61,107 nt of DNA, taken from positions 1 through 61,107 of the forward strand of contig JACCQO010000020.1 of the NCBI GenBank assembly GCA_015709205.1. The letters run 5' to 3'. A model generated the notes under the pieces. That model had not been told where the DNA came from. It saw nothing but the letters and a program-made list of their open reading frames with translations, and made no database searches. Origin of the DNA: Desulfovibrionaceae bacterium (GTDB lineage: Bacteria > Desulfobacterota > Desulfovibrionia > Desulfovibrionales > Desulfovibrionaceae). Positions 1-61,107 of the stretch are shown here, piece after piece (the first letter of the stretch is position 1; each line of letters opens with the position of its first letter). Both the position numbers and the translations under genes were made by a program.

Positions 1-40
1 GGAGGGGAGGGACCTCTTTGTAAAGAGGTCCCTCCCCTCC
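1..40 (-). terminator. long perfect inverted repeat downstream of the ClC gene
   Basis: A 19-bp perfect stem with a 2-nt loop (arms 1-19 and 22-40) lies just past the stop codon of the minus-strand ClC gene. Its core is ACCTCTTT/AAAGAGGT. It has no U-tract on the minus strand, so it may act as a 3' stabilising hairpin or be cut by the window edge. A related core occurs at 26843-26860. Confidence 0.5.
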
Positions 41-68
41 CCGCCTCCCCCCGGCTCTTCGCCTTCCC
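41..68. repeat. 28-nt dispersed repeat, copy 1
   Basis: This C-rich 28-nt stretch matches 16939-16966 with one mismatch. Both copies lie immediately downstream of the stop codon of a minus-strand gene (ClC here, trmI there). Confidence 0.6.
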
Positions 69-70
69 CG

Positions 71-1861
71 CTACTCCGCGCCCACGTCGCTGTGCAGCAC
101 GGCGCGGTCGTAGGCGGCGATGACGTCCTTTTCGCTCAGGGTGGCGAGCAGGGCGTTGCCGTGGTCCGGGTCGATCACGGGCAGTTGCGAGACGCCGCGT
201 TCGCCCATGAGCGACATGGCCGTGGCGATGGTGTCGCCGGGGTGCACGGTGACGACGTGGCGGGTGGCCACGTCGCGGGCGATGACCAGGGGGATGAGGT
301 CGGGTTCGTCGAGCACGGAGCGGATGTCGCGGAAGGAGATCACGCCGGTGAGGCGGCCGTCGGCGTCCACGGTGTGCAGGTAGGAGGCGTCCTCGGTCTT
401 GAAGCGGCGGATGATTTCGCCCAGGGGCGCGGCCTCGGCGATGGTCGTGCAGGTGGGTTTCATCAGGTCGCGGACCTTGAGGGTGCGCAGGATGTTCTGT
501 TCCATGCCTCCTTCGATGTCCACCCCGCGGCGCAGCAGCTTGATGGTGTAGATGGAGCCGCGCTTGAGGGTGGAGGCGATGAGGGTGGAGAGGATGCAGG
601 TGATCATCAGCGGCAGGATGATGTGGTAGGAGCCGGTGAGCTCGAAGATGATCAGGATGGCGGTGATGGGCGCGTGGGTGGTGCCGGCGACCAGGCCGCC
701 CATGGCCACCAGGGCGTAGGCCCCGGGGCTGGCCACCAGGCCGGGGAAGAGCTGGCCCGCGCACCAGCCGAAGATGCCGCCGGTCATGGCCCCGATGAAC
801 AGGGACGGGGCGAACACGCCGCCCGAGCCGCCCGAGCCGATGGTGACGGCCGTGGCCAGGATCTTTGCGCCGACCAGGGCCAGCAGGAGCATGGGGCCGA
901 TCTGGTTGGTCAGGGAGAGGTTGATGGCTCCGTAGCCCACGCCGAAGACGTGCGGGAGCTTGAGGAGCATGAGCCCGAGCAGCGCGCCGCCGATGGCGGG
1001 CTTGATGGTTTCGTGGATGGGCAGGGCGTCGAAGAGGTCCTCGCCCTTGTAGAGCAGGGTGGTGAAGGCGATGGCCACGAGGCCCGTGACCAGGCCCAGG
1101 AAGGGGTAGATGCAGAATTCCCAGAGCGAGGCGACCTCGTAGACCGGGACCACGAAGGCCGGGAAGTCGCCGAAGTAGTAGCGCGAGATGGTCGTGGCCG
1201 TGACCGAGGAGAGGACCACGGGCGAAAAGCTGGTCAGGCCGAAGTCGCCGAGGAGGATTTCCAGGGCGAAAAGCACGCCTGCCACGGGCGCGTTGAAGGT
1301 GGCGGCGATGCCCGCGGCCGCGCCGCAGCCTACCAGGGTCTTGCGTTGGAAGCGGTTGACCTTGAGGAGCTGGCCCACGGAGGAGCCGATGGAGGAGCCG
1401 ATCTGCACGATGGGCCCTTCGCGGCCCACGGAGCCGCCCGAGCCGATGGAGATGGCCGAGGCCAGGATCTTGACCAGGGCCACGCGCTTGCGGATGCGCC
1501 CTTCGCGCAGGACCACGGCCTCCATGACCTCGGGCACGCCGTGGCCCTTGGCCTCGCGCGCGCCGTAGTAGACGATGCAGCCCACGACCAGGCCGCCCAG
1601 GGCGGGCATGGCCACGAGCATCCAGGGCGGGATGACGTGGACGAATTCCAGGATGTCGCCGCCCTGTCCGTAGAACAGGTGCTGCATGGACTTGATGACG
1701 AAGCGGAAGGCCACAGCCCCGTAGCCGCCGAGCACGCCCACGAGCACGGCCATGAGCAGGATGGGGATCTGGCGGTTGAGGCGCAGTCTGGGGCGGTGGG
1801 TGGCGGTATCGGGCGCGTTCGGCTGGGGAGTGGCCGGGGAGGTCGTGGTCGGTGCGGTCAT
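71..1861 (-). CDS. ClC-family chloride channel/transporter with C-terminal CBS pair
   Basis: An inner-membrane anion channel or H+/anion exchanger of the ClC family, 596 residues. The pore signatures are visible: GHGVPE near 107-111, GREGP at 146-150 with the gating glutamate E148, and GGVFAPSLF at 347-355. A cytoplasmic CBS pair follows from about residue 465 to 590 and probably binds an adenine nucleotide. In helix H the sequence is FALEILL, so the position of the internal proton glutamate of E. coli ClC (E203) is I202. Exchangers usually keep Glu there, so this may be a channel or an uncoupled transporter. The start has GGAGCG upstream and an N-terminal tail rich in Thr and Pro. It lies 145 bp downstream of the histidine kinase on the same strand. 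Confidence 0.93.
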   Translation of the reverse strand: MTAPTTTSPATPQPNAPDTATHRPRLRLNRQIPILLMAVLVGVLGGYGAVAFRFVIKSMQHLFYGQGGDILEFVHVIPPWMLVAMPALGGLVVGCIVYYGAREAKGHGVPEVMEAVVLREGRIRKRVALVKILASAISIGSGGSVGREGPIVQIGSSIGSSVGQLLKVNRFQRKTLVGCGAAAGIAATFNAPVAGVLFALEILLGDFGLTSFSPVVLSSVTATTISRYYFGDFPAFVVPVYEVASLWEFCIYPFLGLVTGLVAIAFTTLLYKGEDLFDALPIHETIKPAIGGALLGLMLLKLPHVFGVGYGAINLSLTNQIGPMLLLALVGAKILATAVTIGSGGSGGVFAPSLFIGAMTGGIFGWCAGQLFPGLVASPGAYALVAMGGLVAGTTHAPITAILIIFELTGSYHIILPLMITCILSTLIASTLKRGSIYTIKLLRRGVDIEGGMEQNILRTLKVRDLMKPTCTTIAEAAPLGEIIRRFKTEDASYLHTVDADGRLTGVISFRDIRSVLDEPDLIPLVIARDVATRHVVTVHPGDTIATAMSLMGERGVSQLPVIDPDHGNALLATLSEKDVIAAYDRAVLHSDVGAE

Positions 1862-2006
1862 GATCGGTGCGCTCCGGGTTCGGGTGGCGAGCTGCGGCGA
1901 TGGCGGCCCGGCGCGACGGCGTGCGGGTGGGGTTCACGCGTCATGGCGCGAGTGTAGGGAAAATGTCGCCGTTTGCAAAGGGATGCGTGCGCCGTGCGGC
2001 GCGCGT

Positions 2007-5000
2007 TCAGGCGGCCGGGTCCGCCGCGCCGTCCGGGGGATCGCCTGGGGGCGGCGCGGGGCGGGCTGCGGGCCAGGCCTCGGCGGCCTGGCGCAGGAAG
2101 TCGAGCAGGGAGCGGGCCGCACCGAGGTCGCCGGAGCGCACCAGACGCCCCAGTTCGCCGCAGAGGGGGGCCGTGTCCGCGGCGTGGGCCGCGGGCAGCG
2201 CGGCCTGCAGTTCCTCCAGGGCGCGCGCGGCGGCCGCCGCGTCGCCGGATTCCAGGGCCCCGGCCGTGCGGGCCAGAAGCGCGGGCCAGGCGCTGCCGGG
2301 GGCATCCGGGGCCGGAGGAGCGGCCGGGGCCGCAGGGGCCGGAGGCGCGGGCGCGCTTTTGGGGGCGGCCCCGGGGGCCGTTTCGGAAGCGGTTTCGGAG
2401 ATGACCTCGCGAATGCGCGCCAGCAGTTCGTCCAGCCGGGCGGCGAGCGTGGGCAGCAGGGCGTCGGCAGCGTCGGCGTCGCCCGCCTCCGCGGCGCGCT
2501 CCAGTTCGTGCGCCGCGTCGGCCAGACGCAGGGCCGAAATGTTCGCGGATGCGCCCTTGAGCGTGTGCGCCAGGATGCGCGCCTCGTCGGCGTCGCCCCG
2601 GTCCAGGGCGGCGCGCAGGGTCTCGACGCAGTCGCCGAAGTGGTCGGGGAAGGAGCGCAGCACGTCCAGCAGCAGGGGGCGGCGGCCGCCCAGGCGCGCC
2701 ACGGCCCCGTCCACGTCGAGGATAGGCGGCTCGGGTATATCCTGGGCGGCTGGCGTAGCCTGAGCGGACGGTGCGGCCGCGCCGAGCGCGACCGGCGTAT
2801 CCGTTGTGCCCGGCGCCTCTTCCGGAAAGCCGACGCGCAGGTGCCGCGCCAGGGTGCCGAAGAGCACGGCGCGCTCGATGGGCTTGGTCACGAAGTCGTC
2901 CATGCCCGCGGCCAGGGCCTTTTCGCGCACGTCCCGCATGGCGTGGGCGGTCATGGCGACCACCGGCAGTTCGTGCCCGGCGCTGCGCAGGGCCCGCGTG
3001 GCGGCGTAGCCGTCCAGCTCGGGCATCTGCAGGTCCATGAGCACGGCGTCGAAGGGGGCGCGGGCCAGGGCCTCGAGCACCTCGCGGCCGTTTCCGGCCA
3101 CCTCGGCGCGCAGGCCGGCCGAGCGCAGGATCTCCACGGCCACCTGCTGGTTGATGGGATTGTCCTCGGCCAGAAGCACGCGCTTGCCCGCCAGCCCGGG
3201 GGGCGCGTCCTCGGACCCGGCCGCCTCGGAGGCGCGGTCCTCGGCGCTGACGATGCCCAGGGCCTCGCGCACGGCGTCGAACAGGCTCGACATCTTGACC
3301 GGCTTCATCAGGAACGCGGCCACGCCCAGGGCCTCGGCGCGCTGCACCTCGGCCTCGCGGCCGAAGGCGGTCATGACGATGACCGGGGGCAGGGATGCGC
3401 CCCGGGCCGCCAGGCTCTGCACCACCTCCATGCCGTCCATGCCCGGCAGCCGCCAGTCCAGGAGCACCAGGCCGTAGTCGGCCCCGCGCTCCTGCAGGAC
3501 CTCCAGGGCCTGTTCGCCCGTGGCGAGCACGTCGCAGTCCAGGCCGAAGGAGGTGAGCATGCGCCGGGTGACCAGGCTCACGAGCTGGTTGTCCTCCACC
3601 ACCAGGGCGCGCAGGCCGTGGAATTCCGGCGGGAGCACGCGGGCCAGGCGGCAGCTGGGCCGGTGCACGGCAAAGGGCAGGGTGAAGGCGAAGGTCGCGC
3701 CCTGGCCCGGACGGCCCGAGGCCCGGATCTCGCCGCCCATCAGGTGCACCAGCCGCCGCGAGATGGCCAGCCCCAGCCCCGTGCCGCCGAAGCGCCGCGT
3801 GGTGGAGCCGTCGGCCTGGGTGAAGGCCTCGAAGAGCCGCTCCACGTCCTCCTGGGCCATGCCCAGGCCCGTGTCGCGCACGGCGAAGGAGAGCACGGCC
3901 TTGCCCGGGCCCGCCTCTTCCGAGGTCACGGACACGGCCACCTCGCCGCTGTCCGTGAACTTGAAGGCGTTGGCCGTGAGGTTGACGAGCACCTGGCGCA
4001 GGCGCAACGGGTCGCCCACCAGTTCGGAGGGCACGTCGCGGGCCACGTCCACGATCATTTCGATGCCCTTCTGGGCCACGGTGGAGCGGAACAGGTCCGT
4101 GACCTCCTCGAGCACCGTGGTCAGGGAAAAGGGCGTGTGCTCGATCTCCAGCCGGTCGGCGTCGATCTTGGAGAAGTCCAGGATGTCGTTGATCAGTCCG
4201 AGCAGCGAGCGCGCCGAGGAGCGGATGATGGTCACGTACTCGCGCTGCTTGGCCGTGAGCGCCGTGGACAGGGTGATGTCGGCCATGCCGAGGATGGCGT
4301 TCATGGGCGTGCGGATCTCGTGGCTGACGTTGGCCAGGAATTCGCCCTTGGCCGCGTTGGCCTCCTCGGCCGCGCGCTTGGCGCCCTCCAGCTCCACGGT
4401 GCGCTCGGCCACCTTGTCCTCGAGCAGGGCGCGGTGCTCCTCCAGCTTGCGGTCGCGCGAGGCGATCTGCAGGAGCATGCCGTTGAAGTCCTTGACCAGG
4501 GTGCCGAGTTCGTCGTCGGCCGCGGCGGGCGCGCGCAGGGAATAGTCCTGCAGTCGCGAGACGTCGCGCGCCGTGCTCGTGAGCCCCTGCAGGGGGTTGA
4601 GGAGCTGGCGGCGGATGAGCAGGAAGATGGTGACCACGAGCAGGGTTTCCAGGAGCACGGTGCGCAGCAGGGAGCCCACCAGGGCCGTGCGCAGGTCCTC
4701 GACCATGAAGCGCCGGGTCACGAACACGCGCACCGTGCCGATGTTCTGGCCCTCGGTCATCAGCCTGCGTTCGCTCCACTGGCCCTGGAGCCGCTCGCCC
4801 CGGCGCATGGGCGCGGGCACCCAGTCCGCGTCGCGCCGCCGCCCGGCGAAGAGCGTTGTCCCGTCCTCCTCCAGCACCTCCACCCCGGCCAACCGCTTCT
4901 CGGCCATCTCGGTCTCGATGATCTCGCCCACGGAATTGGCGTCCAGGTTCCACACCGGCGCCAGCAGCACGCGCGAGAGGCGATTCACGGTCATGTCCGC

Positions 5001-5156
5001 CAGCCCGGCCAGGTCCCGCTCCATGGCCACCTTGCCCTGCACGTAGTCGAATCCCGCGGCCGCGCAGAGGAACAGCGCGGACACGCCCACGATCATCAGG
5101 GCGATCTTGGCCTGCAGGCCGTAGCGCAGGGAGTGTCCAATCGATCTCGGTGCCAT
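2007..5156 (-). CDS. hybrid sensor histidine kinase (HAMP, HisKA, HATPase, two REC, HPt)
   Basis: A membrane hybrid kinase of 1049 residues holding a whole phosphorelay in one chain. There are two membrane segments (about 16-36 and 163-182) around a periplasmic sensor of about 125 residues that I cannot assign. HAMP (183-235) and a coiled coil follow, then HisKA with the phospho-His at 279 in SHEIRTP, and an ATPase with DTGLGM and GGTGLGLAI. The first REC has [16 protein letters not shown] and MKP; the second has [17 protein letters not shown] and TKP. A C-terminal HPt carries its His in [11 protein letters not shown]. Both receivers look functional. The ATG at 5156 is chosen because the sequence upstream of it is not kinase-like; its ribosome-binding site is weak. 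The final output partner is not encoded next to it. Confidence 0.93.
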
Positions 5157-5315
5157 GGGTCGCTCTCGGGCGGCGCGCCGGGCGGAACGCCGCAACGGTC
5201 CAAGTATAGGGCGGCGACGGATTATTGCAAGAAATCGCGCGGCCGGGCCTGCGTTTTTCGGGTTTTCCCCCAAGGGGATCCGGCTGGGCCGGTTTCGCGT
5301 CGCGGCGTTCGCGCC

Positions 5316-6968
5316 TCAGCGCGTGCGCCGCAGGGCGGCCAGCGCGTCGCGCGCCTCGCGCAGCCCCAGCGCGTGTGCCGCGCCCAGATAGAGCAGGGCC
5401 CAGAGCGGGATGCAGCCCACGGCCGCCCCTGGGCCCCAGCGCAGTGACCACAGCGCCGCCGCGCCCACGGCGAGGCTCAGCCCGGCCATGGCCGCTACGC
5501 GGCCGCCTGCGCGGAACCACGGCCCCAACTCGCGGCGCAGGGCGCGCGCCAGGCAGAGCGCGTTGGCCCAGGCCGAGGCCGAGACCGCCAGGGCGATGCC
5601 CACGTGGCCGAGCGGGCCCATGAGCAGCGCGCCGCAGGCTGCGAAGATCGCCAGGGAGGCCACGGCCGCGACCACGGGCGGCCGCACCCGCCGGCGGGCG
5701 TAGAAGGCTGCGGCCAGCGGCCGCGTGGCGGCCAGGGCGGGGAGCCCGGCGGCGAAGGCGGCCAGGGCCTGGGCCGTGGCCGTGGCGTCCGCCGCGCCGA
5801 AGGCCCCGCGCTCGAAGAGCAGGGCGACGATGGGCCCGGCCAGGGCCGCGAGTCCGGCCGCGGCGGGCAGGTTCAGGAACAGGGCCAACCCCAGGGCCTG
5901 GTCCACGGTGCGCAGAAAACCATCGGTGCGCCCGGCCGCGGCCAGGGCGGAAAGATCGGGCAGCGCCGCCGTGCCCACGGCCACGGCAAAGACCCCCAGG
6001 GGCAACTGCACCAGGCGGTCCGCGTAGTACAGGTGCGCCACCGCGCCGCGCTCCAGGAGCGAGGCCATGACCGTGCCCAGGAGCACGGCGGTCTGGAAGG
6101 CCGCGGCCCCGGCCAGGGTCGGCAGGAGCAGGCGGCCCGCCTCGCGCGCGTGGCGGTCGGCCGGGCGCCACGGCCCGCGCCAGGAAAAGCCCGCCGCGCG
6201 CAGGAAGGGCTGCTGCAGGACCCACTGCAACACGCCCGCCGCGAGCACGGACCAGCACAGGGCAAGGGCCACGTCGTACCCCGCCCGCCAGGCCCCGAGC
6301 GCGCCCGCGATGAGGCAGAGGTTGAGGACCACCGGGGCCAGCGCCGGGGCCAGGAAGCGGCCCATGGAGTTGAGCACGCCCATGCACAGGGCCACCCCGC
6401 AGATGCACAGGGCGTAGGGAAAGCAGATCCGCGCCATGGCCGCGGCGCGGGCCAGCAGCGCGGGATCCTTGGCGAACCCCGGGGCCACGAGCAGCACCAG
6501 GGGCTCGGGAAAGAGCACGGCGAGCGCGCAGGCCGCGCCGAGCACGACCAGCAGCCAGAACCCGGCGGCCCGGGCCATGGCAAAGGCCGCCGCCTCGCCC
6601 CGCTCGCGGCGCGCGGCGCAGAACACGGGCACGAAGGCCATGGTCAGCGCGCCTTCGCCGAAGAGGCGGCGCAGCAGGTTGGGCAGGCGGAAGGCCACGA
6701 AAAAGGCGTCGGCCAGGGGCGAGGCCCCCAGGGTGAAGGCCACGACCAGGTCGCGCGCATAGCCGAGCACGCGGCTGGCGAGCGTGGCCCCGGCCAGCAC
6801 GGAGACGTTGCGTCCCAATCTTCCGGGCCCGGATCCGGGCCCGGCCGCCGCCGCGCCCCGCGCGTCCTGCGTGGAACTCGGCCCCTGTGTGGAGCACGGC
6901 TCCTGCGTGGAGCACGGCTCCCGCAGTCCTTCCGCCGTGTGTTTGTTGTCCCGCGCCCTTGCGTCCAT
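5316..6968 (-). CDS. murJ: lipid II flippase MurJ
   Basis: A multi-spanning inner-membrane flippase (MurJ/MviN) that moves the peptidoglycan precursor lipid II to the periplasm; 550 residues from the ATG at 6968. The family N-terminus is recognisable at SRVLGYARDLVVAFTLG, followed by FRLPNLLRRLFGEGALTMAF. The first 45 or so residues are not family-like. They contain three copies of a hexapeptide (EPCSTQ, EPCSTQ, GPSSTQ) encoded by an 18-bp tandem repeat, so the true start may be further in; a TTG just before GRNVSVLAG is possible but has poor spacing. It is divergent from the diguanylate cyclase gene. Confidence 0.9.
   Translation of the reverse strand: MDARARDNKHTAEGLREPCSTQEPCSTQGPSSTQDARGAAAAGPGSGPGRLGRNVSVLAGATLASRVLGYARDLVVAFTLGASPLADAFFVAFRLPNLLRRLFGEGALTMAFVPVFCAARRERGEAAAFAMARAAGFWLLVVLGAACALAVLFPEPLVLLVAPGFAKDPALLARAAAMARICFPYALCICGVALCMGVLNSMGRFLAPALAPVVLNLCLIAGALGAWRAGYDVALALCWSVLAAGVLQWVLQQPFLRAAGFSWRGPWRPADRHAREAGRLLLPTLAGAAAFQTAVLLGTVMASLLERGAVAHLYYADRLVQLPLGVFAVAVGTAALPDLSALAAAGRTDGFLRTVDQALGLALFLNLPAAAGLAALAGPIVALLFERGAFGAADATATAQALAAFAAGLPALAATRPLAAAFYARRRVRPPVVAAVASLAIFAACGALLMGPLGHVGIALAVSASAWANALCLARALRRELGPWFRAGGRVAAMAGLSLAVGAAALWSLRWGPGAAVGCIPLWALLYLGAAHALGLREARDALAALRRTR
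6865..6918. repeat. 18-bp tandem repeat, three copies
   Basis: Units at 6865-6882, 6883-6900 and 6901-6918 differ at a few positions. They encode the repeated hexapeptide in the N-terminal extension of MurJ if the 6968 start is used. Confidence 0.8.
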
Positions 6969-7057
6969 GCACCGGCTATACGGAGTTTCCGGCCCCCGCG
7001 CCAGCCCCGCGCCGCCCGCCCGCATCCCTGGGGGGCATCGTTCGGAAACAGCCGAGA

Positions 7058-7086
7058 TTGACCTTTGCGGCGGTTTGGAGAATAAC
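7058..7086 (+). promoter_or_regulatory. putative sigma-70 promoter of the diguanylate cyclase gene
   Basis: TTGACC (7058-7063), a 17-bp spacer and AATAAC (7081-7086) lie 50 bp upstream of the start codon at 7138. Confidence 0.5.
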
Positions 7087-7137
7087 CGATACTCACTACA
7101 GGTTCTCGACATCTTGGCGCGGGTCGCAGGGGGGCCA

Positions 7138-8937
7138 ATGGCCATTTTGAAAAGCAGGGTCGGAGAGGTGCTGACCGAACGGGTTGTGGGTGTGCCGCCG
7201 CGCACCCCCATCGGCGAGGCCGTTCGGTTGATGCGCGGCAAGAACATCAGCTCCATCGTGGTGATCGAGGACGGGCGCCCGGTGGGCATCTTCACGGAGC
7301 GCAACGTGGTGCGCCTGGCGGCCTCGCGGGGCGTGGCCTTCGCCGCCGCGCCCATCAGCGACGTCATGAGCGCGCCGGTGCTCACCGTGCCGCGCGAATC
7401 CTACATCTACGACGTCTTCAATCTCCTGGGAAACAGCAAGATCCGCCACCTGGTGGCCGTCAACGAGGACGGCTCCGTGGCGGGCATGATCAGCCAGACC
7501 AACCTGGTGGACCACCTGGGCGAGGACTGTTTCGTGCGCGGCGAAACCGTGGCGGACATCATGAGCCGCATCGTGTTTTCCGTGCCGCCGACCACCAGCG
7601 TGCTGCGCGCGCTCACGGAGATGGCCGACAAGTCCATCAGCTGTCTGGTGGTGGCCGAGAACGGGCGGCCCCTGGGCCTGCTCAGCGAGCGCGACGTGGC
7701 CGCCTTCGTCTGCGAAGGGGTCGACGTCTCGCGCAGGAACGTGGGCGAGGTGATGACCGCCCCGGCCCTGTGCGTGTCCCTGCGCGAGCCCGCGCGCCGG
7801 GCCATCTCCCTGATGCGCGCGCGCCGCGTGCGCCGCCTGGTGGTCACGGACGAGGAAGGCGTGATCCAGGGCCTGACCACGCAGACGAACATCGTCAAGA
7901 ACCTGGAGAGCCGCTACATCGAGACCCTGCGCGAGGTTATCCGCGAAAAGGACGAGGCCCTGCGCTCCACCTCCTCCGACCTGGAGGAGAAGACCATCTA
8001 CCTGGACGCGTTGCTCCATTCCCTGGAGCACGTGGGCGTGGTGGCCACGGACGTGGATTGCCGCATCCGCTACTTCAACCCCGCCGCCGAGCGGCTGCTC
8101 GGCGTGCGCGCGGGGGAAATGATCGGCTGCGACGTGCACGACACCATCGAGGACTACTTCACCGAGCACTCGCGCTTCGAGAACAGCGTGCGCCTGACGC
8201 GCGACCACGGCTCCCTGGGGTTTTCCGCGTTCCTGGGCGAGGGCGCGGAGCGGCGCTACATGCGCGGCCGGGTCGGGGCCATCCGCGACCAGGGCAACGA
8301 GGTGCGCGGCTACCTGCTCACCCTCTCGGACATCACCGAACGCAAGCTGGCCGAGGACACCATCCGGCGCATGGCCTTCTACGACGCGCTCACGGACCTG
8401 CCCAACCGGCTGCTCTTCCGCGACCGGCTGGAGCTGGAGCTGGCGCGCACCGCGCGCTCGGGCTCGTGCATGGGGTTGCTGTGCATGGACCTCAACGGGT
8501 TCAAGGAGATCAACGACACCCTGGGCCACCAGGCCGGAGACAAGGTGCTCCAGATCCTGGCGCGCCGGGTGGAGGACGTGGTGCGCCGCAACGACACGGC
8601 GGCGCGCGTGGGCGGGGACGAATTCCTCTTCATCCTGCCGGACGTGGGCGGCGAGGTGCACGCCCGCGCCCTGGCCGCCCGGCTGACCAGTGCCGTGGAA
8701 AAGCCGCTGAACATCGGCGGGGCCGAGGTGGGCGTGACCGCCAGCCTGGGCCTGGCCCTGTTCCCGGAGCACGCCGGGGACGCCGACGCCCTGCTGCGCG
8801 CCGCGGACCGGGCCATGTACGTGGCCAAGTCCCGCGCGGACGACCGTTCCTGCTGCGTGCTGGCCGAATGCGACGAAACCGCCGACCCGGGCGGCGAGGT
8901 CACGGACGCGCGTTCGAGGCCGCGCGCCCTGCACTGA
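7138..8937 (+). CDS. diguanylate cyclase with four CBS motifs and a PAS domain
   Basis: A cytoplasmic signalling protein of 599 residues that should make cyclic di-GMP from GTP. Two CBS pairs fill about residues 1-250 (repeats of the GKNISSIVVIEDGRPVGIFT type), then a short coiled coil, a PAS domain (about 300-420) and a GGDEF domain. The GGDEF motif is intact at 492-496. An RRND inhibitory I-site sits exactly five residues before it, so product inhibition is expected. There is no EAL or HD-GYP domain. CBS pairs usually bind adenine nucleotides, which suggests that energy state feeds into c-di-GMP output (inference). The start at 7138 has an AGGGGGG ribosome-binding site. The 3' end overlaps the convergent lipoprotein gene by 38 bp. 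Confidence 0.92.
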   Translation: MAILKSRVGEVLTERVVGVPPRTPIGEAVRLMRGKNISSIVVIEDGRPVGIFTERNVVRLAASRGVAFAAAPISDVMSAPVLTVPRESYIYDVFNLLGNSKIRHLVAVNEDGSVAGMISQTNLVDHLGEDCFVRGETVADIMSRIVFSVPPTTSVLRALTEMADKSISCLVVAENGRPLGLLSERDVAAFVCEGVDVSRRNVGEVMTAPALCVSLREPARRAISLMRARRVRRLVVTDEEGVIQGLTTQTNIVKNLESRYIETLREVIREKDEALRSTSSDLEEKTIYLDALLHSLEHVGVVATDVDCRIRYFNPAAERLLGVRAGEMIGCDVHDTIEDYFTEHSRFENSVRLTRDHGSLGFSAFLGEGAERRYMRGRVGAIRDQGNEVRGYLLTLSDITERKLAEDTIRRMAFYDALTDLPNRLLFRDRLELELARTARSGSCMGLLCMDLNGFKEINDTLGHQAGDKVLQILARRVEDVVRRNDTAARVGGDEFLFILPDVGGEVHARALAARLTSAVEKPLNIGGAEVGVTASLGLALFPEHAGDADALLRAADRAMYVAKSRADDRSCCVLAECDETADPGGEVTDARSRPRALH

Positions 8938-10078
8938 GCGCGGGGTCGCGGAACCACGCGTCCATGAACGCGCGCTTGTCCGCGCAGCGCGGCTCGTTCC
9001 AGCAGGCCCCCAGGGCCGTGGCCGGAGCGGGCCGCGTTCCGTTCGCTCCGGCCACGACGGCCACGGCAAGCCGCCAGGGCCGTCCGGCGCGCACCACGTG
9101 CGCGTAGCTCGCGAAACTCTCGGCGAAATCCTCCCACACGCTGGTCAGGGCGTAGAGGCTCGGCAGGTTCGTACGTTCGAGTCGCGCATACAGCGCGGGC
9201 ACGGACGCGGCGGGCAGCGTGGGGTGGTCCGCGTAGTAGCGCAGTTCCCCGCGCTCCGGAAAGAGGCCCGCCCAGCGGCTGGTCCACGCGCCGTCGGCCC
9301 CGCGCACCCAGGACAGGGGCGGAAAGGCCCAGCCCCCGGCGGGCCGGGGTACGGCGGACTCCTCAGCGTTCCAGCCCGGATGCGCGCCCGTGAACAGCCC
9401 GAGCACGTGCCCGATTTCGTGCAGAAGGATGTAGCGCACGGCGTTTTCCGCCGTGTCCGCGCCGGGCTCCTCGATCTCCAGCCGCACGCGCACCGGCGCG
9501 TCCGCGCTTTGGCGGAAGAAGGTGGATTCCTTCCAGGACGCCCACGCGTTGGCCGTGCGCGCTCCCGCGGCCTCGGGGTCCAGGACGATGAACATGGCCT
9601 GCTCGCGGCCCGATCCGTCGCGCACGGTCTCGGCGTAGCCGGACGAGCCCAGCCCCGTGGCCGCGAACACGCCGATGAGCCGCTCGCGCAGCACCCGCGC
9701 CAGGGCCGGGGAAAGCGTCGCCTCCACCCCGGCCAGGGCGCGGGCGAAGGACGGCGGCGGCTCCACGGCCGAGGGGCGGGCGGCGAAGCCCCAGAGTTCG
9801 TTGTCCAGGGACACGTAGTCCACGGCCGCGTCCGGCAGCGGGGCCACGCGCTCGGCCAGCGGCCGCGCGGCCCATGCGCCGCCCCAGTAGGCCAGGGTGC
9901 GCACCTCGTGCTCGTGCACGCGGTGGCGCAGGTGGGCGCGCTGCAGCGCGCCGCAGCCCGGGAGCAGGACGAGCAGCAGGAGCAGGGCGACCGGCAGGAC
10001 GAACGCGGCCGGCACGAAAGCGGCCGGGCGCGCGGCCGTGGCCGCGGGGCTTTTGGCGAGGCGTGAGGGGCGGCGCAT
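8900..10078 (-). CDS. putative lipoprotein with zinc-metalloprotease HExxH motif
   Basis: A 392-residue exported protein of unknown role. The N-terminus is basic, with a hydrophobic stretch ending in LLPGC, so Cys42 is a likely lipidation site. HEIGHVLGL at 220-228 is a classical zinc-binding HExxH helix of metallopeptidases. A distal segment EDFAESFASYAH could supply the third ligand. The start has AAGGAG at good spacing. It ends inside the 3' end of the convergent diguanylate cyclase gene, and mutM follows upstream on the same strand with a 44-bp gap. I cannot name a peptidase family with confidence; the substrate is unknown. Confidence 0.75.
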   Translation of the reverse strand: MRRPSRLAKSPAATAARPAAFVPAAFVLPVALLLLLVLLPGCGALQRAHLRHRVHEHEVRTLAYWGGAWAARPLAERVAPLPDAAVDYVSLDNELWGFAARPSAVEPPPSFARALAGVEATLSPALARVLRERLIGVFAATGLGSSGYAETVRDGSGREQAMFIVLDPEAAGARTANAWASWKESTFFRQSADAPVRVRLEIEEPGADTAENAVRYILLHEIGHVLGLFTGAHPGWNAEESAVPRPAGGWAFPPLSWVRGADGAWTSRWAGLFPERGELRYYADHPTLPAASVPALYARLERTNLPSLYALTSVWEDFAESFASYAHVVRAGRPWRLAVAVVAGANGTRPAPATALGACWNEPRCADKRAFMDAWFRDPALSAGRAASNARP

Positions 10079-10122
10079 GGTCGTCTCCTTGACCTGTCGG
10101 GGGCCGCGATCGGCGCGGCCCG

Positions 10123-10974
10123 CTAGGGCTTCTGGCACTTCGGGCACCAGGTCGTGGTGCGCCCGGCGACCTTGGCGGAGCGCAGCCTGGTCGCGCACGC
10201 CGGGCACGGTTGGCCCGCGCGGCCGTAGACGCGGAACTTGTTCTGGAAATGGCCCACATCGCCGCGCGCGTCGCGGTAGTCGCTGATGGAGCTGCCGCAG
10301 GCGTCGATGGCCTCCCGCAGCACCTCGCGCACCGCCGCGAACAGGCGCGTCAGCCGCGCCGTGCCCAGCCGCGCGGCCGTGGCGTCGGGCCGGATGCCCG
10401 CGCGGTGCAGGGACTCGTCGGCGTAGATGTTGCCGATGCCCGCGACCACGCGCTGGTCCAGGAGCAGGCTCTTGATGCGCGCGTTGCGCCCGGCCGCGCG
10501 TGCGGCCAGGACGTCGGGCGCGGTCTCCAGGGGCTCGGGCCCCAGGGAGTCATAGAAGGGCCAGTCGCACAGCGTGCCGGGCGCGCATACGCGGCAGGAG
10601 CCGAAGGTGCGCGCGTCCTCGAAGAACAGGCGGCCGCCGTCGGCAAAGGTGAAGATGAGGTGCGTGTGCGGTCCCGGTTCCGGCGCGCTCTCGCCGCGCG
10701 CGGCCAGGGATTCGGGCGTGAACAGGCGGCCGGTCATGCGCAGGTGGAAGGCCAGGATCAGATCCGCCCCGCCGCCCCGGGGGCCGAGGTCCAGCAGGGC
10801 GACCTTGCCCCTGCGGCGCGCGCCGAGCACGGTGCGGCCCACGGCCCGGTCCAGGGCCGCGCGGTCGCCCTCCACGCTGCGCTCGCGGCGCACCGCCACC
10901 CCGGCGATCTCGCGCCCGGCCACGTCCTCGCGCAGTCCGCGCACGATGGTTTCCACTTCCGGCAGTTCGGGCAT
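10123..10974 (-). CDS. mutM: formamidopyrimidine-DNA glycosylase (Fpg/MutM)
   Basis: A base-excision repair glycosylase/AP lyase for 8-oxoguanine and formamidopyrimidines, 283 residues. The protein starts MPELPEVETIVRGL, giving the catalytic Pro2 and Glu3 after Met removal. RRRGKVALL carries the conserved lysine, and NIYADESLHRAGI is the helix-two-turn-helix region. The C-terminal zinc finger has Cys257, Cys260, Cys277 and Cys280. The start has AAGGAG nine bases upstream. It probably shares a transcript with the lipoprotein gene downstream. Confidence 0.96.
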   Translation of the reverse strand: MPELPEVETIVRGLREDVAGREIAGVAVRRERSVEGDRAALDRAVGRTVLGARRRGKVALLDLGPRGGGADLILAFHLRMTGRLFTPESLAARGESAPEPGPHTHLIFTFADGGRLFFEDARTFGSCRVCAPGTLCDWPFYDSLGPEPLETAPDVLAARAAGRNARIKSLLLDQRVVAGIGNIYADESLHRAGIRPDATAARLGTARLTRLFAAVREVLREAIDACGSSISDYRDARGDVGHFQNKFRVYGRAGQPCPACATRLRSAKVAGRTTTWCPKCQKP

Positions 10975-11157
10975 CTTGCTCTCCTTGTGCTCCGCGCGCG
11001 GTGCGAACGTCCGGCCGCGCGTCCCTCCCATGTAACCATTCCGCGCCGATCCGGGAAGGGGCGGCCGATCCGGACGGGGACGCCGGGCGCCGGGGCTGCG
11101 CGCGGGCGGCCCGGAAAAAGCTCCGGCCGCTCGCCCGAAAAAGTTCCGGACGCCCGG

Positions 11158-11186
11158 TTGACAAGCGCGCGCGAGGGGCATAGCTC
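11158..11186 (+). promoter_or_regulatory. putative promoter of the SAM-riboswitch transcript
   Basis: A perfect TTGACA at 11158-11163 is followed after 17 bp by the weak hexamer TAGCTC (11181-11186). This places transcription start just before the aptamer. Confidence 0.45.
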
Positions 11187-11194
11187 TAAACCGA

Positions 11195-11340
11195 CTCATG
11201 CAGAGGGTGCGAGGGATACGGCCCGCAGACCACCCGGCAACCTGCCTTGCGGCAAGGTGCCAATGCCGCCCCATAGGGGGCCCCATGAGGTTCACGACCG
11301 TTCTTTTTCGCGAACCTCTCCATTTCGGAGAGGTTTTTTT
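11195..11340 (+). promoter_or_regulatory. SAM-I (S-box) riboswitch with transcription-terminator expression platform
   Basis: The aptamer at 11195-11289 shows the S-box conserved blocks in order: AGAG, GAGGGA, GGCCC, CCGGCAACC, GGTGCCAAT and GCC. P1 is CTCATG (11195-11200) with CATGAG (11284-11289). GAGGTTC (11287-11293) can pair with GAACCTC (11312-11318) as an antiterminator. That pairing excludes both P1 and the terminator stem (11313-11321 with 11327-11335, then T7). SAM binding should therefore stabilise P1 and switch transcription off. The only downstream gene is the small protein at 11505. Confidence 0.9.
11313..11340 (+). terminator. intrinsic terminator of the SAM riboswitch
   Basis: A nine-base-pair stem AACCTCTCC/GGAGAGGTT with a five-base loop is followed by a run of Ts. 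It overlaps the 3' arm of the antiterminator. Confidence 0.9.
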
Positions 11341-11504
11341 GTTGCTGGCCCGGGTGGTCCGGGCGGGTGGGTCGATTTGCGGCTATTGCGCGCCCACCGA
11401 AAAACAAAGTCGCTAAAACGCCCAGGCCCGGAGCGTCGCACGCCGGGGCCGCGCAGGGGGAGCCAGGGACAGGGCACGTCCCTCCCCGCAACAAGGAGCA
11501 CTGC

Positions 11505-11774
11505 ATGTCTTCGTTCATCGACAAGCTCGAGAACGCCGCCAACGGCACCATCCACTTCCACTACCGCGACCGGGAGGGCGAGCGCATGCCCGAACACGCG
11601 GCCGACCCCCTGGCCCTGCTGGGGGACATCTCCAAGCTGCGCCTGGGAACCTCCGAGCGCGAGCAACTGCGCGAGATCCTGCGCAGCGAGATCCGCACCG
11701 AGGGGCCCGAGGCCGTGTGGAGCGCGCGCAGCTTCCGCAAGAACGTGATCCTTTCCTTCGGCCAGATCGTCTAG
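11505..11774 (+). CDS. small protein of unknown function under SAM-riboswitch control
   Basis: An 89-residue soluble protein starting MSSFIDKLENAANG, with AAGGAG upstream of its ATG. It has no signal peptide, membrane segment or cysteine. The sequence is rich in charged helix-forming residues (REQLREILRSEI) with an aromatic FHYRDREGE segment near residue 17 and a hydrophobic end (NVILSFGQIV). I do not recognise a family. It is the first gene after the SAM-I riboswitch, 165 bp past the terminator, and stands alone: the next gene is convergent. The context points to a role connected with methionine or SAM, but the sequence itself does not show one. Confidence 0.8.
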   Translation: MSSFIDKLENAANGTIHFHYRDREGERMPEHAADPLALLGDISKLRLGTSEREQLREILRSEIRTEGPEAVWSARSFRKNVILSFGQIV

Positions 11775-11799
11775 CCAGATCGTCTGGACGGCTCGTCTA
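11761..11799. repeat. 13-bp tandem repeat, three copies, across a stop codon
   Basis: Units 11761-11773, 11774-11786 and 11787-11799 (first two differ by one base, third more diverged) begin in the last codons of the preceding gene and run past its stop. Confidence 0.75.
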
Positions 11800-11843
11800 G
11801 CCGGTTCGCCGGGGCGGCCCCCCGGCCCGACGCCGCACGCAAC

Positions 11844-11874
11844 GCGGCCCCCGCTCCGTGGGAGCGGGGGCCGC
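11844..11874. terminator. GC-rich hairpin between convergent genes
   Basis: A perfect 14-bp stem (11844-11857 with 11861-11874) and a 3-nt loop lie between the 89-residue protein gene and the convergent ChaN-PDZ gene. No U-tract follows, so termination efficiency is uncertain. Confidence 0.5.
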
Positions 11875-11933
11875 ATGGCGCGGGGCGCAGCCCCTCCGCG
11901 TTCGATCCGCCCACAGGGCGGACCTTGGCGCGC

Positions 11934-13190
11934 CTACTCCAGTTCCACCGCCAGTTCCAGGGCCCCGCCGTCGCGCAGCACGGTCAGCCCCAGGGGCTTG
12001 CCCGCGCCTTTGGCCTTCACGGCCGCCTCGTGCAGCGACCAGAGCCCGTCCAGCGGCGCGCCGTTCGCGGCCACGATGGCGTCGCCGGGTTGCACCCCGG
12101 CGGCGGCCGCCGGGGAATCCTCGGCCACGTCCAGGACCATGGCCCGGCCGCCGGCGCCTTCCTTGTCGCCGTTCCCCGGCGTCTCCGTGGCTGCGTCCAC
12201 CCATTCCAGGGTGAAGCCCAAGCGGCTGGCGTGGGTCTGCGGGCAGTAGAAAAAGGCGTTGGCCTGGTCCGGGTCGGGCATGGGCCCGCCGCGCCAGGGC
12301 AGCACGGAGACGACCTTGGCCCCGGGATCCAGGGTCTTGATGCGCGCGGCGATGCCCCAGCCGTATTCCACGTGCCCGGCCCCGGCCAGCACCACGACCG
12401 GCGAGGCGAAGCGCTTGTGCAGGAGCACGGCGCGCTCGGCCATCTTGGTGTCCCAGAGCGACTGCACCAGGAAGAAGCGCTCGATGGAGGCGCGCGGGCG
12501 GCTGGTGGCGTTTTCCGCGCCCATGGCCTGGTGGCGGCGGAACTCCTCCTCCAGGGCCTCCTCCTGCGCCCGGGGCGGCGGCAGGATGCGCTCGGGCAGG
12601 TAGCGGCGGTCGGCCTCGTCCACCGCGTCCACGCCGTCGCGGCTCACGGTGCGCACCACGCGCGAGGGCACGTTCAGGGCGTAGAGCGGCGGCATTTCCG
12701 GCGCGCGCGAGAGCTTGAAGATGGGCGCGTACAGGGAGAAGTCGAAGCGCCAGGTGTGCGCCCAGTCCAGGGCCTCGGGCAGCTTTTCCAAGGGGATCGC
12801 GCCGGAGTTGAAGGAGTCGAGCACGTCCTGGGCGTCCTCGGAGACCATTTCCAGGCCGACCACGGGCTGGCGCCCGGCCCCGGCCAGGGCGGCGATGATC
12901 CGCGTCTGGGCCGTGTGGTCGCAGGCCACGGTGTGGCCCTCGCCCACGAGCACGTAGTCCGCGCCGTTGGAGAGCGAGGAGAGGAAGGCGAACTCGTTGA
13001 GGTCGATGGGCGTGACCGTGCGGCCGTTGGACACGAGCATGTCGCCGGGCTTCAGGGCGTCGGCGTCACGCGGGCCGGCGGCCCCCAGGCGCGCGTCGGC
13101 GGCGGCGGGACGGTGCGCCGTGCGGGCGCAGCCGCCCGCCGCCGTCGCGGCGAGCAGAAGACAGAGGACGAACCGAAGGGCTAATCCCAC
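11934..13190 (-). CDS. ChaN-family lipoprotein with C-terminal PDZ domain
   Basis: A 418-residue probable lipoprotein starting with GTG at 13190. The signal peptide ends in AAGGC, making Cys21 the lipidation site. The ChaN/Tiki-like (DUF399) domain is marked by LVGEGHTVACDH and, near its end, AGAGHVEYGWG; in characterised ChaN these His-rich segments bind haem. A PDZ domain occupies the last 90 or so residues (VLDVAEDSPAAAAGVQPGDA). The gene overlaps the paaK-like gene by 10 bp and has GAGGA within that gene as its ribosome-binding site, so translation is probably coupled. The PDZ fusion suggests it docks to another envelope protein. Haem binding is inferred from the family. Confidence 0.85.
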   Translation of the reverse strand: MGLALRFVLCLLLAATAAGGCARTAHRPAAADARLGAAGPRDADALKPGDMLVSNGRTVTPIDLNEFAFLSSLSNGADYVLVGEGHTVACDHTAQTRIIAALAGAGRQPVVGLEMVSEDAQDVLDSFNSGAIPLEKLPEALDWAHTWRFDFSLYAPIFKLSRAPEMPPLYALNVPSRVVRTVSRDGVDAVDEADRRYLPERILPPPRAQEEALEEEFRRHQAMGAENATSRPRASIERFFLVQSLWDTKMAERAVLLHKRFASPVVVLAGAGHVEYGWGIAARIKTLDPGAKVVSVLPWRGGPMPDPDQANAFFYCPQTHASRLGFTLEWVDAATETPGNGDKEGAGGRAMVLDVAEDSPAAAAGVQPGDAIVAANGAPLDGLWSLHEAAVKAKGAGKPLGLTVLRDGGALELAVELE

Positions 13191-14446
13191 TTGCGCTTGT
13201 CCTCGATGGGACGAATCTGCGGCGGCAGGGTGCCCGGGGTGAGCACCTTGAGCAGCGGGCGCAGCTTGATCTTCTCGCGGAAGGTGTGCAGCAGCTCGTC
13301 CTCGCGCTTGAAGTTCACGGCCTCGATGAGCAGGGTCATCTCGTCGATGCCGCCGGGGTTGGTGACCTCGATCTGCCAGCGCTTGATCTCCTCGTACTGG
13401 GCCATGACGTGCTCGACCTGGTGCGGGTAGACGAACATGCCCTTGATGCGCGCGGTGGTGTCCACGCGGCCCACGATGCTGCCCAGGCGCGGGCTGGTGC
13501 GGCCGCACTGGCAGGGCGAGCGGTCGATGTAGGAGAGGTCGCCCGTGGCCAGGCGGATCAGCGGATAGGTCTTGTTGAAGGCCGTGACCACGATTTCGCC
13601 GACCTCGCCGTCCTTGAGCGGAATGCCCGTGTCCGGATGGCAGATCTCCACGTAGGCGCGGTTGGCGATGTGCAGGCCGCACTTGTGGAAGCACTCGTAG
13701 CCGATGCAGCCCACGTCCGCCGTGCCGTAGCCCTGGCGCATGATCAGGTCGAACTTCTTCTCCAGGGTGGAGCGCATCTTTTCCGAGAACTTTTCGCCCG
13801 TGACGAAGGCCACCTCCACGTAGAGGTCCTTGCGCAGGTTCACGCCGACCTCCTCGGCCTTCTGGGCGATGTGCATCAGATAGCTCGGTGCGCCCACATA
13901 GCCCGTGACGCGCAGCTTCTGCATGATCTCCAGCTGGGTGGTGGAGTCGGACTGGCCCGAGGGCACCACGGCGCAGCTCAGGTTCTTGAGCGGCTCCTCG
14001 AACATCAGGGCCGAGGGCGCGAGCTGGTAGGGGAAGGTGATCTGGGCCAGGTCCCCGGCGCGGAAGCCCGCGGCGTAGAAGCCCTCGGTCCAGCCCCAGT
14101 AGTCGTCGCTGCGGTCCTCGGGGTCGAAGATCGGGCCCGGGGACATGAACACGCGCTTGAGCTCGCCGAGGTCCTTGGTCAACAGGCCACCCAGGCGCGG
14201 GCCCATGGACTGCAGGAAGATGAGCTCCTTCTTCTTGAGGATGGGGATGTGCTTGATGTCCGAGAGCTGGCGGAACTTGTCCACGTTGAACTGCGCCCGG
14301 TCGAAGCGCTTCTTCACGTCCTCGGAATAGCGGTAGGCGTATTGCAGAAGATCCTTGAGCTGGATCAGGTAGTACTGTTTGCGCTCGCTCTCGTCGAGCA
14401 CTTCGCGGCGGCTGAAGATGCCTTCCGTGCGGTCTTTGCGGGTCAT
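13181..14446 (-). CDS. phenylacetate-CoA ligase family AMP-forming enzyme
   Basis: A 421-residue member of the PaaK family, which activates aryl or acyl acids to CoA thioesters through an adenylate. Visible marks are the N-terminal FSRREVLDESERKQYYL, the TTQLEIMQ region, GYGTADVGCIGYEC (substrate/nucleotide region), LIRLATGDLSYID, and the C-terminal GRVDTTARIKGMFVYPHQVE hinge. A Cys/His set (GYECFHKCGLH and SPCQCG) resembles the zinc-like site of some PaaK homologues. There are no other phenylacetate catabolic genes nearby, so the substrate is unknown. GGGAG lies upstream of the ATG. It is divergent from the tetR gene. Confidence 0.88.
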   Translation of the reverse strand: MTRKDRTEGIFSRREVLDESERKQYYLIQLKDLLQYAYRYSEDVKKRFDRAQFNVDKFRQLSDIKHIPILKKKELIFLQSMGPRLGGLLTKDLGELKRVFMSPGPIFDPEDRSDDYWGWTEGFYAAGFRAGDLAQITFPYQLAPSALMFEEPLKNLSCAVVPSGQSDSTTQLEIMQKLRVTGYVGAPSYLMHIAQKAEEVGVNLRKDLYVEVAFVTGEKFSEKMRSTLEKKFDLIMRQGYGTADVGCIGYECFHKCGLHIANRAYVEICHPDTGIPLKDGEVGEIVVTAFNKTYPLIRLATGDLSYIDRSPCQCGRTSPRLGSIVGRVDTTARIKGMFVYPHQVEHVMAQYEEIKRWQIEVTNPGGIDEMTLLIEAVNFKREDELLHTFREKIKLRPLLKVLTPGTLPPQIRPIEDKRKWD

Positions 14447-14720
14447 TGCGGGTGCTCCCGTATTGCTCGCGGATTGCTCCGTTGAAGAAAAGAAAAGGCC
14501 TCGCGCGCGGATCCGTTCCGCACCCGGGGGAATTCAGGGGATTGTCTACCTTCGTCAACGGAACAAAGCAAGCATTTTTTTATATCCCATTGTTATAGAT
14601 GGATATTTTTTGGCATCCTCCGCGCGCCGGGGAGGGGCGGCGGCGCTGTTTCCGCAACAGGGGGGCGGCTCCGGGCGCGGCATGCGGCAAGTGCGTGGGG
14701 GCGGGCTGCTGACGGGGGGG
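14447..14720. other. intergenic region between divergent genes, with an AT-rich island
   Basis: No gene is supported here. The unusual part is an AT-rich stretch at about 14567-14616. It contains an imperfect inverted repeat with ATATCC on one arm and GGATAT on the other, around TTGTTATAG. It may hold the paaK promoter or a regulator site. Confidence 0.4.
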
Positions 14721-14768
14721 TTGACGTGGAGGCGGTTTTAATGCATTTGTCTTAATCAAACGCATTAA
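14721..14768 (+). promoter_or_regulatory. promoter and likely TetR operator of the tetR-acyltransferase pair
   Basis: A TTGACG hexamer at 14721-14726 is followed by an 11-bp inverted repeat, TTAATGCATTT (14738-14748) and AAACGCATTAA (14758-14768), one mismatch. It covers the expected -10 and start region, as an autorepressor site would. Confidence 0.65.
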
Positions 14769-14791
14769 GCCCGCGCAACGCAGGGAACGAC

Positions 14792-15475
14792 ATGGGATTC
14801 AATCCGACGACCACCAGGGAGCGCGTCTTTGTCGCCGCGATCGCCGTTTTTGCGGAAAAGGGCTTCAAGGGCGCCACGGTGCGCGAGATCTGCCGCCGTG
14901 CCGAGAGCGCGAACATGAACGCCGTGAATTACTACTTCGGCGGCAAGGACGCGCTCTACAGGAAGATCCTGCACATGATGTTCGCGGAGTTGGGCAACCG
15001 GATGCAGACGCTGGGCAGCGAGGACCGCTCCGTGGACCCGGAGCGACGGCTGTGCGACCTGGTGCGCTCCTACTGCGCCATGCTTTTTGCCGGCGGCAAG
15101 CCGGGCGCGGACAGCCTGGCCATCTTCAACAACGAGATGTCCCAACCCTCGGCGCTGCTCAACGAGCTCGTCGATGCCCATCTCGTGCCCCAGAACCGCG
15201 CCATCCTGGCCCTGTTCCGCGAACTGATGGGCGAGGACGCGCCCGAGTGGCTGCTGCGCGACTGCGCGGTGAGCGTCTTCAGCCAGGTCATGTACTACTC
15301 CACGACCTGGGTGATCTTTTCGCGGGTCAACCCGGACCACCCGGGCATGGCCGCGTACCACGAGCACCTGGCCGAACACGTCTGCCGCTTTTCCCTGGCC
15401 GGCATCCGGGAGATGCGGCGCGCCCACGCGGCGGGCGAACTGGCGCCGCCGGACGAAACGAGGAGGACGGAATGA
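14792..15475 (+). CDS. TetR/AcrR-family regulator, CecR-like
   Basis: A 227-residue one-component repressor. The N-terminal helix-turn-helix is clear (FAEKGFKGATVREICRRAES followed by MNAVNYYFGGKDALYRKIL). The C-terminal half (NEMSQPSALLNELVDAHLVP and HPGMAAYHEHLAEHV) resembles the CecR/YbiH group, whose ligands are small hydrophobic compounds. A palindromic operator candidate lies 24 bp upstream. Its stop overlaps the start of the acyltransferase gene in ATGA, so the two are translated together and the regulator most likely controls itself and that gene. Confidence 0.9.
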   Translation: MGFNPTTTRERVFVAAIAVFAEKGFKGATVREICRRAESANMNAVNYYFGGKDALYRKILHMMFAELGNRMQTLGSEDRSVDPERRLCDLVRSYCAMLFAGGKPGADSLAIFNNEMSQPSALLNELVDAHLVPQNRAILALFRELMGEDAPEWLLRDCAVSVFSQVMYYSTTWVIFSRVNPDHPGMAAYHEHLAEHVCRFSLAGIREMRRAHAAGELAPPDETRRTE

Positions 15476-16710
15476 AGACGGAGTATCCCCGTGTCGTGTT
15501 CCTGGACAACGTGCGCACCCTGGTCGTGCTGTTTGTGGTCGTGTTGCACGCGGCGTGCGCCTACGCCCAGATCATCCCCTGGTGGCCGGTGCAGGAATTC
15601 CCCAAGGAGCCGCCCTATTCCCTGGTGATCCTCTTTTTCGATCTGTTCTGCATGCCCGTGCTCTTCTTCGTCGCCGGGTATTTCGCGGTGCACTCCCTGC
15701 GCCGCCACGGGGCGGCCGGCTTCGTCGCGGCCAAGCTGCGGCGGCTCGGCGCGCCGCTGGTGCTGCTGGGGATATTCTACGTGCCGCTCATGAGCTACGT
15801 GGGATATCTGCGGCGCACGCCGGATGGCTGGGGCTTTTTCGATTTCTGGCTGTTCCAGCTTTCCACGGCCTGGAAACCCGGGTTCGTGCTCTTCGACTCC
15901 CCGGAGACGGCCCTGCCGCACGCCAACGATTTTTCCCAGTGGCACCTCTGGTTCATCTCGATGCTGCTGGTCTTTTTTCTGATCTATGCCGCGGCGGCGC
16001 GGTGCTGCGCAGGCGGCGAAGCCGGAGCGCGCGCCGGGGAACGGGAGGCGGCCCGCGGCGGCGAGGTGCTGCTTTCCCTGCTGGCGGCGGGCTGTGCGGC
16101 GGCCGTGGGCATCGCGGCCTCGAACATGGTCGTGCCGAACTGGGCCTGGGCCGGCGTGGGCGGCTATCTGATGTTCCAGCCCAGCCGGGTGGGGCTCTAC
16201 GCCGCGCTCTTCTGCCTGGGGTTGCTTGCCGCGCGGCGGCGCTGGTTCGAGCGCGGCGCCCTGCCCGGGCCGCTGTGGCTCTGGGGTGTGCTGGCGGTGG
16301 CGTCGAGCCTGGGGTTCATCGCCGCGGCCCGGCTGCTGATGGCGGCTCCGGGCCATGCGCCCGCGGGCCTGGCCCTGGCCACCGGAGGATTGCGCGCCCT
16401 GCTCGCCCTGGCCTGGCTGGTGGTGCTGCTCAAGGCGGCGCAACGCTGGTGGAACGCGCCGCGCCCGGTGTGCGCGGATCTGGCCCGCAGTTCCTACGAC
16501 ATCTTTCTGCTGCACCTGCCCCTGGTGGTGGGCCTGCAGCTCGCGGCCACGTTCCTGCCCGTGGACTTCGCGGTCAAGTTCGTCCTGGAATTCGCGCTGG
16601 GCGCGGCCCTGTGCTGGCTGCTCAGCCGCACGCTCGTCCGGCCGCACCCCACCCTGGCCGCCTGCGCGCTCCTGCTCGCCTTCCTGACCGCCTGTTTGGC
16701 CCTGCGCTGA
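15472..16710 (+). CDS. membrane acyltransferase family 3 protein
   Basis: A 412-residue integral membrane protein of the acyltransferase-3 family (OafA/OpgC type), which transfers acyl groups to envelope glycans or lipids. The typical N-terminus is LDNVRTLVVLFVVVLHAAC with the conserved His in the first membrane helix, followed by FFVAGYFAVHSLRRHG. About ten hydrophobic segments can be counted. A Gly/Ala/Arg-rich insert (about residues 178-200) interrupts the middle. AGGAGG precedes the ATG, which overlaps the tetR stop. The acceptor is unknown; the coupling to a CecR-like regulator suggests an induced envelope modification. Confidence 0.85.
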   Translation: MKTEYPRVVFLDNVRTLVVLFVVVLHAACAYAQIIPWWPVQEFPKEPPYSLVILFFDLFCMPVLFFVAGYFAVHSLRRHGAAGFVAAKLRRLGAPLVLLGIFYVPLMSYVGYLRRTPDGWGFFDFWLFQLSTAWKPGFVLFDSPETALPHANDFSQWHLWFISMLLVFFLIYAAAARCCAGGEAGARAGEREAARGGEVLLSLLAAGCAAAVGIAASNMVVPNWAWAGVGGYLMFQPSRVGLYAALFCLGLLAARRRWFERGALPGPLWLWGVLAVASSLGFIAAARLLMAAPGHAPAGLALATGGLRALLALAWLVVLLKAAQRWWNAPRPVCADLARSSYDIFLLHLPLVVGLQLAATFLPVDFAVKFVLEFALGAALCWLLSRTLVRPHPTLAACALLLAFLTACLALR

Positions 16711-16938
16711 CGGCGCGACGGCGCGACCGCCTCTCCTCACCCCATCCCCCAAAAACTGCCGGTATGGGGCGAGGGAACGCCGCCGCCGTGGCCCTTGCCG
16801 GATATTCGTTGGTGTGGAGGGGCCTATCGGCCCCGTCTGGCATGGAGGGGACTGGGTGACGTTCTGGCCGCTTCGAAAATCCTGAAAATCGACGCCCAGA
16901 AATTCTGATCGCTACGACACCGGGCATGCGCCCCTCCC

Positions 16939-16966
16939 CCGCCTCCCCCCAGCTCTTCGCCTTCCC
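16939..16966. repeat. 28-nt dispersed repeat, copy 2
   Basis: It matches 41-68 with one mismatch and lies 10 bp from the stop codon of the minus-strand trmI gene. The preceding 16711-16938 holds no gene, only a CCCCAT/ATGGGG stem (16740-16769) and a CAGAAATTCTG palindrome. Confidence 0.6.
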
Positions 16967-16975
16967 TCCCCGCGC

Positions 16976-17806
16976 CTACACGTCCGGGTCGCCGCCCTGG
17001 CGGACGGAGTTGGCTTCGTCGAAGGCGGTGTCGTCTTCGATGTCGCGGTCCTGCTGGCGGCAGAAGACGAGGAAGCCGGTGTGCGCGACCATGCGGTCTT
17101 CGGGGCGCAGCCGCTCGGGCACGGGCTTGTAGCGGCGCACGAGGATCTCCACGATCTCGATGCCCGCGAAGGGTCCGGCCTGCAGGGCGGCCACGAGGTC
17201 CTGGACCTGGTTGACGGTGGGTACGAGGAAGCCGAGGGACGCGCCCGGGGCCACGGCGGCGGCGGCCTGTTCCAGGTAGTCCCAGGGCGTGCGCACGTCG
17301 AGGAAGAGGGCGTCCGCGCCGGTCTGTTCGAAGCCCTCGGCGATGTCCTTGTTGAACTGCTCCACGTTTGCGCCCACGCCCGCCCAGTCCAGGTTGCGGC
17401 GGCAGAGCTTGAAGAATTCCGGGCGCGCCTCGTAGGTGTAGATGCGGCCGGTTTCGCCCGCGAAATAGGACATGGCCACGGTGAGCGAGCCGGAGCCGGA
17501 GCCCGCCTCGATGATGCGGCGGCCCGGGCCCACGCCGAGCTTGATACAGATGTAGCCGATATCCTTGGGATAGATGATCTGGGTCTGGCGTTTGACGCCC
17601 TTGACCAGGTCGTAGAGCGTGGGCTTGAGCAGCCGGTAGGGGCGGTCCATGTGCGTGCGCAGCGTCTGGCCGAAGCGCGCCTCGACGAGGTCGGCGGCGG
17701 CGATGTGGCCGTCGTTGGAGTGGAAGTCGCCGTCCTCGGCGACGCGGCGCAGGTAGCGCTTTCCCTTGGGGCTGATGAGCAGCACGAGTTCTCCGACCTG
17801 GGGCAT
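16976..17806 (-). CDS. trmI: tRNA (adenine-N1-58) methyltransferase TrmI
   Basis: A class I SAM-dependent methyltransferase that makes m1A58 in the tRNA T-loop; 276 residues, usual family length. The N-terminal beta domain (GELVLLISPKGKRYLRRV) leads to the Rossmann fold with IIEAGSGSGSLTVAMSYF (SAM motif I), IYTYEARPEFF (motif II) and DALFLDVRTPWDYL (catalytic motif IV). GFLVPTVNQVQDLV and MVAHTGFLVFCRQQ follow. The acidic C-terminal tail is short. GGAGGAG precedes the ATG at 17806. It is transcribed away from the cysteine-rich gene array. Confidence 0.93.
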   Translation of the reverse strand: MPQVGELVLLISPKGKRYLRRVAEDGDFHSNDGHIAAADLVEARFGQTLRTHMDRPYRLLKPTLYDLVKGVKRQTQIIYPKDIGYICIKLGVGPGRRIIEAGSGSGSLTVAMSYFAGETGRIYTYEARPEFFKLCRRNLDWAGVGANVEQFNKDIAEGFEQTGADALFLDVRTPWDYLEQAAAAVAPGASLGFLVPTVNQVQDLVAALQAGPFAGIEIVEILVRRYKPVPERLRPEDRMVAHTGFLVFCRQQDRDIEDDTAFDEANSVRQGGDPDV

Positions 17807-18033
17807 GGGCAATCTCCTCCCGAGATAGGCGAAGGGGGTAGCCGGAGCGCGGCGCGGTGTCAAGTGCGCGCGGCCCGCGCGGCGCTGCGGGCAAGGACGG
17901 GGCGGAAGGTTGGAACGATGCTTGCTGGGGCAGGGGAGACGAAGACGTTGCGCCAGGAAAGTTGGCATTTTGCGCCGGATGCCCTAAGAGATGTCGGATA
18001 GGTTTCCGGAATCGACAATGGGAAGGAGTGGTT

Positions 18034-18357
18034 ATGCGAGCGATGCGAATGCCGTGCGCCTGTTGCCTGCTGGCGGTCGGGTTGGCGCTGGCCTGGGGCA
18101 GCGGCGCGCGGGCCGGGGAAAAGCTTTTGGAATGCCGCGTCAAGGGCGAGAAGCCCCCGGTGGGCGAGGTCTATTTCGACCTGGCGAAGCATGCGGTCAC
18201 GCGCACGCTCAAGGACCCCACGGGCCCGGCGCGGGCCTGCAACGAGAAGTACCCCAACGCCTGCCACGGCGACTGCTGGGGCTGCGACAACCGCGCGGCC
18301 CGGAACGACGAGTGCTGGGACAGTGCGGGCGAGAAGCACGTGCCTTTCTGGGAATAG
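18034..18357 (+). CDS. secreted cysteine-rich array protein 1 (six Cys)
   Basis: First of nine paralogues in this array; 107 residues with a signal peptide predicted to be cut after GARA (27 | 28), leaving a mature chain of about 80 starting with Gly. The mature part has six cysteines: LLEC, then the family core CNEKYPNACHGDCWGC, then DECWDSAGEK. It lacks the extra C-terminal cysteine pair seen in other members and is closest to member 7 in its end (CWDS.G.K). There is no lipobox. GGAAGGAG precedes the ATG. Function unknown. Confidence 0.85.
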   Translation: MRAMRMPCACCLLAVGLALAWGSGARAGEKLLECRVKGEKPPVGEVYFDLAKHAVTRTLKDPTGPARACNEKYPNACHGDCWGCDNRAARNDECWDSAGEKHVPFWE

Positions 18358-18416
18358 CGCGGCAACCAACGACCGCCCGATGCCCGGGCGAAAAACGGAC
18401 GACGGGAGGTGTGGAC

Positions 18417-18749
18417 ATGAAGCGAACGGGACAAGTGCTGCCTTTTGTCGCGGTCCTGTGTCTGCTGGGCGCGGGGGCGGCCTTTGCCGGGAGCTCCCGG
18501 GTGGACATGCTCTGCCGTTGGAGCGGCGCGCAGGGCCACATCCAGGGCAAGATCGCGGTCGAGATGAATTTCTGGGGGCAGATTTCCAAGACGCCCAAGG
18601 AAGCCGTGGCGGAGTGCAACAGCAAGTACACCGAAGGCTGCCGGGAACAGTGCTGGGCCTGCCAGCAGAAACAGGGCGCGGACGCCGTCTTCAACACCTG
18701 CTGGGGGCCGAACGACCAGTGCATCGGCGCGGACTGCGGCAAGTGGTAG
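18417..18749 (+). CDS. secreted cysteine-rich array protein 2 (eight Cys)
   Basis: A 110-residue paralogue with a signal peptide ending AAFA (cut after residue 24) and a mature protein starting GSS. Eight cysteines: MLC, the core CNSKYTEGCREQCWAC, then FNTCWGPNDQC and GADCGKW. The C-terminal module FNTCWGPN-x-QC-x-GADCG is nearly identical to member 4, so these two are the most recent duplicates in the array. GGGAGG lies upstream of the ATG. The gap to member 1 is 59 bp, consistent with co-transcription. Confidence 0.87.
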   Translation: MKRTGQVLPFVAVLCLLGAGAAFAGSSRVDMLCRWSGAQGHIQGKIAVEMNFWGQISKTPKEAVAECNSKYTEGCREQCWACQQKQGADAVFNTCWGPNDQCIGADCGKW

Positions 18750-18897
18750 CGGTTCCGTCCGCGGCGGAGCCGTGCGGCCCACGGGACAAGCTCCGTGGCG
18801 CGGGTGCGGCGGCGTGCGGACGAAACGGAAGGACGGATGCCTCGTCGTCGGCGCATGGCGGCCGGGGCGAGGGGGAAATGCCATGAGGAGCGAAGCC

Positions 18898-19227
18898 ATG
18901 GAAACGATGCGAATGGGATTGCTCGCCGCAGTCGTCGTGGGCGCGCTGTTGGCGGCCGTCGGCGTGGCCGCCGCCGCCAGCAGCGACGTGGAGCTCAAGT
19001 GCGTGCGCAGCCGGGACAGCAAGGAGCTGGGCGCCGTCGCGGTGCGGCAGTCGTTCAGCAAGCAATGCACTCCGACCACCCGGGAAGCCGTTGCCCGCTG
19101 CAATGAAAAGTACGCCAACGGCTGCGAAGGGAGATGTTGGCTGTGTTGGAAGAAGGACAACAAATATTATGCCTGCTGGAAGCCGGATGGATCCTGCGAG
19201 GGCTCTTTCTGCAGCCAGTGCAAATGA
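18898..19227 (+). CDS. secreted cysteine-rich array protein 3 (ten Cys)
   Basis: The most cysteine-rich member: 109 residues, signal peptide ending in VAAAA (about residue 27), mature start SSDVELKC. Ten cysteines include an extra one in SKQC, the core CNEKYANGCEGRCWLC, then YACWKPDGSC and GSFCSQCK. It is also more basic than its neighbours. The ATG at 18898 is preferred over 18883 because GAGGAG lies 8-9 bases before it. Unlike the others, the mature protein probably does not begin with Gly. Function unknown. Confidence 0.83.
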   Translation: METMRMGLLAAVVVGALLAAVGVAAAASSDVELKCVRSRDSKELGAVAVRQSFSKQCTPTTREAVARCNEKYANGCEGRCWLCWKKDNKYYACWKPDGSCEGSFCSQCK

Positions 19228-19308
19228 TGGCCCGCCGGGGCGAACGGCGACGCCGTTGCCCCGTTCCGGAAAAATATCAACATATCCAAAGTGATGCGAG
19301 GTGGTGTA

Positions 19309-19650
19309 ATGAAGAATCGCATGTTCGGATCGGCCCTGGCCTCCCTGGCCGTACTGGTCGCGGTGCTGTTCGCCGGAACGGCCTTTGCCGGTGACAGCGA
19401 GCTGCAGATGCTCTGCAAGAAGGACATGGCCGGCACGCCGCTGGGCAAGATCATCGTGACGGTGAGCTTTGCGGACGGGCGCTCCATGAACACCGCCCAG
19501 ATGGTCCAGGGCTGCAACGAAAAATACCCGAACGAGTGCGCCGGCCAGTGCTGGGCCTGCCAGAACAAGGGCGGCGCGGACGTGATCTTCAACACCTGCT
19601 GGGGCCCGAACGGGCAATGCGTGGGCGCGGACTGCGGCGCCTGGAAGTGA
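19309..19650 (+). CDS. secreted cysteine-rich array protein 4 (eight Cys)
   Basis: A 113-residue paralogue with a signal peptide ending GTAFA (residue 27) and mature start GDSELQMLC. Eight cysteines: the N-terminal one, the core CNEKYPNECAGQCWAC, then FNTCWGPNGQC and GADCGAWK. The C-terminal half is almost the same as in member 2, while the region between the first Cys and the core differs more. An AGGTGG sequence lies before the ATG. The lnt gene begins 88 bp downstream in the same direction. Confidence 0.87.
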   Translation: MKNRMFGSALASLAVLVAVLFAGTAFAGDSELQMLCKKDMAGTPLGKIIVTVSFADGRSMNTAQMVQGCNEKYPNECAGQCWACQNKGGADVIFNTCWGPNGQCVGADCGAWK

Positions 19651-19738
19651 TGCCGGTGCGCCCGGCGCGCGGAACGCCGTGCGGCGGGGGCTTGGGCTGG
19701 CGCCCGGTCCGGCGTGGCGCCGCGGAGCAGGAGGAAGA

Positions 19739-21364
19739 ATGAACCGTTGGCGGCATTGGGCGGTCGGCCTTGCGGGCGTGGGGGCCGCGTTGGCGCTGCT
19801 GGGGCTGGTCACGCCGGGCCGTCCCTTGCCGTTGGCCGCGTTCGTGGCCCTGGTCCCGTTCCTGCTGGCCGTGCGCGGCGGGGGTGGCGGGAGCGGCGGC
19901 GAGTCGCGCCGGGCGGCGGGCCTGCGCGGCGCGGCGCTCGGGCTGCTCTACGGCGCGGGCTGCTGGTGGGTCTGGTCCGGCTACGTGCGCGCCGGGCTGG
20001 CCGCGTGGCACGGATTCGCGCCGCTGTGGTCCCTGGCGGGCATGGCCCTGTTCTGTGCCTGCAACGGCGTGCCCTACGCCCTGTTCGGGCTGCTGGCGGC
20101 CACGGCCCCGCAGGGCCGCCGCACCGGGCCCGTGCGCGACGCCCTGGTCTTCACGGCCCTGGTGTGCCTGTATCCCTCCTTCATTCCCGCCAACGTTTCC
20201 ATGGGGCTCTACCCGTATCCGGCGCTGACCCAGGCGGCGGCGCTGGGCGGTGCGCCGCTGTTGTGCTGTTGCGTGGCGCTGGTGAACGCGCTGCTGACCC
20301 GGGCCGTGGCCGCCGTGCGCGGGACGGGCGGCGCACGGGCCGCACTGCGCGCGGCCGGGGCGGCCGCGGCCGTGGTCGCGCTCATGGCCGCGGGCGGGGA
20401 GCTGCGCCTGGCCACGGCGCACGCGCAACTGGACACGGCCGAGGCCCGGGCGCGGACCTTTGCGCTGGTCCTGGTCCAGCCGGATTTTCCGCTGGATCCG
20501 TTCTTCCTGTTCGGCGGGGCCGGGGCGAACCACCTGGACGCGGTGTGGAACGCGACCCTGGCCGCGGCCCGGGCCCATCCCGAGGCCGGGCTGGCGGTCT
20601 GGCCCGAGGTGCCGCCGGACTTCGGTTGCGGCTGCGACGACGCCACGTCCGTGCCCCTGGTGCGCGAACTGGACCGCTCCTTCCTCTTTCAGTGCCTGGA
20701 CGAGGAGATGCCGGAGCACGCGGACCCGCAGGACGATGCGGTGCGCTACAACGCGGCGCGCATGGCGACCCCAGGAGGGTGCGGGCCCGTGTACCGCAAG
20801 CGGCGGCTGGTGCCCTTCGGCGAGACCGTGCCCGCGGGCGCGCCGGGCTGGGTGCGGCGTCTGCTGCCGGACGCGGGGCGCTTCGGCGCGGGGAGCGGGC
20901 CGGTGCTCATGGACCACGGCCCGGGCGCGCGGATCGGCGTGCTGATCTGCTACGAATCCTTTTTTTCCGGCCTGGTGCGCGCGGACGTGGCCGCGGGCGC
21001 GAACGTGCTCGTGAACCAGGTGGACGACGCCTGGTTCCATGGCCGCGCGGACGAGACGCATTTCGGGCTTTCGGTGCTGCGCGCCGTGGAGTTCGGCGTG
21101 CCCCTGGTGCGCGTGGGCAACGCGGGCGGCTCCGGCGCGGTCAACGCGGCCGGGGAGATCGTGCCCGGCTCGCGCACGGAGTCGGGCGCGCTGCAGACGC
21201 GGGTGGTGCGGGTCTGCGCCCTGCGGCTGCCCACGCCCTATGCGGCCTGGGGCGACTGGTTCCTGTGGTGCGCGGGCGCGGCGCTGGCTGGCGAGCTCGT
21301 TGCGCGGTGCGGCGCCGCGCGGCGCCGGCGGGCGGTCGATCCGGCCGGGCGGGGCCCGGCGTAG
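19739..21364 (+). CDS. lnt: apolipoprotein N-acyltransferase
   Basis: An inner-membrane enzyme that N-acylates the lipid-modified cysteine of apolipoproteins; 541 residues. The N-terminal half has about six to seven membrane segments. The C-terminal half is a periplasmic nitrilase domain with the full catalytic set: E290 in VWPEVPP, K354 in YRKRRLVPFGE and C404 in GVLICYESFF, with the family Tyr405-Glu406. GAGGAAGA precedes the ATG. It sits between members 4 and 5 of the secreted cysteine-rich array, in the same direction and 88 bp after member 4. None of the array proteins has a lipobox, so the link may be only positional. Whether this is the sole Lnt of the genome cannot be told here. Confidence 0.93.
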   Translation: MNRWRHWAVGLAGVGAALALLGLVTPGRPLPLAAFVALVPFLLAVRGGGGGSGGESRRAAGLRGAALGLLYGAGCWWVWSGYVRAGLAAWHGFAPLWSLAGMALFCACNGVPYALFGLLAATAPQGRRTGPVRDALVFTALVCLYPSFIPANVSMGLYPYPALTQAAALGGAPLLCCCVALVNALLTRAVAAVRGTGGARAALRAAGAAAAVVALMAAGGELRLATAHAQLDTAEARARTFALVLVQPDFPLDPFFLFGGAGANHLDAVWNATLAAARAHPEAGLAVWPEVPPDFGCGCDDATSVPLVRELDRSFLFQCLDEEMPEHADPQDDAVRYNAARMATPGGCGPVYRKRRLVPFGETVPAGAPGWVRRLLPDAGRFGAGSGPVLMDHGPGARIGVLICYESFFSGLVRADVAAGANVLVNQVDDAWFHGRADETHFGLSVLRAVEFGVPLVRVGNAGGSGAVNAAGEIVPGSRTESGALQTRVVRVCALRLPTPYAAWGDWFLWCAGAALAGELVARCGAARRRRAVDPAGRGPA

Positions 21365-21455
21365 GGGCGGCGGCGGCTTGGCATCGTCCGTGCAGTATTT
21401 GGGAAATGGAAATCGACATGCCAACGATGTTGGCGGAGTGCGATTCAGTCCTTTA

Positions 21456-21485
21456 TTGCACAACACCCTGGCAATACGCTAGATA
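21456..21485 (+). promoter_or_regulatory. putative promoter for the second half of the array
   Basis: TTGCAC (21456-21461), an 18-bp spacer and TAGATA (21480-21485) lie in the 253-bp gap after lnt, the longest gap in the array, 132 bp before the next gene. Confidence 0.4.
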
Positions 21486-21617
21486 GAGTGCCATGATGAA
21501 AAGGAAATGGACGCCGCCGCCGGTGGGGGGGCGCGTCCAGGGCTGCGAAGCCGGTATCGGCCGCCGGCGGGGGTCGCCCCATGGTGGGGCGGCAAGCCGG
21601 GGCCACAAGGAGAGAGT

Positions 21618-21974
21618 ATGGTCGGAATGCGGTTGGCGATGTGGATTTTGCTTGCCGCGATGCTGGCGGGACCGGGCGTTGCGTTGGCGGGTTCCTCCGA
21701 CGTCAAGCTCGCCTGCACCGTGGGCGACGGCACCAAGGCCGTGACGGAGAACAAGGCCGTCACCAAGGTGGGCTACGTGTGGGGCAAGGCCAGCGTCAGC
21801 GGCATGGAGAAACCCAAGACTTTGGCGGCCGCGTGCAACGAGAAGTACCCGGCGGACTGCAACGGCCAGTGCTGGGCCTGCAAGCAGTTCGACGAGCGCT
21901 GGCTGGGCATGAGCAACATGGGCTGCTACGATCTTGAAGGCGCCTGTCACGGCTGGTGCGGCCCGCCGTATTGA
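21618..21974 (+). CDS. secreted cysteine-rich array protein 5 (eight Cys)
   Basis: A 118-residue paralogue with a signal peptide ending VALA (residue 24) and mature start GSSDVKLAC. It has the longest gap between the first cysteine and the core CNEKYPADCNGQCWAC (about 38 residues). The end CYDLEGACHGWCGPPY matches the pattern of member 9 (CYDTQGRCHGICGSM). Eight cysteines in total. AAGGAG precedes the ATG. Function unknown. Confidence 0.87.
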   Translation: MVGMRLAMWILLAAMLAGPGVALAGSSDVKLACTVGDGTKAVTENKAVTKVGYVWGKASVSGMEKPKTLAAACNEKYPADCNGQCWACKQFDERWLGMSNMGCYDLEGACHGWCGPPY

Positions 21975-22039
21975 TCGCCGCGCCGGGTGGTTTGTGGTCT
22001 GGGCCAAGGGGGCGAACGTCATAGGAGGAGCAAACAACG

Positions 22040-22339
22040 ATGCGCAAGGAGATGGTCATTGCGGCGGCCGCGCTGGCGATTTGTCTGTGGGCCGGTGCGG
22101 CCCTGGCGGGCGGCGGCGGAAAGGACGCGCTGTACAAGTGCCTCAACGCCGCGACCCGGAGCCTGGTGGGCGAGGTCTACGCCTCGGGCGGAGCCTCGAA
22201 GAGGGAAATCGTGGAAGCGTGCGAGCAGAAGTTCCCCAACGGCTGCTCCGGCGGCTGCATGGGCTGCACGCAATTGCCCGCGACGAAGTCGTACATTTGC
22301 GAGGACGGCGCGGGCAACCAGGACATCTACAACGATTGA
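22040..22339 (+). CDS. secreted cysteine-rich array protein 6 (six Cys)
   Basis: A 99-residue paralogue, signal peptide ending ALA (residue 23), then a glycine run (GGGG) and KDALYKC. Six cysteines; the core is a variant, CEQKFPNGCSGGCMGC, with Phe for Tyr and Met for Trp. It ends SYICEDGAGNQDIYND, without the extra cysteine pair. It is closest to member 8, which shares FPNGCSGGCMGC. GGAGGAG lies about ten bases before the ATG. Confidence 0.85.
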   Translation: MRKEMVIAAAALAICLWAGAALAGGGGKDALYKCLNAATRSLVGEVYASGGASKREIVEACEQKFPNGCSGGCMGCTQLPATKSYICEDGAGNQDIYND

Positions 22340-22496
22340 TCGCCGGATGCGGGGCGCGCCGCTGTGCCGGGACGATGCCCCGGCGGCTCCCGCATTTCCA
22401 TGGATCCGGTAGAGGACTGTGCCGATAGTATCGCCGGTTGGGTTTCGAGCGTGGACGGAGCGTCTTGGGCCGAGCTGGGCAAACAAGGAGGCAGCA

Positions 22497-22862
22497 ATGG
22501 ACAAGACCCCGAGCCGTGCGATTTTCGGCATCGCCTTTCTGGCCGTGCCCCTGTTTTTGGCGGTCGCGTTGAGCGTCGCGGCATTCGATGCCCCGGCGTG
22601 GGCAGGGACCAAGAACCACAAGGTGGATTGCATCACGGGGACCGTCAGGAAGAAGGGCGACGGAACCATCGTCGGACGGATTTATGCCGAGGCCAAGGTC
22701 TGGTCGGGGGTGAAGGACACGAAGCAGCTCGCGGCGATGTGCAACGAGAAGTATCCCACGGAATGCGCCGAGGCCTGCGTGGCCTGCTCCGACTACACGT
22801 TCGACGTGCACGGGGGCGGGTGCTGGGATTCGACCGGCAGGAAAGTCGTCCACGGCTACTAG
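22497..22862 (+). CDS. secreted cysteine-rich array protein 7 (six Cys)
   Basis: A 121-residue paralogue with a longer signal peptide than its relatives (cut after DAPAWA, residue 36) and mature start GTKNHKVDC. Six cysteines: the core is CNEKYPTECAEACVAC, with Val in place of the usual Trp, followed by GGGCWDSTGRKVVHGY. The tail resembles member 1. AAGGAGG is ideally placed before the ATG at 22497. Confidence 0.85.
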   Translation: MDKTPSRAIFGIAFLAVPLFLAVALSVAAFDAPAWAGTKNHKVDCITGTVRKKGDGTIVGRIYAEAKVWSGVKDTKQLAAMCNEKYPTECAEACVACSDYTFDVHGGGCWDSTGRKVVHGY

Positions 22863-22994
22863 CGGACGGCCGACGGAATGCGTTGCCGCGACGGCGTGCT
22901 GCGGAAAACCGGATGCGATGATGCCCGCACGGGGCCGGGGTTGTCCCGTTGCCGGGGAGTGGAGTGAACCGTGTTGGGGGGCGAGGAGTCGGCG

Positions 22995-23282
22995 ATGCGC
23001 GGAATTCTGATTTCTTCAGTGTTGTTGTTGGTGTTGTCGGTGTCCGGGGTGGCGGTTGCCGGGGGCGGCGGCGATACGCTGTACCAGTGCCGCAACGGTG
23101 CGAGCAAGGCCGTGGTGGGAGATGTGTACGTCTCCGGCGGGGGCGGCGGGAAGGAGGCCGCGCAGGCGTGCACGGACAAGTTTCCCAACGGTTGCTCCGG
23201 GGGCTGCATGGGCTGCGGCAAGGTGGCCGGAGTATACATCTGCACCGACCGCTCCGGCGGCCAGGAAGTGGTCCAGGAGTGA
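22995..23282 (+). CDS. secreted cysteine-rich array protein 8 (six Cys)
   Basis: The shortest member, 95 residues, with a signal peptide ending VAVA (residue 22) and mature start GGGGDTLYQC. Six cysteines: the core CTDKFPNGCSGGCMGC, then VYICTDRSGGQE. It is clearly a sister of member 6. The ATG at 22995 has GAGGAG at good spacing; an in-frame ATG at 22971 would add eight residues without a better site. Confidence 0.85.
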   Translation: MRGILISSVLLLVLSVSGVAVAGGGGDTLYQCRNGASKAVVGDVYVSGGGGGKEAAQACTDKFPNGCSGGCMGCGKVAGVYICTDRSGGQEVVQE

Positions 23283-23338
23283 GGACGGAAACGGGCCCGC
23301 GGCCGCCGCGGCGGCGGGCCACGGAAAGGGAGGGAACG

Positions 23339-23665
23339 ATGCGGGAACGAATCGTGCGCGGCGTGCTGGCCCTGGTGGCCTGTGCGGTTCTGCTGGCCTC
23401 GGGCGGCGCGGCTCTGGCCGGGTCCAAGGACGTGACCCTGCACTGTCACAAGAACGGCAGGGGGACGCGCCTGGGCGGGGTGGACGTGACCTTTTCCTGG
23501 GGCGTGCCCAAGGACTCCAAGGCGCCCGCCCGGGAGTGCAACGAGAAGTACCTCAACGACTGCAACGGGCAGTGTTGGGGCTGCTCGCATTACGTGGACA
23601 CGGGCGGCATCGCCGACTGCTACGACACGCAGGGCCGTTGCCACGGCATCTGCGGCTCCATGTAG
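23339..23665 (+). CDS. secreted cysteine-rich array protein 9 (eight Cys)
   Basis: Last paralogue, 108 residues, signal peptide ending GAALA (residue 27), mature start GSKDVTLHC. Eight cysteines: the core CNEKYLNDCNGQCWGC, then ADCYDTQGRCHGICGSM. The tail pairs it with member 5. AAGGGAGGG precedes the ATG. A strong terminator follows 39 bp after the stop, closing the array. Confidence 0.87.
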   Translation: MRERIVRGVLALVACAVLLASGGAALAGSKDVTLHCHKNGRGTRLGGVDVTFSWGVPKDSKAPARECNEKYLNDCNGQCWGCSHYVDTGGIADCYDTQGRCHGICGSM

Positions 23666-23704
23666 GCCTGCGCGCACCGGTCCGGCGCGAACCGGAAATG
23701 GAAA

Positions 23705-23741
23705 ACGGGCGGCCCGGTTCTCCGGGCCGCCCGTTCTTTTT
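23705..23741 (+). terminator. intrinsic terminator of the cysteine-rich array
   Basis: A perfect 13-bp stem (23705-23717 with 23722-23734), a TTCT loop and a T-rich tail. It lies between the array and the convergent thi4 gene. Confidence 0.9.
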
Positions 23742-23756
23742 GCGGTTCGCAGGTCC

Positions 23757-24548
23757 CTAGCCCTTGAGCCGGGCCGCGATCTCCTCGGCGACCTTGACGC
23801 CGGACAGGAGCATGCCGCCGAAGACCGGGCCCATGCGGTAGGAGCCGAAGGTGGCGTTGGCCGCCATGCCCGCCACGTACACGCCCGGGAAGACCTCGCG
23901 CGTGTTCAGCGGCGTGTTCGCCTCCGCGATCTCGGCCCACATGGACTGTTCGCCCTCGATCTGGCCCGAGGGCGTGTTCAGGCGCACGTCGTTCTTGCGC
24001 ACCAGGGTCTTGAGCACTTCCACGGGATGGCCCGTGGCCTCGATGAGGAATTTGCAGCCCAGGGTCAGCGGGTCCACGTGCAGCCCGGCCAGTTCCACGG
24101 GGCTGGAGTTGATGACGATGCCCGTGACGCGCTTGACGTCCTCGACCTCGCGCAGGACCACGTCCTCCACGCTCATGCAGTTGAAGACCTTGACCCCGGC
24201 CAGGCAGGCCTTGGAGGCCAGGGTCGTGGTCGCGGCCACGGCGTCCACGGTGTAGTAGCCCTCGCCGTAGGGCTCGACGGCCAGGCCGACCTCTTCGAGG
24301 ATGTGGCGGCTGTCCTCCTGGACCACGATGAAGTTGTAGGTCATGCCGCCGCCCCACATGCCGCCGCCGAGGGACAGCTTGCGTTCGAACAGGGCCACGT
24401 TGAACCCCTGCCTGGCCAGATGGTAGCCCGCGGTCAGTCCCGAGGGGCCGCCGCCCACGATGGCCACGTCCAGGTCCAGGCTGGCGATGAACTTTTCGTG
24501 ATAACGGTCCAGAATGGCCTTGGTGACGGTGCGTTCGTCCAGTTGCAT
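23757..24548 (-). CDS. thi4: Thi4-type thiazole synthase (sulfide-dependent type)
   Basis: Makes the thiazole moiety of thiamine from NAD and glycine; 263 residues, FAD/NAD-binding fold. Marks are [18 protein letters not shown] (dinucleotide motif, residues 28-45), [16 protein letters not shown], and the C-terminal [20 protein letters not shown]. In eukaryotic Thi4 a cysteine gives up its sulfur in a suicide reaction. At that place this protein has His157 (AGLHVDPLT), as in the archaeal enzymes that use free sulfide and turn over repeatedly. That fits a sulfide-producing cell. No TPP riboswitch was seen upstream. AAGGAG lies 11 bases before the ATG. Confidence 0.93.
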
Positions 24549-24701
24549 GGGATGGGTACTCCTTGCGGTGTAGTGTGGCGGGGGCGGTGCCCCGTGGTGA
24601 AGAGGAAAACGCCCGGCGCGCCGTCGCGCAGGGCAGCGGCGCGTGATCGGCCGCGGCGTGGAAATTCGTTCGGGTTCTTTTGTCCTGGTATCCTGTGTTT
24701 T

Positions 24702-25343
24702 TTACAGTTGCACGACCCTGTCGCAGCAGGCCGCGAAGGCGCGCATGCGCCTCTGCTCGCGTTCCGAAAATCGTTCCGCGCCCTGGCCCGCGCCCTGGGC
24801 CGTGCCCTGAGTCCGGCCCAGCGATTCCCCCAGATAGCCGTTGGCCAGCACGGTGCGCGCCGTGCCGATGCGCGCGAGAAAGTCCTCCACGCCCGCGGCC
24901 TGGAAAAACATGGACAGGTCGTTGACCACGAGCACGTCGCGGCCCGAGGCCGCGAAATCGCCCAGCAGCGGCTGGATGCGCGCCAGGTTGGCCCGCGCCA
25001 GTCGTTCGGCCTCGGCCTCGCGCCCGGCCACGGGCAGGCGCATGGCCGTAAGCCGGGGCGCGGCGAGTTCCGGGGCGAGCACCAGCGCGCCCGGGGCCGC
25101 GAGCTCCAGGCGGCCGCCCACGCCGCTCGGCGTTCCGGCCGAATCCGCGCCGCGCTCGCCCGGCACGCGCGGGGCCAGGTCGAGCACGGCCAGGCGCCCG
25201 GCGCCCAGGGCCGCGGCCAGCCGTCCGGCCAGCTCGCGCGTGAGCGTGGTCTTGCCCCTGTTCACGTCCCCGGCGATCAGCGTGCGTCCATTCTCCAGAT
25301 CGCGCGTCGTGAGTTCCAGGGCAAGTGCGTACGCGTCGGCCAC
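24702..25343 (-). CDS. P-loop NTPase of unknown function, next to the Nramp-like gene
   Basis: About 213 residues if the GTG at 25343 is used; the start is uncertain and its ribosome-binding site weak. A Walker A motif is near the N-terminus (AGDVNRGKTT) and a Walker B-like strand later (DVLVVNDLSMFF). The middle is rich in Ala, Leu and Arg. Near the C-terminus a 12-bp tandem repeat encodes GTAQGAGQGAE. The gene starts 11 bp after the stop of the Nramp-like transporter, so the two form an operon and the NTPase may serve transport or metal delivery. I cannot assign it to a named family. Confidence 0.65.
   Translation of the reverse strand: MADAYALALELTTRDLENGRTLIAGDVNRGKTTLTRELAGRLAAALGAGRLAVLDLAPRVPGERGADSAGTPSGVGGRLELAAPGALVLAPELAAPRLTAMRLPVAGREAEAERLARANLARIQPLLGDFAASGRDVLVVNDLSMFFQAAGVEDFLARIGTARTVLANGYLGESLGRTQGTAQGAGQGAERFSEREQRRMRAFAACCDRVVQL
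24778..24813. repeat. 12-bp tandem repeat, three copies
   Basis: Units 24778-24789, 24790-24801 and 24802-24813 lie in the 3' part of the P-loop NTPase gene and add a Gln/Gly/Ala repeat to the protein. Confidence 0.65.
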
Positions 25344-25354
25344 GTCCGCCAGCC

Positions 25355-26668
25355 CTAGAGCACGCCCAGCTTGGCGAGCGCGAAGCGCGCGGCCAGCAGC
25401 GTGGTCACGGCCAGGGCCGCGCCGCCCAGGACGTTGAGCGCGAGGCCGTTGGCGAGCCGCCCGGCCCAGGCGCGCGAGTTGAGCAGCACCAGCAGCAGCC
25501 CCAGAATCAGCGGGGTGCCGCACAGCCCCAGGGCGAGCATGGTCACCAGCAGCACCAGGAACCCGCCGTGGTAGAGCGGCCCGAGCAGGCTGACCAGGCA
25601 CCCGGCCAGCACGGCCAGCCGGAAGCGCCGGTCGCGCACCGAGGGCTCCCATCCGGCCGCGTCGGCCAGCAGGTAGGCCCCGGCCAGGTACGTGGGCGCG
25701 ATGGTCGTGACCACTGCCCCCCACATGCCCGCCAGGAACACCGCCCCGGCCCAGGGGCCCAGGAGCGGGCGCAGGGTCGCGGCCAGGTCGAAGGCGTTCT
25801 TGACCTCGGCGTGCAGCGGGTGCAGCACGGCCGCGCCGCACAGGAAGATGGCCACCGAATAGAGCCCGAAGGCCACGAGCATGGAGAGCACCGTGTCCGT
25901 GCGCGCCAGGGGTGCGTCCTCCACGGTCCAGCCGCGCGCGTTCACGGTGTAGGTGTGCATGGCGATGATCGTGATGTGCACGGCCCCGCCCATGATCCCC
26001 GCGCTCATCAGCGCGCCCGCGCCGCCGCCGGGCAGCGAGGGCACCAGCCCGGTCAGCGCGCCGGGCACGGACGGCGCGGCCACGCCCAGGGTGACCACGA
26101 AGCAGCCCACCACCACGGCCACCAACAGCTTGCAGAAGGTTTCCAGGGCCTTGTACCCGCCCACGCCCGTGAGCAGGTAGAATCCGGCCGCGTAGAGCAC
26201 GGGCAGCCAGGGCGCGTCGAACCCCGTGACCAGGGCCGTGACCGCGGCGAAGGCCTTGAGCAGCACGGCGGCCGCCAGCCACGTGCAGATCAGCGCATCC
26301 GCGAGCAGCACCCAGGCCAGGCCGCGGCCGAATCGCTCCCGGACCACGGCGACGATGCCCTTGCCCGCGATGATGCCCGCCTTGGCGGCCATGTACTGCG
26401 CCGTGCAGGCGAAGACCGCCGAGAGGACCACGACCCAGAGCAGGGCGTAGCCGTAGGCCGAGCCGGACATGGCCACCGAGGCCATGGTCGCCGGGCCGCA
26501 GGCCACGGCGCTGATGATCCAGGCCGGGCCCATGCGCGCCAGCGCGCCGTGCAGGGGGCCGCCCGCGGTCCGTCGCGCGCGGCGCGCGGCCGTGCCGGTG
26601 TCGCTGCGGCCGGGCGCCGTGGCGGCGGGGCCCGGAAGGCTGGAAAAGGCGAGGGAATCGGTGTTCAT
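25355..26668 (-). CDS. Nramp-like transporter with non-canonical metal site
   Basis: A 437-residue integral membrane protein with the Nramp fold layout (about 11-12 membrane segments). The first helix reads GPAWIISAVACGPATMASV, which aligns with the Nramp motif GPG...DPGN, but the metal-binding Asp and Asn are replaced (GPAT at 58-61). Helix 6 (IMGGAVHITIIAMHTYTVN) lacks the Met-Pro-His of manganese/iron transporters and keeps only a His. The substrate is therefore probably not Mn2+/Fe2+ by the usual site; Mg2+ or another solute is possible (inference). The N-terminal 45 residues are cytoplasmic and low in complexity. It precedes the P-loop gene by 11 bp. Confidence 0.82.
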   Translation of the reverse strand: MNTDSLAFSSLPGPAATAPGRSDTGTAARRARRTAGGPLHGALARMGPAWIISAVACGPATMASVAMSGSAYGYALLWVVVLSAVFACTAQYMAAKAGIIAGKGIVAVVRERFGRGLAWVLLADALICTWLAAAVLLKAFAAVTALVTGFDAPWLPVLYAAGFYLLTGVGGYKALETFCKLLVAVVVGCFVVTLGVAAPSVPGALTGLVPSLPGGGAGALMSAGIMGGAVHITIIAMHTYTVNARGWTVEDAPLARTDTVLSMLVAFGLYSVAIFLCGAAVLHPLHAEVKNAFDLAATLRPLLGPWAGAVFLAGMWGAVVTTIAPTYLAGAYLLADAAGWEPSVRDRRFRLAVLAGCLVSLLGPLYHGGFLVLLVTMLALGLCGTPLILGLLLVLLNSRAWAGRLANGLALNVLGGAALAVTTLLAARFALAKLGVL

Positions 26669-26842
26669 GGTTTCCGTGCGTCGCGCCCGCGGAATCGTCC
26701 GGATACTCGGATCCGCGGCAACCGGACCGACAGCGACCGGCCCGGCTGTCGCGTCGAGGGCACGCGCTTGTTGGAACAGGTTGGTTGGTGCGAATGTGTG
26801 TCCTCGCCGCAGGCGCGAAAAAAAGTTTAGGAGAGTCCAGAG

Positions 26843-26860
26843 AACCCTTTTCAAAGGGGT
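26843..26860 (-). terminator. hairpin downstream of mtnA, related to 11-30
   Basis: On the minus strand ACCCCTTT and AAAGGGTT form a short stem, followed after 18 bases by a seven-T run (26818-26824). Its core resembles the hairpin at 11-30. Confidence 0.45.
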
Positions 26861-26880
26861 CGCTGGCCGCCGGAGGCCGC

Positions 26881-27930
26881 CTAGGCCGCGCCCTCTGCGA
26901 AGACGCGGCGGATGGATGCGGCGTAGGGCGGCCGCAGCACGCCCTTTTCCGTGATGATCCCGGCGATGAGCTCGTCGCCCGGGGTCACGTCGAAGGCGAA
27001 GTTGTACACGGGCACGCCCTCGGGCGTGATGCGCGTGGCCCCGACGAAGACCACCTCGTCGGGCGTGCGGTCCTCGATGGGGATGTCCGCGCCCGTGGGG
27101 GTGTTCCGGTCGATGGTCGAGAGCGGCGCGGCCACGTAGAAGGGCACGCCGAAGCGCTTGGCCATGACGGCCACGGTGAAGGTGCCGATCTTGTTGGCCG
27201 CGTCGCCGTTGGCGGCCACACGGTCCGCGCCGACCACCACCTGCTGGACCATGCCGCGCTGCATGAGCAGGCCCACGGCGTTGTCGCAGGCCACGGTCAC
27301 GTCGATGCCGTCCTTGGCCAGCTCGTAGGCCGTGAGCCGCGCGCCCTGCAGAAAGGGCCGCGTCTCGTTGGCGATGACGCGCACCTTTCTGCCCAGCTCC
27401 AGCGCGCCCCGGATCACGCCCAGCGCCGTGCCCCACCCGGCCGTGGCCAGGGCTCCGGCGTTGCAGTGGGTCATGATCGTGTCGCCGTCGCGCATCAGCG
27501 CGCCGCCGTGGCGGCCCATGGCCTTGTTGATCTCGATGTCCTCGGCGTGGAGTTCCTTGGCGCGGGCCAGCCAGATGTCCGCAAGCCGCGCAGGCGTCAC
27601 CTCGCCGGAGTCCTTCCACAGCGCGGTCATCAGGTCCACGGCCCACTTCAGGTTCACGGCCGTGGGCCGCGCGGCGGCCAGCTCGGCCAGCTTGGCCTGC
27701 AGCCGCTCCTGCCAGCCCGGTCCGTCGCCGACCTCGTCCAGGGCCAGGCGGCAGCCGTAGGCCGCGGTCACGCCGATGGCCGGCGCGCCGCGCACGACCA
27801 TCGTCTGCAGGGCGTAGATGGTGGACGCGGTGTCCGTGCAGTCGAAATATTCCTCGCGCGTGGGCAGGATGCGCTGGTCGAGCAGCACGAGGCAGCCTCT
27901 GGCGTCGTCGTAGCGGATGTGGTCGGTCAT
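26881..27930 (-). CDS. mtnA: S-methyl-5-thioribose-1-phosphate isomerase
   Basis: An aldose-ketose isomerase of the methionine salvage pathway, 349 residues. Marks are [13 protein letters not shown], the catalytic Cys in [30 protein letters not shown], and the catalytic Asp in [19 protein letters not shown]. The ATG at 27930 is chosen because MTDHIRYDD matches the family N-terminus; a GTG at 27975 would add 15 residues. Neither has a strong ribosome-binding site. It is the last gene of the nadK-gatB run. No other salvage genes lie here. Confidence 0.94.
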
Positions 27931-27996
27931 GGATGGAAGTCGGTTCGGGTTGGAATGCTCGCCGGGAATGCTCACGTAGACGCCGAGCCGTGCGCC

Positions 27997-29427
27997 CTAC
28001 CCCAGCCTGCCCTGCAGCAGTTCGTTGACCAGCTGGGGGTTGGCCTTGCCGCGCGTCTCGCGCATGACCTGGCCCACGAAGAAGCCCATGAGCTTGGTCT
28101 TGCCGCCGCGGTAGGCCTCCACCTCGGCCGGGTTGGCCGCGATCACCGCGTCCACGGCCGCCTCGATGGCCCCGGCGTCCGAGATCTGCACCAGCCCCTT
28201 GGCCTTGACGTACTCCTCCGGGGCCCGGCCCGAGGCGAAGAGGTCCGGGAAGACGTCCTTGGCGATCTTGCCGCTGATGGTGCCCTTGTCGATGAGCGCC
28301 ACCAGCGCGGCCAGGGACTCGGGGCCCATGGCCGCGTCCTCGGCGGCCGTGTGCGTCTCGTTCAGGCGGCGCAGGAACTCGCCGACCATCCAGTTGGCGA
28401 TCTTCTTCGGCGCGTCGTAGGCCGCAACCGCGGCCTCGAAGTAGTCGGCCAGCCCCTTTTCCTCGGTCAGGATGCGCGCGTCCTCGGCGGGCAGGTCGTA
28501 TTCGGCCGCCATGCGCTCGCGCCGCTCGCGCGGCAGCTCCGGCAGCTCGGCGGCCCACTTTTCGATCCAGGCGCGCTCCAACTGGATGGGGATCAGGTCC
28601 GGGTCCGGGAAGTAGCGGTAGTCGTGGGCCTCCTCCTTGCCGCGCATGGAGGCGGTGGTGTTGCGGCCGGCGTCGTAGAGGCGCGTTTCCTGCACCACGG
28701 CTTCGCCGTCGTCCAGCAGGTCGGCCTGGCGGCCGATCTCGTAGTCGATGGCCCGCTGCACGTTGCGGAAGGAGTTGAGGTTCTTCAGCTCCGCGCGCGT
28801 GCCGAACTCGGCCTGCCCGCGCGGGCGGATGGAGACGTTGGCGTCGCAGCGGAAGGAGCCCTCCTCCAGGTTGCCGTCGCAGATGCCCAGGTAGAGCAGG
28901 ATGGAGCGCAACCCCTTGAGGTAGGCCACGGCCTCCTCGCTGGTGCGGATGTCCGGGTCGCTGACGATCTCGATGAGCGGCACGCCCGCGCGGTTGAGGT
29001 CCACGTAGCTGACGTTCTCGGCGCTGGAGTGGATGTTCTTGCCCGCGTCGTTCTCCATGTGGATGCGCGTGATGCCGATGCGCCGGGGCCCGGCCGAGGT
29101 CTCCACGTCCAGGTGCCCCGGGCCGCAGAGCGGGGATTCGTACTGGGAGATCTGGTAGCCCGCGGGCAGGTCCGGATAGAAGTAGTTCTTGCGCGCGAAG
29201 ACCGAACGCTCGTTGATCTCGCAGTTCACGGCCAGGCCCATCTTCACGGCGTATTCCACGGCCGTGCGGTTGAGCACGGGCAGCACGCCGGGCATGCCGG
29301 AGCAAACCTCGCAGACGTTCTCGTTGGGCTCGGAGCCGAAGGCCGTGGAACAGGAGCAGAAGAGCTTGGAGGCCGTCTTGAGCTGGGCGTGGACCTCCAG
29401 GCCGATGACCGCTTCGTAGTCGGGCAT
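27997..29427 (-). CDS. gatB: Asp-tRNA(Asn)/Glu-tRNA(Gln) amidotransferase subunit B
   Basis: The tRNA-binding and kinase subunit of GatCAB, which converts Glu-tRNA(Gln) and/or Asp-tRNA(Asn) to the amidated forms. It has 476 residues. Signature segments are [68 protein letters not shown] and [16 protein letters not shown], then the C-terminal YqeY-like tail domain. GAGGA precedes the ATG. GatA and GatC are not in this window. It lies 27 bp after the DUF4254 gene. Confidence 0.97.
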
Positions 29428-29454
29428 GGCAGCAATCCTCGGGCGCGTGCGCCG

Positions 29455-30099
29455 CTATTTTCCGGCCTTGGCGTAGAGCTCGGGGTTCAGGGCCGGATCG
29501 TTGTACATCTTGAACTGGTAGTAGACCCGGGGCCGCTTGGTCCCGGCCGCGTACTCCTCCAGCAGCTCGACCACGGCGCGGCACAGGTCGCCGTGCTGGC
29601 GTTCAAGCACCGCGAGCTTGTCGCGGCAGCCCCGCACGTGCTCGGCGGAGACGTCGTGGCGCTCGGTCTGCTCGCGCATGTGGAAGAGCTTGAGGCTGAG
29701 GATCGAAAGCCGGTCCAGGGCCGCGCCCACGGTCTCGGTGTTGTGGCGCTCGGCCGCGTCCGCGGGCGTCAGGGGCGCGAGCAGCGCGGTCAGGCAGGCG
29801 TCCACCGCCTCCATGCCGTTGTTGCGGCGCTGGTTCAGCCCGTCGATCACGTACTTGCACTCGGCGATGGCCTCGGGCCGCACGTCCTTGCGCCGCGCGC
29901 GGTCCTCCACGTGCCAGAGCTTGTAGTTGATCAGGTGCTCGGCCAGGACGAGGCGCTTGAACTCCTCGGCGTCGGGCGCGCCGGAAAAGACCTCGCAGCC
30001 GTCGGCCAGCCGGGGCTCGCGCTCGTGCCATTCGGCCACGGCCGCGCGCTGGCGGGCAAAGCACCATGTAAGGGTTTCCGTGAGGCTGGTCAAATCCAT
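29455..30099 (-). CDS. DUF4254 family protein
   Basis: A 214-residue soluble, helix-rich protein that I place in the uncharacterised DUF4254 family from features such as LAEHLINYKLWHVEDRAR, IDGLNQRRNNGMEAVD, DRLSILSLKLFHM and the C-terminal VYYQFKMYNDPALNPELY. No catalytic motif is obvious; it may bind a nucleotide or metal through the conserved His, Glu and Asp residues in the first helices. GAGGAACG precedes the ATG. It is tightly packed between mltA (19 bp) and gatB (27 bp). Confidence 0.75.
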   Translation of the reverse strand: MDLTSLTETLTWCFARQRAAVAEWHEREPRLADGCEVFSGAPDAEEFKRLVLAEHLINYKLWHVEDRARRKDVRPEAIAECKYVIDGLNQRRNNGMEAVDACLTALLAPLTPADAAERHNTETVGAALDRLSILSLKLFHMREQTERHDVSAEHVRGCRDKLAVLERQHGDLCRAVVELLEEYAAGTKRPRVYYQFKMYNDPALNPELYAKAGK

Positions 30100-30118
30100 G
30101 GGGTCGTTCCTCGGAGGG

Positions 30119-31471
30119 TCAATTGTCGGTGTGCGCGGAGGCTTGCACGTTCGGGTTCGCGCCCGGGTTCGCGCCCGGGTTCGCGCCCGGTTTCGCATCG
30201 GGCCCGGGGGCCAGCAGGATGTACAGGGAGGCGCGGGTGTTCGTGCGCCAGGCCGCGTATTCCGCGCCCGGCCCCTCGCCCCAGAAATAGTCCACGTGGC
30301 GGCCCTTGATGGCCCCGCCCATGTCCTGGGCCAGGCCGATGCCCGCCGTGGGCGCGAAGCACCCGTCCGGGGACATGGGCGGCAGGGTGGCGTTGTAGAA
30401 CGCGGCCGCGCCCAGGGGGACCACCGCCGGGTCCACGGCCAGCGTGGCCCGGCCGGTGACCGGGCGGCCCGTGGCGCCCAGGGCCGCGCCCTCCAGGCGG
30501 CGGAAGAACACGTAGCTCGGGTTCTGGACCATGATCTCGCGTTCGCGCTCCGGGTGTTCGGCCACGTAGCGGCTCATGTTCCCGTAGCTCGGGCCGCCGT
30601 TCTCCAGATAGCCGCCACGCTTGAAGATGCCGCCCAGCCCCTTGAACTGGCGGCCGTTCTTGCCCGCGTAGCCCACGCCGATTTCGCTGCCGTCCGGCAG
30701 CAGGAGCACGCCCGATCCCTGGGTCTGCAGGTTCTGCACCTCCACCGGGTCGCGCGCCCAGGCCAGCTCCAGCCCCCGGCCCTCCAGGGCCCCCTGGTAG
30801 TCGATGGCGTCGCGGTCGAAGTACGGCACCGGGGCGCCGTTCTCCATCCGATAGTACAGGGTCTGCCCTTTCCAGCGCGGGTGGAACGCGCCCAGATCCA
30901 GGGCGCGCACGTCGTCCGGCGGCCCATAGAGCGGGTAGCGGTAGACGTCGTCGGGCGTCAGGCTGGCGTGCACCGTGGGCAGGTAGTAGCCCGTGGTGAG
31001 CACGTCCGGCAAGACCTCGATCCAGGTGAATTCGCGCCCCAGCGGCGCGGGGTCCACGTCCAGCAGCCCGAGCAGCCCCTTGAGCCGCTCGGCCGAGCGC
31101 ACCAGCCGCGCGCGGGTGATCGGCCCCGTCTGCTCGCGGACCGCCGCGCCGGGATCGAGGAGTTCCTCGTCCGGATCGCCCGAGAGCAGGTAGACCAGGG
31201 ACTGGTCCAGGGCCGGGCGCAGGGCCAGCCAGGAGAAGAGGCCCTGGTTCTCCGCGCGCATGGTCCGCGCCAGGGCCACGGCCTCGGCCTGGTCCAGCAC
31301 GCGGTAGCCCTGCGCGGGCCGCGCCGGGGCCGGGGCCGGGCGGCGCGGCGCGGCGCAGCCCGCCGACAGCACGGCCACGAGCAGGATCGTCAGGAGCGCG
31401 AACCGGAGTGCGGGCCGGAGTGCGGGCCGGAGTGCGGACGGACGCGGCGGGACGGGCCGGGCTGGCCGCAT
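30119..31471 (-). CDS. mltA: membrane-bound lytic murein transglycosylase A
   Basis: An outer-membrane lipoprotein that cleaves peptidoglycan to 1,6-anhydromuropeptides; 450 residues. The signal peptide ends VAVLSAGC (lipobox). The MltA domain shows FTWIEVLPDVLTTGYYLP, GVGYAGKNGRQFKGLG, MVQNPSYVFFRR and the 3D domain with the catalytic Asp in GIGLAQDMGGAIKGRHVDY. Both ends are extended by short repeats: ALRPALRPALRF in the signal region and a PGAN repeat at the C-terminus, each from a 12-bp tandem array. The ribosome-binding site is weak and the gene begins 10 bp after the DUF89-like stop. Confidence 0.94.
   Translation of the reverse strand: MRPARPVPPRPSALRPALRPALRFALLTILLVAVLSAGCAAPRRPAPAPARPAQGYRVLDQAEAVALARTMRAENQGLFSWLALRPALDQSLVYLLSGDPDEELLDPGAAVREQTGPITRARLVRSAERLKGLLGLLDVDPAPLGREFTWIEVLPDVLTTGYYLPTVHASLTPDDVYRYPLYGPPDDVRALDLGAFHPRWKGQTLYYRMENGAPVPYFDRDAIDYQGALEGRGLELAWARDPVEVQNLQTQGSGVLLLPDGSEIGVGYAGKNGRQFKGLGGIFKRGGYLENGGPSYGNMSRYVAEHPEREREIMVQNPSYVFFRRLEGAALGATGRPVTGRATLAVDPAVVPLGAAAFYNATLPPMSPDGCFAPTAGIGLAQDMGGAIKGRHVDYFWGEGPGAEYAAWRTNTRASLYILLAPGPDAKPGANPGANPGANPNVQASAHTDN
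30153..30188. repeat. 12-bp tandem repeat, three copies, at the 3' end of mltA
   Basis: Three identical units (30153-30164, 30165-30176, 30177-30188) plus a partial fourth encode the Pro-Gly-Ala-Asn repeat at the MltA C-terminus. Confidence 0.9.
31403..31438. repeat. 12-bp tandem repeat, three copies, at the 5' end of mltA
   Basis: Units 31403-31414, 31415-31426 and 31427-31438 are identical but for the last base. They encode Ala-Leu-Arg-Pro repeats before the hydrophobic part of the signal peptide. Confidence 0.9.
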
Positions 31472-31481
31472 CGGGCCCGCG

Positions 31482-33230
31482 CTAGGCCGGGTTGATGCCC
31501 ACATCGAAGTATTTCCCCACCCCGTATTCCGCGCGGCGGAAGAATTTCTCCGCGCTGGGGCCAATGATCTGCAGTTCCGGATGCCTGCGCTGCTCGTCCA
31601 GGGCGATGTGCATCTCCTTGGTGCATCCGGTGGAAAAGGTGGAGTCCTTGCCGGTCCAGGCCGGGGGCACCCGCTGGCCCATGAGCTCGAAGCTGGCCTC
31701 GATGTCCTCCACGGTCTGGAAGCGCCACACGTCGATGAGCCCGGAACGCTGCACGCGCTCCCACATGTACATCAGGTCGTCGCCGTCCATGCCCGCGATG
31801 AAGTGCTCGGCCGGGTTGATGACGAAGGTGCCCTCCAGGCGCGAGCGCAGGTGGGCCACGAAGGTGTGGAGCACCTTGATGGCCGTCTTGGTCTGCCCGG
31901 GGATGGACCCGACCACCGCGGAATAGAACATGACCTTTTTGCCTTCGCCGTGGGCGTGTTGCATGGTCGCGATGATCGCGTCGGCCAGGGACTGCAGGTC
32001 GGCCTCGGTGAACTTGACCGCGCGCTGGGACTTGGGCTTGAAGTGCATGCCGAAGCGGCCGTCCGGCCCGCGCAGGAAGCAGAGCACGTCGCGCGTGAAG
32101 TGGTGCGAGGTGCCGATGAGCCGGCGGTGGTGCGAGACGCCCTTGGCGATGATCACGTCCGCCTCCTTCCAGGCGCGGGCAAAGGTCACCGAGGTGCGGT
32201 AGAGGTTCAGCCGCTCGTTGGTGCCGTCGGAGATGACCAGGAAGCGGTGCTCGCGCAGCAGGCGCAGCAGCTCGTTCTTGGAGATCGAGCGTTCCGTGAG
32301 CACCTTGGCCCCGGCCACGGCGCGGGCGAGGATGGGATCGTTCTCCAGGTCCCAGATGGTCGGGGCCTGGAAGTAGAAGTCGCCCTTGAGGGCCAGGATC
32401 ACGCGGTGGCCCTGGCGCAGGAGCATGCGGATGATCAGCAGGTCCACGATCACGCCGCCGCTGGAGTCCGGCAGGTAGAGCACGTTGGCGGGCAGGGGCC
32501 GGTCCGGGCCGAAGATGGCGCGCAGGTAGTCCATGCAGTCGCCGGACTCCTCCACCTCCTGGTCCAGGGAGCCGGGGTCCGGCGCATTGGCCTCGCGCCA
32601 CAGCTCGCAGCGCGTGGAGAGCACGAAGAGCCGCTTGAGCTGCACCAGGTCCAGTTCCCAGCGCAGGTCGTCGAGCCGGGTGCAGGCCAGGGGCTGGACC
32701 GGGCAGGCGTTGAGCTGCTGGTCCGTGGAATGGGTCCAGATCAGTTCCTGGGCGCGGCGGTTGTAGAGGATCTTGCGCGCGCGGTAGGGGTCGAGCACGC
32801 CGGACTGGATGCGGAAGATGGAGGCCAAGCGCTTCATCATTCGCGAGGGGATGAGGATGCCCGTGACCAGCCCCAGGCGGAAGCGGTGGCGCGAGAACTG
32901 GATGATGCGCAGCCGGTCCTCGCGCGTGGTGATGTGCTCGCGGACCATGCGCACGAGCACGCGCCAGGCCACGTTGTAGGCCGCGCGCACGTCCGTGCCC
33001 GGACGGCTGCGGTAGAGGGCCTCGAACATCTCGTCGGAACAGGGCACGTAGACCTGGCCCTCCTCCAGATCGACCATGAAGCGCAACTGCTCGGGCGTGG
33101 CGTTGACGTGGGGCGTGAGCCGGTACTCGAGGTTGTTCTCGGTCATGAAGTGCAGGAGCCAGGCGTCGAGGATCGGATCGACGCCGTAGCGGATGTCGGC
33201 GGCGCAGGAGAGGTCGGGCAGGGTGTTCAC
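31482..33230 (-). CDS. DUF89-like (ARMT1-type damage-control phosphatase-like) protein
   Basis: A 582-residue soluble protein. The middle resembles the DUF89/ARMT1 metal-dependent phosphatases: VLYLPDSSGGVIVDLLII (250-267), LALKGDFYFQAPTIWDLEND, VISDGTNERLNLYRTSVTF (332-350) and EADVIIAKGVSHH (356-368), parallel to the DNAGE...ADLVIAKG pattern of that fold. The N-terminal 240 residues and the end are not recognised; a Cys pair (FSTGCTKEMH) lies near the C-terminus. DUF89 enzymes remove phosphate from damaged or excess sugar phosphates. The GTG start has AAGGAGG and overlaps the nadK stop by four bases (GTGA), so the two are translationally coupled. The family call is by motif only. Confidence 0.65.
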   Translation of the reverse strand: MNTLPDLSCAADIRYGVDPILDAWLLHFMTENNLEYRLTPHVNATPEQLRFMVDLEEGQVYVPCSDEMFEALYRSRPGTDVRAAYNVAWRVLVRMVREHITTREDRLRIIQFSRHRFRLGLVTGILIPSRMMKRLASIFRIQSGVLDPYRARKILYNRRAQELIWTHSTDQQLNACPVQPLACTRLDDLRWELDLVQLKRLFVLSTRCELWREANAPDPGSLDQEVEESGDCMDYLRAIFGPDRPLPANVLYLPDSSGGVIVDLLIIRMLLRQGHRVILALKGDFYFQAPTIWDLENDPILARAVAGAKVLTERSISKNELLRLLREHRFLVISDGTNERLNLYRTSVTFARAWKEADVIIAKGVSHHRRLIGTSHHFTRDVLCFLRGPDGRFGMHFKPKSQRAVKFTEADLQSLADAIIATMQHAHGEGKKVMFYSAVVGSIPGQTKTAIKVLHTFVAHLRSRLEGTFVINPAEHFIAGMDGDDLMYMWERVQRSGLIDVWRFQTVEDIEASFELMGQRVPPAWTGKDSTFSTGCTKEMHIALDEQRRHPELQIIGPSAEKFFRRAEYGVGKYFDVGINPA

Positions 33231-34216
33231 GCGCCCTCCTTGGGGGGGTCGTGGTCGTCGGGCGCAACCGGGTCGGAACAGGCGGTCGGTTCGGTCTGGT
33301 CGCGGGTGAAGCCCTTGGCCGCGAGCTTGCGGAAATAGCCGTTTTCGTCGAGCACCACGAAGCGCGGGCCGCGTGCGGCGCGGCGCAGCACGACGTGTTC
33401 GTCGGGCGCCAGATGCAGCACGCGCTGGCCATCCACGGTCAGGTGCGCGTCCGGCGCCGGGGGCGCGGGCAGGCGGATCTGGATCTCCGCGTCGCCGGGC
33501 AGCACCAGGGGCCGGAAATTGTTCAGAAAGGCGCAGACCGGCGTGAGCACCAGGGCGTCCAGGGCCGGGTGCACCAGCGGGCCCCCGGCGGACACGGCGT
33601 AGCCCGTGCACCCGGTGGCCGAGGAGACGATCAGCCCGTCGGCGCGCAGCGCGCCCAGGGAGACCGGGCCCCGGGACGTTTCGGCGCCGTCGGGATCCAG
33701 GTCCGCGAAGACCTCCAGGGAAAGCAGCCGGGCCAGCGCGCCGCGGTTGACCACCACGTCGTTGATGGCCAGCCCTGCTTCGCGCACCGTCCCTTCGGCC
33801 TCGTCGCCCTCGGGGCCGCGCAGCACGCGCCAGGCCAGGGCCGCGCGTTCGACCACCTCGGCCCGGCCCGCGAGCACGCGCGCCAAGCCCTCGCGCCAGT
33901 CGGAGCGGTCCAGTTCGGCCAGGAAGCCGACCCGGCCGTGGTTCACGCCGAGCAGGGGCACGCCGCTTGCGGTGGCTGCGCGCGCCGCGCCGAGCATGGT
34001 GCCGTCGCCGCCGAGCACTAGGCACAGGTCCGGGGCGGGGGCGGCTCCCGAAGGGGCGGCCGCGGCGGCCAGGGCGGCCAGCCCGGCCCCGTTTTCCAGG
34101 ATGCGCGCGGGCACGGAGCGCGCGTCGAGCCAGGCCGCGATCTCGCGGCCCAGTTGCGCGGCCCGGGGCGTGGCGGCCTTGGTCAGGATGAGCACGGAGC
34201 GAATGGGGCTGGGCAT
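33227..34216 (-). CDS. nadK: NAD kinase
   Basis: Phosphorylates NAD+ to NADP+ in the cytoplasm; 329 residues, slightly longer than usual. The catalytic GGDGTML is at 69-75, followed by GVNHGRVGFLAEL, INDVVVNRG and SSATGCTGYAVSAGGPLVHP. The C-terminal 40 residues (after RGPRFVVLDENGYFRKL) are acidic and proline-rich and go beyond the family core. It heads a six-gene run (nadK, DUF89-like, mltA, DUF4254, gatB, mtnA) with gaps of at most 66 bp. The ribosome-binding site is weak (AGGG). Confidence 0.95.
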   Translation of the reverse strand: MPSPIRSVLILTKAATPRAAQLGREIAAWLDARSVPARILENGAGLAALAAAAAPSGAAPAPDLCLVLGGDGTMLGAARAATASGVPLLGVNHGRVGFLAELDRSDWREGLARVLAGRAEVVERAALAWRVLRGPEGDEAEGTVREAGLAINDVVVNRGALARLLSLEVFADLDPDGAETSRGPVSLGALRADGLIVSSATGCTGYAVSAGGPLVHPALDALVLTPVCAFLNNFRPLVLPGDAEIQIRLPAPPAPDAHLTVDGQRVLHLAPDEHVVLRRAARGPRFVVLDENGYFRKLAAKGFTRDQTEPTACSDPVAPDDHDPPKEGA

Positions 34217-34617
34217 GCGCGAAACCCTAGTCAAAAGCCGGACAACCTTCAAGCATCGGGAAAAGGGCAAGCATCGGGAAAAGGGCAAGCGCCATGAAAG
34301 GGGCAAGCGCCGGAAAAAGGGAAAGCGTGGACGCGGGGTTTGAGCGGGCGCATGGCGTCCGGACGGGAGAAGGCGGAAGGGGGAACCTGGGGCCAGGGAA
34401 TCGGTCGAAGGAATCCTGCGGACGGGGCCGGGCGCGTACCGCGCCGGTCCGGCCCCCGGAGGGGCGGAACGACTCTTGGCTCGGGCGCATCCCCGGGGCG
34501 GGTACGGCCGGGACGTCCGGGTCCGGGCCGGGCCGGGCCCGCCTGCGCGCGATCTCGCGCGCGCGATGCGGTTCCCGCGTCGGCGCGGCCGGTGCCGTCC
34601 GCCGCCGGTGGGCGCGC
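34217..34617. other. intergenic region with an 18-bp tandem array
   Basis: No gene is supported. An 18-bp tandem array fills 34251-34327 just upstream of nadK. The remaining 34330-34617 is GC-rich and shows no recognisable site. Confidence 0.5.
34251..34327. repeat. 18-bp tandem repeat, four copies plus a partial
   Basis: Units 34251-34268 and 34269-34286 are identical; 34287-34304 and 34305-34322 are diverged; five further bases follow. It lies 35 bp upstream of the nadK start and may cover its promoter. Confidence 0.9.
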
Positions 34618-34995
34618 CTAGTTGTCCCTGGAGGTGTCCGGCTGGCGCGTGGGGCGGTGCGCCGGGCACAACCAGACGATCTCACGGGTTTCCAGGTTGA
34701 AGTGCGGGCGGGAGTCTTCCAGCGAACCGCACACCGCGCAGGGGATGGCCGGGGTCTGGGCGTTGAAGAAACCGCTCTTTTCCAACTCGTTGCGGAACTG
34801 CTGGATGAGGCGGAACTTGGGATCGCGCCCGTGTTTTTCCCGGTCGCCCTTGCTCACGCGGCCGTGCTTGGAGACCTTGGCCGTGAGCGTGCGCGACTTG
34901 TTGATGACGATGGGACGTTTGCCGAGCATGTACTCGGTGGGCTCGCCCCAGCGGCAGACGATGCGTTGCCTGAGTTGGTCGTAGTACAGATCCAT
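34618..34995 (-). CDS. small zinc-ribbon-like protein of unknown function
   Basis: A 125-residue soluble protein with a very good ribosome-binding site (AAGGAGG, seven bases before the ATG). The N-terminal half is basic (KSRTLTAKVSKHGRVSKGDR). The C-terminal half has CAVC and, 27 residues later, CPAH, a possible Cys3His zinc site, ending in a hydrophilic tail. I do not recognise a family. The gene stands alone: 401 bp of noncoding DNA follow it and 739 bp precede it. A nucleic-acid-binding role is possible from the basic part and zinc site, but this is a guess. Confidence 0.7.
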   Translation of the reverse strand: MDLYYDQLRQRIVCRWGEPTEYMLGKRPIVINKSRTLTAKVSKHGRVSKGDREKHGRDPKFRLIQQFRNELEKSGFFNAQTPAIPCAVCGSLEDSRPHFNLETREIVWLCPAHRPTRQPDTSRDN

Positions 34996-35089
34996 GGGCT
35001 TCCTCCTTGTGGCAGCCCGTTGCCGGGTTTATGGTCTCGCGCCGTTTGCGCGCGGGCTCGCCCCGCACGGGACGGGCCCCTTGTTTGCA

Positions 35090-35117
35090 TACATAATGCA
35101 ACCACGCTTGGTGTAAA
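35090..35117 (-). promoter_or_regulatory. putative promoter of the zinc-ribbon-like gene
   Basis: On the minus strand TTTACA (35117-35112), a 16-bp spacer and TATGTA (35095-35090) lie about 95 bp before the ATG at 34995, in a rare AT-rich patch. Confidence 0.45.
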
Positions 35118-35138
35118 GCGCGGTTGCGTGATTTTTTT
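35098..35138 (+). terminator. hairpin with T-run in the intergenic region
   Basis: GCAACCACGC (35098-35107) pairs with GCGCGGTTGC (35118-35127) with one mismatch and a 10-nt loop, followed by GTGATTTTTTT. As a plus-strand terminator it has no obvious gene in front of it. It also overlaps the minus-strand promoter, so it could be an operator. Confidence 0.4.
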
Positions 35139-35573
35139 CCCGAACGCGGAAGAGGTCCGGAGCACGCAAAACCGCGCCCGTGCGTGATGCATGGGCCGTC
35201 AAGCCGTTGTTGCGGAACACTACCGGGGAGGAACCCCCTGGGCGGAAGCGGCATGGCCGCCGATCCGGGAGCGCGCGGCGAACGGCCCGCGAACGTTTCG
35301 CGCATCGGCCCGCCCCGCTGGCCGCACGGCAAAGGCACGCCGATGGGACTGCGGGGACGGCCGGTCGTCAAGGCTCGGAGCGCGGTCTGGTGCGGGGCGT
35401 TTGCGGAACGCCCCGCGCCCCTGCGGCGCTGCGGAAGCGCCGCCTGGGCCGGTCGCCGGACAAGCGGGGCGCGCGGGACGCATGCGGAACGTCCGGCGCG
35501 GTCCGGCGGCCGAGGCCGCACGGCCGGGCCTTACCCGGAAAGTCGTTTCCACCCATATCCAAAAAAAGGGTCA

Positions 35574-35600
35574 TTGTCAGCCCCTTTCAATTGGTATACC
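35574..35600 (+). promoter_or_regulatory. putative promoter of gmhA
   Basis: TTGTCA (35574-35579), 15 bp, and an extended-type TGGTATACC with -10 TATACC (35595-35600). Confidence 0.45.
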
Positions 35601-35644
35601 ACGCATGGGGCCGCGACGTCCGCGGAGCCCGCGCGACGCGGGCC

Positions 35645-35680
35645 CGGACGTGCGCCCGGGCGTGTGCCCGGGCGTGTGCC
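35645..35680. repeat. 12-bp tandem repeat, three copies plus a partial
   Basis: Units 35645-35656, 35657-35668 and 35669-35680; the last two are identical. It lies in the gmhA leader, 54 bp before the start codon. Confidence 0.8.
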
Positions 35681-35734
35681 CGGACGCGCGGATATCCACG
35701 AAGACGGCCCTCGCCGGGCCGAGGAGGGGGAAGC

Positions 35735-36349
35735 ATGAGCGAAGACGCCAGACGCATGGTTCTGGAATATTGCCACGAGGGCATCCGGCTGCGGGAACGG
35801 TTTTTCAAGGACAACGCCGAGCGCGTGGTGGAAATCGCCCGGACCATGGCCGTGGCCCTGGCGCGCGGCGGCAAGATCATGCTCTGCGGCAACGGCGGCA
35901 GCGCGGCCGACGCCCAGCACCTGGCCGCGGAGTTCGTCAACCGCTTCATGATCGAGCGCCCGCCCCTGCCCGCCCTGGCCCTGACCACGGATACCTCCGC
36001 GCTCACGGCCATCGGCAACGACTACGCCTTCGACCAGGTCTTCGCCAAGCAGGTCCAGGCCCTGGGCCGCGAGGGCGACGTGCTCGTGGCCATCTCCACC
36101 TCGGGCAACAGCGCCAACGTCATCGCCGCGGTGGACGCCGCGCGCGCCAAGCACGTGGTCGCCGTGGGCCTGACCGGCGGCAGCGGCGGCGAACTGGGCC
36201 CGCGCTGCCACTACCTGCTCAACGTGCCGGACAAGACCACGGCCCTGATCCAGGAAGTGCACATCGCCGTGGGCCACATGCTCTGCAGGCTGGTGGACTA
36301 CTACCTCTTCGAGGCCGTGACCGAGCTGACGCCCTACCTGGAAGGCTGA
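35735..36349 (+). CDS. gmhA: sedoheptulose-7-phosphate isomerase
   Basis: First step of ADP-heptose synthesis for lipopolysaccharide core; cytoplasmic, 204 residues. SIS-domain signatures are MLCGNGGSAADAQHLAAEFVNRF, TDTSALTAIGNDY, VAISTSGNSANVI and GLTGGSGGEL; the metal-ligand pattern QEVHIAVGHMLC is present near the end. GAGGAGGGG precedes the ATG. An 11-bp tandem array begins in its last codons. It is separated from the next gene by 256 bp with its own promoter. Confidence 0.96.
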   Translation: MSEDARRMVLEYCHEGIRLRERFFKDNAERVVEIARTMAVALARGGKIMLCGNGGSAADAQHLAAEFVNRFMIERPPLPALALTTDTSALTAIGNDYAFDQVFAKQVQALGREGDVLVAISTSGNSANVIAAVDAARAKHVVAVGLTGGSGGELGPRCHYLLNVPDKTTALIQEVHIAVGHMLCRLVDYYLFEAVTELTPYLEG

Positions 36350-36387
36350 CGGCGGGCTGACGGCGGGCTGACGGCGGGCTGACGGAA
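36344..36387. repeat. 11-bp tandem repeat, four copies, across the gmhA stop
   Basis: Units 36344-36354, 36355-36365 and 36366-36376 are identical, and 36377-36387 differs at the end. The TGA stop of gmhA lies in the first unit, so each copy carries a stop-like TGA. Confidence 0.9.
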
Positions 36388-36445
36388 GGTTGAGCCCGGG
36401 GCGGGGCGGCCGCAGCGCCCGGCCGGCGAGCCCCGACGCGGGGTT

Positions 36446-36473
36446 TTGACGCCGCGCGAAAAAGGATTATCTT
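36446..36473 (+). promoter_or_regulatory. putative promoter of the FmdB-type gene
   Basis: TTGACG (36446-36451), 16 bp, TATCTT (36468-36473), 132 bp before the start codon. Confidence 0.5.
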
Positions 36474-36605
36474 ACGGTCCCCGGCGCGCATTCCGGCCGC
36501 GCCCGCCCGCCGAGTTCGCCAGCCGCGCTCGCCGGTCGAGCTCCGCGAAGCGGGCTCCCGGCGTTGGCCTGGCCCGGCGACGACATTTCACCAACGGAGG
36601 AAGCA

Positions 36606-36845
36606 ATGCCCATCCACGAGTATCGCTGCGAAAAGTGCGGCAAGGAATTCGAGGAGCTGGTCTTTGGCGAAGAGGCCGTGGCCTGCCCCGAGTGCGGCTC
36701 CACCAAGACGGAAAAGCTCATGAGCTGCTGCCGCCACACCTACCCCGGCGGCGTCAACGGCCCGCGCAACGCCCGCCCGCCCCAGGCCTCGTCCTCCTCG
36801 GGCTGCGCCGGGTGCTCCGGCGGCAACTGCTCCACCTGCAAGTAA
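36606..36845 (+). CDS. FmdB-family zinc ribbon protein
   Basis: A 79-residue protein starting [18 protein letters not shown], the typical FmdB/CxxC_CxxC_SSSS zinc ribbon (C8-x2-C11 and CPECG). After the ribbon a Ser/Gly/Cys-rich tail follows ([17 protein letters not shown]) with four more cysteines. Family members are thought to be small regulatory or metal-binding proteins; the role is not settled. GGAGGAA precedes the ATG. A strong terminator follows, so it is a one-gene unit. Confidence 0.9.
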
Positions 36846-36857
36846 GCCGGTTTTTTT

Positions 36858-36891
36858 CGCGCCCGGCCCGGCGGCCGGGCGCGCCTTTTTT
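36858..36891 (+). terminator. intrinsic terminator after the FmdB-type gene
   Basis: An 11-bp perfect stem (36858-36868 with 36873-36883), CGGC loop and a T-run. Confidence 0.9.
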
Positions 36892-36939
36892 CTCCATCAT
36901 CCGCGGCCCGCTTCGGGCCGGCCGCTACGGAAGCGACAC

Positions 36940-37893
36940 ATGAAGCGACTCGTCATCGCCACGCGGGGCTCCAAGCTGGCCCTGTGGCAGGCCAACCACA
37001 TCAAGGACCGCATCCAGGCCGAGCACCCCGGGGTGGCGGTGGACCTGGAGATCATCAAGACCACCGGCGACAAGATCCTCGACGTGCCCCTGGCCCGCGT
37101 GGGCGGCAAGGGGCTCTTCGTCAAGGAGATCGAGGAGGCCCTGCTGGACGGGCGCGCCGACCTGGCCGTGCATTCCATGAAGGACGTGCCCGTGGAACTG
37201 CCCGAGGGGCTCGTGCTCGGCGTGATTCCCGAGCGCGAACAGCCCACGGACGCCTTTCTCTCCGTGCGCCACGCCGCCCTGGAGGATCTGCCCCGGGGCG
37301 CCAAGGTCGGCACCAGCAGCCTGCGCCGCCAGGCCCAGCTCCTGGCGCTCCGGCCCGATCTGAACATCGTCTCCCTGCGCGGCAACGTGGACACGCGGCT
37401 GCGCAAGCTCATGGACGGCGAGTTCGACGCCATCATCATGGCCTCGGCCGGGGTCAACCGGCTGGGCCTTTCCGCGCCCATGCGCCAGGAGCTGGGCCCG
37501 CCGCGCTTCCTGCCCGCCATCGGCCAGGGCGCGCTGGGCATCGAGTTCCGCGAGGACGACGAGGAGACCGCCGAACTCCTCGAGTTTCTGGACGACTACG
37601 CCACGCACGTGTGCGTGGACGCCGAGCGCGGCTTCCTGACCGGGCTGGATGGCGGCTGCCAGGTGCCCATCGCGGGCTACGCCACCCTGGTCATGGGCGA
37701 TGACCCGGACGGCGAGGACGACGAGGTCCTGCTCACCGGCCTGGTGGCCGACGACAAGGGCGAGCGCGTGGTGCGCCGCGAGGCGCGCGGCCCGGCCGAG
37801 GACGCCTACGAGTTGGGCGAGGCCCTGGCCGAGGAAGTGCTCGAAGCCGGCGGCGGCGCGATCCTGGAGGAGGTCTACGAGCGCGGCCTCTAG
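36940..37893 (+). CDS. hemC: porphobilinogen deaminase (hydroxymethylbilane synthase)
   Basis: Condenses four porphobilinogens to hydroxymethylbilane in tetrapyrrole synthesis; 317 residues, usual length. Signatures are [64 protein letters not shown] and IGQGALGIE. The dipyrromethane cofactor Cys is in [11 protein letters not shown]. In sulfate reducers the product also feeds sirohaem and cobalamin, and cobT lies convergently just downstream. GGAAG precedes the ATG. Confidence 0.97.
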
Positions 37894-37928
37894 GTTCGTC
37901 CGGAACCTTCCCGCTCCCTGAACGCGAA

Positions 37929-37962
37929 ACGCCCCCGGCCGCACGGCCGGGGGCGTTTTTTT
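37929..37962 (+). terminator. intrinsic terminator between hemC and cobT
   Basis: A perfect 12-bp stem (37929-37940 with 37945-37956), GCAC loop and seven Ts. It separates convergent genes. Confidence 0.92.
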
Positions 37963-37999
37963 GTCGGAAGGCGGGGGGGCCGCGACGGGGCGGGAGCCG

Positions 38000-39091
38000 C
38001 TACGCCGCGCTCACGCCCGCCTGGGAAAAGGTGGCCATGTCGTTGAATACGTTCACGGCCGCGCGCAGCACCTGCAGGGCCATGGCCGCGCCCGTGCCCT
38101 CGCCCAGGCGCATGGACAGGTGCAGCAGCGGGGCGAGCCCCATGGCCTCCAGGGCGCGGACGTGCCCGGCCTCGGCCGAGGCGTGGCTCATGATCGCGTA
38201 GTCGGCCACGGCCGGGTGGATCTTCCAGGCCGCCACGAAACCCGCCGTGGAGATGAACCCGTCCACGAGCAGGAGCATGCGCCGCCGGGCCGCGCCCAGG
38301 GCCAGCCCGGCCAGGGCCGCGATCTCCAGCCCGCCCAGGGCCGCGAGCACCTCCACCGGGTCGCCCGAGGCCACGGCCGCGGCGTTGTTCTTCAGGGCCG
38401 TGGCGATGGCCGCGGCCTTGCGGCGCACGCCCTCGGAGGGCAGCCCGGCGCCGGGCCCGGTCATCTCCAGCGGGTCGAGCCCCAGGTAGGCGCAGTAGAG
38501 CGCCGTGGAGGCCGTGGTGTTGCCGATGCCCATGTCCCCGGTGCCGACCACGCGGCAGCCGTCGGCGTGGGCCATGTCCGCCAGGTCCAGGCCCAGGAGC
38601 AGGGCCTCCTCGCACTGGGCGCGGGTCATGGCCGGCCCGTTGACCAGGTTGGCCGTGCCCGGCGCGACCTTGCGCTGGATCAGGTCGGGGTGTTCGGGGA
38701 ACGTCCCGCCCCTGCAGCCCGCGTCCACGACCTTGAGCTGGGCTCCGGCCGTACGCGCCAGCACGTTGATGCCCGCGCCCCCGGCCGTGAAGTTGAGGAC
38801 CATCTGCCGCGTGACCTCCTGCGGAAACAGGCTCACGCGCGGCTCGGCGTCCGGGTCGGCCGCGCCGTGGTCCGCGGCGATGGTGTAGATGCGCGCCGGG
38901 TCCGCGGCCAGGGGCCGCGCGCCGCCCTGCACGCGGTGCGCCTGCAGGGCCAGTTCCTCCAGGCGTCCGAGGCTCCCCCGGGGCTTGGTCAGGTCGTCGA
39001 GGTGGGCCTGGCCCGCCGCGTCCAGGGCCGCCTTCCGGGCCGGGTCCGTGGGCTGGATGGCGGCGAGCGCGTCGCCGAGTCGTTGCTGCAT
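38000..39091 (-). CDS. cobT: nicotinate-nucleotide--dimethylbenzimidazole phosphoribosyltransferase
   Basis: Makes alpha-ribazole phosphate for the lower ligand of cobalamin; 363 residues. Signatures are LTKPRGSLGRLEELA, YTIAADHGA, VLNFTAGGAGINVLA, VVDAGCRGG, VGTGDMGIGNTTAS and the C-terminal LRLGEGTGAA-type motif (SMRLGEGTGAAMALQVL). The catalytic Glu is expected in that last motif. The ATG at 39091 has AAGGA nine bases upstream. I looked for a cobalamin riboswitch in the leader and found none. Confidence 0.96.
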   Translation of the reverse strand: MQQRLGDALAAIQPTDPARKAALDAAGQAHLDDLTKPRGSLGRLEELALQAHRVQGGARPLAADPARIYTIAADHGAADPDAEPRVSLFPQEVTRQMVLNFTAGGAGINVLARTAGAQLKVVDAGCRGGTFPEHPDLIQRKVAPGTANLVNGPAMTRAQCEEALLLGLDLADMAHADGCRVVGTGDMGIGNTTASTALYCAYLGLDPLEMTGPGAGLPSEGVRRKAAAIATALKNNAAAVASGDPVEVLAALGGLEIAALAGLALGAARRRMLLLVDGFISTAGFVAAWKIHPAVADYAIMSHASAEAGHVRALEAMGLAPLLHLSMRLGEGTGAAMALQVLRAAVNVFNDMATFSQAGVSAA

Positions 39092-39321
39092 GGTCAGTCC
39101 TTGTGGCGTAACATTGTGTTGCGGAAGGGATTTTCGGGAAAACCGCGGACCGTGCGCCGGGGCGCGGAACCACCGAGGGGTAGCCCGGCGGCGGGCAAAA
39201 GGCAACCCGCGCGGACGGCGCCGCGCCTCGGGCCCGTTTCCGTGGCCCCCCTGCCCGCCTTTTTTTCCTCCGGCTCCCCGGTGTGCCGGAACCGCACGCG
39301 GGGCCGCGCCCGGGGCGCGGC

Positions 39322-39351
39322 GTTGACAGCGGGCACGGAATGCCCCATGAA
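39322..39351 (+). promoter_or_regulatory. sigma-32-like heat-shock promoter of hsp20
   Basis: GTTGACA (39322-39328), a 14-bp spacer and CCCCATGAA (39343-39351) resemble the RpoH consensus CTTGAAA-N13/14-CCCCATNT. It lies 75 bp before the hsp20 start. The rest of 39092-39321 holds nothing recognisable. Confidence 0.7.
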
Positions 39352-39425
39352 TCGGGGGTTCAACGTCCGCCGCGCCGCGGGGCGCGGGGACCGGCCGTGG
39401 CCCACGCCGCGCGGCGAGGAAGAAC

Positions 39426-39896
39426 ATGGGCAAATGCATCCGTCCGTCCTGGCTCGGGATCGACGACCTCACGGAAACCATGGACCGCCTGATGCGGGTG
39501 GCCCTGGAGCCCGCGTGCCCGGCGCACGGAGCCGCCGGGGCGTGCGGCGAGGGCCCCGGGCGCGCCGACGCCTGGCGGCCCGCCGCGGACGTATGCGAGA
39601 CGGACGGGGCCTGGGTGCTGCGCGTGGACCTGCCCGGCGTGCGGCGGGAGGACGTGGTCCTGGAGGCGCGCGGCCGCGAGCTGGCGCTGTGCGGCGTACG
39701 CCGCGCCGAGGACGACGCGCGCGGCGGGGCCTATCGGATGCTCGAGCGCGCCTGCGGCCCGTTCCGCCGTTCCTTTCTCCTGCCTCCGGACGTGGACGGC
39801 GCGGCCGCGCTGGCCGTGCTGGCCGACGGCGTGCTGACCGTGACCCTGCCCCGGCGCGGCCGCATCGCCCGGCGTATCGACATCGACACCGAATGA
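39426..39896 (+). CDS. small heat-shock protein, Hsp20/alpha-crystallin family
   Basis: An ATP-independent holdase of 156 residues. The alpha-crystallin domain begins near residue 50 (DAWRPAADVCETDGAWVLRVDLPGVRREDVVLEARGREL is split here only by description) and ends with the LADGVLTVTLPR strand. The N-terminal arm has a Cys-rich stretch (EPACPAHGAAGACGEGPG). The C-terminal tail is short and its I-x-I motif is not exact (RRIDIDTE). GAGGAAG precedes the ATG. A sigma-32-like promoter lies upstream and the protease gene follows 45 bp downstream, so both are probably heat-inducible. Confidence 0.9.
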   Translation: MGKCIRPSWLGIDDLTETMDRLMRVALEPACPAHGAAGACGEGPGRADAWRPAADVCETDGAWVLRVDLPGVRREDVVLEARGRELALCGVRRAEDDARGGAYRMLERACGPFRRSFLLPPDVDGAAALAVLADGVLTVTLPRRGRIARRIDIDTE

Positions 39897-39941
39897 CCCC
39901 GCGGCGCGCCTCGGCGCGCCGCACGGGCACACCGCAAGGGC

Positions 39942-41519
<1,578 letters not shown>

Positions 41520-41585
41520 CTTCAGGGCGCGGAGATTTTTCGAAAAATCCAGGTTGAGCGGGGTGTTGCGATCCGGCGGCGGGTC

Positions 41586-41614
41586 TTGACACCTCCCCTG
41601 CCAGAGGCTAAGTG
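41586..41614 (+). promoter_or_regulatory. putative promoter of the ferredoxin gene
   Basis: TTGACA (41586-41591), exactly 17 bp, TAAGTG (41609-41614), 141 bp before the start codon. A CCCGGC/GCCGGG hairpin lies in the leader near 41697-41718. Confidence 0.55.
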
Positions 41615-41755
41615 CAAGTTCACGTTCCGCAAGGGGCCCGGGCCGCGCGTCCGGCCCGCCCGGCGCGGAGCCGAGGACGATTCAGGGCCATTATCCCGGC
41701 CCGGCTTTTCGGCCGGGTATCCTTACAACAGGTCAACCGAGTTTTGGAGGACAAC

Positions 41756-41944
41756 ATGGGTTACACCGTTTCTGTCGATCACGACAAATGCGTTGGCGAC
41801 GGCGAGTGCGTGGACGTCTGCCCCGTGGAAGTGTACGAACTGCAGGACGGCAAGGCCGTGCCCGTGAACGAGGAAGAGTGCCTGGGCTGCGAATCCTGTG
41901 TCGAAGTCTGTGACCAGGACGCCATCACCATCAGCGAAGAGTAG
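41756..41944 (+). CDS. ferredoxin III-type 7Fe ferredoxin ([3Fe-4S]/[4Fe-4S])
   Basis: A 62-residue electron carrier closely resembling Desulfovibrio africanus ferredoxin III. The first cluster motif is C-x2-D-x2-C-x3-CP (C12, D15, C18, C22 counting Met), where Asp replaces the usual second cysteine. The second is CLGCESCVEVC (C42, C45, C48, C52). In D. africanus this Asp (D14 without Met) makes the first site a [3Fe-4S] cluster that can take up a fourth metal. The cysteine and Asp numbering here is the same. GGAGGAC precedes the ATG. A promoter and terminator make it a single-gene unit, suggesting high expression. Confidence 0.95.
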   Translation: MGYTVSVDHDKCVGDGECVDVCPVEVYELQDGKAVPVNEEECLGCESCVEVCDQDAITISEE

Positions 41945-41974
41945 CCTTTCGGTCCCTCGTCAGACCGAGTCTCG

Positions 41975-42018
41975 GACGCCGGGCAGCGGAACGGATTTCG
42001 CGGCCCGGCGTCTTTTCT
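41975..42018 (+). terminator. intrinsic terminator of the ferredoxin gene
   Basis: A perfect 10-bp stem (41975-41984 with 42003-42012), 18-nt loop, then TTTTCTT. Confidence 0.75.
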
Positions 42019-42169
42019 TCCGCGCCCGGTCGACAAGCGCGGCCCGCGTGCTTACTTTCCGTCCCAAGCCCGCGGCCCGGGACCGGATTTCGGTCCCCCC
42101 GGAATCCGGCCCCCCGGTATCCAGTTTACGGGATCCGGCTTCCCGGAACCCTGCCCCCAAGGAGCGCAC

Positions 42170-42976
42170 ATGGCTTTGGACTTTTCCGCCTATTTCGAGA
42201 ACTACGAAAAGCTGCTGGCCGAGGTGGACGCCGTGTTCGCCCGCGTGCAGCGGGACCACCCCGAGTGCGTGGCCTGCCAGCCCGCCTGCAGCGACTGTTG
42301 CTACGCCCTGTTCGACCTGACCCTGGTGGAGGCGCTGTACCTGAACCACCATTTCAACGAGCGCCACCAGGGCATGGACCGCTCGCGCATCCTCGAGCGC
42401 GCCGACCAGGCCGACCGCGAGAGCTACCGGATCAAGAAGGCCCTGTTCCACGCCTCGGAGGAGGGCCGCCCGTCCTCGGAGATCCTGGCCGAGGTGGCGC
42501 GGCTGCGGCTGCGCTGCCCGCTGCTGGGCGAGGACGACACCTGCGAGCTCTACGAGCACCGGCCCGTGACCTGCCGCCTCTACGGCATCCCCACGGCCAT
42601 CGGCGGCGAGGCGCACACCTGCGGCAAGTCCGGGTTCGAGCCGGGCGGCCGCTATCCCACCGTGAACATCGAGGTGCTCCAGGACCGGCTCATGGCCATG
42701 AGCCACGAACTGGCCGCGGATCTCGACACGCGCTACACCGACCTGGGCTCCATGCTCGTGCCCGTGTCCATGGCGTTGATGAACACCTACGACGAGGAAT
42801 ACCTCGGCGTGCAGGCCGCGCAGCCCGCGCCGGACGCCGAGGCGGGCACGATCGTCCTGGACGGCCGGGGCGGCGTCGGCTTCGAGGAAAGCCCCTGCGC
42901 CTCGTGCGCCTCCAAGGGCAGCGGCTGCACGCCGGATTCCTGCGACTGTGCGGGCCACAAGGACGGCACCCAGTAG
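42170..42976 (+). CDS. YkgJ-type cysteine cluster protein
   Basis: A 268-residue protein with the CxxCxxxCC signature of YkgJ-like proteins at CVACQPACSDCCYALFD (residues 33-49), plus CPLLGEDDTCELYEHRPVTC, which together form the usual metal or Fe-S site. A separate cysteine-rich tail follows: PCASCASKGSGCTPDSCDC. The family is uncharacterised; metal or cluster binding is inferred. AAGGAG precedes the ATG. It opens a four-gene run (this gene, 42996, TPR, HEAT) that directly follows the ferredoxin. Confidence 0.88.
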   Translation: MALDFSAYFENYEKLLAEVDAVFARVQRDHPECVACQPACSDCCYALFDLTLVEALYLNHHFNERHQGMDRSRILERADQADRESYRIKKALFHASEEGRPSSEILAEVARLRLRCPLLGEDDTCELYEHRPVTCRLYGIPTAIGGEAHTCGKSGFEPGGRYPTVNIEVLQDRLMAMSHELAADLDTRYTDLGSMLVPVSMALMNTYDEEYLGVQAAQPAPDAEAGTIVLDGRGGVGFEESPCASCASKGSGCTPDSCDCAGHKDGTQ

Positions 42977-42995
42977 GCGCGCCGGGAGAAGGCAG

Positions 42996-43364
42996 ATGAG
43001 CGAGAAGATCAGCGATCAGGAAAAGGCCGCGCGCAAGAAGGCCATCTGGGACGCCATGTCCCCGCGGCGGCGCAAGTTCATCGAACGCATGGGCTACGAC
43101 GAGTGGGACCCCTTCGCCGAGCCCAAGGACCCCATCGAGATCCGCAAGGACCCGACCAACCGCACCACCCAGCAGCTCGTGCGCGAATTCTTCCAGACCC
43201 GGCCCATGCGCCAGAGCGGCTACTCCACCATCTACGGCCAGGCCGTCATGGAGTGCGCCATTGGCATCATCAACAACGACGAGCGCTACCAGGCCATTTA
43301 TGAATTCGTGACCTGGTACAACGAGCTCGTGGCAAAGGAAGGAAAAGGAAAGCAGAATGCCTGA
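42996..43364 (+). CDS. conserved-looking small protein of unknown function
   Basis: A 122-residue soluble protein with no cysteine but many charged residues. Segments of note are SPRRRKFIERMGYDEWDPFAE, an RKDPTNRTTQQLVREFF helix and a C-terminal amphipathic helix rich in Tyr (YQAIYEFVTWYNELV). I do not recognise a family. GGGAGAAGG precedes the ATG. It lies 19 bp after the YkgJ-type gene and its stop overlaps the TPR gene start by eight bases, so the products are probably made together. Confidence 0.8.
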   Translation: MSEKISDQEKAARKKAIWDAMSPRRRKFIERMGYDEWDPFAEPKDPIEIRKDPTNRTTQQLVREFFQTRPMRQSGYSTIYGQAVMECAIGIINNDERYQAIYEFVTWYNELVAKEGKGKQNA

Positions 43365-43989
43365 GAAACAGCGCTTCGACAACATCGACGACTATATCGC
43401 CGACCTCAGGGGGCAGCTCGGGAACAACGCCGAGTGCGGCGTGACCTGGTACAATCTGGGGGTGGCCCTGCTGGCCAAGCGCGACTTCCTCGAGGCCGAA
43501 AAGGCCTTCCGCCAGGCCGTGGACAACTCGCCGTCCCTGGCCGAGGGCTACGTGCAGCTCGGCGGTATCGCCCTGCAGCGCGGCGACCTGGAAGGGTGCC
43601 TGAACTACAACAGGATCGCGGCCCAGACGCGCAACTTCTTCGCCACGCCCTGGGGCAACATGGGCTTCGTCTACCTGCAGATGGGCGACGTGAAGAACGG
43701 GGCCAAGGCTCTGGAAAAGGCCGTGAAGTTCGATCCCAAGTTCGTGCAGGCCCTGGCCACCCTGGGTTCGGCCTACCTCATGGAAAAGGACTACGAGCGC
43801 GCCGTGGACGCCTGCAACAAGGCCCTCGAGGTCGAGCCCATGTTCGGCCCGGCCTGGAACAACCTGGCCCTGGCCTACCTGGAAACCGGCGAGGCCGCCA
43901 AGGCCGCCGAGGCCCTGGCCAAGGCCGACGAAAGCGGTTTCGACGTGCGCCCGGAGCTCAGGAAGGAAATCGAGCGCCTGAACGCCTGA
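43357..43989 (+). CDS. tetratricopeptide-repeat protein
   Basis: A 210-residue cytoplasmic protein of about four to five TPRs (TWYNLGVALLAKRDFLEAEK, SLAEGYVQLGGIALQRGDLE, TPWGNMGFVYLQMGDVKNGA, QALATLGSAYLMEKDYERAV, PAWNNLALAYLETGEAAKAA). TPRs form a protein-binding scaffold. There is no signal peptide or enzymatic domain. The start overlaps the preceding gene by eight bases, with AAGGAAAGG upstream. It is likely an adaptor for its operon partners. Confidence 0.92.
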   Translation: MPEKQRFDNIDDYIADLRGQLGNNAECGVTWYNLGVALLAKRDFLEAEKAFRQAVDNSPSLAEGYVQLGGIALQRGDLEGCLNYNRIAAQTRNFFATPWGNMGFVYLQMGDVKNGAKALEKAVKFDPKFVQALATLGSAYLMEKDYERAVDACNKALEVEPMFGPAWNNLALAYLETGEAAKAAEALAKADESGFDVRPELRKEIERLNA

Positions 43990-44095
43990 CGCGCGGCCGG
44001 GCGGCCCGGCCGAAGCGGCGCACCGCCCGGCGGGATGCGCTTGGGCGCTCCGTCCGACGGGATGCGCGGGCGCTCCGCCTGAAAGGAAGACGACC

Positions 44096-44818
44096 ATGTC
44101 CCGCTTCCGCACCCTCAAGCCCCGGCTTCTGGAACGGCTCCGGTCCGACGACTGGCGTTCCGTGCTCGACGATCAGTGCGGCGCGGCGGAGTGCGAGGCC
44201 GTGGGGCCGCTGTTCTCCTTCCTGCCGCATCCCGGCGCGGTGCGCTGGCGTGCGGCCCTGGCCCTGGGCGCGGCCGTGGCGCGCATGGCCGACGCGTCCA
44301 TGGAAAGCGCGCGCGTGGTCGTGCGGCGGCTGATCTGGAACCTCAACGAGGAATCCGGCAACGTGGCCTGGGGCGCGCCCGAGGCCATGGGCGCCATTCT
44401 GGCCGCGCACCCGCGCCTGGCCGACGAATACCACACCATCCTCATCTCCTATGTCCAGGACCTGGGCAAGAGCAGCAACTTTTTGGACCACGCGCCACTG
44501 CGGCGCGGCGCCTACTGGGGCATCGGCCGCCTGGCCGAAACCCGGCCCGAGCTGGCGGCCAAGGGCGCGGCGGACCTGATCAAGGCCGTGCGCGGCGAGG
44601 AGGACGTCCCCTCGCGCGGGCTGGCGGCCCGGGCCCTGGGCGTGCTGGCGCGCTCCGGCGCGCTGGACGCGGCGGCCGCGGCCGCGGCCCGCGACGCCCT
44701 GGCGGCCGCCCTGGCTCCGGACGCGCCCGGCGCCGGGGTGGAACTCTTCCGCCACGGCGTGCTGGAGGACGTGACCGTCGCCGACCTGGCGCGCGAGGCC
44801 CTGGCGGCGCTGGGGTGA
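44096..44818 (+). CDS. HEAT-repeat-like protein (DVU0298-type)
   Basis: A 240-residue all-helical protein. Repeated helix pairs of the HEAT type are visible (VRWRAALALGAAVARMADAS, APEAMGAILAAHPRLADEY, LRRGAYWGIGRLAETRPEL, GLAARALGVLARSGALDAA). I believe it matches the DVU0298-type proteins of Desulfovibrio, whose function is not established. GAAAGGAAG precedes the ATG. It is the last gene of the run and is followed by a strong terminator. The YkgJ-TPR-HEAT set suggests a protein-assembly or maturation task (inference). Confidence 0.8.
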   Translation: MSRFRTLKPRLLERLRSDDWRSVLDDQCGAAECEAVGPLFSFLPHPGAVRWRAALALGAAVARMADASMESARVVVRRLIWNLNEESGNVAWGAPEAMGAILAAHPRLADEYHTILISYVQDLGKSSNFLDHAPLRRGAYWGIGRLAETRPELAAKGAADLIKAVRGEEDVPSRGLAARALGVLARSGALDAAAAAAARDALAAALAPDAPGAGVELFRHGVLEDVTVADLAREALAALG

Positions 44819-44877
44819 GTCGGCGCGCCGTTCCGTGATCAGCCGCTGCGGCGGGTCACGTTGCTTTTTTTTGCGCC

Positions 44878-44908
44878 GCGCCGCGGGAATCTCCCGCGGC
44901 GCTTTTTT
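44878..44908 (+). terminator. intrinsic terminator after the HEAT-protein gene
   Basis: A perfect 11-bp stem (44878-44888 with 44892-44902), ATC loop and six Ts. Confidence 0.92.
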
Positions 44909-45004
44909 GCGTCCGGCCCCTGGACACGCCGTGCGCCGTGCGCGGTGCAACGGGATTGCGGGGTCGCGGGGATCGCGAAAACGGGGGGAACGTCCCGAAA
45001 GTCT

Positions 45005-45033
45005 TTGACAACATCCATGGCCGAAGCGATAAG
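45005..45033 (+). promoter_or_regulatory. promoter of the haem chemoreceptor gene
   Basis: TTGACA (45005-45010), exactly 17 bp, GATAAG (45028-45033). Transcription from here gives a leader of about 375 nt. Confidence 0.65.
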
Positions 45034-45049
45034 AAAAGCAACGGCTGTC

Positions 45050-45125
45050 GGGGTCCCAACCGGATATCGGAGAACGATATGTCCATCCAGGGTGCGACCC
45101 CAACGAACTACTGCAGTACTGCAGC
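45050..45125 (+). promoter_or_regulatory. structured 5' leader of the chemoreceptor mRNA
   Basis: GGGGTC (45050-45055) can pair with GACCCC (45096-45101), enclosing a perfect ATATCG-GAGAA-CGATAT hairpin (45064-45080). A 14-bp CTGCAG-TA-CTGCAG palindrome follows at 45111-45124. It does not match a riboswitch class I know. The remaining leader to 45413 holds no gene. Confidence 0.4.
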
Positions 45126-45413
45126 CGGACCGTTTTCTGTCGGGAACGTGCGCCCGGCGCGAACCAGCCGCGGGCTGGCGACGTCGGGCGGGCGCAGGGA
45201 AGCGGCCCGGGCGCGGAGCGAGTCCTCCGAACAGACGCCGCGTGGCGGCGCTCGATGCCTGTCGCCGACCGCGGGTCGGGCCCGCGCGGGGTGTTGCCCC
45301 CGGGGCCTCCCGGCTGGCGGCGCATCCTCTTCCCCTGGTTCCCGCCGCCGTTGCGGCCGGCGGCGCTCCGGCCCCGCAACGCCGTTTGCGCGCGCCGCTC
45401 GGGAGGTGCGCCC

Positions 45414-47417
45414 ATGAATCGCGTCCGCAACTCCCTGACCGTCAAGCTCCTTACGCCCATCATCCTCATTTTCGCCATCCAGGCCTACGTGAACGTGCAC
45501 GAGCACCGGCGGAGCATGGAGGCCCTGATCGACGCCGGGGCCGCCGACACCGTGCGCATGCTGCTTACGGCCATCGAGGAGCCCATGGCCCTGGGCGACG
45601 ACGAGGGCACCGTGGCCCAGCTGCGCCAGATGGCGCGGGAGCGGCCCGACGCCCACCTCTACCTCACCGACTTCCTGGGCGGCGTCACCTACGCCACGGA
45701 CGAGCAGGCCCTGGACCGGCCCATGGGCGAGGTCAGGCCGCAACCGGCCTTCGCCGCGGCGCTGGCCGACGGGCTGCGGGGCGGGGCCGTGCGCAGCCTG
45801 TCCCTCGAGGACGGCGACGCCTCCTACTGCGTGACCGTGCGGCCCGTGCCCAACGGCAAGACCTGCCACCACTGCCACGGGGAGTCCCGGCCCATCCTCG
45901 GCACGGTGGTCCTGTTCCAGGACGTCACCGCCCAGATGGCCGCCGCCGCGCGTTCGGAAAATCTCTGCCTGGCCATCGCCGGGGTCGGGGCCGTGCTCCT
46001 GGTGGGGGTCCTCTTCCTGCTCGTCCGGCGCAACATCCTCAGCCGCGTCGCGGCCCTCACCGAGGCCAGCACGCGCATCCGCGAAGGCGACTACGGGGCC
46101 CGGCTCGAGGTCCGCGGCAGCGACGAGATGGCCCGCCTCGCGGACAACCTCAGGGCCATGGTCAACACCATCAAGGACCAGCTCGAATACAACCGGGGCA
46201 TCCTCAAGGGCATCGTCACACCTCTGTTCATCGCCGACGCCGAGGGGCGGTTCACCTTCGTCAACAGCCAGCTCGGCGAAATCCTCGGCCAGTCGGAGGC
46301 GCAGCTTCTGGGGCGCGAGGCGGATTCGGTCATCGCGCTGGGCGGCGAGGACGGCCGAAACATGGTCGCGTCCGTGCTGCGCGGCGGCGCGGGCGGCGAG
46401 GGGCAGATCACGCATGTGCGCGGCGACGGCCGCTCCTTCCCGTTGCGCTACGACCTCTCGCCCATCCGCGACGCCGAGGAGCGCACCGTGGGGGCCATCG
46501 TGGTGCTCATCGACCTGACCAGGGAAAAGGAGGGCCAGGACGCCATCCTGGCGCAGCGGGAGAACCTGCTGCAGGTCGCGGAGAAGGTCACGGGCGTGGC
46601 CGCGCGGCTGGACGGCGTGGCCGGGGAACTCGCCGGGCAGATGGGCGACATCGACGCGGGCATGCGCGATACCGCCGGACAGATCGCCCAGGTGGCCGCG
46701 GCCATGGAGGAGATGAACGCCACGGTCGGCGAGGTGGCCCGCAACGCCGGACAGGCCGCGTCGGCCTCGGACGAGTCCTCGGGCGTGGCCAAGTCCGGCG
46801 GGGCCGAGGTTGAGAAGACCGTGGAGGAGACGCGCGAAGTGGCCCGGACCACCGGCGTGCTTGCCCAGACCCTCGACGACCTCTCGGTCAAGGCCGAGAA
46901 CATCGGCGAGATCATGGGTGTGATCAACGACATCGCGGACCAGACCAATCTGCTGGCGCTCAACGCGGCCATCGAGGCCGCGCGCGCGGGCGACGCCGGT
47001 CGCGGCTTCGCCGTGGTCGCGGACGAGGTGCGCCGGCTCGCGGAAAAGACCATGAACGCCACCAGGGAGGTGGAGGGGGCCGTCGGGGCCATCCAGGCCG
47101 GCACCAGGGAGGCGGTGAACGAGATGAATTCCGCCCGCGGGCGCGTGGAGCACACCGAGGCCATGGCCGAGCGCTCCGGCGCGGTGCTGCGCGACATCGT
47201 GCGCCACTCCGACGACATCGCGGACATGGTTCGCTCCATCGCCACGTCCGCGGAGCAGCAGACCTCCACCAGCGAGGAGATCAACCGCAACGTCAACGCC
47301 ATCAACGACCTGTCGCAGCGCGTCTCCCAGCGCGTGAGCCGGGCCAACGACTCCATCCGCCGCGTGGTGGAGATGTCCGGCGAGCTGGCCGCGCTGGTGG
47401 AGCGCTTCAAGTCCTGA
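45414..47417 (+). CDS. methyl-accepting chemotaxis protein with c-type haem motif (DcrA-like)
   Basis: A transmembrane chemoreceptor of 667 residues. Membrane segments lie at about 8-28 and 185-205; the periplasmic sensor between them carries CHHCH at 151-155, a CxxCH c-haem site as in Desulfovibrio DcrA, which senses oxygen or redox state. HAMP follows (about 205-258), then a PAS domain (about 262-375) and the signalling domain with [20 protein letters not shown]. There is no CheR-binding pentapeptide at the C-terminus. GGGAGG precedes the ATG. Haem attachment would need the cytochrome c maturation system, not in this window. No other chemotaxis gene is adjacent. Confidence 0.93.
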
Positions 47418-47490
47418 GGTCGCGGCGGGGCGCGGACCGGGACGGGGCGGGCGCCTTGCCCCCTGGCCGGGCGTTGCCGCGCCGCAAAGA

Positions 47491-47538
47491 GCCGCAAAAA
47501 AGCCCCCGGCCGAGTCTGGCCGGGGGCTTTTTTGCGGC
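47491..47538. terminator. bidirectional terminator between the chemoreceptor and dsbA-like genes
   Basis: A perfect 21-bp inverted repeat (47491-47511 with 47518-47538) with A6 on the left arm and T6 on the right arm, so it can stop transcription from both sides. Confidence 0.93.
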
Positions 47539-47556
47539 CCTTTGCCGGGGGGCGGG

Positions 47557-48330
47557 CTACTTGAGGACGCCTTCGAGCTTGAGGAGCTTGTCGAAGTCTT
47601 CCAGGGGCACCGCGCCGCCGACGACGACGCCGTTGACCACGAAGGTGGGCGTGCCGTTGATGTCGAGTTTCTTGGCCTGCTCCTTGTCCTTTTCCAGGAC
47701 CTTGGACACGGCGGAGGACTTGGCGTCCTTGGCGAGTTTCTTGGTATCCAGGCCGATCTTCCCGGCCTGTTCCAGGATCCATTTCTCGCCGTCCTTGGAC
47801 AGGGTCTCGCGGTCGCCGAACATGGCGTCGTGGAGTTTCCAGGCCTTTTCGGGGTCCTGGAGCATGGCGGCCTCGAAGCAGCGGGCGGCGATTTCGGCCT
47901 GGTTGTGCATCTTCAGGGGCAGGTGGTGGAAGGTGACGCCGACGCGGCCGGGATATTTGGCCATGAGTTCCTTGACCACCACGCTGCCGCGGCCGCAGTA
48001 GGGGCACTGGAAGTCGGAGAATTCGACCACCTGGATGTCGCCCTTGGCGTTGCCGCGCACGTGGCGGCCGGTCTGGTCCACCTTGACCGGGTTCTTGATC
48101 TGTTCCTTCCACTCCTCGATCATGGCGCGTTCGCGCCGGATGTTGGAGCCTTCCTGCACGATGCCCAGGACTTCTTCGCTGTGGGCGCGAAGCACGTCGA
48201 GAATCAGGCTCGGGTTTTCCTTGAGGATGGTTTCGAGCTGCGCCTTCATTTCGGCCTGGTCCGCGGCCGGTGCGGCCATGGGCAGGAGCAGGGCGATGCA
48301 GCAGAGGCAGAGAATGCGGCGGATGGACAT
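47557..48330 (-). CDS. DsbA-family thiol-disulfide oxidoreductase
   Basis: A periplasmic thioredoxin-fold protein of 257 residues with a signal peptide ending PMAAPAA (about residue 23). A helical N-terminal extension (about 25-80) leads to the catalytic CPYC at 109-112 (FSDFQCPYCGRG) and the cis-proline loop NGTPTFVVNG. The layout (helical arm plus one thioredoxin domain) is that of the DsbA/BdbD/ScsC-like group. It could oxidise or isomerise exported proteins. AGGAGG precedes the ATG. It lies downstream of tolC on the same strand but behind a terminator. Confidence 0.92.
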   Translation of the reverse strand: MSIRRILCLCCIALLLPMAAPAADQAEMKAQLETILKENPSLILDVLRAHSEEVLGIVQEGSNIRRERAMIEEWKEQIKNPVKVDQTGRHVRGNAKGDIQVVEFSDFQCPYCGRGSVVVKELMAKYPGRVGVTFHHLPLKMHNQAEIAARCFEAAMLQDPEKAWKLHDAMFGDRETLSKDGEKWILEQAGKIGLDTKKLAKDAKSSAVSKVLEKDKEQAKKLDINGTPTFVVNGVVVGGAVPLEDFDKLLKLEGVLK

Positions 48331-48450
48331 TGTTCCTCCTGGGAAAGGTGTCCGGGCGCACGGCCCGGTGTGGGACCCTCGCGACCTTGGTTCCTTACAC
48401 GGAGCGGCGGCTGGAGGCAAGACGCGGGGGCCTTGGGCTGCCTGCGCGCG

Positions 48451-48483
48451 AAAAAAGGCGGCGGCCCGGATCGGGCCGCCGCC
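48451..48483 (-). terminator. intrinsic terminator of the tolC-like gene
   Basis: A perfect 12-bp stem (48457-48468 with 48472-48483) followed on the minus strand by six Ts (48456-48451). Confidence 0.92.
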
Positions 48484-48508
48484 TGGGAGGTCGGGAAGGG
48501 GGGGCGGA

Positions 48509-49990
48509 TCAGTAGACCGCGAGTCCGGGGTTCTTTTCGCCGACGGACACGTAGAGGTTGGCCAGGGCGATCTGGTATTCGGCCAGGGCGGTGGTCAGGG
48601 CGGCCTCGGCCGAGGTCAGGTTGGCCTGGGCGTCGAGCACGTCGGTGTTGGTGCCGACCTGGGCCTGGTAGCGGGCCACGGCCATGCGGTAGCTTTCCTT
48701 GGCCTGCTCCACGGCCTTGCGGCGCACGCTGATGCGCTTGGCGGCCTCCTGGATCTTCAGGTGGCGCGAGGTCACGTCGTAAACGGCCTCCAGGCGCGTG
48801 GACTCGGCGTCGGCCTTGATCTTGCGCATGTTCTGCTGGGCCTGCTTCCAGCCGTACCAGGTCTCGCCCCAGTCGAAGACGTTCCAGGAGGCGGTGGCGC
48901 CCACGGTCCATTCGCTGAACTCGCTGTCGTGGTAGCGGTTGCCGTCCACGATGGGGTCGTCGCCGGTGCGCGTGACGGTGAAGTCCGCGCCCACCTGGGG
49001 GAAGAGCCCGCTGCGCGCGATCTTGGCGTCCTGGGCGGCGATGTCCACGGCCTTGGCGGCGATGATCATGTCCGGCCGCTTGGCGTAGGCCTTCTTGAGA
49101 CAGGCGTCCAGGGGGCGGTCGAAGGGGGCGTAGCCCAGCTCGCCCACGTAGACCGGGGCGTGGCCGTTGGTCATGCCGAGCAGGGTGTTCAGGCGCACCT
49201 TCTGGGTCTCCACGGTGTTCTTGGCCTGCAGCAGGGCGTCCTCGGCGTCGGCCAGGTCCACTTCGGCCATGAGCACGTCGAGCCTGGGCTTGAGTCCCAC
49301 GTCGTAGAAGGCCTGGGTGACCTTGAGCTGGGACTGGAGGCGTTCCACCGAGTCCTGCTGCGAGCGCACGTCCTCGCGGGCCTTGAGCAGATTGAGGAAG
49401 TTGGTCTGCACGTTGAGGATCAGGGAGAGCTGGGTGGAGAGCTCGGAGACCTCGCTCTGCTCGTGGGTCAGCTGGGCCTTGGAGTATTCGGAGAAGAGCT
49501 TGAGCCCGGTGAAGAGGTCCTGATGCACGTTCACGGACCAGGAGTAGAGGTCCGCGTTGCTGGTGGCGGCGTCGCGGTAGGGCTTCCTGTGGTCGCGCCG
49601 GGTGTAGCCGTAGGAGGTGGACAGGGACGGAAAGAAGGCGCCGAACTTGGATTTCACGCCCATGGCCGCCGCATCGGTGCCTGCGCGCGCCGATTCGGTG
49701 GACGGGCTGTCGGTCAGGGCCTTTTCCACGGCCTGGCGCATGTCCAGGGTGCCGCTGGTGGCGGCGTTCTTGCCGTCCTCGGCGGGCAGGGGCGGCACCG
49801 GCACTTCCACGGAGATCGGCGGGCCGTCGGGATTCGTGGTCGCAGCGGCCTCTGGTGTGGTGGGGATCTGCATGGTCCCTGCCTCGGTGTCCGCGGCCAG
49901 GACGGCCGTCGCGGAGGCGACGGCGAGGATCGCGGCCACGGCCAGGGCCGCGGCGAGCGAGGTTGTGCGCTGGGTAAGGCTCATAAGCAT
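48509..49990 (-). CDS. TolC-family outer-membrane efflux protein
   Basis: The outer-membrane channel of a tripartite efflux system; 493 residues with a signal peptide ending ATAVLAA (about residue 33). After a Pro/Thr-rich linker two OEP repeats follow, each with long coiled-coil helices (EQSEVSELSTQLSLILNVQT and ESTRLEAVYDVTSRHLKIQE types) and the beta-strand parts SYGYTRRDH and WNVFDWGETW. AAGGAG precedes the ATG at 49990; an ATG six bases in is also possible. It is divergent from the marR-adaptor-RND operon across a 185-bp region, and is most likely that pump's outer channel. Confidence 0.94.
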   Translation of the reverse strand: MLMSLTQRTTSLAAALAVAAILAVASATAVLAADTEAGTMQIPTTPEAAATTNPDGPPISVEVPVPPLPAEDGKNAATSGTLDMRQAVEKALTDSPSTESARAGTDAAAMGVKSKFGAFFPSLSTSYGYTRRDHRKPYRDAATSNADLYSWSVNVHQDLFTGLKLFSEYSKAQLTHEQSEVSELSTQLSLILNVQTNFLNLLKAREDVRSQQDSVERLQSQLKVTQAFYDVGLKPRLDVLMAEVDLADAEDALLQAKNTVETQKVRLNTLLGMTNGHAPVYVGELGYAPFDRPLDACLKKAYAKRPDMIIAAKAVDIAAQDAKIARSGLFPQVGADFTVTRTGDDPIVDGNRYHDSEFSEWTVGATASWNVFDWGETWYGWKQAQQNMRKIKADAESTRLEAVYDVTSRHLKIQEAAKRISVRRKAVEQAKESYRMAVARYQAQVGTNTDVLDAQANLTSAEAALTTALAEYQIALANLYVSVGEKNPGLAVY

Positions 49991-50100
49991 GACGCTCCTT
50001 GAAGATGTCTGTGCCCCGTCTCCCTGTATGCTCTTTTGTCCGTCCCTTCAAGCTCCGGTCACCCCCCCTCGGGAGCGGGCGGAGCGTTTTGACGTGCCGG

Positions 50101-50154
50101 TTGACAGCCCTGTGCCACATGCGTAGTTGTAGTGTCAAGAATTGTTGCTACAAC
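50101..50154 (+). promoter_or_regulatory. promoter and likely MarR operator between tolC and marR
   Basis: TTGACA (50101-50106), 17 bp, TAGTTG (50124-50129). A perfect 7-bp inverted repeat GTTGTAG (50126-50132) and CTACAAC (50148-50154) covers the -10 and start region, as expected for autorepression. Confidence 0.7.
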
Positions 50155-50175
50155 AAAAAAACAGGGTCGCGGAAC

Positions 50176-50637
50176 ATGGACAAGTCCCGTTTTATCCTCA
50201 ACGAATCGTTGGGTTTTCTGCTCGCTCGGGTGCATTGGGCGCTGAAGACGCGCTTCACGCGCAACCTGCGCGAACTGCTGCCGGGCATGACGCCCGAACA
50301 GTTCGCGGTGCTCTGCCGCCTGTGGGAGCGGGACGGCTTGGCGCAGTGCGAAATAGCCGAGTGTATTCACAAGGATATGGGGAATATAACGAGGATCGTC
50401 GATGCCCTGGAAGAGAAGGGCTACGTGCGGCGGGCGTTCGACCCCAAGGACCGCAGGCGCAGGATCGTTTCGCTCACGGAATGGGCCCGGGACGTTGAAA
50501 AGGACCTGAGCCGGCACGCGGTGCACTGCCGCAACAAGGTGTTCTCGTGTTTCGACGAGGCGGAGTACGCCACGTTCGCCGAGCTGCTGAACAGACTCTA
50601 CGACCATCTTGAGAAGGAGAACGAGGAATGCAGTTGA
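50176..50637 (+). CDS. MarR-family transcriptional regulator
   Basis: A 153-residue winged-helix dimeric repressor. The DNA-binding core is LAQCEIAECIHKDMGNITRI, then the wing DALEEKGYVRRAFDPKDRRRRIVSLTE, a canonical MarR signature. The palindromic site overlapping the promoter is a likely target. It is the first gene of an efflux operon, and its last codons overlap the adaptor gene by ten bases, so repression of the pump until a ligand binds is likely. The ribosome-binding site is weak (CGGAA). The ligand is unknown. Confidence 0.93.
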   Translation: MDKSRFILNESLGFLLARVHWALKTRFTRNLRELLPGMTPEQFAVLCRLWERDGLAQCEIAECIHKDMGNITRIVDALEEKGYVRRAFDPKDRRRRIVSLTEWARDVEKDLSRHAVHCRNKVFSCFDEAEYATFAELLNRLYDHLEKENEECS

Positions 50638-51722
50638 TGCACAGAACGCTGGCCGCGCTGCTTTTGACGGCGGGGCTGGCGGCGTTCGCGCAGACTGGGT
50701 TCGCCGCCGAGGGGGCGGCCCAGGGACAGCCGCCGGCCCCGGTCGTGGTGGCGCAGGCAAAGGGAGGCATGGTTCGCCCGACCACGGAATTCGTGGGCAC
50801 CATCTATTTCCCCGAGGTTTCCGAAGTGGCCAGCGAGATCGAGGGCCGGGTCACGGACCTGTACTTCGAGGAGGGCGGGCACGTGAAGAAGGGCCAGCAG
50901 CTCGTGCGCATGAACGCGGACCTGCTGTCCAAGGATCTGGCCGCGGCCGAGGCCGAGTACGAGCAGATCCTGGCCGACCTGGAGAACGCGCGGAAGGATT
51001 TTTCCCGCAAGAGCGAACTCTACGAAAAGGGCACCATTTCCGGCTCGTCCTACGACGAGGCCAAGTTCACGGCCCAGGCCCTGGACCGGCAGGCCTCGTC
51101 CAAGCTGGCCGAGGCCGAGCGGCTGCGCATCAAGCTGTCCAAGGTGCGCGTGCCCGCGCCCTTCGACGGCGTGGTGCTGGAGAAGAAGATCGATCGCGGC
51201 GAGTGGCTCTCGCCGGGCACGCCCGTGGCCACGGTGGCGCGCGACGACTACGTGGACGTGGTCGTGAACGTGCCGGAGAAGGTGCTCGCCCTGGTCCGGC
51301 CCGGGGACACGGCCGCGGTGCGCGCCCTGGGCAGGAACTTCGAGGGCAGGGTCTTCGCGGTCATTCCCCAGGGCGACGTGGCCACGCGGACCTTCCCGGT
51401 CAAGCTGCGCGTGCGCAACACCGGGTTCCTGGCCCAGGGCATGGAGGCGCGCGCCCGGCTGCCCATCGCCGAGGCGGTCTCCTCGGTGCTCGTGCCGCGC
51501 GACGCCGTGATTTCCGCGCGCGGAACGCTCGTGGTCTGGACCGTGGCCGAGGGCAAGGCCGTGGCCGTGCCGGTGGAGGTGTTGGCCTACGAAGGGCTGC
51601 AGGCCGCCGTGACCGGGCAGGGGCTGACCGAAGGCGCCTCCGTGGTCGTCAAGGGCAACGAGCGCCTGATGCCCGGCCAGGCCGTCGCGCCCACGCCCCA
51701 ACGGGACGCAAAGGGGAAGTAG
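50628..51722 (+). CDS. RND efflux periplasmic adaptor subunit
   Basis: A membrane-fusion protein of 364 residues with a signal peptide ending TGFAA (about residue 26). The order is typical: a lipoyl half-motif (EIEGRVTDLYFEEGGHVKKG), a helical hairpin (about 95-150), a second lipoyl half (VPAPFDGVVLEKKIDRGEWL), and beta-barrel/membrane-proximal strands. It lacks a lipobox. AGGAG precedes the ATG inside the marR end. It links the RND permease to TolC. Confidence 0.94.
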   Translation: MQLMHRTLAALLLTAGLAAFAQTGFAAEGAAQGQPPAPVVVAQAKGGMVRPTTEFVGTIYFPEVSEVASEIEGRVTDLYFEEGGHVKKGQQLVRMNADLLSKDLAAAEAEYEQILADLENARKDFSRKSELYEKGTISGSSYDEAKFTAQALDRQASSKLAEAERLRIKLSKVRVPAPFDGVVLEKKIDRGEWLSPGTPVATVARDDYVDVVVNVPEKVLALVRPGDTAAVRALGRNFEGRVFAVIPQGDVATRTFPVKLRVRNTGFLAQGMEARARLPIAEAVSSVLVPRDAVISARGTLVVWTVAEGKAVAVPVEVLAYEGLQAAVTGQGLTEGASVVVKGNERLMPGQAVAPTPQRDAKGK

Positions 51723-51725
51723 GCC

Positions 51726-54700
51726 ATGGACATCATCCGTGCGGCAGTCGACAAGCCGGTCGCCGTGCTGGTGGGGGTCATCCTCATCGTGCTCTTCGGC
51801 GTCATCTCGCTGAACTCGCTGCCCTACCAGCTCAGCCCCACGGTCACCGAGCCGGAGATCACCGTCTCCACCACGTGGTCCGGGGCCACGCCCTACGAAA
51901 TGGAGCGCGAGGTCATCGAGGAGCAGGAGAAGGTCCTCAAGGGCATTCCCGGGCTCGTGACCATGGAGTCCACGGCCTACAACGCCTACAGCGAGATCTC
52001 CCTGACCTTCGAGATCGGCACCGACGTGGACAACGCGCTGCTGCGCGTCTCCAACAAGCTCAACGAGGTGCCGGAGTACCCGGACAACGTGGACAAGCCC
52101 GTGATCAGCGCGTCGGGGGCCTCGGCCTCGCCGGTCATCTGGCTGATCCTCAAGCCGCTGCCCGGCAACGACACGCCCATCAACACCTACGGCACGTACT
52201 TCGAAAACGAGGTCCGCCAGCACCTGGAGCGCGTCAAGGGCGTGGCCGACCTGTTCATCTTCGGCGGCACGGACCGCCAGATGCAGGTGATCGTGGACCC
52301 GGACAAACTCTCCGCCTACGGGCTGACCGTGAATCAGGTGGTCCAGGTGCTGGAGTCCGAGAACGCCAACGTCTCCGCCGGGGTGCTGGGCGTGGGCCGC
52401 CGCGACTACCGCATCCGCACCGTGGGCCAGTTCAATTCGCCGGAGCAGATCGAGCGGACCGTGATCACGTCCTCGGGCCAGCGGCGCATCACCGTCGCCG
52501 ACGTGGCCCGGGTGGAGTTCGGCTACGAGAAGCTGCAGAACGCCATGCTGCTCAACGGCGAGCGGGGCATCGTCTGCGGCGTGGAGCCCGAGACCGGGGC
52601 CAACATCCTCGAACTGACCGACGCCATGGAAGCCGCGGTCAATGACCTCAACGCAGGCAGGCTCAAGGAACAGGGCGTCTACCTGGAATGGAACTACGAC
52701 CAGCGGCCCTACATCAACGGCGCCATCGATCTGGTCAGTCGGAACATCATGGTCGGCGCGATCCTGGCCGTCATCGTGCTGCTCACCTTCCTGCGCTCGG
52801 CCTCGTCCACGTTCATCGTGGCCGCGGCCATCCCCATCAGCGCCGTGGGCTGCTTCATCTTCCTGAACGTGATGCACCGCACCCTGAACGTGGTCAGCCT
52901 TGCGGGCATCAGCTTCGCCGTGGGCATGCTCGTGGACAACGCCATCGTGGTCCTGGAAAACATCGACCGGCACAGGAAGAAACTCGGCAAGAGTCCCCTG
53001 CGGGCCTCGCTGGACGGCGCCAAGGAGGTCTACGGCGCGGTGCTCGCGTCCACGGCCACCACCGTGGCCGTGTTCCTGCCCGTGGTCTTCATGGAGCAGG
53101 AGGCCGGGCAGCTCTTCAAGGACATCGCCATCGCCGTGACCAGCGCGATCCTGCTCTCCATGCTCGTGTCCGTGTGGGTCATCCCGACCATGGCGACCCG
53201 GCTGTTCGCCATCTCCGAGCGCCGCGCGAAAAGGCGCAACGGCAACGGGACCAGAATCCCGGTCGGCTCGGCGCTCAAGGCCGGGGACAAGGTCGGTGGG
53301 GTGGTCATGCGCCTTCTCATGGCCATGGTGCGGCTGGCCACGCGCAACTGGGCCACGCGCGTCGTGACCATCGGCACGCTGACCACCGTGGCCGTGGGCC
53401 TGGCATGGGGCCTGATGCCCAAGATGGAATACCTGCCCCAGGGCAACCGCAACCTGCTGCTGAACATCATGATCCCCCCGCCGGGCCTGTCCTACGAGGA
53501 GCGGCGGGACATCGGCAAGTACGTCTGGAGCCGGATCGAGCCGCTCCGGGACAAGGAGGAGGTCGAGCTTCCCGGCCTGGGCAGGGTGCCGGGCGTGAAG
53601 ACGGTCTTCTACGTGGGGGCCGACCGGATCATGATCTTCGGCGCCATCTCCACGCAGGAGGACCGCGCCGGCGAACTGGTGCCCTTCATGTCCGGGCTGA
53701 TGAACTCCATCCCCGGCATGTTCGGCGTCAGCCTCCAGGCCGGCGTGTTCCAGGAGGATCTGGGCGGCGGCCGGGCCATCGACGTGGACCTCTCCAATCC
53801 GGACATGACCAAGCTGGTCGGCGGCACCGGCGCGCTGTTCGGCGCGCTCGCGCAGGCCATTCCCGGGGCGCAGATCCGGCCCGTGCCGTCGCTGGAACTG
53901 CTCTTCCCCGAGGTGCGCCTCATCCCGGACCGCGACCGGCTCCGGGCCGCGTCCATGACCACCGAGGAACTGGGCGTGATCATGGACGTGCTCATGGACG
54001 GCAGGGCCGTGGACGACTTCAAGCAGGAGGGCGAAAAGAAGATCGACCTCGTGGTCAAGGCCGACGACGAACGCTACGACACGCCCGAAAAGCTGTACGA
54101 CGCGCTGGTCTACACCGAGGAGGGACGCACCGTGCCCGTGTCCTCGCTGGCCACGCTCGACCGCGTCAACGGCATGAACCAGATCCGCCACCTGGAGCGC
54201 GACCGGACCATCACCCTGGAGGTGACGCCGCCCAAGACCATGCCGCTGGAGCAGGCCATGGACGTGATCACGAGCGTGGTGGGCTCGATGTCGAACGGGC
54301 CGCTGGAGGGCCTCGACTTCAAGATGAGCGGCGCGGCGGACAAGCTGACCACGGCGCGCTCCGCGCTGCAGTGGAACTTCCTGCTGGCCGTGCTCATCAC
54401 CTATCTGCTGATGGCCGCGCTGTTCGAGAACTTCATCTACCCCCTGGTGGTCCTGTTCACGGTGCCGCTGTCCGCGGGCGGCGGCATGGCCGGGCTCTGG
54501 CTGGAGAACACCCTGGTGCGCCAGCAGCCCCTGGACATCCTGACCATGCTCGGCTTCATCATCCTGGTCGGCGTGGTGGTCAACAACGCCATCCTCATCG
54601 TCCACCAGGCCCTGGTGAACATCCGCGAACTGGGCATGGAGCACCGCGAGGCCGTGCTCGAATCGGTGCACACGCGCATCCGGCCCATCTTCATGTCCGC

Positions 54701-54941
54701 GACCACGTCCATCTTCGGCATGCTGCCGCTGGCCGTGGTGCCCGGGCCGGGCGCGGAGCTGTACGCGGGGCTGGGCAGCGTGGTGCTGGGCGGCCTGGCC
54801 TTCTCCACCATGTTCACCCTGTTCGTCACCCCGTCCATGCTCCTGTTCTTCCTGGGCATGGAAGGGAAGCGGCCGGACGACGGGAGCGGCCCCGGCGCGC
54901 CGGAGCATCCGGACGGGCCCGAGGGGGCCGCGGCCGCCTGA
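51726..54941 (+). CDS. RND-family efflux permease (HAE1-like)
   Basis: The inner-membrane proton-driven pump, 1071 residues, with the RND plan of twelve membrane helices and two large periplasmic loops. The helix-4 motif is VGMLVDNAIVVLENIDRH, where many drug pumps have VDDA; a single Asp therefore carries the relay. The helix-10 segment is GVVVNNAILIVHQAL, with Asn at the place of the relay lysine. These changes are common in some RND groups, and the substrate cannot be read from sequence. It begins three bases after the adaptor stop. Two hairpins follow its stop. Confidence 0.94.
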   Translation: MDIIRAAVDKPVAVLVGVILIVLFGVISLNSLPYQLSPTVTEPEITVSTTWSGATPYEMEREVIEEQEKVLKGIPGLVTMESTAYNAYSEISLTFEIGTDVDNALLRVSNKLNEVPEYPDNVDKPVISASGASASPVIWLILKPLPGNDTPINTYGTYFENEVRQHLERVKGVADLFIFGGTDRQMQVIVDPDKLSAYGLTVNQVVQVLESENANVSAGVLGVGRRDYRIRTVGQFNSPEQIERTVITSSGQRRITVADVARVEFGYEKLQNAMLLNGERGIVCGVEPETGANILELTDAMEAAVNDLNAGRLKEQGVYLEWNYDQRPYINGAIDLVSRNIMVGAILAVIVLLTFLRSASSTFIVAAAIPISAVGCFIFLNVMHRTLNVVSLAGISFAVGMLVDNAIVVLENIDRHRKKLGKSPLRASLDGAKEVYGAVLASTATTVAVFLPVVFMEQEAGQLFKDIAIAVTSAILLSMLVSVWVIPTMATRLFAISERRAKRRNGNGTRIPVGSALKAGDKVGGVVMRLLMAMVRLATRNWATRVVTIGTLTTVAVGLAWGLMPKMEYLPQGNRNLLLNIMIPPPGLSYEERRDIGKYVWSRIEPLRDKEEVELPGLGRVPGVKTVFYVGADRIMIFGAISTQEDRAGELVPFMSGLMNSIPGMFGVSLQAGVFQEDLGGGRAIDVDLSNPDMTKLVGGTGALFGALAQAIPGAQIRPVPSLELLFPEVRLIPDRDRLRAASMTTEELGVIMDVLMDGRAVDDFKQEGEKKIDLVVKADDERYDTPEKLYDALVYTEEGRTVPVSSLATLDRVNGMNQIRHLERDRTITLEVTPPKTMPLEQAMDVITSVVGSMSNGPLEGLDFKMSGAADKLTTARSALQWNFLLAVLITYLLMAALFENFIYPLVVLFTVPLSAGGGMAGLWLENTLVRQQPLDILTMLGFIILVGVVVNNAILIVHQALVNIRELGMEHREAVLESVHTRIRPIFMSATTSIFGMLPLAVVPGPGAELYAGLGSVVLGGLAFSTMFTLFVTPSMLLFFLGMEGKRPDDGSGPGAPEHPDGPEGAAAA

Positions 54942-54942
54942 C

Positions 54943-55015
54943 CGCAACCGGCCCGCGCGGGCCGGTTGCGATGCGCGAAGGCAAAGCCCCCCGGCGCAGG
55001 GTGCCGGGGGGCTTT
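54943..55015 (+). terminator. two tandem hairpins after the RND permease gene
   Basis: The first, 54943-54970, is a perfect 12-bp stem directly after the stop. The second, 54983-54995 with 55003-55015, is a perfect 13-bp stem ending in TTTG. Confidence 0.75.
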
Positions 55016-55116
55016 GTTAACGTTTGGTTAAGTCGCCCGCGGCCGTTAAAGAAACCCCAACGCAATACCGATAGGACAAGAGTAAGGGGAACGAGTCGTC
55101 AACAGGGGGTCGAGTC

Positions 55117-55533
55117 ATGTTGGACTATTACCGGTTCAAGGACGCATACGATTTGATGCTGCAGGGCCGGATCGATGAGGCCAAGAAATTGCTTACGGAT
55201 CTGCAGACCAAGTACATCGAGGTCTGCGAGGAGAACACGATCCTCAAGACGCAGATCCAGGAGTTCGAGGATATCCTTTATCTGGCCAAGAATCTGGTCT
55301 ACGACGGATCGCACTACTGGCTGATGACCGGTTCCATCAAGCAGGGGCCGTTCTGCCGCAACTGCTACGACAAGACCGGCCAGCTCATCCGCCTGAACGA
55401 GGCGGCCAAGGGCTGGAAGTGCTACACCTGCGGCACGCGCTACGGCGACCGCGAAAGCGCGCGTTTTTCGCTGGACATCGACGCGGAGAACGTCAAACGG
55501 CCCACGGCCAAGGTCATCCCGCTGTACAAGTAG
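55117..55533 (+). CDS. coiled-coil plus zinc-ribbon protein of unknown function
   Basis: A 138-residue soluble protein. Residues 1-60 are helical and coiled-coil-like (LLTDLQTKYIEVCEENTILK and onward), and the second half has two CxxC pairs (CRNC near 81 and CYTC near 104), a likely zinc ribbon. I do not recognise a named family. AGGGGG lies about 12 bases before the ATG. The 101-bp upstream gap has TTAAC (55017-55021) and GTTAA (55027-55031) as an inverted repeat, with a third GTTAA at 55045. It has its own terminator and probably its own promoter. Confidence 0.78.
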   Translation: MLDYYRFKDAYDLMLQGRIDEAKKLLTDLQTKYIEVCEENTILKTQIQEFEDILYLAKNLVYDGSHYWLMTGSIKQGPFCRNCYDKTGQLIRLNEAAKGWKCYTCGTRYGDRESARFSLDIDAENVKRPTAKVIPLYK

Positions 55534-55570
55534 GGTTTCACCCGCACGGCCTCTCTGTCGCATACCGAAG

Positions 55571-55602
55571 ACGGGCGCGCCCACGGCGCGCCCGTTTGTT
55601 TT
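55571..55602 (+). terminator. intrinsic terminator after the zinc-ribbon gene
   Basis: A perfect 11-bp stem (55571-55581 with 55585-55595), CAC loop and a T-rich tail. Confidence 0.88.
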
Positions 55603-55694
55603 CGGCGGGTGGGGCCCGTTCCCCGCCCCGCTCCCGTCCCGCCCGTCCCGTCTTGCCGCTTTACAAGAACGCCGCCCGATGCTTTGTTGCGCAC

Positions 55695-56594
55695 ATGCAA
55701 CGCTTCACCGTGTATCTGGCCGCCGAGGGCTTTGTGGACGAACTGGTCGCCGAGCTCGGCGGCCGCGTGACCCAGGTGCGCGACCGGCTCGTGTTCGCGC
55801 AGGGCGAGCCCGTGGACGCGGCCTGGGCCCAGAACGTCTGGCTCGATCCCCAGTACCTGCCCGTGGCCTCCATCGGCGACGCCGTGAAGAAGCTCAAGGC
55901 CGTGCAGCGCAACTGGGCGCTCTTTTCCGTGGACCACCACCGCCGCGCCGCGCTCATCCAGGAACAGCTTCCCAGGGTCTCGGCCAGACCCCTGGCCTTC
56001 GGCGATCCCGCGCCCACGGCCCCGCTGGGGTCCTGGACCCTGCTGGAGCCCGGCCTGGTCCTGGCCTCGGCCGCGTGCTCCTCGCCCTTCGCCCACGGCG
56101 GGGCGCGCTTCGTGGAGGACCGCGAGGGCCCGCCCAGCCGGGCCTACCTCAAGCTCTGGGAGGCCCTCACCCTGGCCGGGACGTTGCCGCGGCCCGGGGA
56201 ACTCTGCCTGGACCTGGGGTCGAGCCCGGGCGGCTGGTCCTGGGTGCTGGCGCGCCTGGGCGCACGCGTGTTCAGCGTGGACAAGGCCGACCTCGCGCCC
56301 GGCGTGGCGGCCATGGCCAACGTGGAGCACTGCCGGGGCAGCGGCTTCGGCCTGGACCCGCGCCACTGCGGCCCGGTGGACTGGCTCTTCTCGGACATGG
56401 CCTGCTATCCGGACCGCCTCCTGCAGCTCGTCACGCGCTGGCTGGAGCAGGGCGAGTGCCGCCGCTTCGTGTGCACCCTCAAGTTCCAGGGCGCAACGGA
56501 CCACGCGACCGCGCGGGCGTTCGCGGCCGTGGAGGGCTCGCGCCTGGTGCACCTGCACCACAACAAGCACGAGCTTACGTGGATGAAATTGTAG
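55695..56594 (+). CDS. RlmM/FtsJ-like ribose 2'-O-methyltransferase
   Basis: A 299-residue SAM-dependent methyltransferase of the FtsJ class, most like RlmM, which methylates C2498 of 23S rRNA in E. coli. The N-terminal part is THUMP-like; the catalytic half has LDLGSSPGGWSWVLA (SAM motif) and the KDKE-type residues in AYLKLWEAL, LFSDMAC, CTLKFQG and NKHELTWM. It is shorter than E. coli RlmM (about 366). The ATG at 55695 has no clear ribosome-binding site. The 3' end overlaps the convergent thymidine phosphorylase gene by 20 bp. Confidence 0.82.
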   Translation: MQRFTVYLAAEGFVDELVAELGGRVTQVRDRLVFAQGEPVDAAWAQNVWLDPQYLPVASIGDAVKKLKAVQRNWALFSVDHHRRAALIQEQLPRVSARPLAFGDPAPTAPLGSWTLLEPGLVLASAACSSPFAHGGARFVEDREGPPSRAYLKLWEALTLAGTLPRPGELCLDLGSSPGGWSWVLARLGARVFSVDKADLAPGVAAMANVEHCRGSGFGLDPRHCGPVDWLFSDMACYPDRLLQLVTRWLEQGECRRFVCTLKFQGATDHATARAFAAVEGSRLVHLHHNKHELTWMKL

Positions 56595-57927
56595 CCAGGA
56601 CCGGCGAGGGGGGCGGGCCCGGAACGGGGGCGCCGTCTTCCGGCATGCGGATGTCCCAGGCCGTGCCCAGGATGGGCAGGGCCGCTTCGAGCTGCGCGGG
56701 TTCGGAGTAGCGGATCTCGGCCAGGGGCTCGCCCGAGGCCGCGCGGTCGCCGGTCTTCTTGCGCAGGATCACGCCGCAGAGCGGGTCGATGGGCGCGTTC
56801 TTGACCAGCCGCCCCGCGCCCAGCCGCACGCAGCCCCGGCCCACGGCCAGGGCGTCCACCCCGGCCACCACCCCGTCCCGTTCCGCGCGCAGCACGTGGC
56901 TGCGCGGAGCGCGGCCCAACCGGCGCGCCTCGCGCAGCGTGGCCATGTCCGCGCCCTGGGCCTCGGCCATGGCCAGGAACCGGGCCAGGGCCGATCCGTC
57001 CCGCAGCGTGGCCAGGGCCCGCGCCGCGCCTTCCCCGGGCGTGGCCGCGCGGCCGCCCAGGACGAGCATGGCTCCGGCCACGGCCCCGCACACGGCCTGC
57101 AGGTCCGCGCAGCCCGGCGGCTCCTCGCCGCGCAGCAGGGCCAGGGCTTCCTCGACCTCCAGCGCGTTGCCCACGCGCGCCCCCAGGGGCTCGTCCATGG
57201 CCGTGACCAGGGCCGTGACGCGCACCCCGGCCCGCGCGCCGATGTCGGCCATGGCCCGGGCCAGTTCCGTGGCGCCGGCCGCGTCGGGCATGAACGCGCC
57301 GCGCCCGGCCTTGACGTCGAGCACCAGCCCGTCGAGGTTCTCGGCCAGCTTCTTGCTCATGATCGAGGCCGCGATGAGTCCGGCGTGGGCCACGGTGCCG
57401 GTCACGTCGCGCAGGGCGTAGAGCTTCTTGTCCGCGGGCGCGATGTCCGCGGTCTGCCCGGCGAAGCACAGCCCGGTTGCGCCGAGCACGCGCGCGAAGC
57501 GGCGCAGGGAGAGGTCCGTGCGCAGGCCGGGGATGGCTTCGAGCTTGTCCAGGGTGCCGCCCGTGTGCCCCAGGCCGCGCCCCGAGAGCTTGGGCACGAC
57601 CACGCCGCAGGCCGCGGCCATGGGCCCGGTCAGGAGCGAGACCTTGTCGCCCACCCCGCCGGTGGAGTGCTTGCCGATCTTGGGCCCGGCCACGTCGGAG
57701 AGGTCCGCGCGCACGCCCGAGGCGAGCATGGCCTGGGTCAGCGCGTGCGTCTCCCGGCGGCTCAACCCCTGGAAATAGATGGCCATGAGCAGGGCCGCGG
57801 CCTGGTAGTCCGGACACCGCCCGGCCGTGAAATCGCGCACGAACGCGGCCAGCTCCCGGGAGGTGAGTTCCTGGCCGTCGCGCTTGGCCTCGATGCAGGC
57901 GAGCATGTCGCGGTCCACGCGGTTCAT
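56575..57927 (-). CDS. deoA: thymidine (pyrimidine-nucleoside) phosphorylase
   Basis: Splits thymidine or other pyrimidine nucleosides with phosphate; 450 residues, family length. Signatures are KIGKHSTGGVGDKVSLL (phosphate site), VVVPKLSGRGLGHTGGTLDKLE, DVTGTVAHAGLIAASIMSKK (substrate site) and the C-terminal VDALAVGRGCVRLGAGR domain. The ATG at 57927 is preferred over a TTG at 57945. A weak GGGG ribosome-binding site is present. The nearby genes are not from nucleoside salvage. Confidence 0.94.
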   Translation of the reverse strand: MNRVDRDMLACIEAKRDGQELTSRELAAFVRDFTAGRCPDYQAAALLMAIYFQGLSRRETHALTQAMLASGVRADLSDVAGPKIGKHSTGGVGDKVSLLTGPMAAACGVVVPKLSGRGLGHTGGTLDKLEAIPGLRTDLSLRRFARVLGATGLCFAGQTADIAPADKKLYALRDVTGTVAHAGLIAASIMSKKLAENLDGLVLDVKAGRGAFMPDAAGATELARAMADIGARAGVRVTALVTAMDEPLGARVGNALEVEEALALLRGEEPPGCADLQAVCGAVAGAMLVLGGRAATPGEGAARALATLRDGSALARFLAMAEAQGADMATLREARRLGRAPRSHVLRAERDGVVAGVDALAVGRGCVRLGAGRLVKNAPIDPLCGVILRKKTGDRAASGEPLAEIRYSEPAQLEAALPILGTAWDIRMPEDGAPVPGPPPSPVLATISST

Positions 57928-58104
57928 GGGTCGGTTGTGCCCCAATCGGGTCCGGGCGGCAACAGCAACCCGGGCGGTTTTCGCGGCGAGGAGCCGGAGC
58001 GGGCGGCCGGAAGGCAGGCCAGGGCCCGGGCGGCGGCAAAAACTCCTCGCGCCCGCCCGCGCTCTCGCTTAGGATCGAACCCCGGCGCGCGTCAGGCGCA
58101 CAAG

Positions 58105-58143
58105 CCGGACGCACGGATCGGACGCACGGATCGGACGCACGGG
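58105..58143. repeat. 13-bp tandem repeat, three copies
   Basis: Units 58105-58117, 58118-58130 and 58131-58143 differ only at their first or last base. They lie 34 bp before the rhodanese start. Confidence 0.9.
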
Positions 58144-58177
58144 CAAGGCCGGGCGGCAGGGAATCGGCCCCGCGGAA

Positions 58178-58711
58178 ATGTTCCCCCGGAAAAACCCCCA
58201 CGGAAAGCTCATGGACTGGCTGCTGCTGGCGTTGATTCTTTTCCTGGTCCTCTGGGATCCCTTCTGGCGGCTGCTCGGCGTGCGCCAGCTCTTTCCCTGG
58301 GAGCTCAAGCGCATCCTGCGCGAGCACCCGGAATCCGTGCGCCTCGTGGACGTGCGCACGGACCTGGAGCACGCCCTGGTGCGCATCCCCGGCGCGATCA
58401 GCGACCCGGCCCTGGAGTTCGCGCGCACGCCGGTCGGCGGGGATGCCTCCTCGTCCGGGGCCGCGCCCCTGCCCGGCGATGCGTCCTTGTCCGGCAATGC
58501 CCCGCGCACCGTGGTCGTGTGCATGACCGGGCACCGCTCGCCCCTGGCCGCCTGGCTGCACCGCCGCGCCACGGGTCGCGAGACCTGGAACCTGACCTGG
58601 GGCATGGTCGGCTGGCTGCTCTTCGGCGGGCCCTCCGCGTTCGGGCGGCCGAAGCGGGATCGGCAACGGAAACGCGATATGAACACACGCAACCACGGAG
58701 ACGACGCATGA
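58178..58711 (+). CDS. membrane-anchored rhodanese-like protein
   Basis: A 177-residue protein with one N-terminal membrane segment (MDWLLLALILFLVLW, about 12-26) and a rhodanese domain (VRLVDVRTDLEHALVRIPGA). The active-site Cys is in VVVCMTGHRSPLAAWL. A low-complexity insert (about 88-106) separates the two halves. Rhodaneses move sulfane sulfur. The ATG at 58178 is used; an ATG at 58211, directly before the membrane segment and with GGAAAG upstream, is equally possible. Its stop overlaps the darP start in ATGA. Confidence 0.88.
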   Translation: MFPRKNPHGKLMDWLLLALILFLVLWDPFWRLLGVRQLFPWELKRILREHPESVRLVDVRTDLEHALVRIPGAISDPALEFARTPVGGDASSSGAAPLPGDASLSGNAPRTVVVCMTGHRSPLAAWLHRRATGRETWNLTWGMVGWLLFGGPSAFGRPKRDRQRKRDMNTRNHGDDA

Positions 58712-59280
58712 GCGCAGCCCGGCGCAGGCGGGAGTGGGACGGAGACGGCGGGGACGGCTGGGGCGGGGAGTGGGACGACGCGCCCGCGCGGCCCAGCAAG
58801 TCGCAGATGAAGCGCGAGATGACCGCGTTGCAGGACCTCGGCCGCGAACTGGCCGGTCTGCCCGCGGAAACGCTGCGCGGCATGGACATGCCGCCCGTCC
58901 TGCTCGCGGCGCTGGAGGATTTCCGCGCCATGGTCAAGCACGAGGCGCGGCGGCGGCAGTTGCAGTACATCGGCAAGCTGATGCGCGAGGCGGACGCCGA
59001 GGCCCTGCGCGCGGCTCTGGACGCGGCCCGCGAGCCCGGCCGCGACGCCGCGCGCGAGCAGCACCGCCTGGAGCGGCTGCGCGACGAGCTTTTGGACGGC
59101 GGTCCCGAGGCCGTGGGCCGCTTCGTGGACCAGTGCCCTGGGGCCGAACCCCGAAAGCTCGCCCACCTGGTGCGCGAGGCGCAGAAGGAGCGCGCCGAAA
59201 ACCGGCCGCCCAAACAGTACCGCGCCCTGTTCCGCTACCTGCGCGAACTGGGCTGCGGCGCGGACGGCGACCGGCCCTGA
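58708..59280 (+). CDS. darP: ribosome biogenesis factor DarP (YjgA/DUF615)
   Basis: A 190-residue protein of the DUF615 family; the E. coli member DarP helps the late assembly of the 50S subunit. Recognised by PSKSQMKREMTALQDLGREL, LEDFRAMVKHEARRRQLQYIG, HRLERLRDELLD and the C-terminal RKLAHLVREAQKERAENRPP. The N-terminal 25 residues are rich in Gly, Asp and Trp. GGAG precedes the ATG, which overlaps the rhodanese stop, so the two are co-translated. Confidence 0.92.
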   Translation: MSAARRRREWDGDGGDGWGGEWDDAPARPSKSQMKREMTALQDLGRELAGLPAETLRGMDMPPVLLAALEDFRAMVKHEARRRQLQYIGKLMREADAEALRAALDAAREPGRDAAREQHRLERLRDELLDGGPEAVGRFVDQCPGAEPRKLAHLVREAQKERAENRPPKQYRALFRYLRELGCGADGDRP

Positions 59281-59314
59281 GGCCGCGCCCGGAAGCCCCC
59301 ACGCGATTCTTCGC

Positions 59315-59351
59315 AAAAAAAAAGCGCCCGCCCCCTTGCGGGGGCGGGCGC
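59315..59351 (-). terminator. intrinsic terminator of the REC-TPR gene
   Basis: A perfect 12-bp stem (59324-59335 with 59340-59351) followed on the minus strand by nine Ts (59323-59315). It also lies after darP on the plus strand. Confidence 0.92.
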
Positions 59352-59375
59352 ACCATTTTCCTCCTCCGGCCGGCG

Positions 59376-60635
59376 CTACGCGCCTTCCTCCAGCGGGTCC
59401 AGCAGGGCTCCCCGGCTCCCCTTCTCGTCGTGCCCGTCGTGGCCCACGTAGGCCTTGACCGTGTACTTGACCACGGCCCACACGTCGCCCAGCGCGGCCT
59501 TGCGGTCGCGGGGCGCACGCGGCGCGTGCACGCCCTCGATGCCCGGCAGGACCGGGCCCGCGGGCGCGAGGGTCACGCCCATGATGCGCCGGAATACGGC
59601 GCGGGGGCGGCCGAAGCGGCCGTTGCGGCCCAGCTCCTTGGCGAGCATGGCCGCGGCGCGGTTGGGGCGCTCGGCGAAGTGGCAGACGCGCTTCATCTCC
59701 TCGAACAGGCGCGGGTTCTCGCCCGCGCCCCTGGCCGAGCGCTTGTTGCACAGCGCCGCGATCTCGAAGCACGCGGCCGCCTGGGAAAAATCCCCGCCCT
59801 TGACGTAGTCGCGGGCGATGTTCACGCACGGGTCGCCCGCGTGCGGCGCGCGCTCGCGCAGTCTGAGCGCCGCGCGCACGGCCCGGTTGGGCTCGCCCGA
59901 ACGGGTGAAGGCGCGCACGGCCATGTGCATATAATGTATGTAGCGGTTCGGGTGGCCCTGCCCGCGCCAGGCCTCGGCCAACCCCACGTAGGCGTCGCCG
60001 CTGCCGCCGCTGGCCGCGGCCTGCTCGGCCGCGCGCGAGAATTCGGCGATGGCCTTGGCGTACTGGGCCGCCTCCAGGAACACGCGCCCGCGCTCCAGGG
60101 CGCGCAGCTCGGCGCGCGCGGCGTCCAGCTCGCCGCGGCGGCGGGCCACCTCGCGCTGGAACTCGGCCTCGTCGGGCTCCTCTTCGCCGCGCGCAAACGC
60201 CAGGGCCGAGGCGGACGCGGAAAAGGCCCGCATGGTGCCCTTCATGGCCCGTTCCAGGTGCCCGGCCAACGACTGCACGGAATAGGGGCGGATCAGGTAG
60301 CCCGCGCAGCCCGCCTCCAGGGCTTCCAGGACCTGGCCGCGGGTGTTGCCGGGCGAGGCCATGACCACGGGCAGCCGGCGGCGCAGCTCCGGGTGCATGC
60401 GCACCAGGCGCATGAACTCCAGGCCGTCCATGTCTTCGAGCTTGTCGTCGAGCAGGACCACGTCCGCGGGCTTGCGCGCCAGGCGCTCGGCGGCCTCGGC
60501 GCCGTTGCTGAAGAGCTGCGGCTCGGGCAGGCCGAGGCGCCGCAGGCATTCCTTGTCCACGCGCGCGTGGGCCTCCTCGCCGCTGACCACGATGATGTCC
60601 AGGGTTGCGGGGCTCTGGGCTTGGGCGACGTGCAT
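59376..60635 (-). CDS. receiver-domain protein with TPR-like C-terminus
   Basis: A 419-residue cytoplasmic protein. An N-terminal REC domain (about 10-130) has the phospho-acceptor D63 in VVLLDDKLEDMDG, acidic residues E20-E21, and S94. The conserved lysine is replaced by R116 (GYLIRPYS), so its phosphorylation switch may be weakened. A helical linker and TPR-like repeats follow (KAIAEFSRAAEQAAASG, DAYVGLAEAWRGQGHPN, VNIARDYVKGGDFSQAAACF). There is no DNA-binding or enzymatic output. AGGAAG precedes the ATG. No kinase is adjacent. Confidence 0.85.
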   Translation of the reverse strand: MHVAQAQSPATLDIIVVSGEEAHARVDKECLRRLGLPEPQLFSNGAEAAERLARKPADVVLLDDKLEDMDGLEFMRLVRMHPELRRRLPVVMASPGNTRGQVLEALEAGCAGYLIRPYSVQSLAGHLERAMKGTMRAFSASASALAFARGEEEPDEAEFQREVARRRGELDAARAELRALERGRVFLEAAQYAKAIAEFSRAAEQAAASGGSGDAYVGLAEAWRGQGHPNRYIHYMHMAVRAFTRSGEPNRAVRAALRLRERAPHAGDPCVNIARDYVKGGDFSQAAACFEIAALCNKRSARGAGENPRLFEEMKRVCHFAERPNRAAAMLAKELGRNGRFGRPRAVFRRIMGVTLAPAGPVLPGIEGVHAPRAPRDRKAALGDVWAVVKYTVKAYVGHDGHDEKGSRGALLDPLEEGA

Positions 60636-60970
60636 GAGCTTCTTCCTCGCGTTGGGGTGACGGTCCCGATCTCGCGGGCACGGCCGGGGTGGGGCTGTGC
60701 GGGAAGGCCGGGAGGAGCGGCGCGGCGCGCCGTCCTTCACCCGTCTCATCGGCGGTCCGGTGGGGGGCTTTAGGAATTTTCCGGAGGCTTAACGCTTTTG
60801 TTCGCGGGGCCCGCAAGGGGTCGCAACGCCGTTTTCCGAGGTTTTTTTCGAGAAGGGGATAAAGGACAATTTTTACGATAACTATCCAATTTATTTGGGT
60901 ATGAGAGATTGAAAGGAAACCTTTTTGACGCTCGGAGCCAATAAAAAACGCACTTGGCAAAAAAATGTCG

Positions 60971-60999
60971 TTGACAGGTGGGGGCCCCCCATGTAGAAC
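60971..60999 (+). promoter_or_regulatory. strong promoter, probably of an rRNA operon
   Basis: TTGACA (60971-60976), exactly 17 bp, TAGAAC (60994-60999). AT-rich tracts (about 60936-60968, with A6 and A7 runs) lie directly upstream like an UP element. The preceding 60636-60935 holds no gene. Confidence 0.65.
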
Positions 61000-61056
61000 C
61001 CGCTTCTCGCAACGAGGAACGGCGACGGCAACGCGGCCGACTCCTCAAGCGATCGG

Positions 61057-61107
61057 GTTCCTTGACAATTAAATAGCGAGCTGGGTTTAGAGAACTACGC
61101 AGTAAGG
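61057..61107 (+). other. boxA-like rRNA leader at the window edge
   Basis: GTTCCTTGACAATTAAATAG at 61057-61076 resembles the boxA antitermination element of rRNA leaders (E. coli CTCTTTAACAATTTA). With the strong promoter 60 bp upstream this suggests that a 16S rRNA gene begins just beyond the window. Confidence 0.55.

Follow-up and report, generated by a model that had tools for sequence, protein, structure and literature searches.

Nine predicted exported cysteine-rich small proteins encoded in a diversified array in a Desulfovibrionaceae genome, with relatives in other lineages

What use would a bacterium have for nine variants of one small cysteine-rich protein, encoded almost side by side? 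The question is raised by a contig of a Desulfovibrionaceae bacterium, of which a stretch of 61,107 nucleotides was analysed (the window); positions 18034-23665 of its forward strand carry nine co-directional genes, every product of which is a predicted signal peptide followed by a chain of 73-94 residues, as the first-pass annotation had proposed. Genes 1 to 4 lie at 18034..18357 (107 aa, with a predicted mature chain of 80 aa and 6 cysteines), 18417..18749 (110 aa; 86 aa, 8 cysteines), 18883..19227 (114 aa with the start at 18883; 83 aa, 10 cysteines) and 19309..19650 (113 aa; 86 aa, 8 cysteines). Genes 5 to 9 follow at 21618..21974 (118 aa; 94 aa, 8 cysteines), 22040..22339 (99 aa; 76 aa, 6 cysteines), 22497..22862 (121 aa; 85 aa, 6 cysteines), 22995..23282 (95 aa; 73 aa, 6 cysteines) and 23339..23665 (108 aa; 81 aa, 8 cysteines). 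What had been described as a nine-gene array is present in all its frames, but is interrupted between genes 4 and 5 by a gene of the apolipoprotein N-acyltransferase (Lnt) family at 19739..21364 on the same strand.

All nine frames begin with ATG and have a third-position G+C of 0.80-0.91, and a codon-based gene caller returned the same nine, with a different start in four of them (genes 1, 3, 5 and 8, whose alternative starts are 18043, 18898, 21627 and 22971). Artefact or chance frames can be ruled out by leave-one-out scores, in which each mature chain, tested with a profile built from the remaining eight, reaches 46-75 bits; of 1000 shuffled versions per chain, the best reach 7-15 bits. 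Directly 3' of gene 9 is a terminator-like stem on the same strand (23704..23735) of 14 pairs, 12 of them GC, with a T-run; its length is double that of either of the two further terminator-like sites in 17700-24000, one of which is nested inside it, and the total of three compares with 4.0 expected by chance. No sigma-70-like promoter was found in a scan of the array region. The nine genes may form a single transcription unit.

The core C-x2-K-[YF]-x3-C-x3-C-x2-C is common to all nine products, as had been noted, and an early cysteine is likewise present in each, preceded in the predicted mature chain by 6-10 residues rather than the 6-11 first given. The export signal looked for in a disulfide-bonded secreted miniprotein is predicted throughout: N-terminal charge, a hydrophobic core and an AxA-like site were recognised by eye in all nine, and a rough signal-peptide detector marked the same nine genes. 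None has a lipobox, the predicted cut being at AxA with the first mature cysteine 6-10 residues further on, and a lipoprotein reading is thus ruled out. Nor does any contain CxxCH, as the residue after the core C-x2-C is never histidine in the nine, and they do not qualify as c-type cytochromes or haem binders.

A strong match of all nine to a characterised family was looked for and none was found, in keeping with the statement that the pattern belongs to no named family; no Pfam or NCBIfam family exceeds its curated cut-off for any array product, and a sequence search of the PDB gave no relative (best E values of 6.4 and 1.7, which are meaningless). Several sub-threshold matches were set aside, namely NF041599 (PtrA-like) with gene 8, which at E 9.5e-4 and 19.1 bits (cut-off 31) covers residues 7-31 and hence the signal peptide, PagP in one member (0.0042) and phrog_27678 (0.014). 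Structure prediction, which had been suggested as a check, yielded a domain without a clear match: AlphaFold2 models the gene 4 product as a beta-beta-alpha-beta-beta domain with block-mean pLDDT of 75-97 over residues 31-110, and in the model of a long form these elements follow in the same order, with a hairpin inserted. A Foldseek search of the PDB gave 87 matches at E<=10 and none at E<=0.001, and no fold match explains function; sermetstatin, a secreted protease inhibitor, recurs among the matches, but at an rmsd above 12 A it was given no weight.

A narrow profile suggested an orphan of one genome, an idea overturned by relatives found through the cysteine pattern. Three of 102 pattern stretches proved to be exported relatives at 40-50 bits, the remaining 99 scoring at most 22 bits and being taken as chance from score and frame, and profiles of the family, a test that had also been proposed at the outset, have brought the total to 13 other genomes, in several of which the genes are in tandem. 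UBA7527 (L030) has four members within 2 kb, and G353, G370 and G372 have two or more each amid other small secreted proteins (neighbours judged by eye). The genome itself has a divergent tenth member on contig C84 (23541-23861, E 1.1e-9), with an uncertain start and unmarked by the signal-peptide detector. Within its own family it is the only carrier among 289 genomes, an absence that is weaker because the top 16 candidates per genome were scored, as are those in the other two large searches (top 13 and 11); absences are stronger in the searches that were positive in 1 of the 80 nearest genomes (with the wide profile), 10 of 60 around a Syntrophorhabdus MAG and 2 of 60 around G718 (centres included). 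Partial matches in G460 (6.4e-4) and G631 (9.9e-4), two of eight genomes in one large search, were not counted. A back-translated peptide search of genome contigs gave 21 stretches and two alignments against viral contigs gave 3 and 32 pattern stretches, none of which was confirmed, and tblastn found nothing in plasmids with one query or in phages with another. The distribution seems to be patchy, and what emerges from these sequences is a nameless family of probably exported proteins, whose tandem, diversified members are spread over several lineages within one phylum.

Trees and a table of cysteine columns were made from 27 of about 37 members seen, leaving out L128 (three stops), L132, L141 and L144 (divergent, and similar to one another), two truncated or odd frames in L139, L142 (for its odd end), a third and weak frame in L165, and the members from L170 and L184; a second tree additionally drops three long branches (W1, W7 and L136). 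Genes 6 and 8 are a well-supported sister pair and genes 2 and 4 a likely one, which bears out the proposed local duplication and supports expansion of the array in place. Substitution rates do not establish the diversifying pressure proposed alongside it: for the two closest pairs dN/dS is near 0.68 and 0.62, and whilst 12 of the 36 pairs have dN above dS, dS is unreliable there because the pairs are near saturation and third-position G+C is near 0.9.

Cysteines in the 27 members are mostly kept or lost in sets of two or four. The quartet at columns 4/33/47/50 is complete in 16 members and wholly absent from 11; columns 104 and 109 covary (phi 0.79), 104 never occurring without 109 and the three members with 109 alone carrying a cysteine at column 93 instead; and columns 79 and 94 (phi 0.80) are both empty in two members, L125 having 94 without 79. 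Exceptions to pairing are confined to four members. Even cysteine counts, at first thought invariable, hold for the nine but only for 23 of the 27, the other four being odd. In the gene 4 model the 79/94 pair corresponds to C84 and C97 on neighbouring strands (82-86 and 94-98), and three of the quartet cysteines of the long form lie in its inserted hairpin (positions counted by hand). This gain and loss by twos and fours, though not without exception, points to disulfides.

The reading that we favour, with a probability of roughly 0.4, is that the array encodes nine miniproteins that are exported, soluble and probably braced by disulfides, all of them variants of one scaffold with diversified surfaces. 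The cysteine framework, the G-x-V strand and the K-Y helix would be the fixed part, with loops and surfaces varying from copy to copy, and each copy may bind a partner of its own, periplasmic or extracellular, which would make many side-by-side variants worth keeping; in conflicts with phages or other organisms, such binding could serve to recognise, to inhibit or to act as a decoy.

A different and rather unlikely account is that these are thiol-rich binders of metal or sulfide, in which, in a strict anaerobe lacking the usual oxidants, reduced cysteines at the cell surface would bind metals or cap metal sulfides, and extra copies would give capacity. The cysteine content is high (8.9% in the nine mature chains and 12.8% in the 18 other members used), the all-or-none quartet is what a four-ligand site would be expected to show, and an Nramp-type metal transporter is encoded nearby (25358-26668), though on the opposite strand. 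However, other cysteines vary as pairs, and there are only 0-4 histidines per chain in the nine; furthermore the core C-x3-C spacing becomes x4 in two of 27 members (L030_a and L136) and the last core cysteine is missing in three (L125, L030_b and L030_c), so that a fixed metal site or [4Fe-4S] cluster in the core, with invariant spacing and ligands, is disfavoured. Together with the lack of CxxCH this bears on the metal or haem role first suggested.

The same account gains from the oxidants, as neither DsbB (PF02600) nor VKOR (PF07884) was found over cut-off in the seven carrier genomes tested of 14, with one sub-threshold VKOR match of 21 bits in G372. Disulfides would consequently need another oxidant, and the window does encode an exported DsbA-like thioredoxin (47560..48330, reverse strand; PF01323, 9.3e-25) with CPYC and a GTPTF read as the cis-Pro loop, which counts against reduced cysteines and may be the oxidant for the array 24 kb away. 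According to PMC12453122, obligate anaerobes tend to keep cysteine out of the proteins that they export. A cysteine content of 9-13% despite the failure to detect DsbB or VKOR in seven genomes poses a sharp and testable question: either these anaerobes have another oxidative folding route, or the cysteines serve another role. Sixteen other exported-like host proteins without CxxCH, called in 310,418 sampled bases (an earlier, cruder run gave 15), contain 1.03 cysteines per 100 aa, soluble proteins 1.58, and show no even bias (5 even, 9 odd, 2 with none), but with some calls clearly false the sample is too small to be used. It is conceivable, though we would not put it above the metal-binding account, that strict anaerobes without DsbB or VKOR keep arrays of exported proteins rich in disulfide bonds and let them diversify; folding would go through a DsbA-like protein, with electrons leaving by an unknown route, and the arrays would give the bacteria a varied set of recognition miniproteins with a fold not yet described.

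The first-pass annotation had not noticed that relatives occur in other lineages, that DsbB and VKOR are not found in the carriers tested, or that an Lnt-like gene lies inside the array. The product of this Lnt-like gene has CN_hydrolase and LNT_N domains and scores 150.9 bits against TIGR00546 (cut-off 132.9), which assigns it to the Lnt family with a predicted reaction; unlike the standard enzyme it appears to be an accessory copy, because a much better Lnt (295 bits, the best of the genome) is encoded on contig C48. It has no role in the recognition account. Its position lends something to the view, improbable in our judgement, that the nine are structural or surface/matrix proteins and belong with it and an upstream acyltransferase to one envelope gene set; the Acyl_transf_3 protein (15472-16707) is indeed encoded on the same strand, but a TrmI-like gene on the opposite strand intervenes, and in the stretches around relatives that were inspected by eye no Lnt was noticed next to them. 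Furthermore Lnt should not act on the array products, as they lack a lipobox and the first mature cysteine lies well past the cut. The surface or matrix role proposed at first thus survives only as a rival.

So does the contact-dependent or antimicrobial one, in which the nine would be secreted toxins, antibacterial or contact-dependent, that have diversified to meet a variety of rivals; we hold it to be about as improbable as the envelope set. Small, exported, cysteine-rich, tandem and diversified products are in keeping with it, as are the genes resembling a TolC-MacA-MacB exporter seen by eye after the array of one relative (L167:11530-16378). Against this, the Lnt-like gene is the only one that alternates with the nine, and in a scan of the genes flanking the window array neither a partner nor an immunity gene nor a dedicated exporter was recognised. 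No toxin or defence family in Pfam or NCBIfam exceeds its cut-off, PADLOC giving only stray matches (DrmC 0.0091 and Cas3 0.019, each in one of 24 members). Typical antimicrobial peptides are cationic, whereas the net charge here is -2 to +5.

Among known systems, TIGR04117 (Syntroph_Cxxx, Cys-Xaa-Xaa-Xaa repeat radical SAM target proteins) resembles the array in being small and cysteine-rich, but the array has no run of C-x3 repeats, and membership is ruled out by scores far under the cut-off of 50 bits (15.0 for gene 2 and 9.3 for gene 5, the other seven not being listed; 1 of 24 members at E<=0.1). Radical-SAM-like genes were seen by eye near relatives in L025 and L165, and none was found among the flanking window proteins scanned. 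The anti-CRISPR AcrIF9 (PDB 7c78, 6vqv, 7chr and 7bb5), compared by fold, is also listed among the closest systems. Defensins and small protease inhibitors are disulfide-rich secreted miniprotein families, and the array is like them in its predicted export signal, its kept cysteine framework with varied surfaces and its tandem duplication; it differs in that no sequence or clear fold relation to them was found and in occurring in genomes where, in the seven carriers, DsbB and VKOR were not found.

Each of the nine short forward-strand genes between 18034 and 23665 encodes a predicted signal peptide and a small cysteine-rich chain. Intergenic gaps are 56-157 bases inside two groups (array genes 1-4 and 5-9), between which stands an Lnt-like gene (19739-21364), with a spacing of 253 bases to gene 5. 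The genes on both sides of the array are on the reverse strand and ordinary, a TrmI-like tRNA methyltransferase gene (16979-17968) preceding it and genes for Thi4, an Nramp-type transporter, an IF-2B family protein and GatB forming the 3' flank. Within 17700-24000 no promoter-like site was found and there are three terminator-like sites against 4.0 expected; the sole long stem of this kind (14 pairs, 23704-23735) lies directly 3' of gene 9 and it is therefore possible that the array genes form one transcription unit. The Lnt-like gene is an accessory copy, one of several in this genome (in the window and on contigs C48, C84 and C20) that score above or close to the TIGR00546 cut-off. Its presence would suit a part for the array chains in envelope structure, but they have no lipobox and therefore should not be substrates of the Lnt-like protein, and such a part is quite improbable; the role of the Lnt-like gene, standing among non-lipoprotein genes, is unexplained.

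In leave-one-out profiles of the mature parts each array gene scores 46-75 bits against the other eight, compared with a top score of 7-15 bits among 1000 shuffles per mature chain. Six cysteines, one glycine and the core lysine are invariant across the nine chains, and pairwise divergence is 47-78% of aligned residues. In two trees genes 6 and 8 group as sisters with good branch support (98/99 and 100/99), and the pairing of genes 2 and 4 is likely (94/14 and 92/80); identity is 53% within each pair, and the DNA of the two pairs was detected as repeats D2 and D3. The two pairs have dN/dS of ~0.62 and ~0.68, and dN exceeds dS in 12 of the 36 pairs of array genes, however these values approach saturation and the third-position G+C, near 0.9, compresses dS. 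Neither positive selection nor strong constraint can therefore be claimed.

The first-pass annotation had suggested searching other genomes with a profile of the nine; this narrow profile matched the window genome alone, among 289 genomes of its own family and 349 of its own order. Scanning GTDB genomes with a degenerate DNA pattern for the core turned up 102 stretches, three of which encode exported relatives, from an uncultured delta-proteobacterium (L025, 50 bits), the MAG UBA7527 (L030, 47 bits) and a Syntrophorhabdus MAG (L095, 40 bits), with the next best at 22. Once these were added (profile A4, E<=1e-3), 10 of 60 genomes around the Syntrophorhabdus MAG matched, that MAG and UBA7527 counted in. 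The still wider profile A6 matched 8 of 395 genomes across the phylum (own genome counted, two matches weak), 2 of 60 around the carrier G718 (itself counted) and, of 80 near the window genome, only the window genome itself. With a genome listed under a second handle (same contig, same place) counted once there are 14 carriers (G000, the window genome, and G349, G350, G351, G353, G354, G356, G370, G372, G373, G385, G386, G718 and G789), and those whose kinship is known, directly or via a second handle, belong to three families (f1, f59 and f21) of one phylum.

A tenth, divergent member is encoded on C84 of the window genome (E 1.1e-9). This genome also encodes, on the reverse strand of C20, a small exported protein with eight cysteines in a different pattern (L196:10159-10470, equal to L187:18159-18470), which is a borderline match to the family profile (E 5e-3), has no Pfam family and adjoins genes that by eye resemble type III secretion parts; one neighbour is presumably a SycD/LcrH-like TPR chaperone. 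Tandem relatives occur in UBA7527 (four within 2 kb) and in G353, G370 and G372 (two or more each), the latter three groups accompanied by other small exported proteins. One of nine small exported neighbours of relatives scanned has a Pfam family over cut-off (pentapeptide repeats); by eye, pentapeptide-like frames also lie near L141 and L144, which with L132 are three very similar relatives, even richer in cysteine, in three genomes. At three loci from kin of the Syntrophorhabdus MAG (L165, L166 and L167) the family sits beside more small exported proteins, including one of ~240 residues that has an internal repeat (by eye) and a cysteine-containing one of ~125 residues, and none of the small exported neighbours scanned in L165 is over a Pfam cut-off. 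Directly after one array are genes which by eye resemble an exporter (TolC, MacA, MacB-ATPase and MacB-permease, L167:11530-16378). Third-position G+C of genes around the relative in L181 (7860-12884) is 0.31-0.47, against 0.57-0.78 for most more distant genes, which hints at acquisition as an island, and the picture in L183 is mixed. A degraded copy with three stop codons (L128, G351 C178:21763-22065) is a sign of family turnover.

The short form, with a six-cysteine core, comprises the nine array chains, L140 and L143, and the long form has an additional block bearing four further cysteines. With three long branches removed, the short form is set apart by a branch supported at 89/87 and found in 87% of 200 bootstrap trees (76/91 with them kept); the nine were not resolved in the tree as a clade separate from L140 and L143. 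Among 27 members tabulated, out of about 37 seen, the four core cysteine columns are always filled, columns 4, 33, 47 and 50 are all filled in 16 and all empty in 11, columns 79 and 94 are jointly missing in two (L125 lacks 79 only), and columns 104 and 109 are both filled in nine, and 109 but not 104 in three that each have a cysteine at column 93. Array gene 3 has one further pair, unique to it. Cysteine count is even in 23 of the 27 chains, related rows to which no true p-value applies. The cysteines come and go mostly as sets, as disulfides would predict. An AlphaFold2 model of array gene 4 (mean pLDDT 79, pTM 0.66, block means 75-97 over residues 31-110) has the elements E29-37, E44-53, H62-72, H74-77, E82-86, E94-98 and E104-106, and C84 and C97 (columns 79 and 94) are on neighbouring strands where, from the strand ranges, they would face each other. 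The long-form model (mean pLDDT 80) keeps this order of elements and inserts a hairpin (E50-53, E58-61) predicted to bear or border three of the cysteines at columns 4, 33, 47 and 50.

How such disulfides would form is a puzzle. Passages of a 2025 paper state that obligate anaerobes tend to keep cysteine out of exported proteins, that VKOR is used by aerobic delta-proteobacteria and that DsbA-like proteins lack a partner in some organisms (PMC12453122). From their affiliation (Syntrophorhabdus and, for the window genome, presumably Desulfovibrionaceae, judged by composition and family size) we infer that the carriers are strict anaerobes. The window encodes an exported DsbA-like thioredoxin with a CPYC site (47560-48330, reverse strand), and neither DsbB (PF02600) nor, above cut-off, VKOR (PF07884) was found in seven carrier genomes, the window genome among them (the carriers include incomplete MAGs), with one sub-threshold VKOR match in G372; the same searches of 14 control genomes found DsbB in six and VKOR in three. 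The missing oxidants would favour chains that bind metal or sulfide, yet the cysteines are patterned in pairs and the core spacing is not fixed, which leaves this rather unlikely.

Export, a fixed framework, a variable surface, tandem copies and patchy spread, together with the company relatives keep with other small exported proteins, suggest that the array supplies several modules for recognition or inhibition, a better fit than a single enzyme or store; we give this reading a probability of roughly 0.4. Were the chains toxins they would be so without immunity partners, and that is decidedly unlikely. No description of such a family was found by title and abstract, including under anaerobic disulfide formation, in a search with most subscription journals outside its scope, and no sequence relative among PDB chains. 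The first-pass annotation knew of no named family with this pattern, and its view holds for Pfam and NCBIfam, where no family member scanned matches over a curated cut-off; among 24 members scanned the best matches were only 0.014 in PHROGs and 0.0091 in PADLOC, each for one member. The nearest cysteine-rich model is TIGR04117, whose 15-bit match to the array falls short of the 50-bit cut-off.
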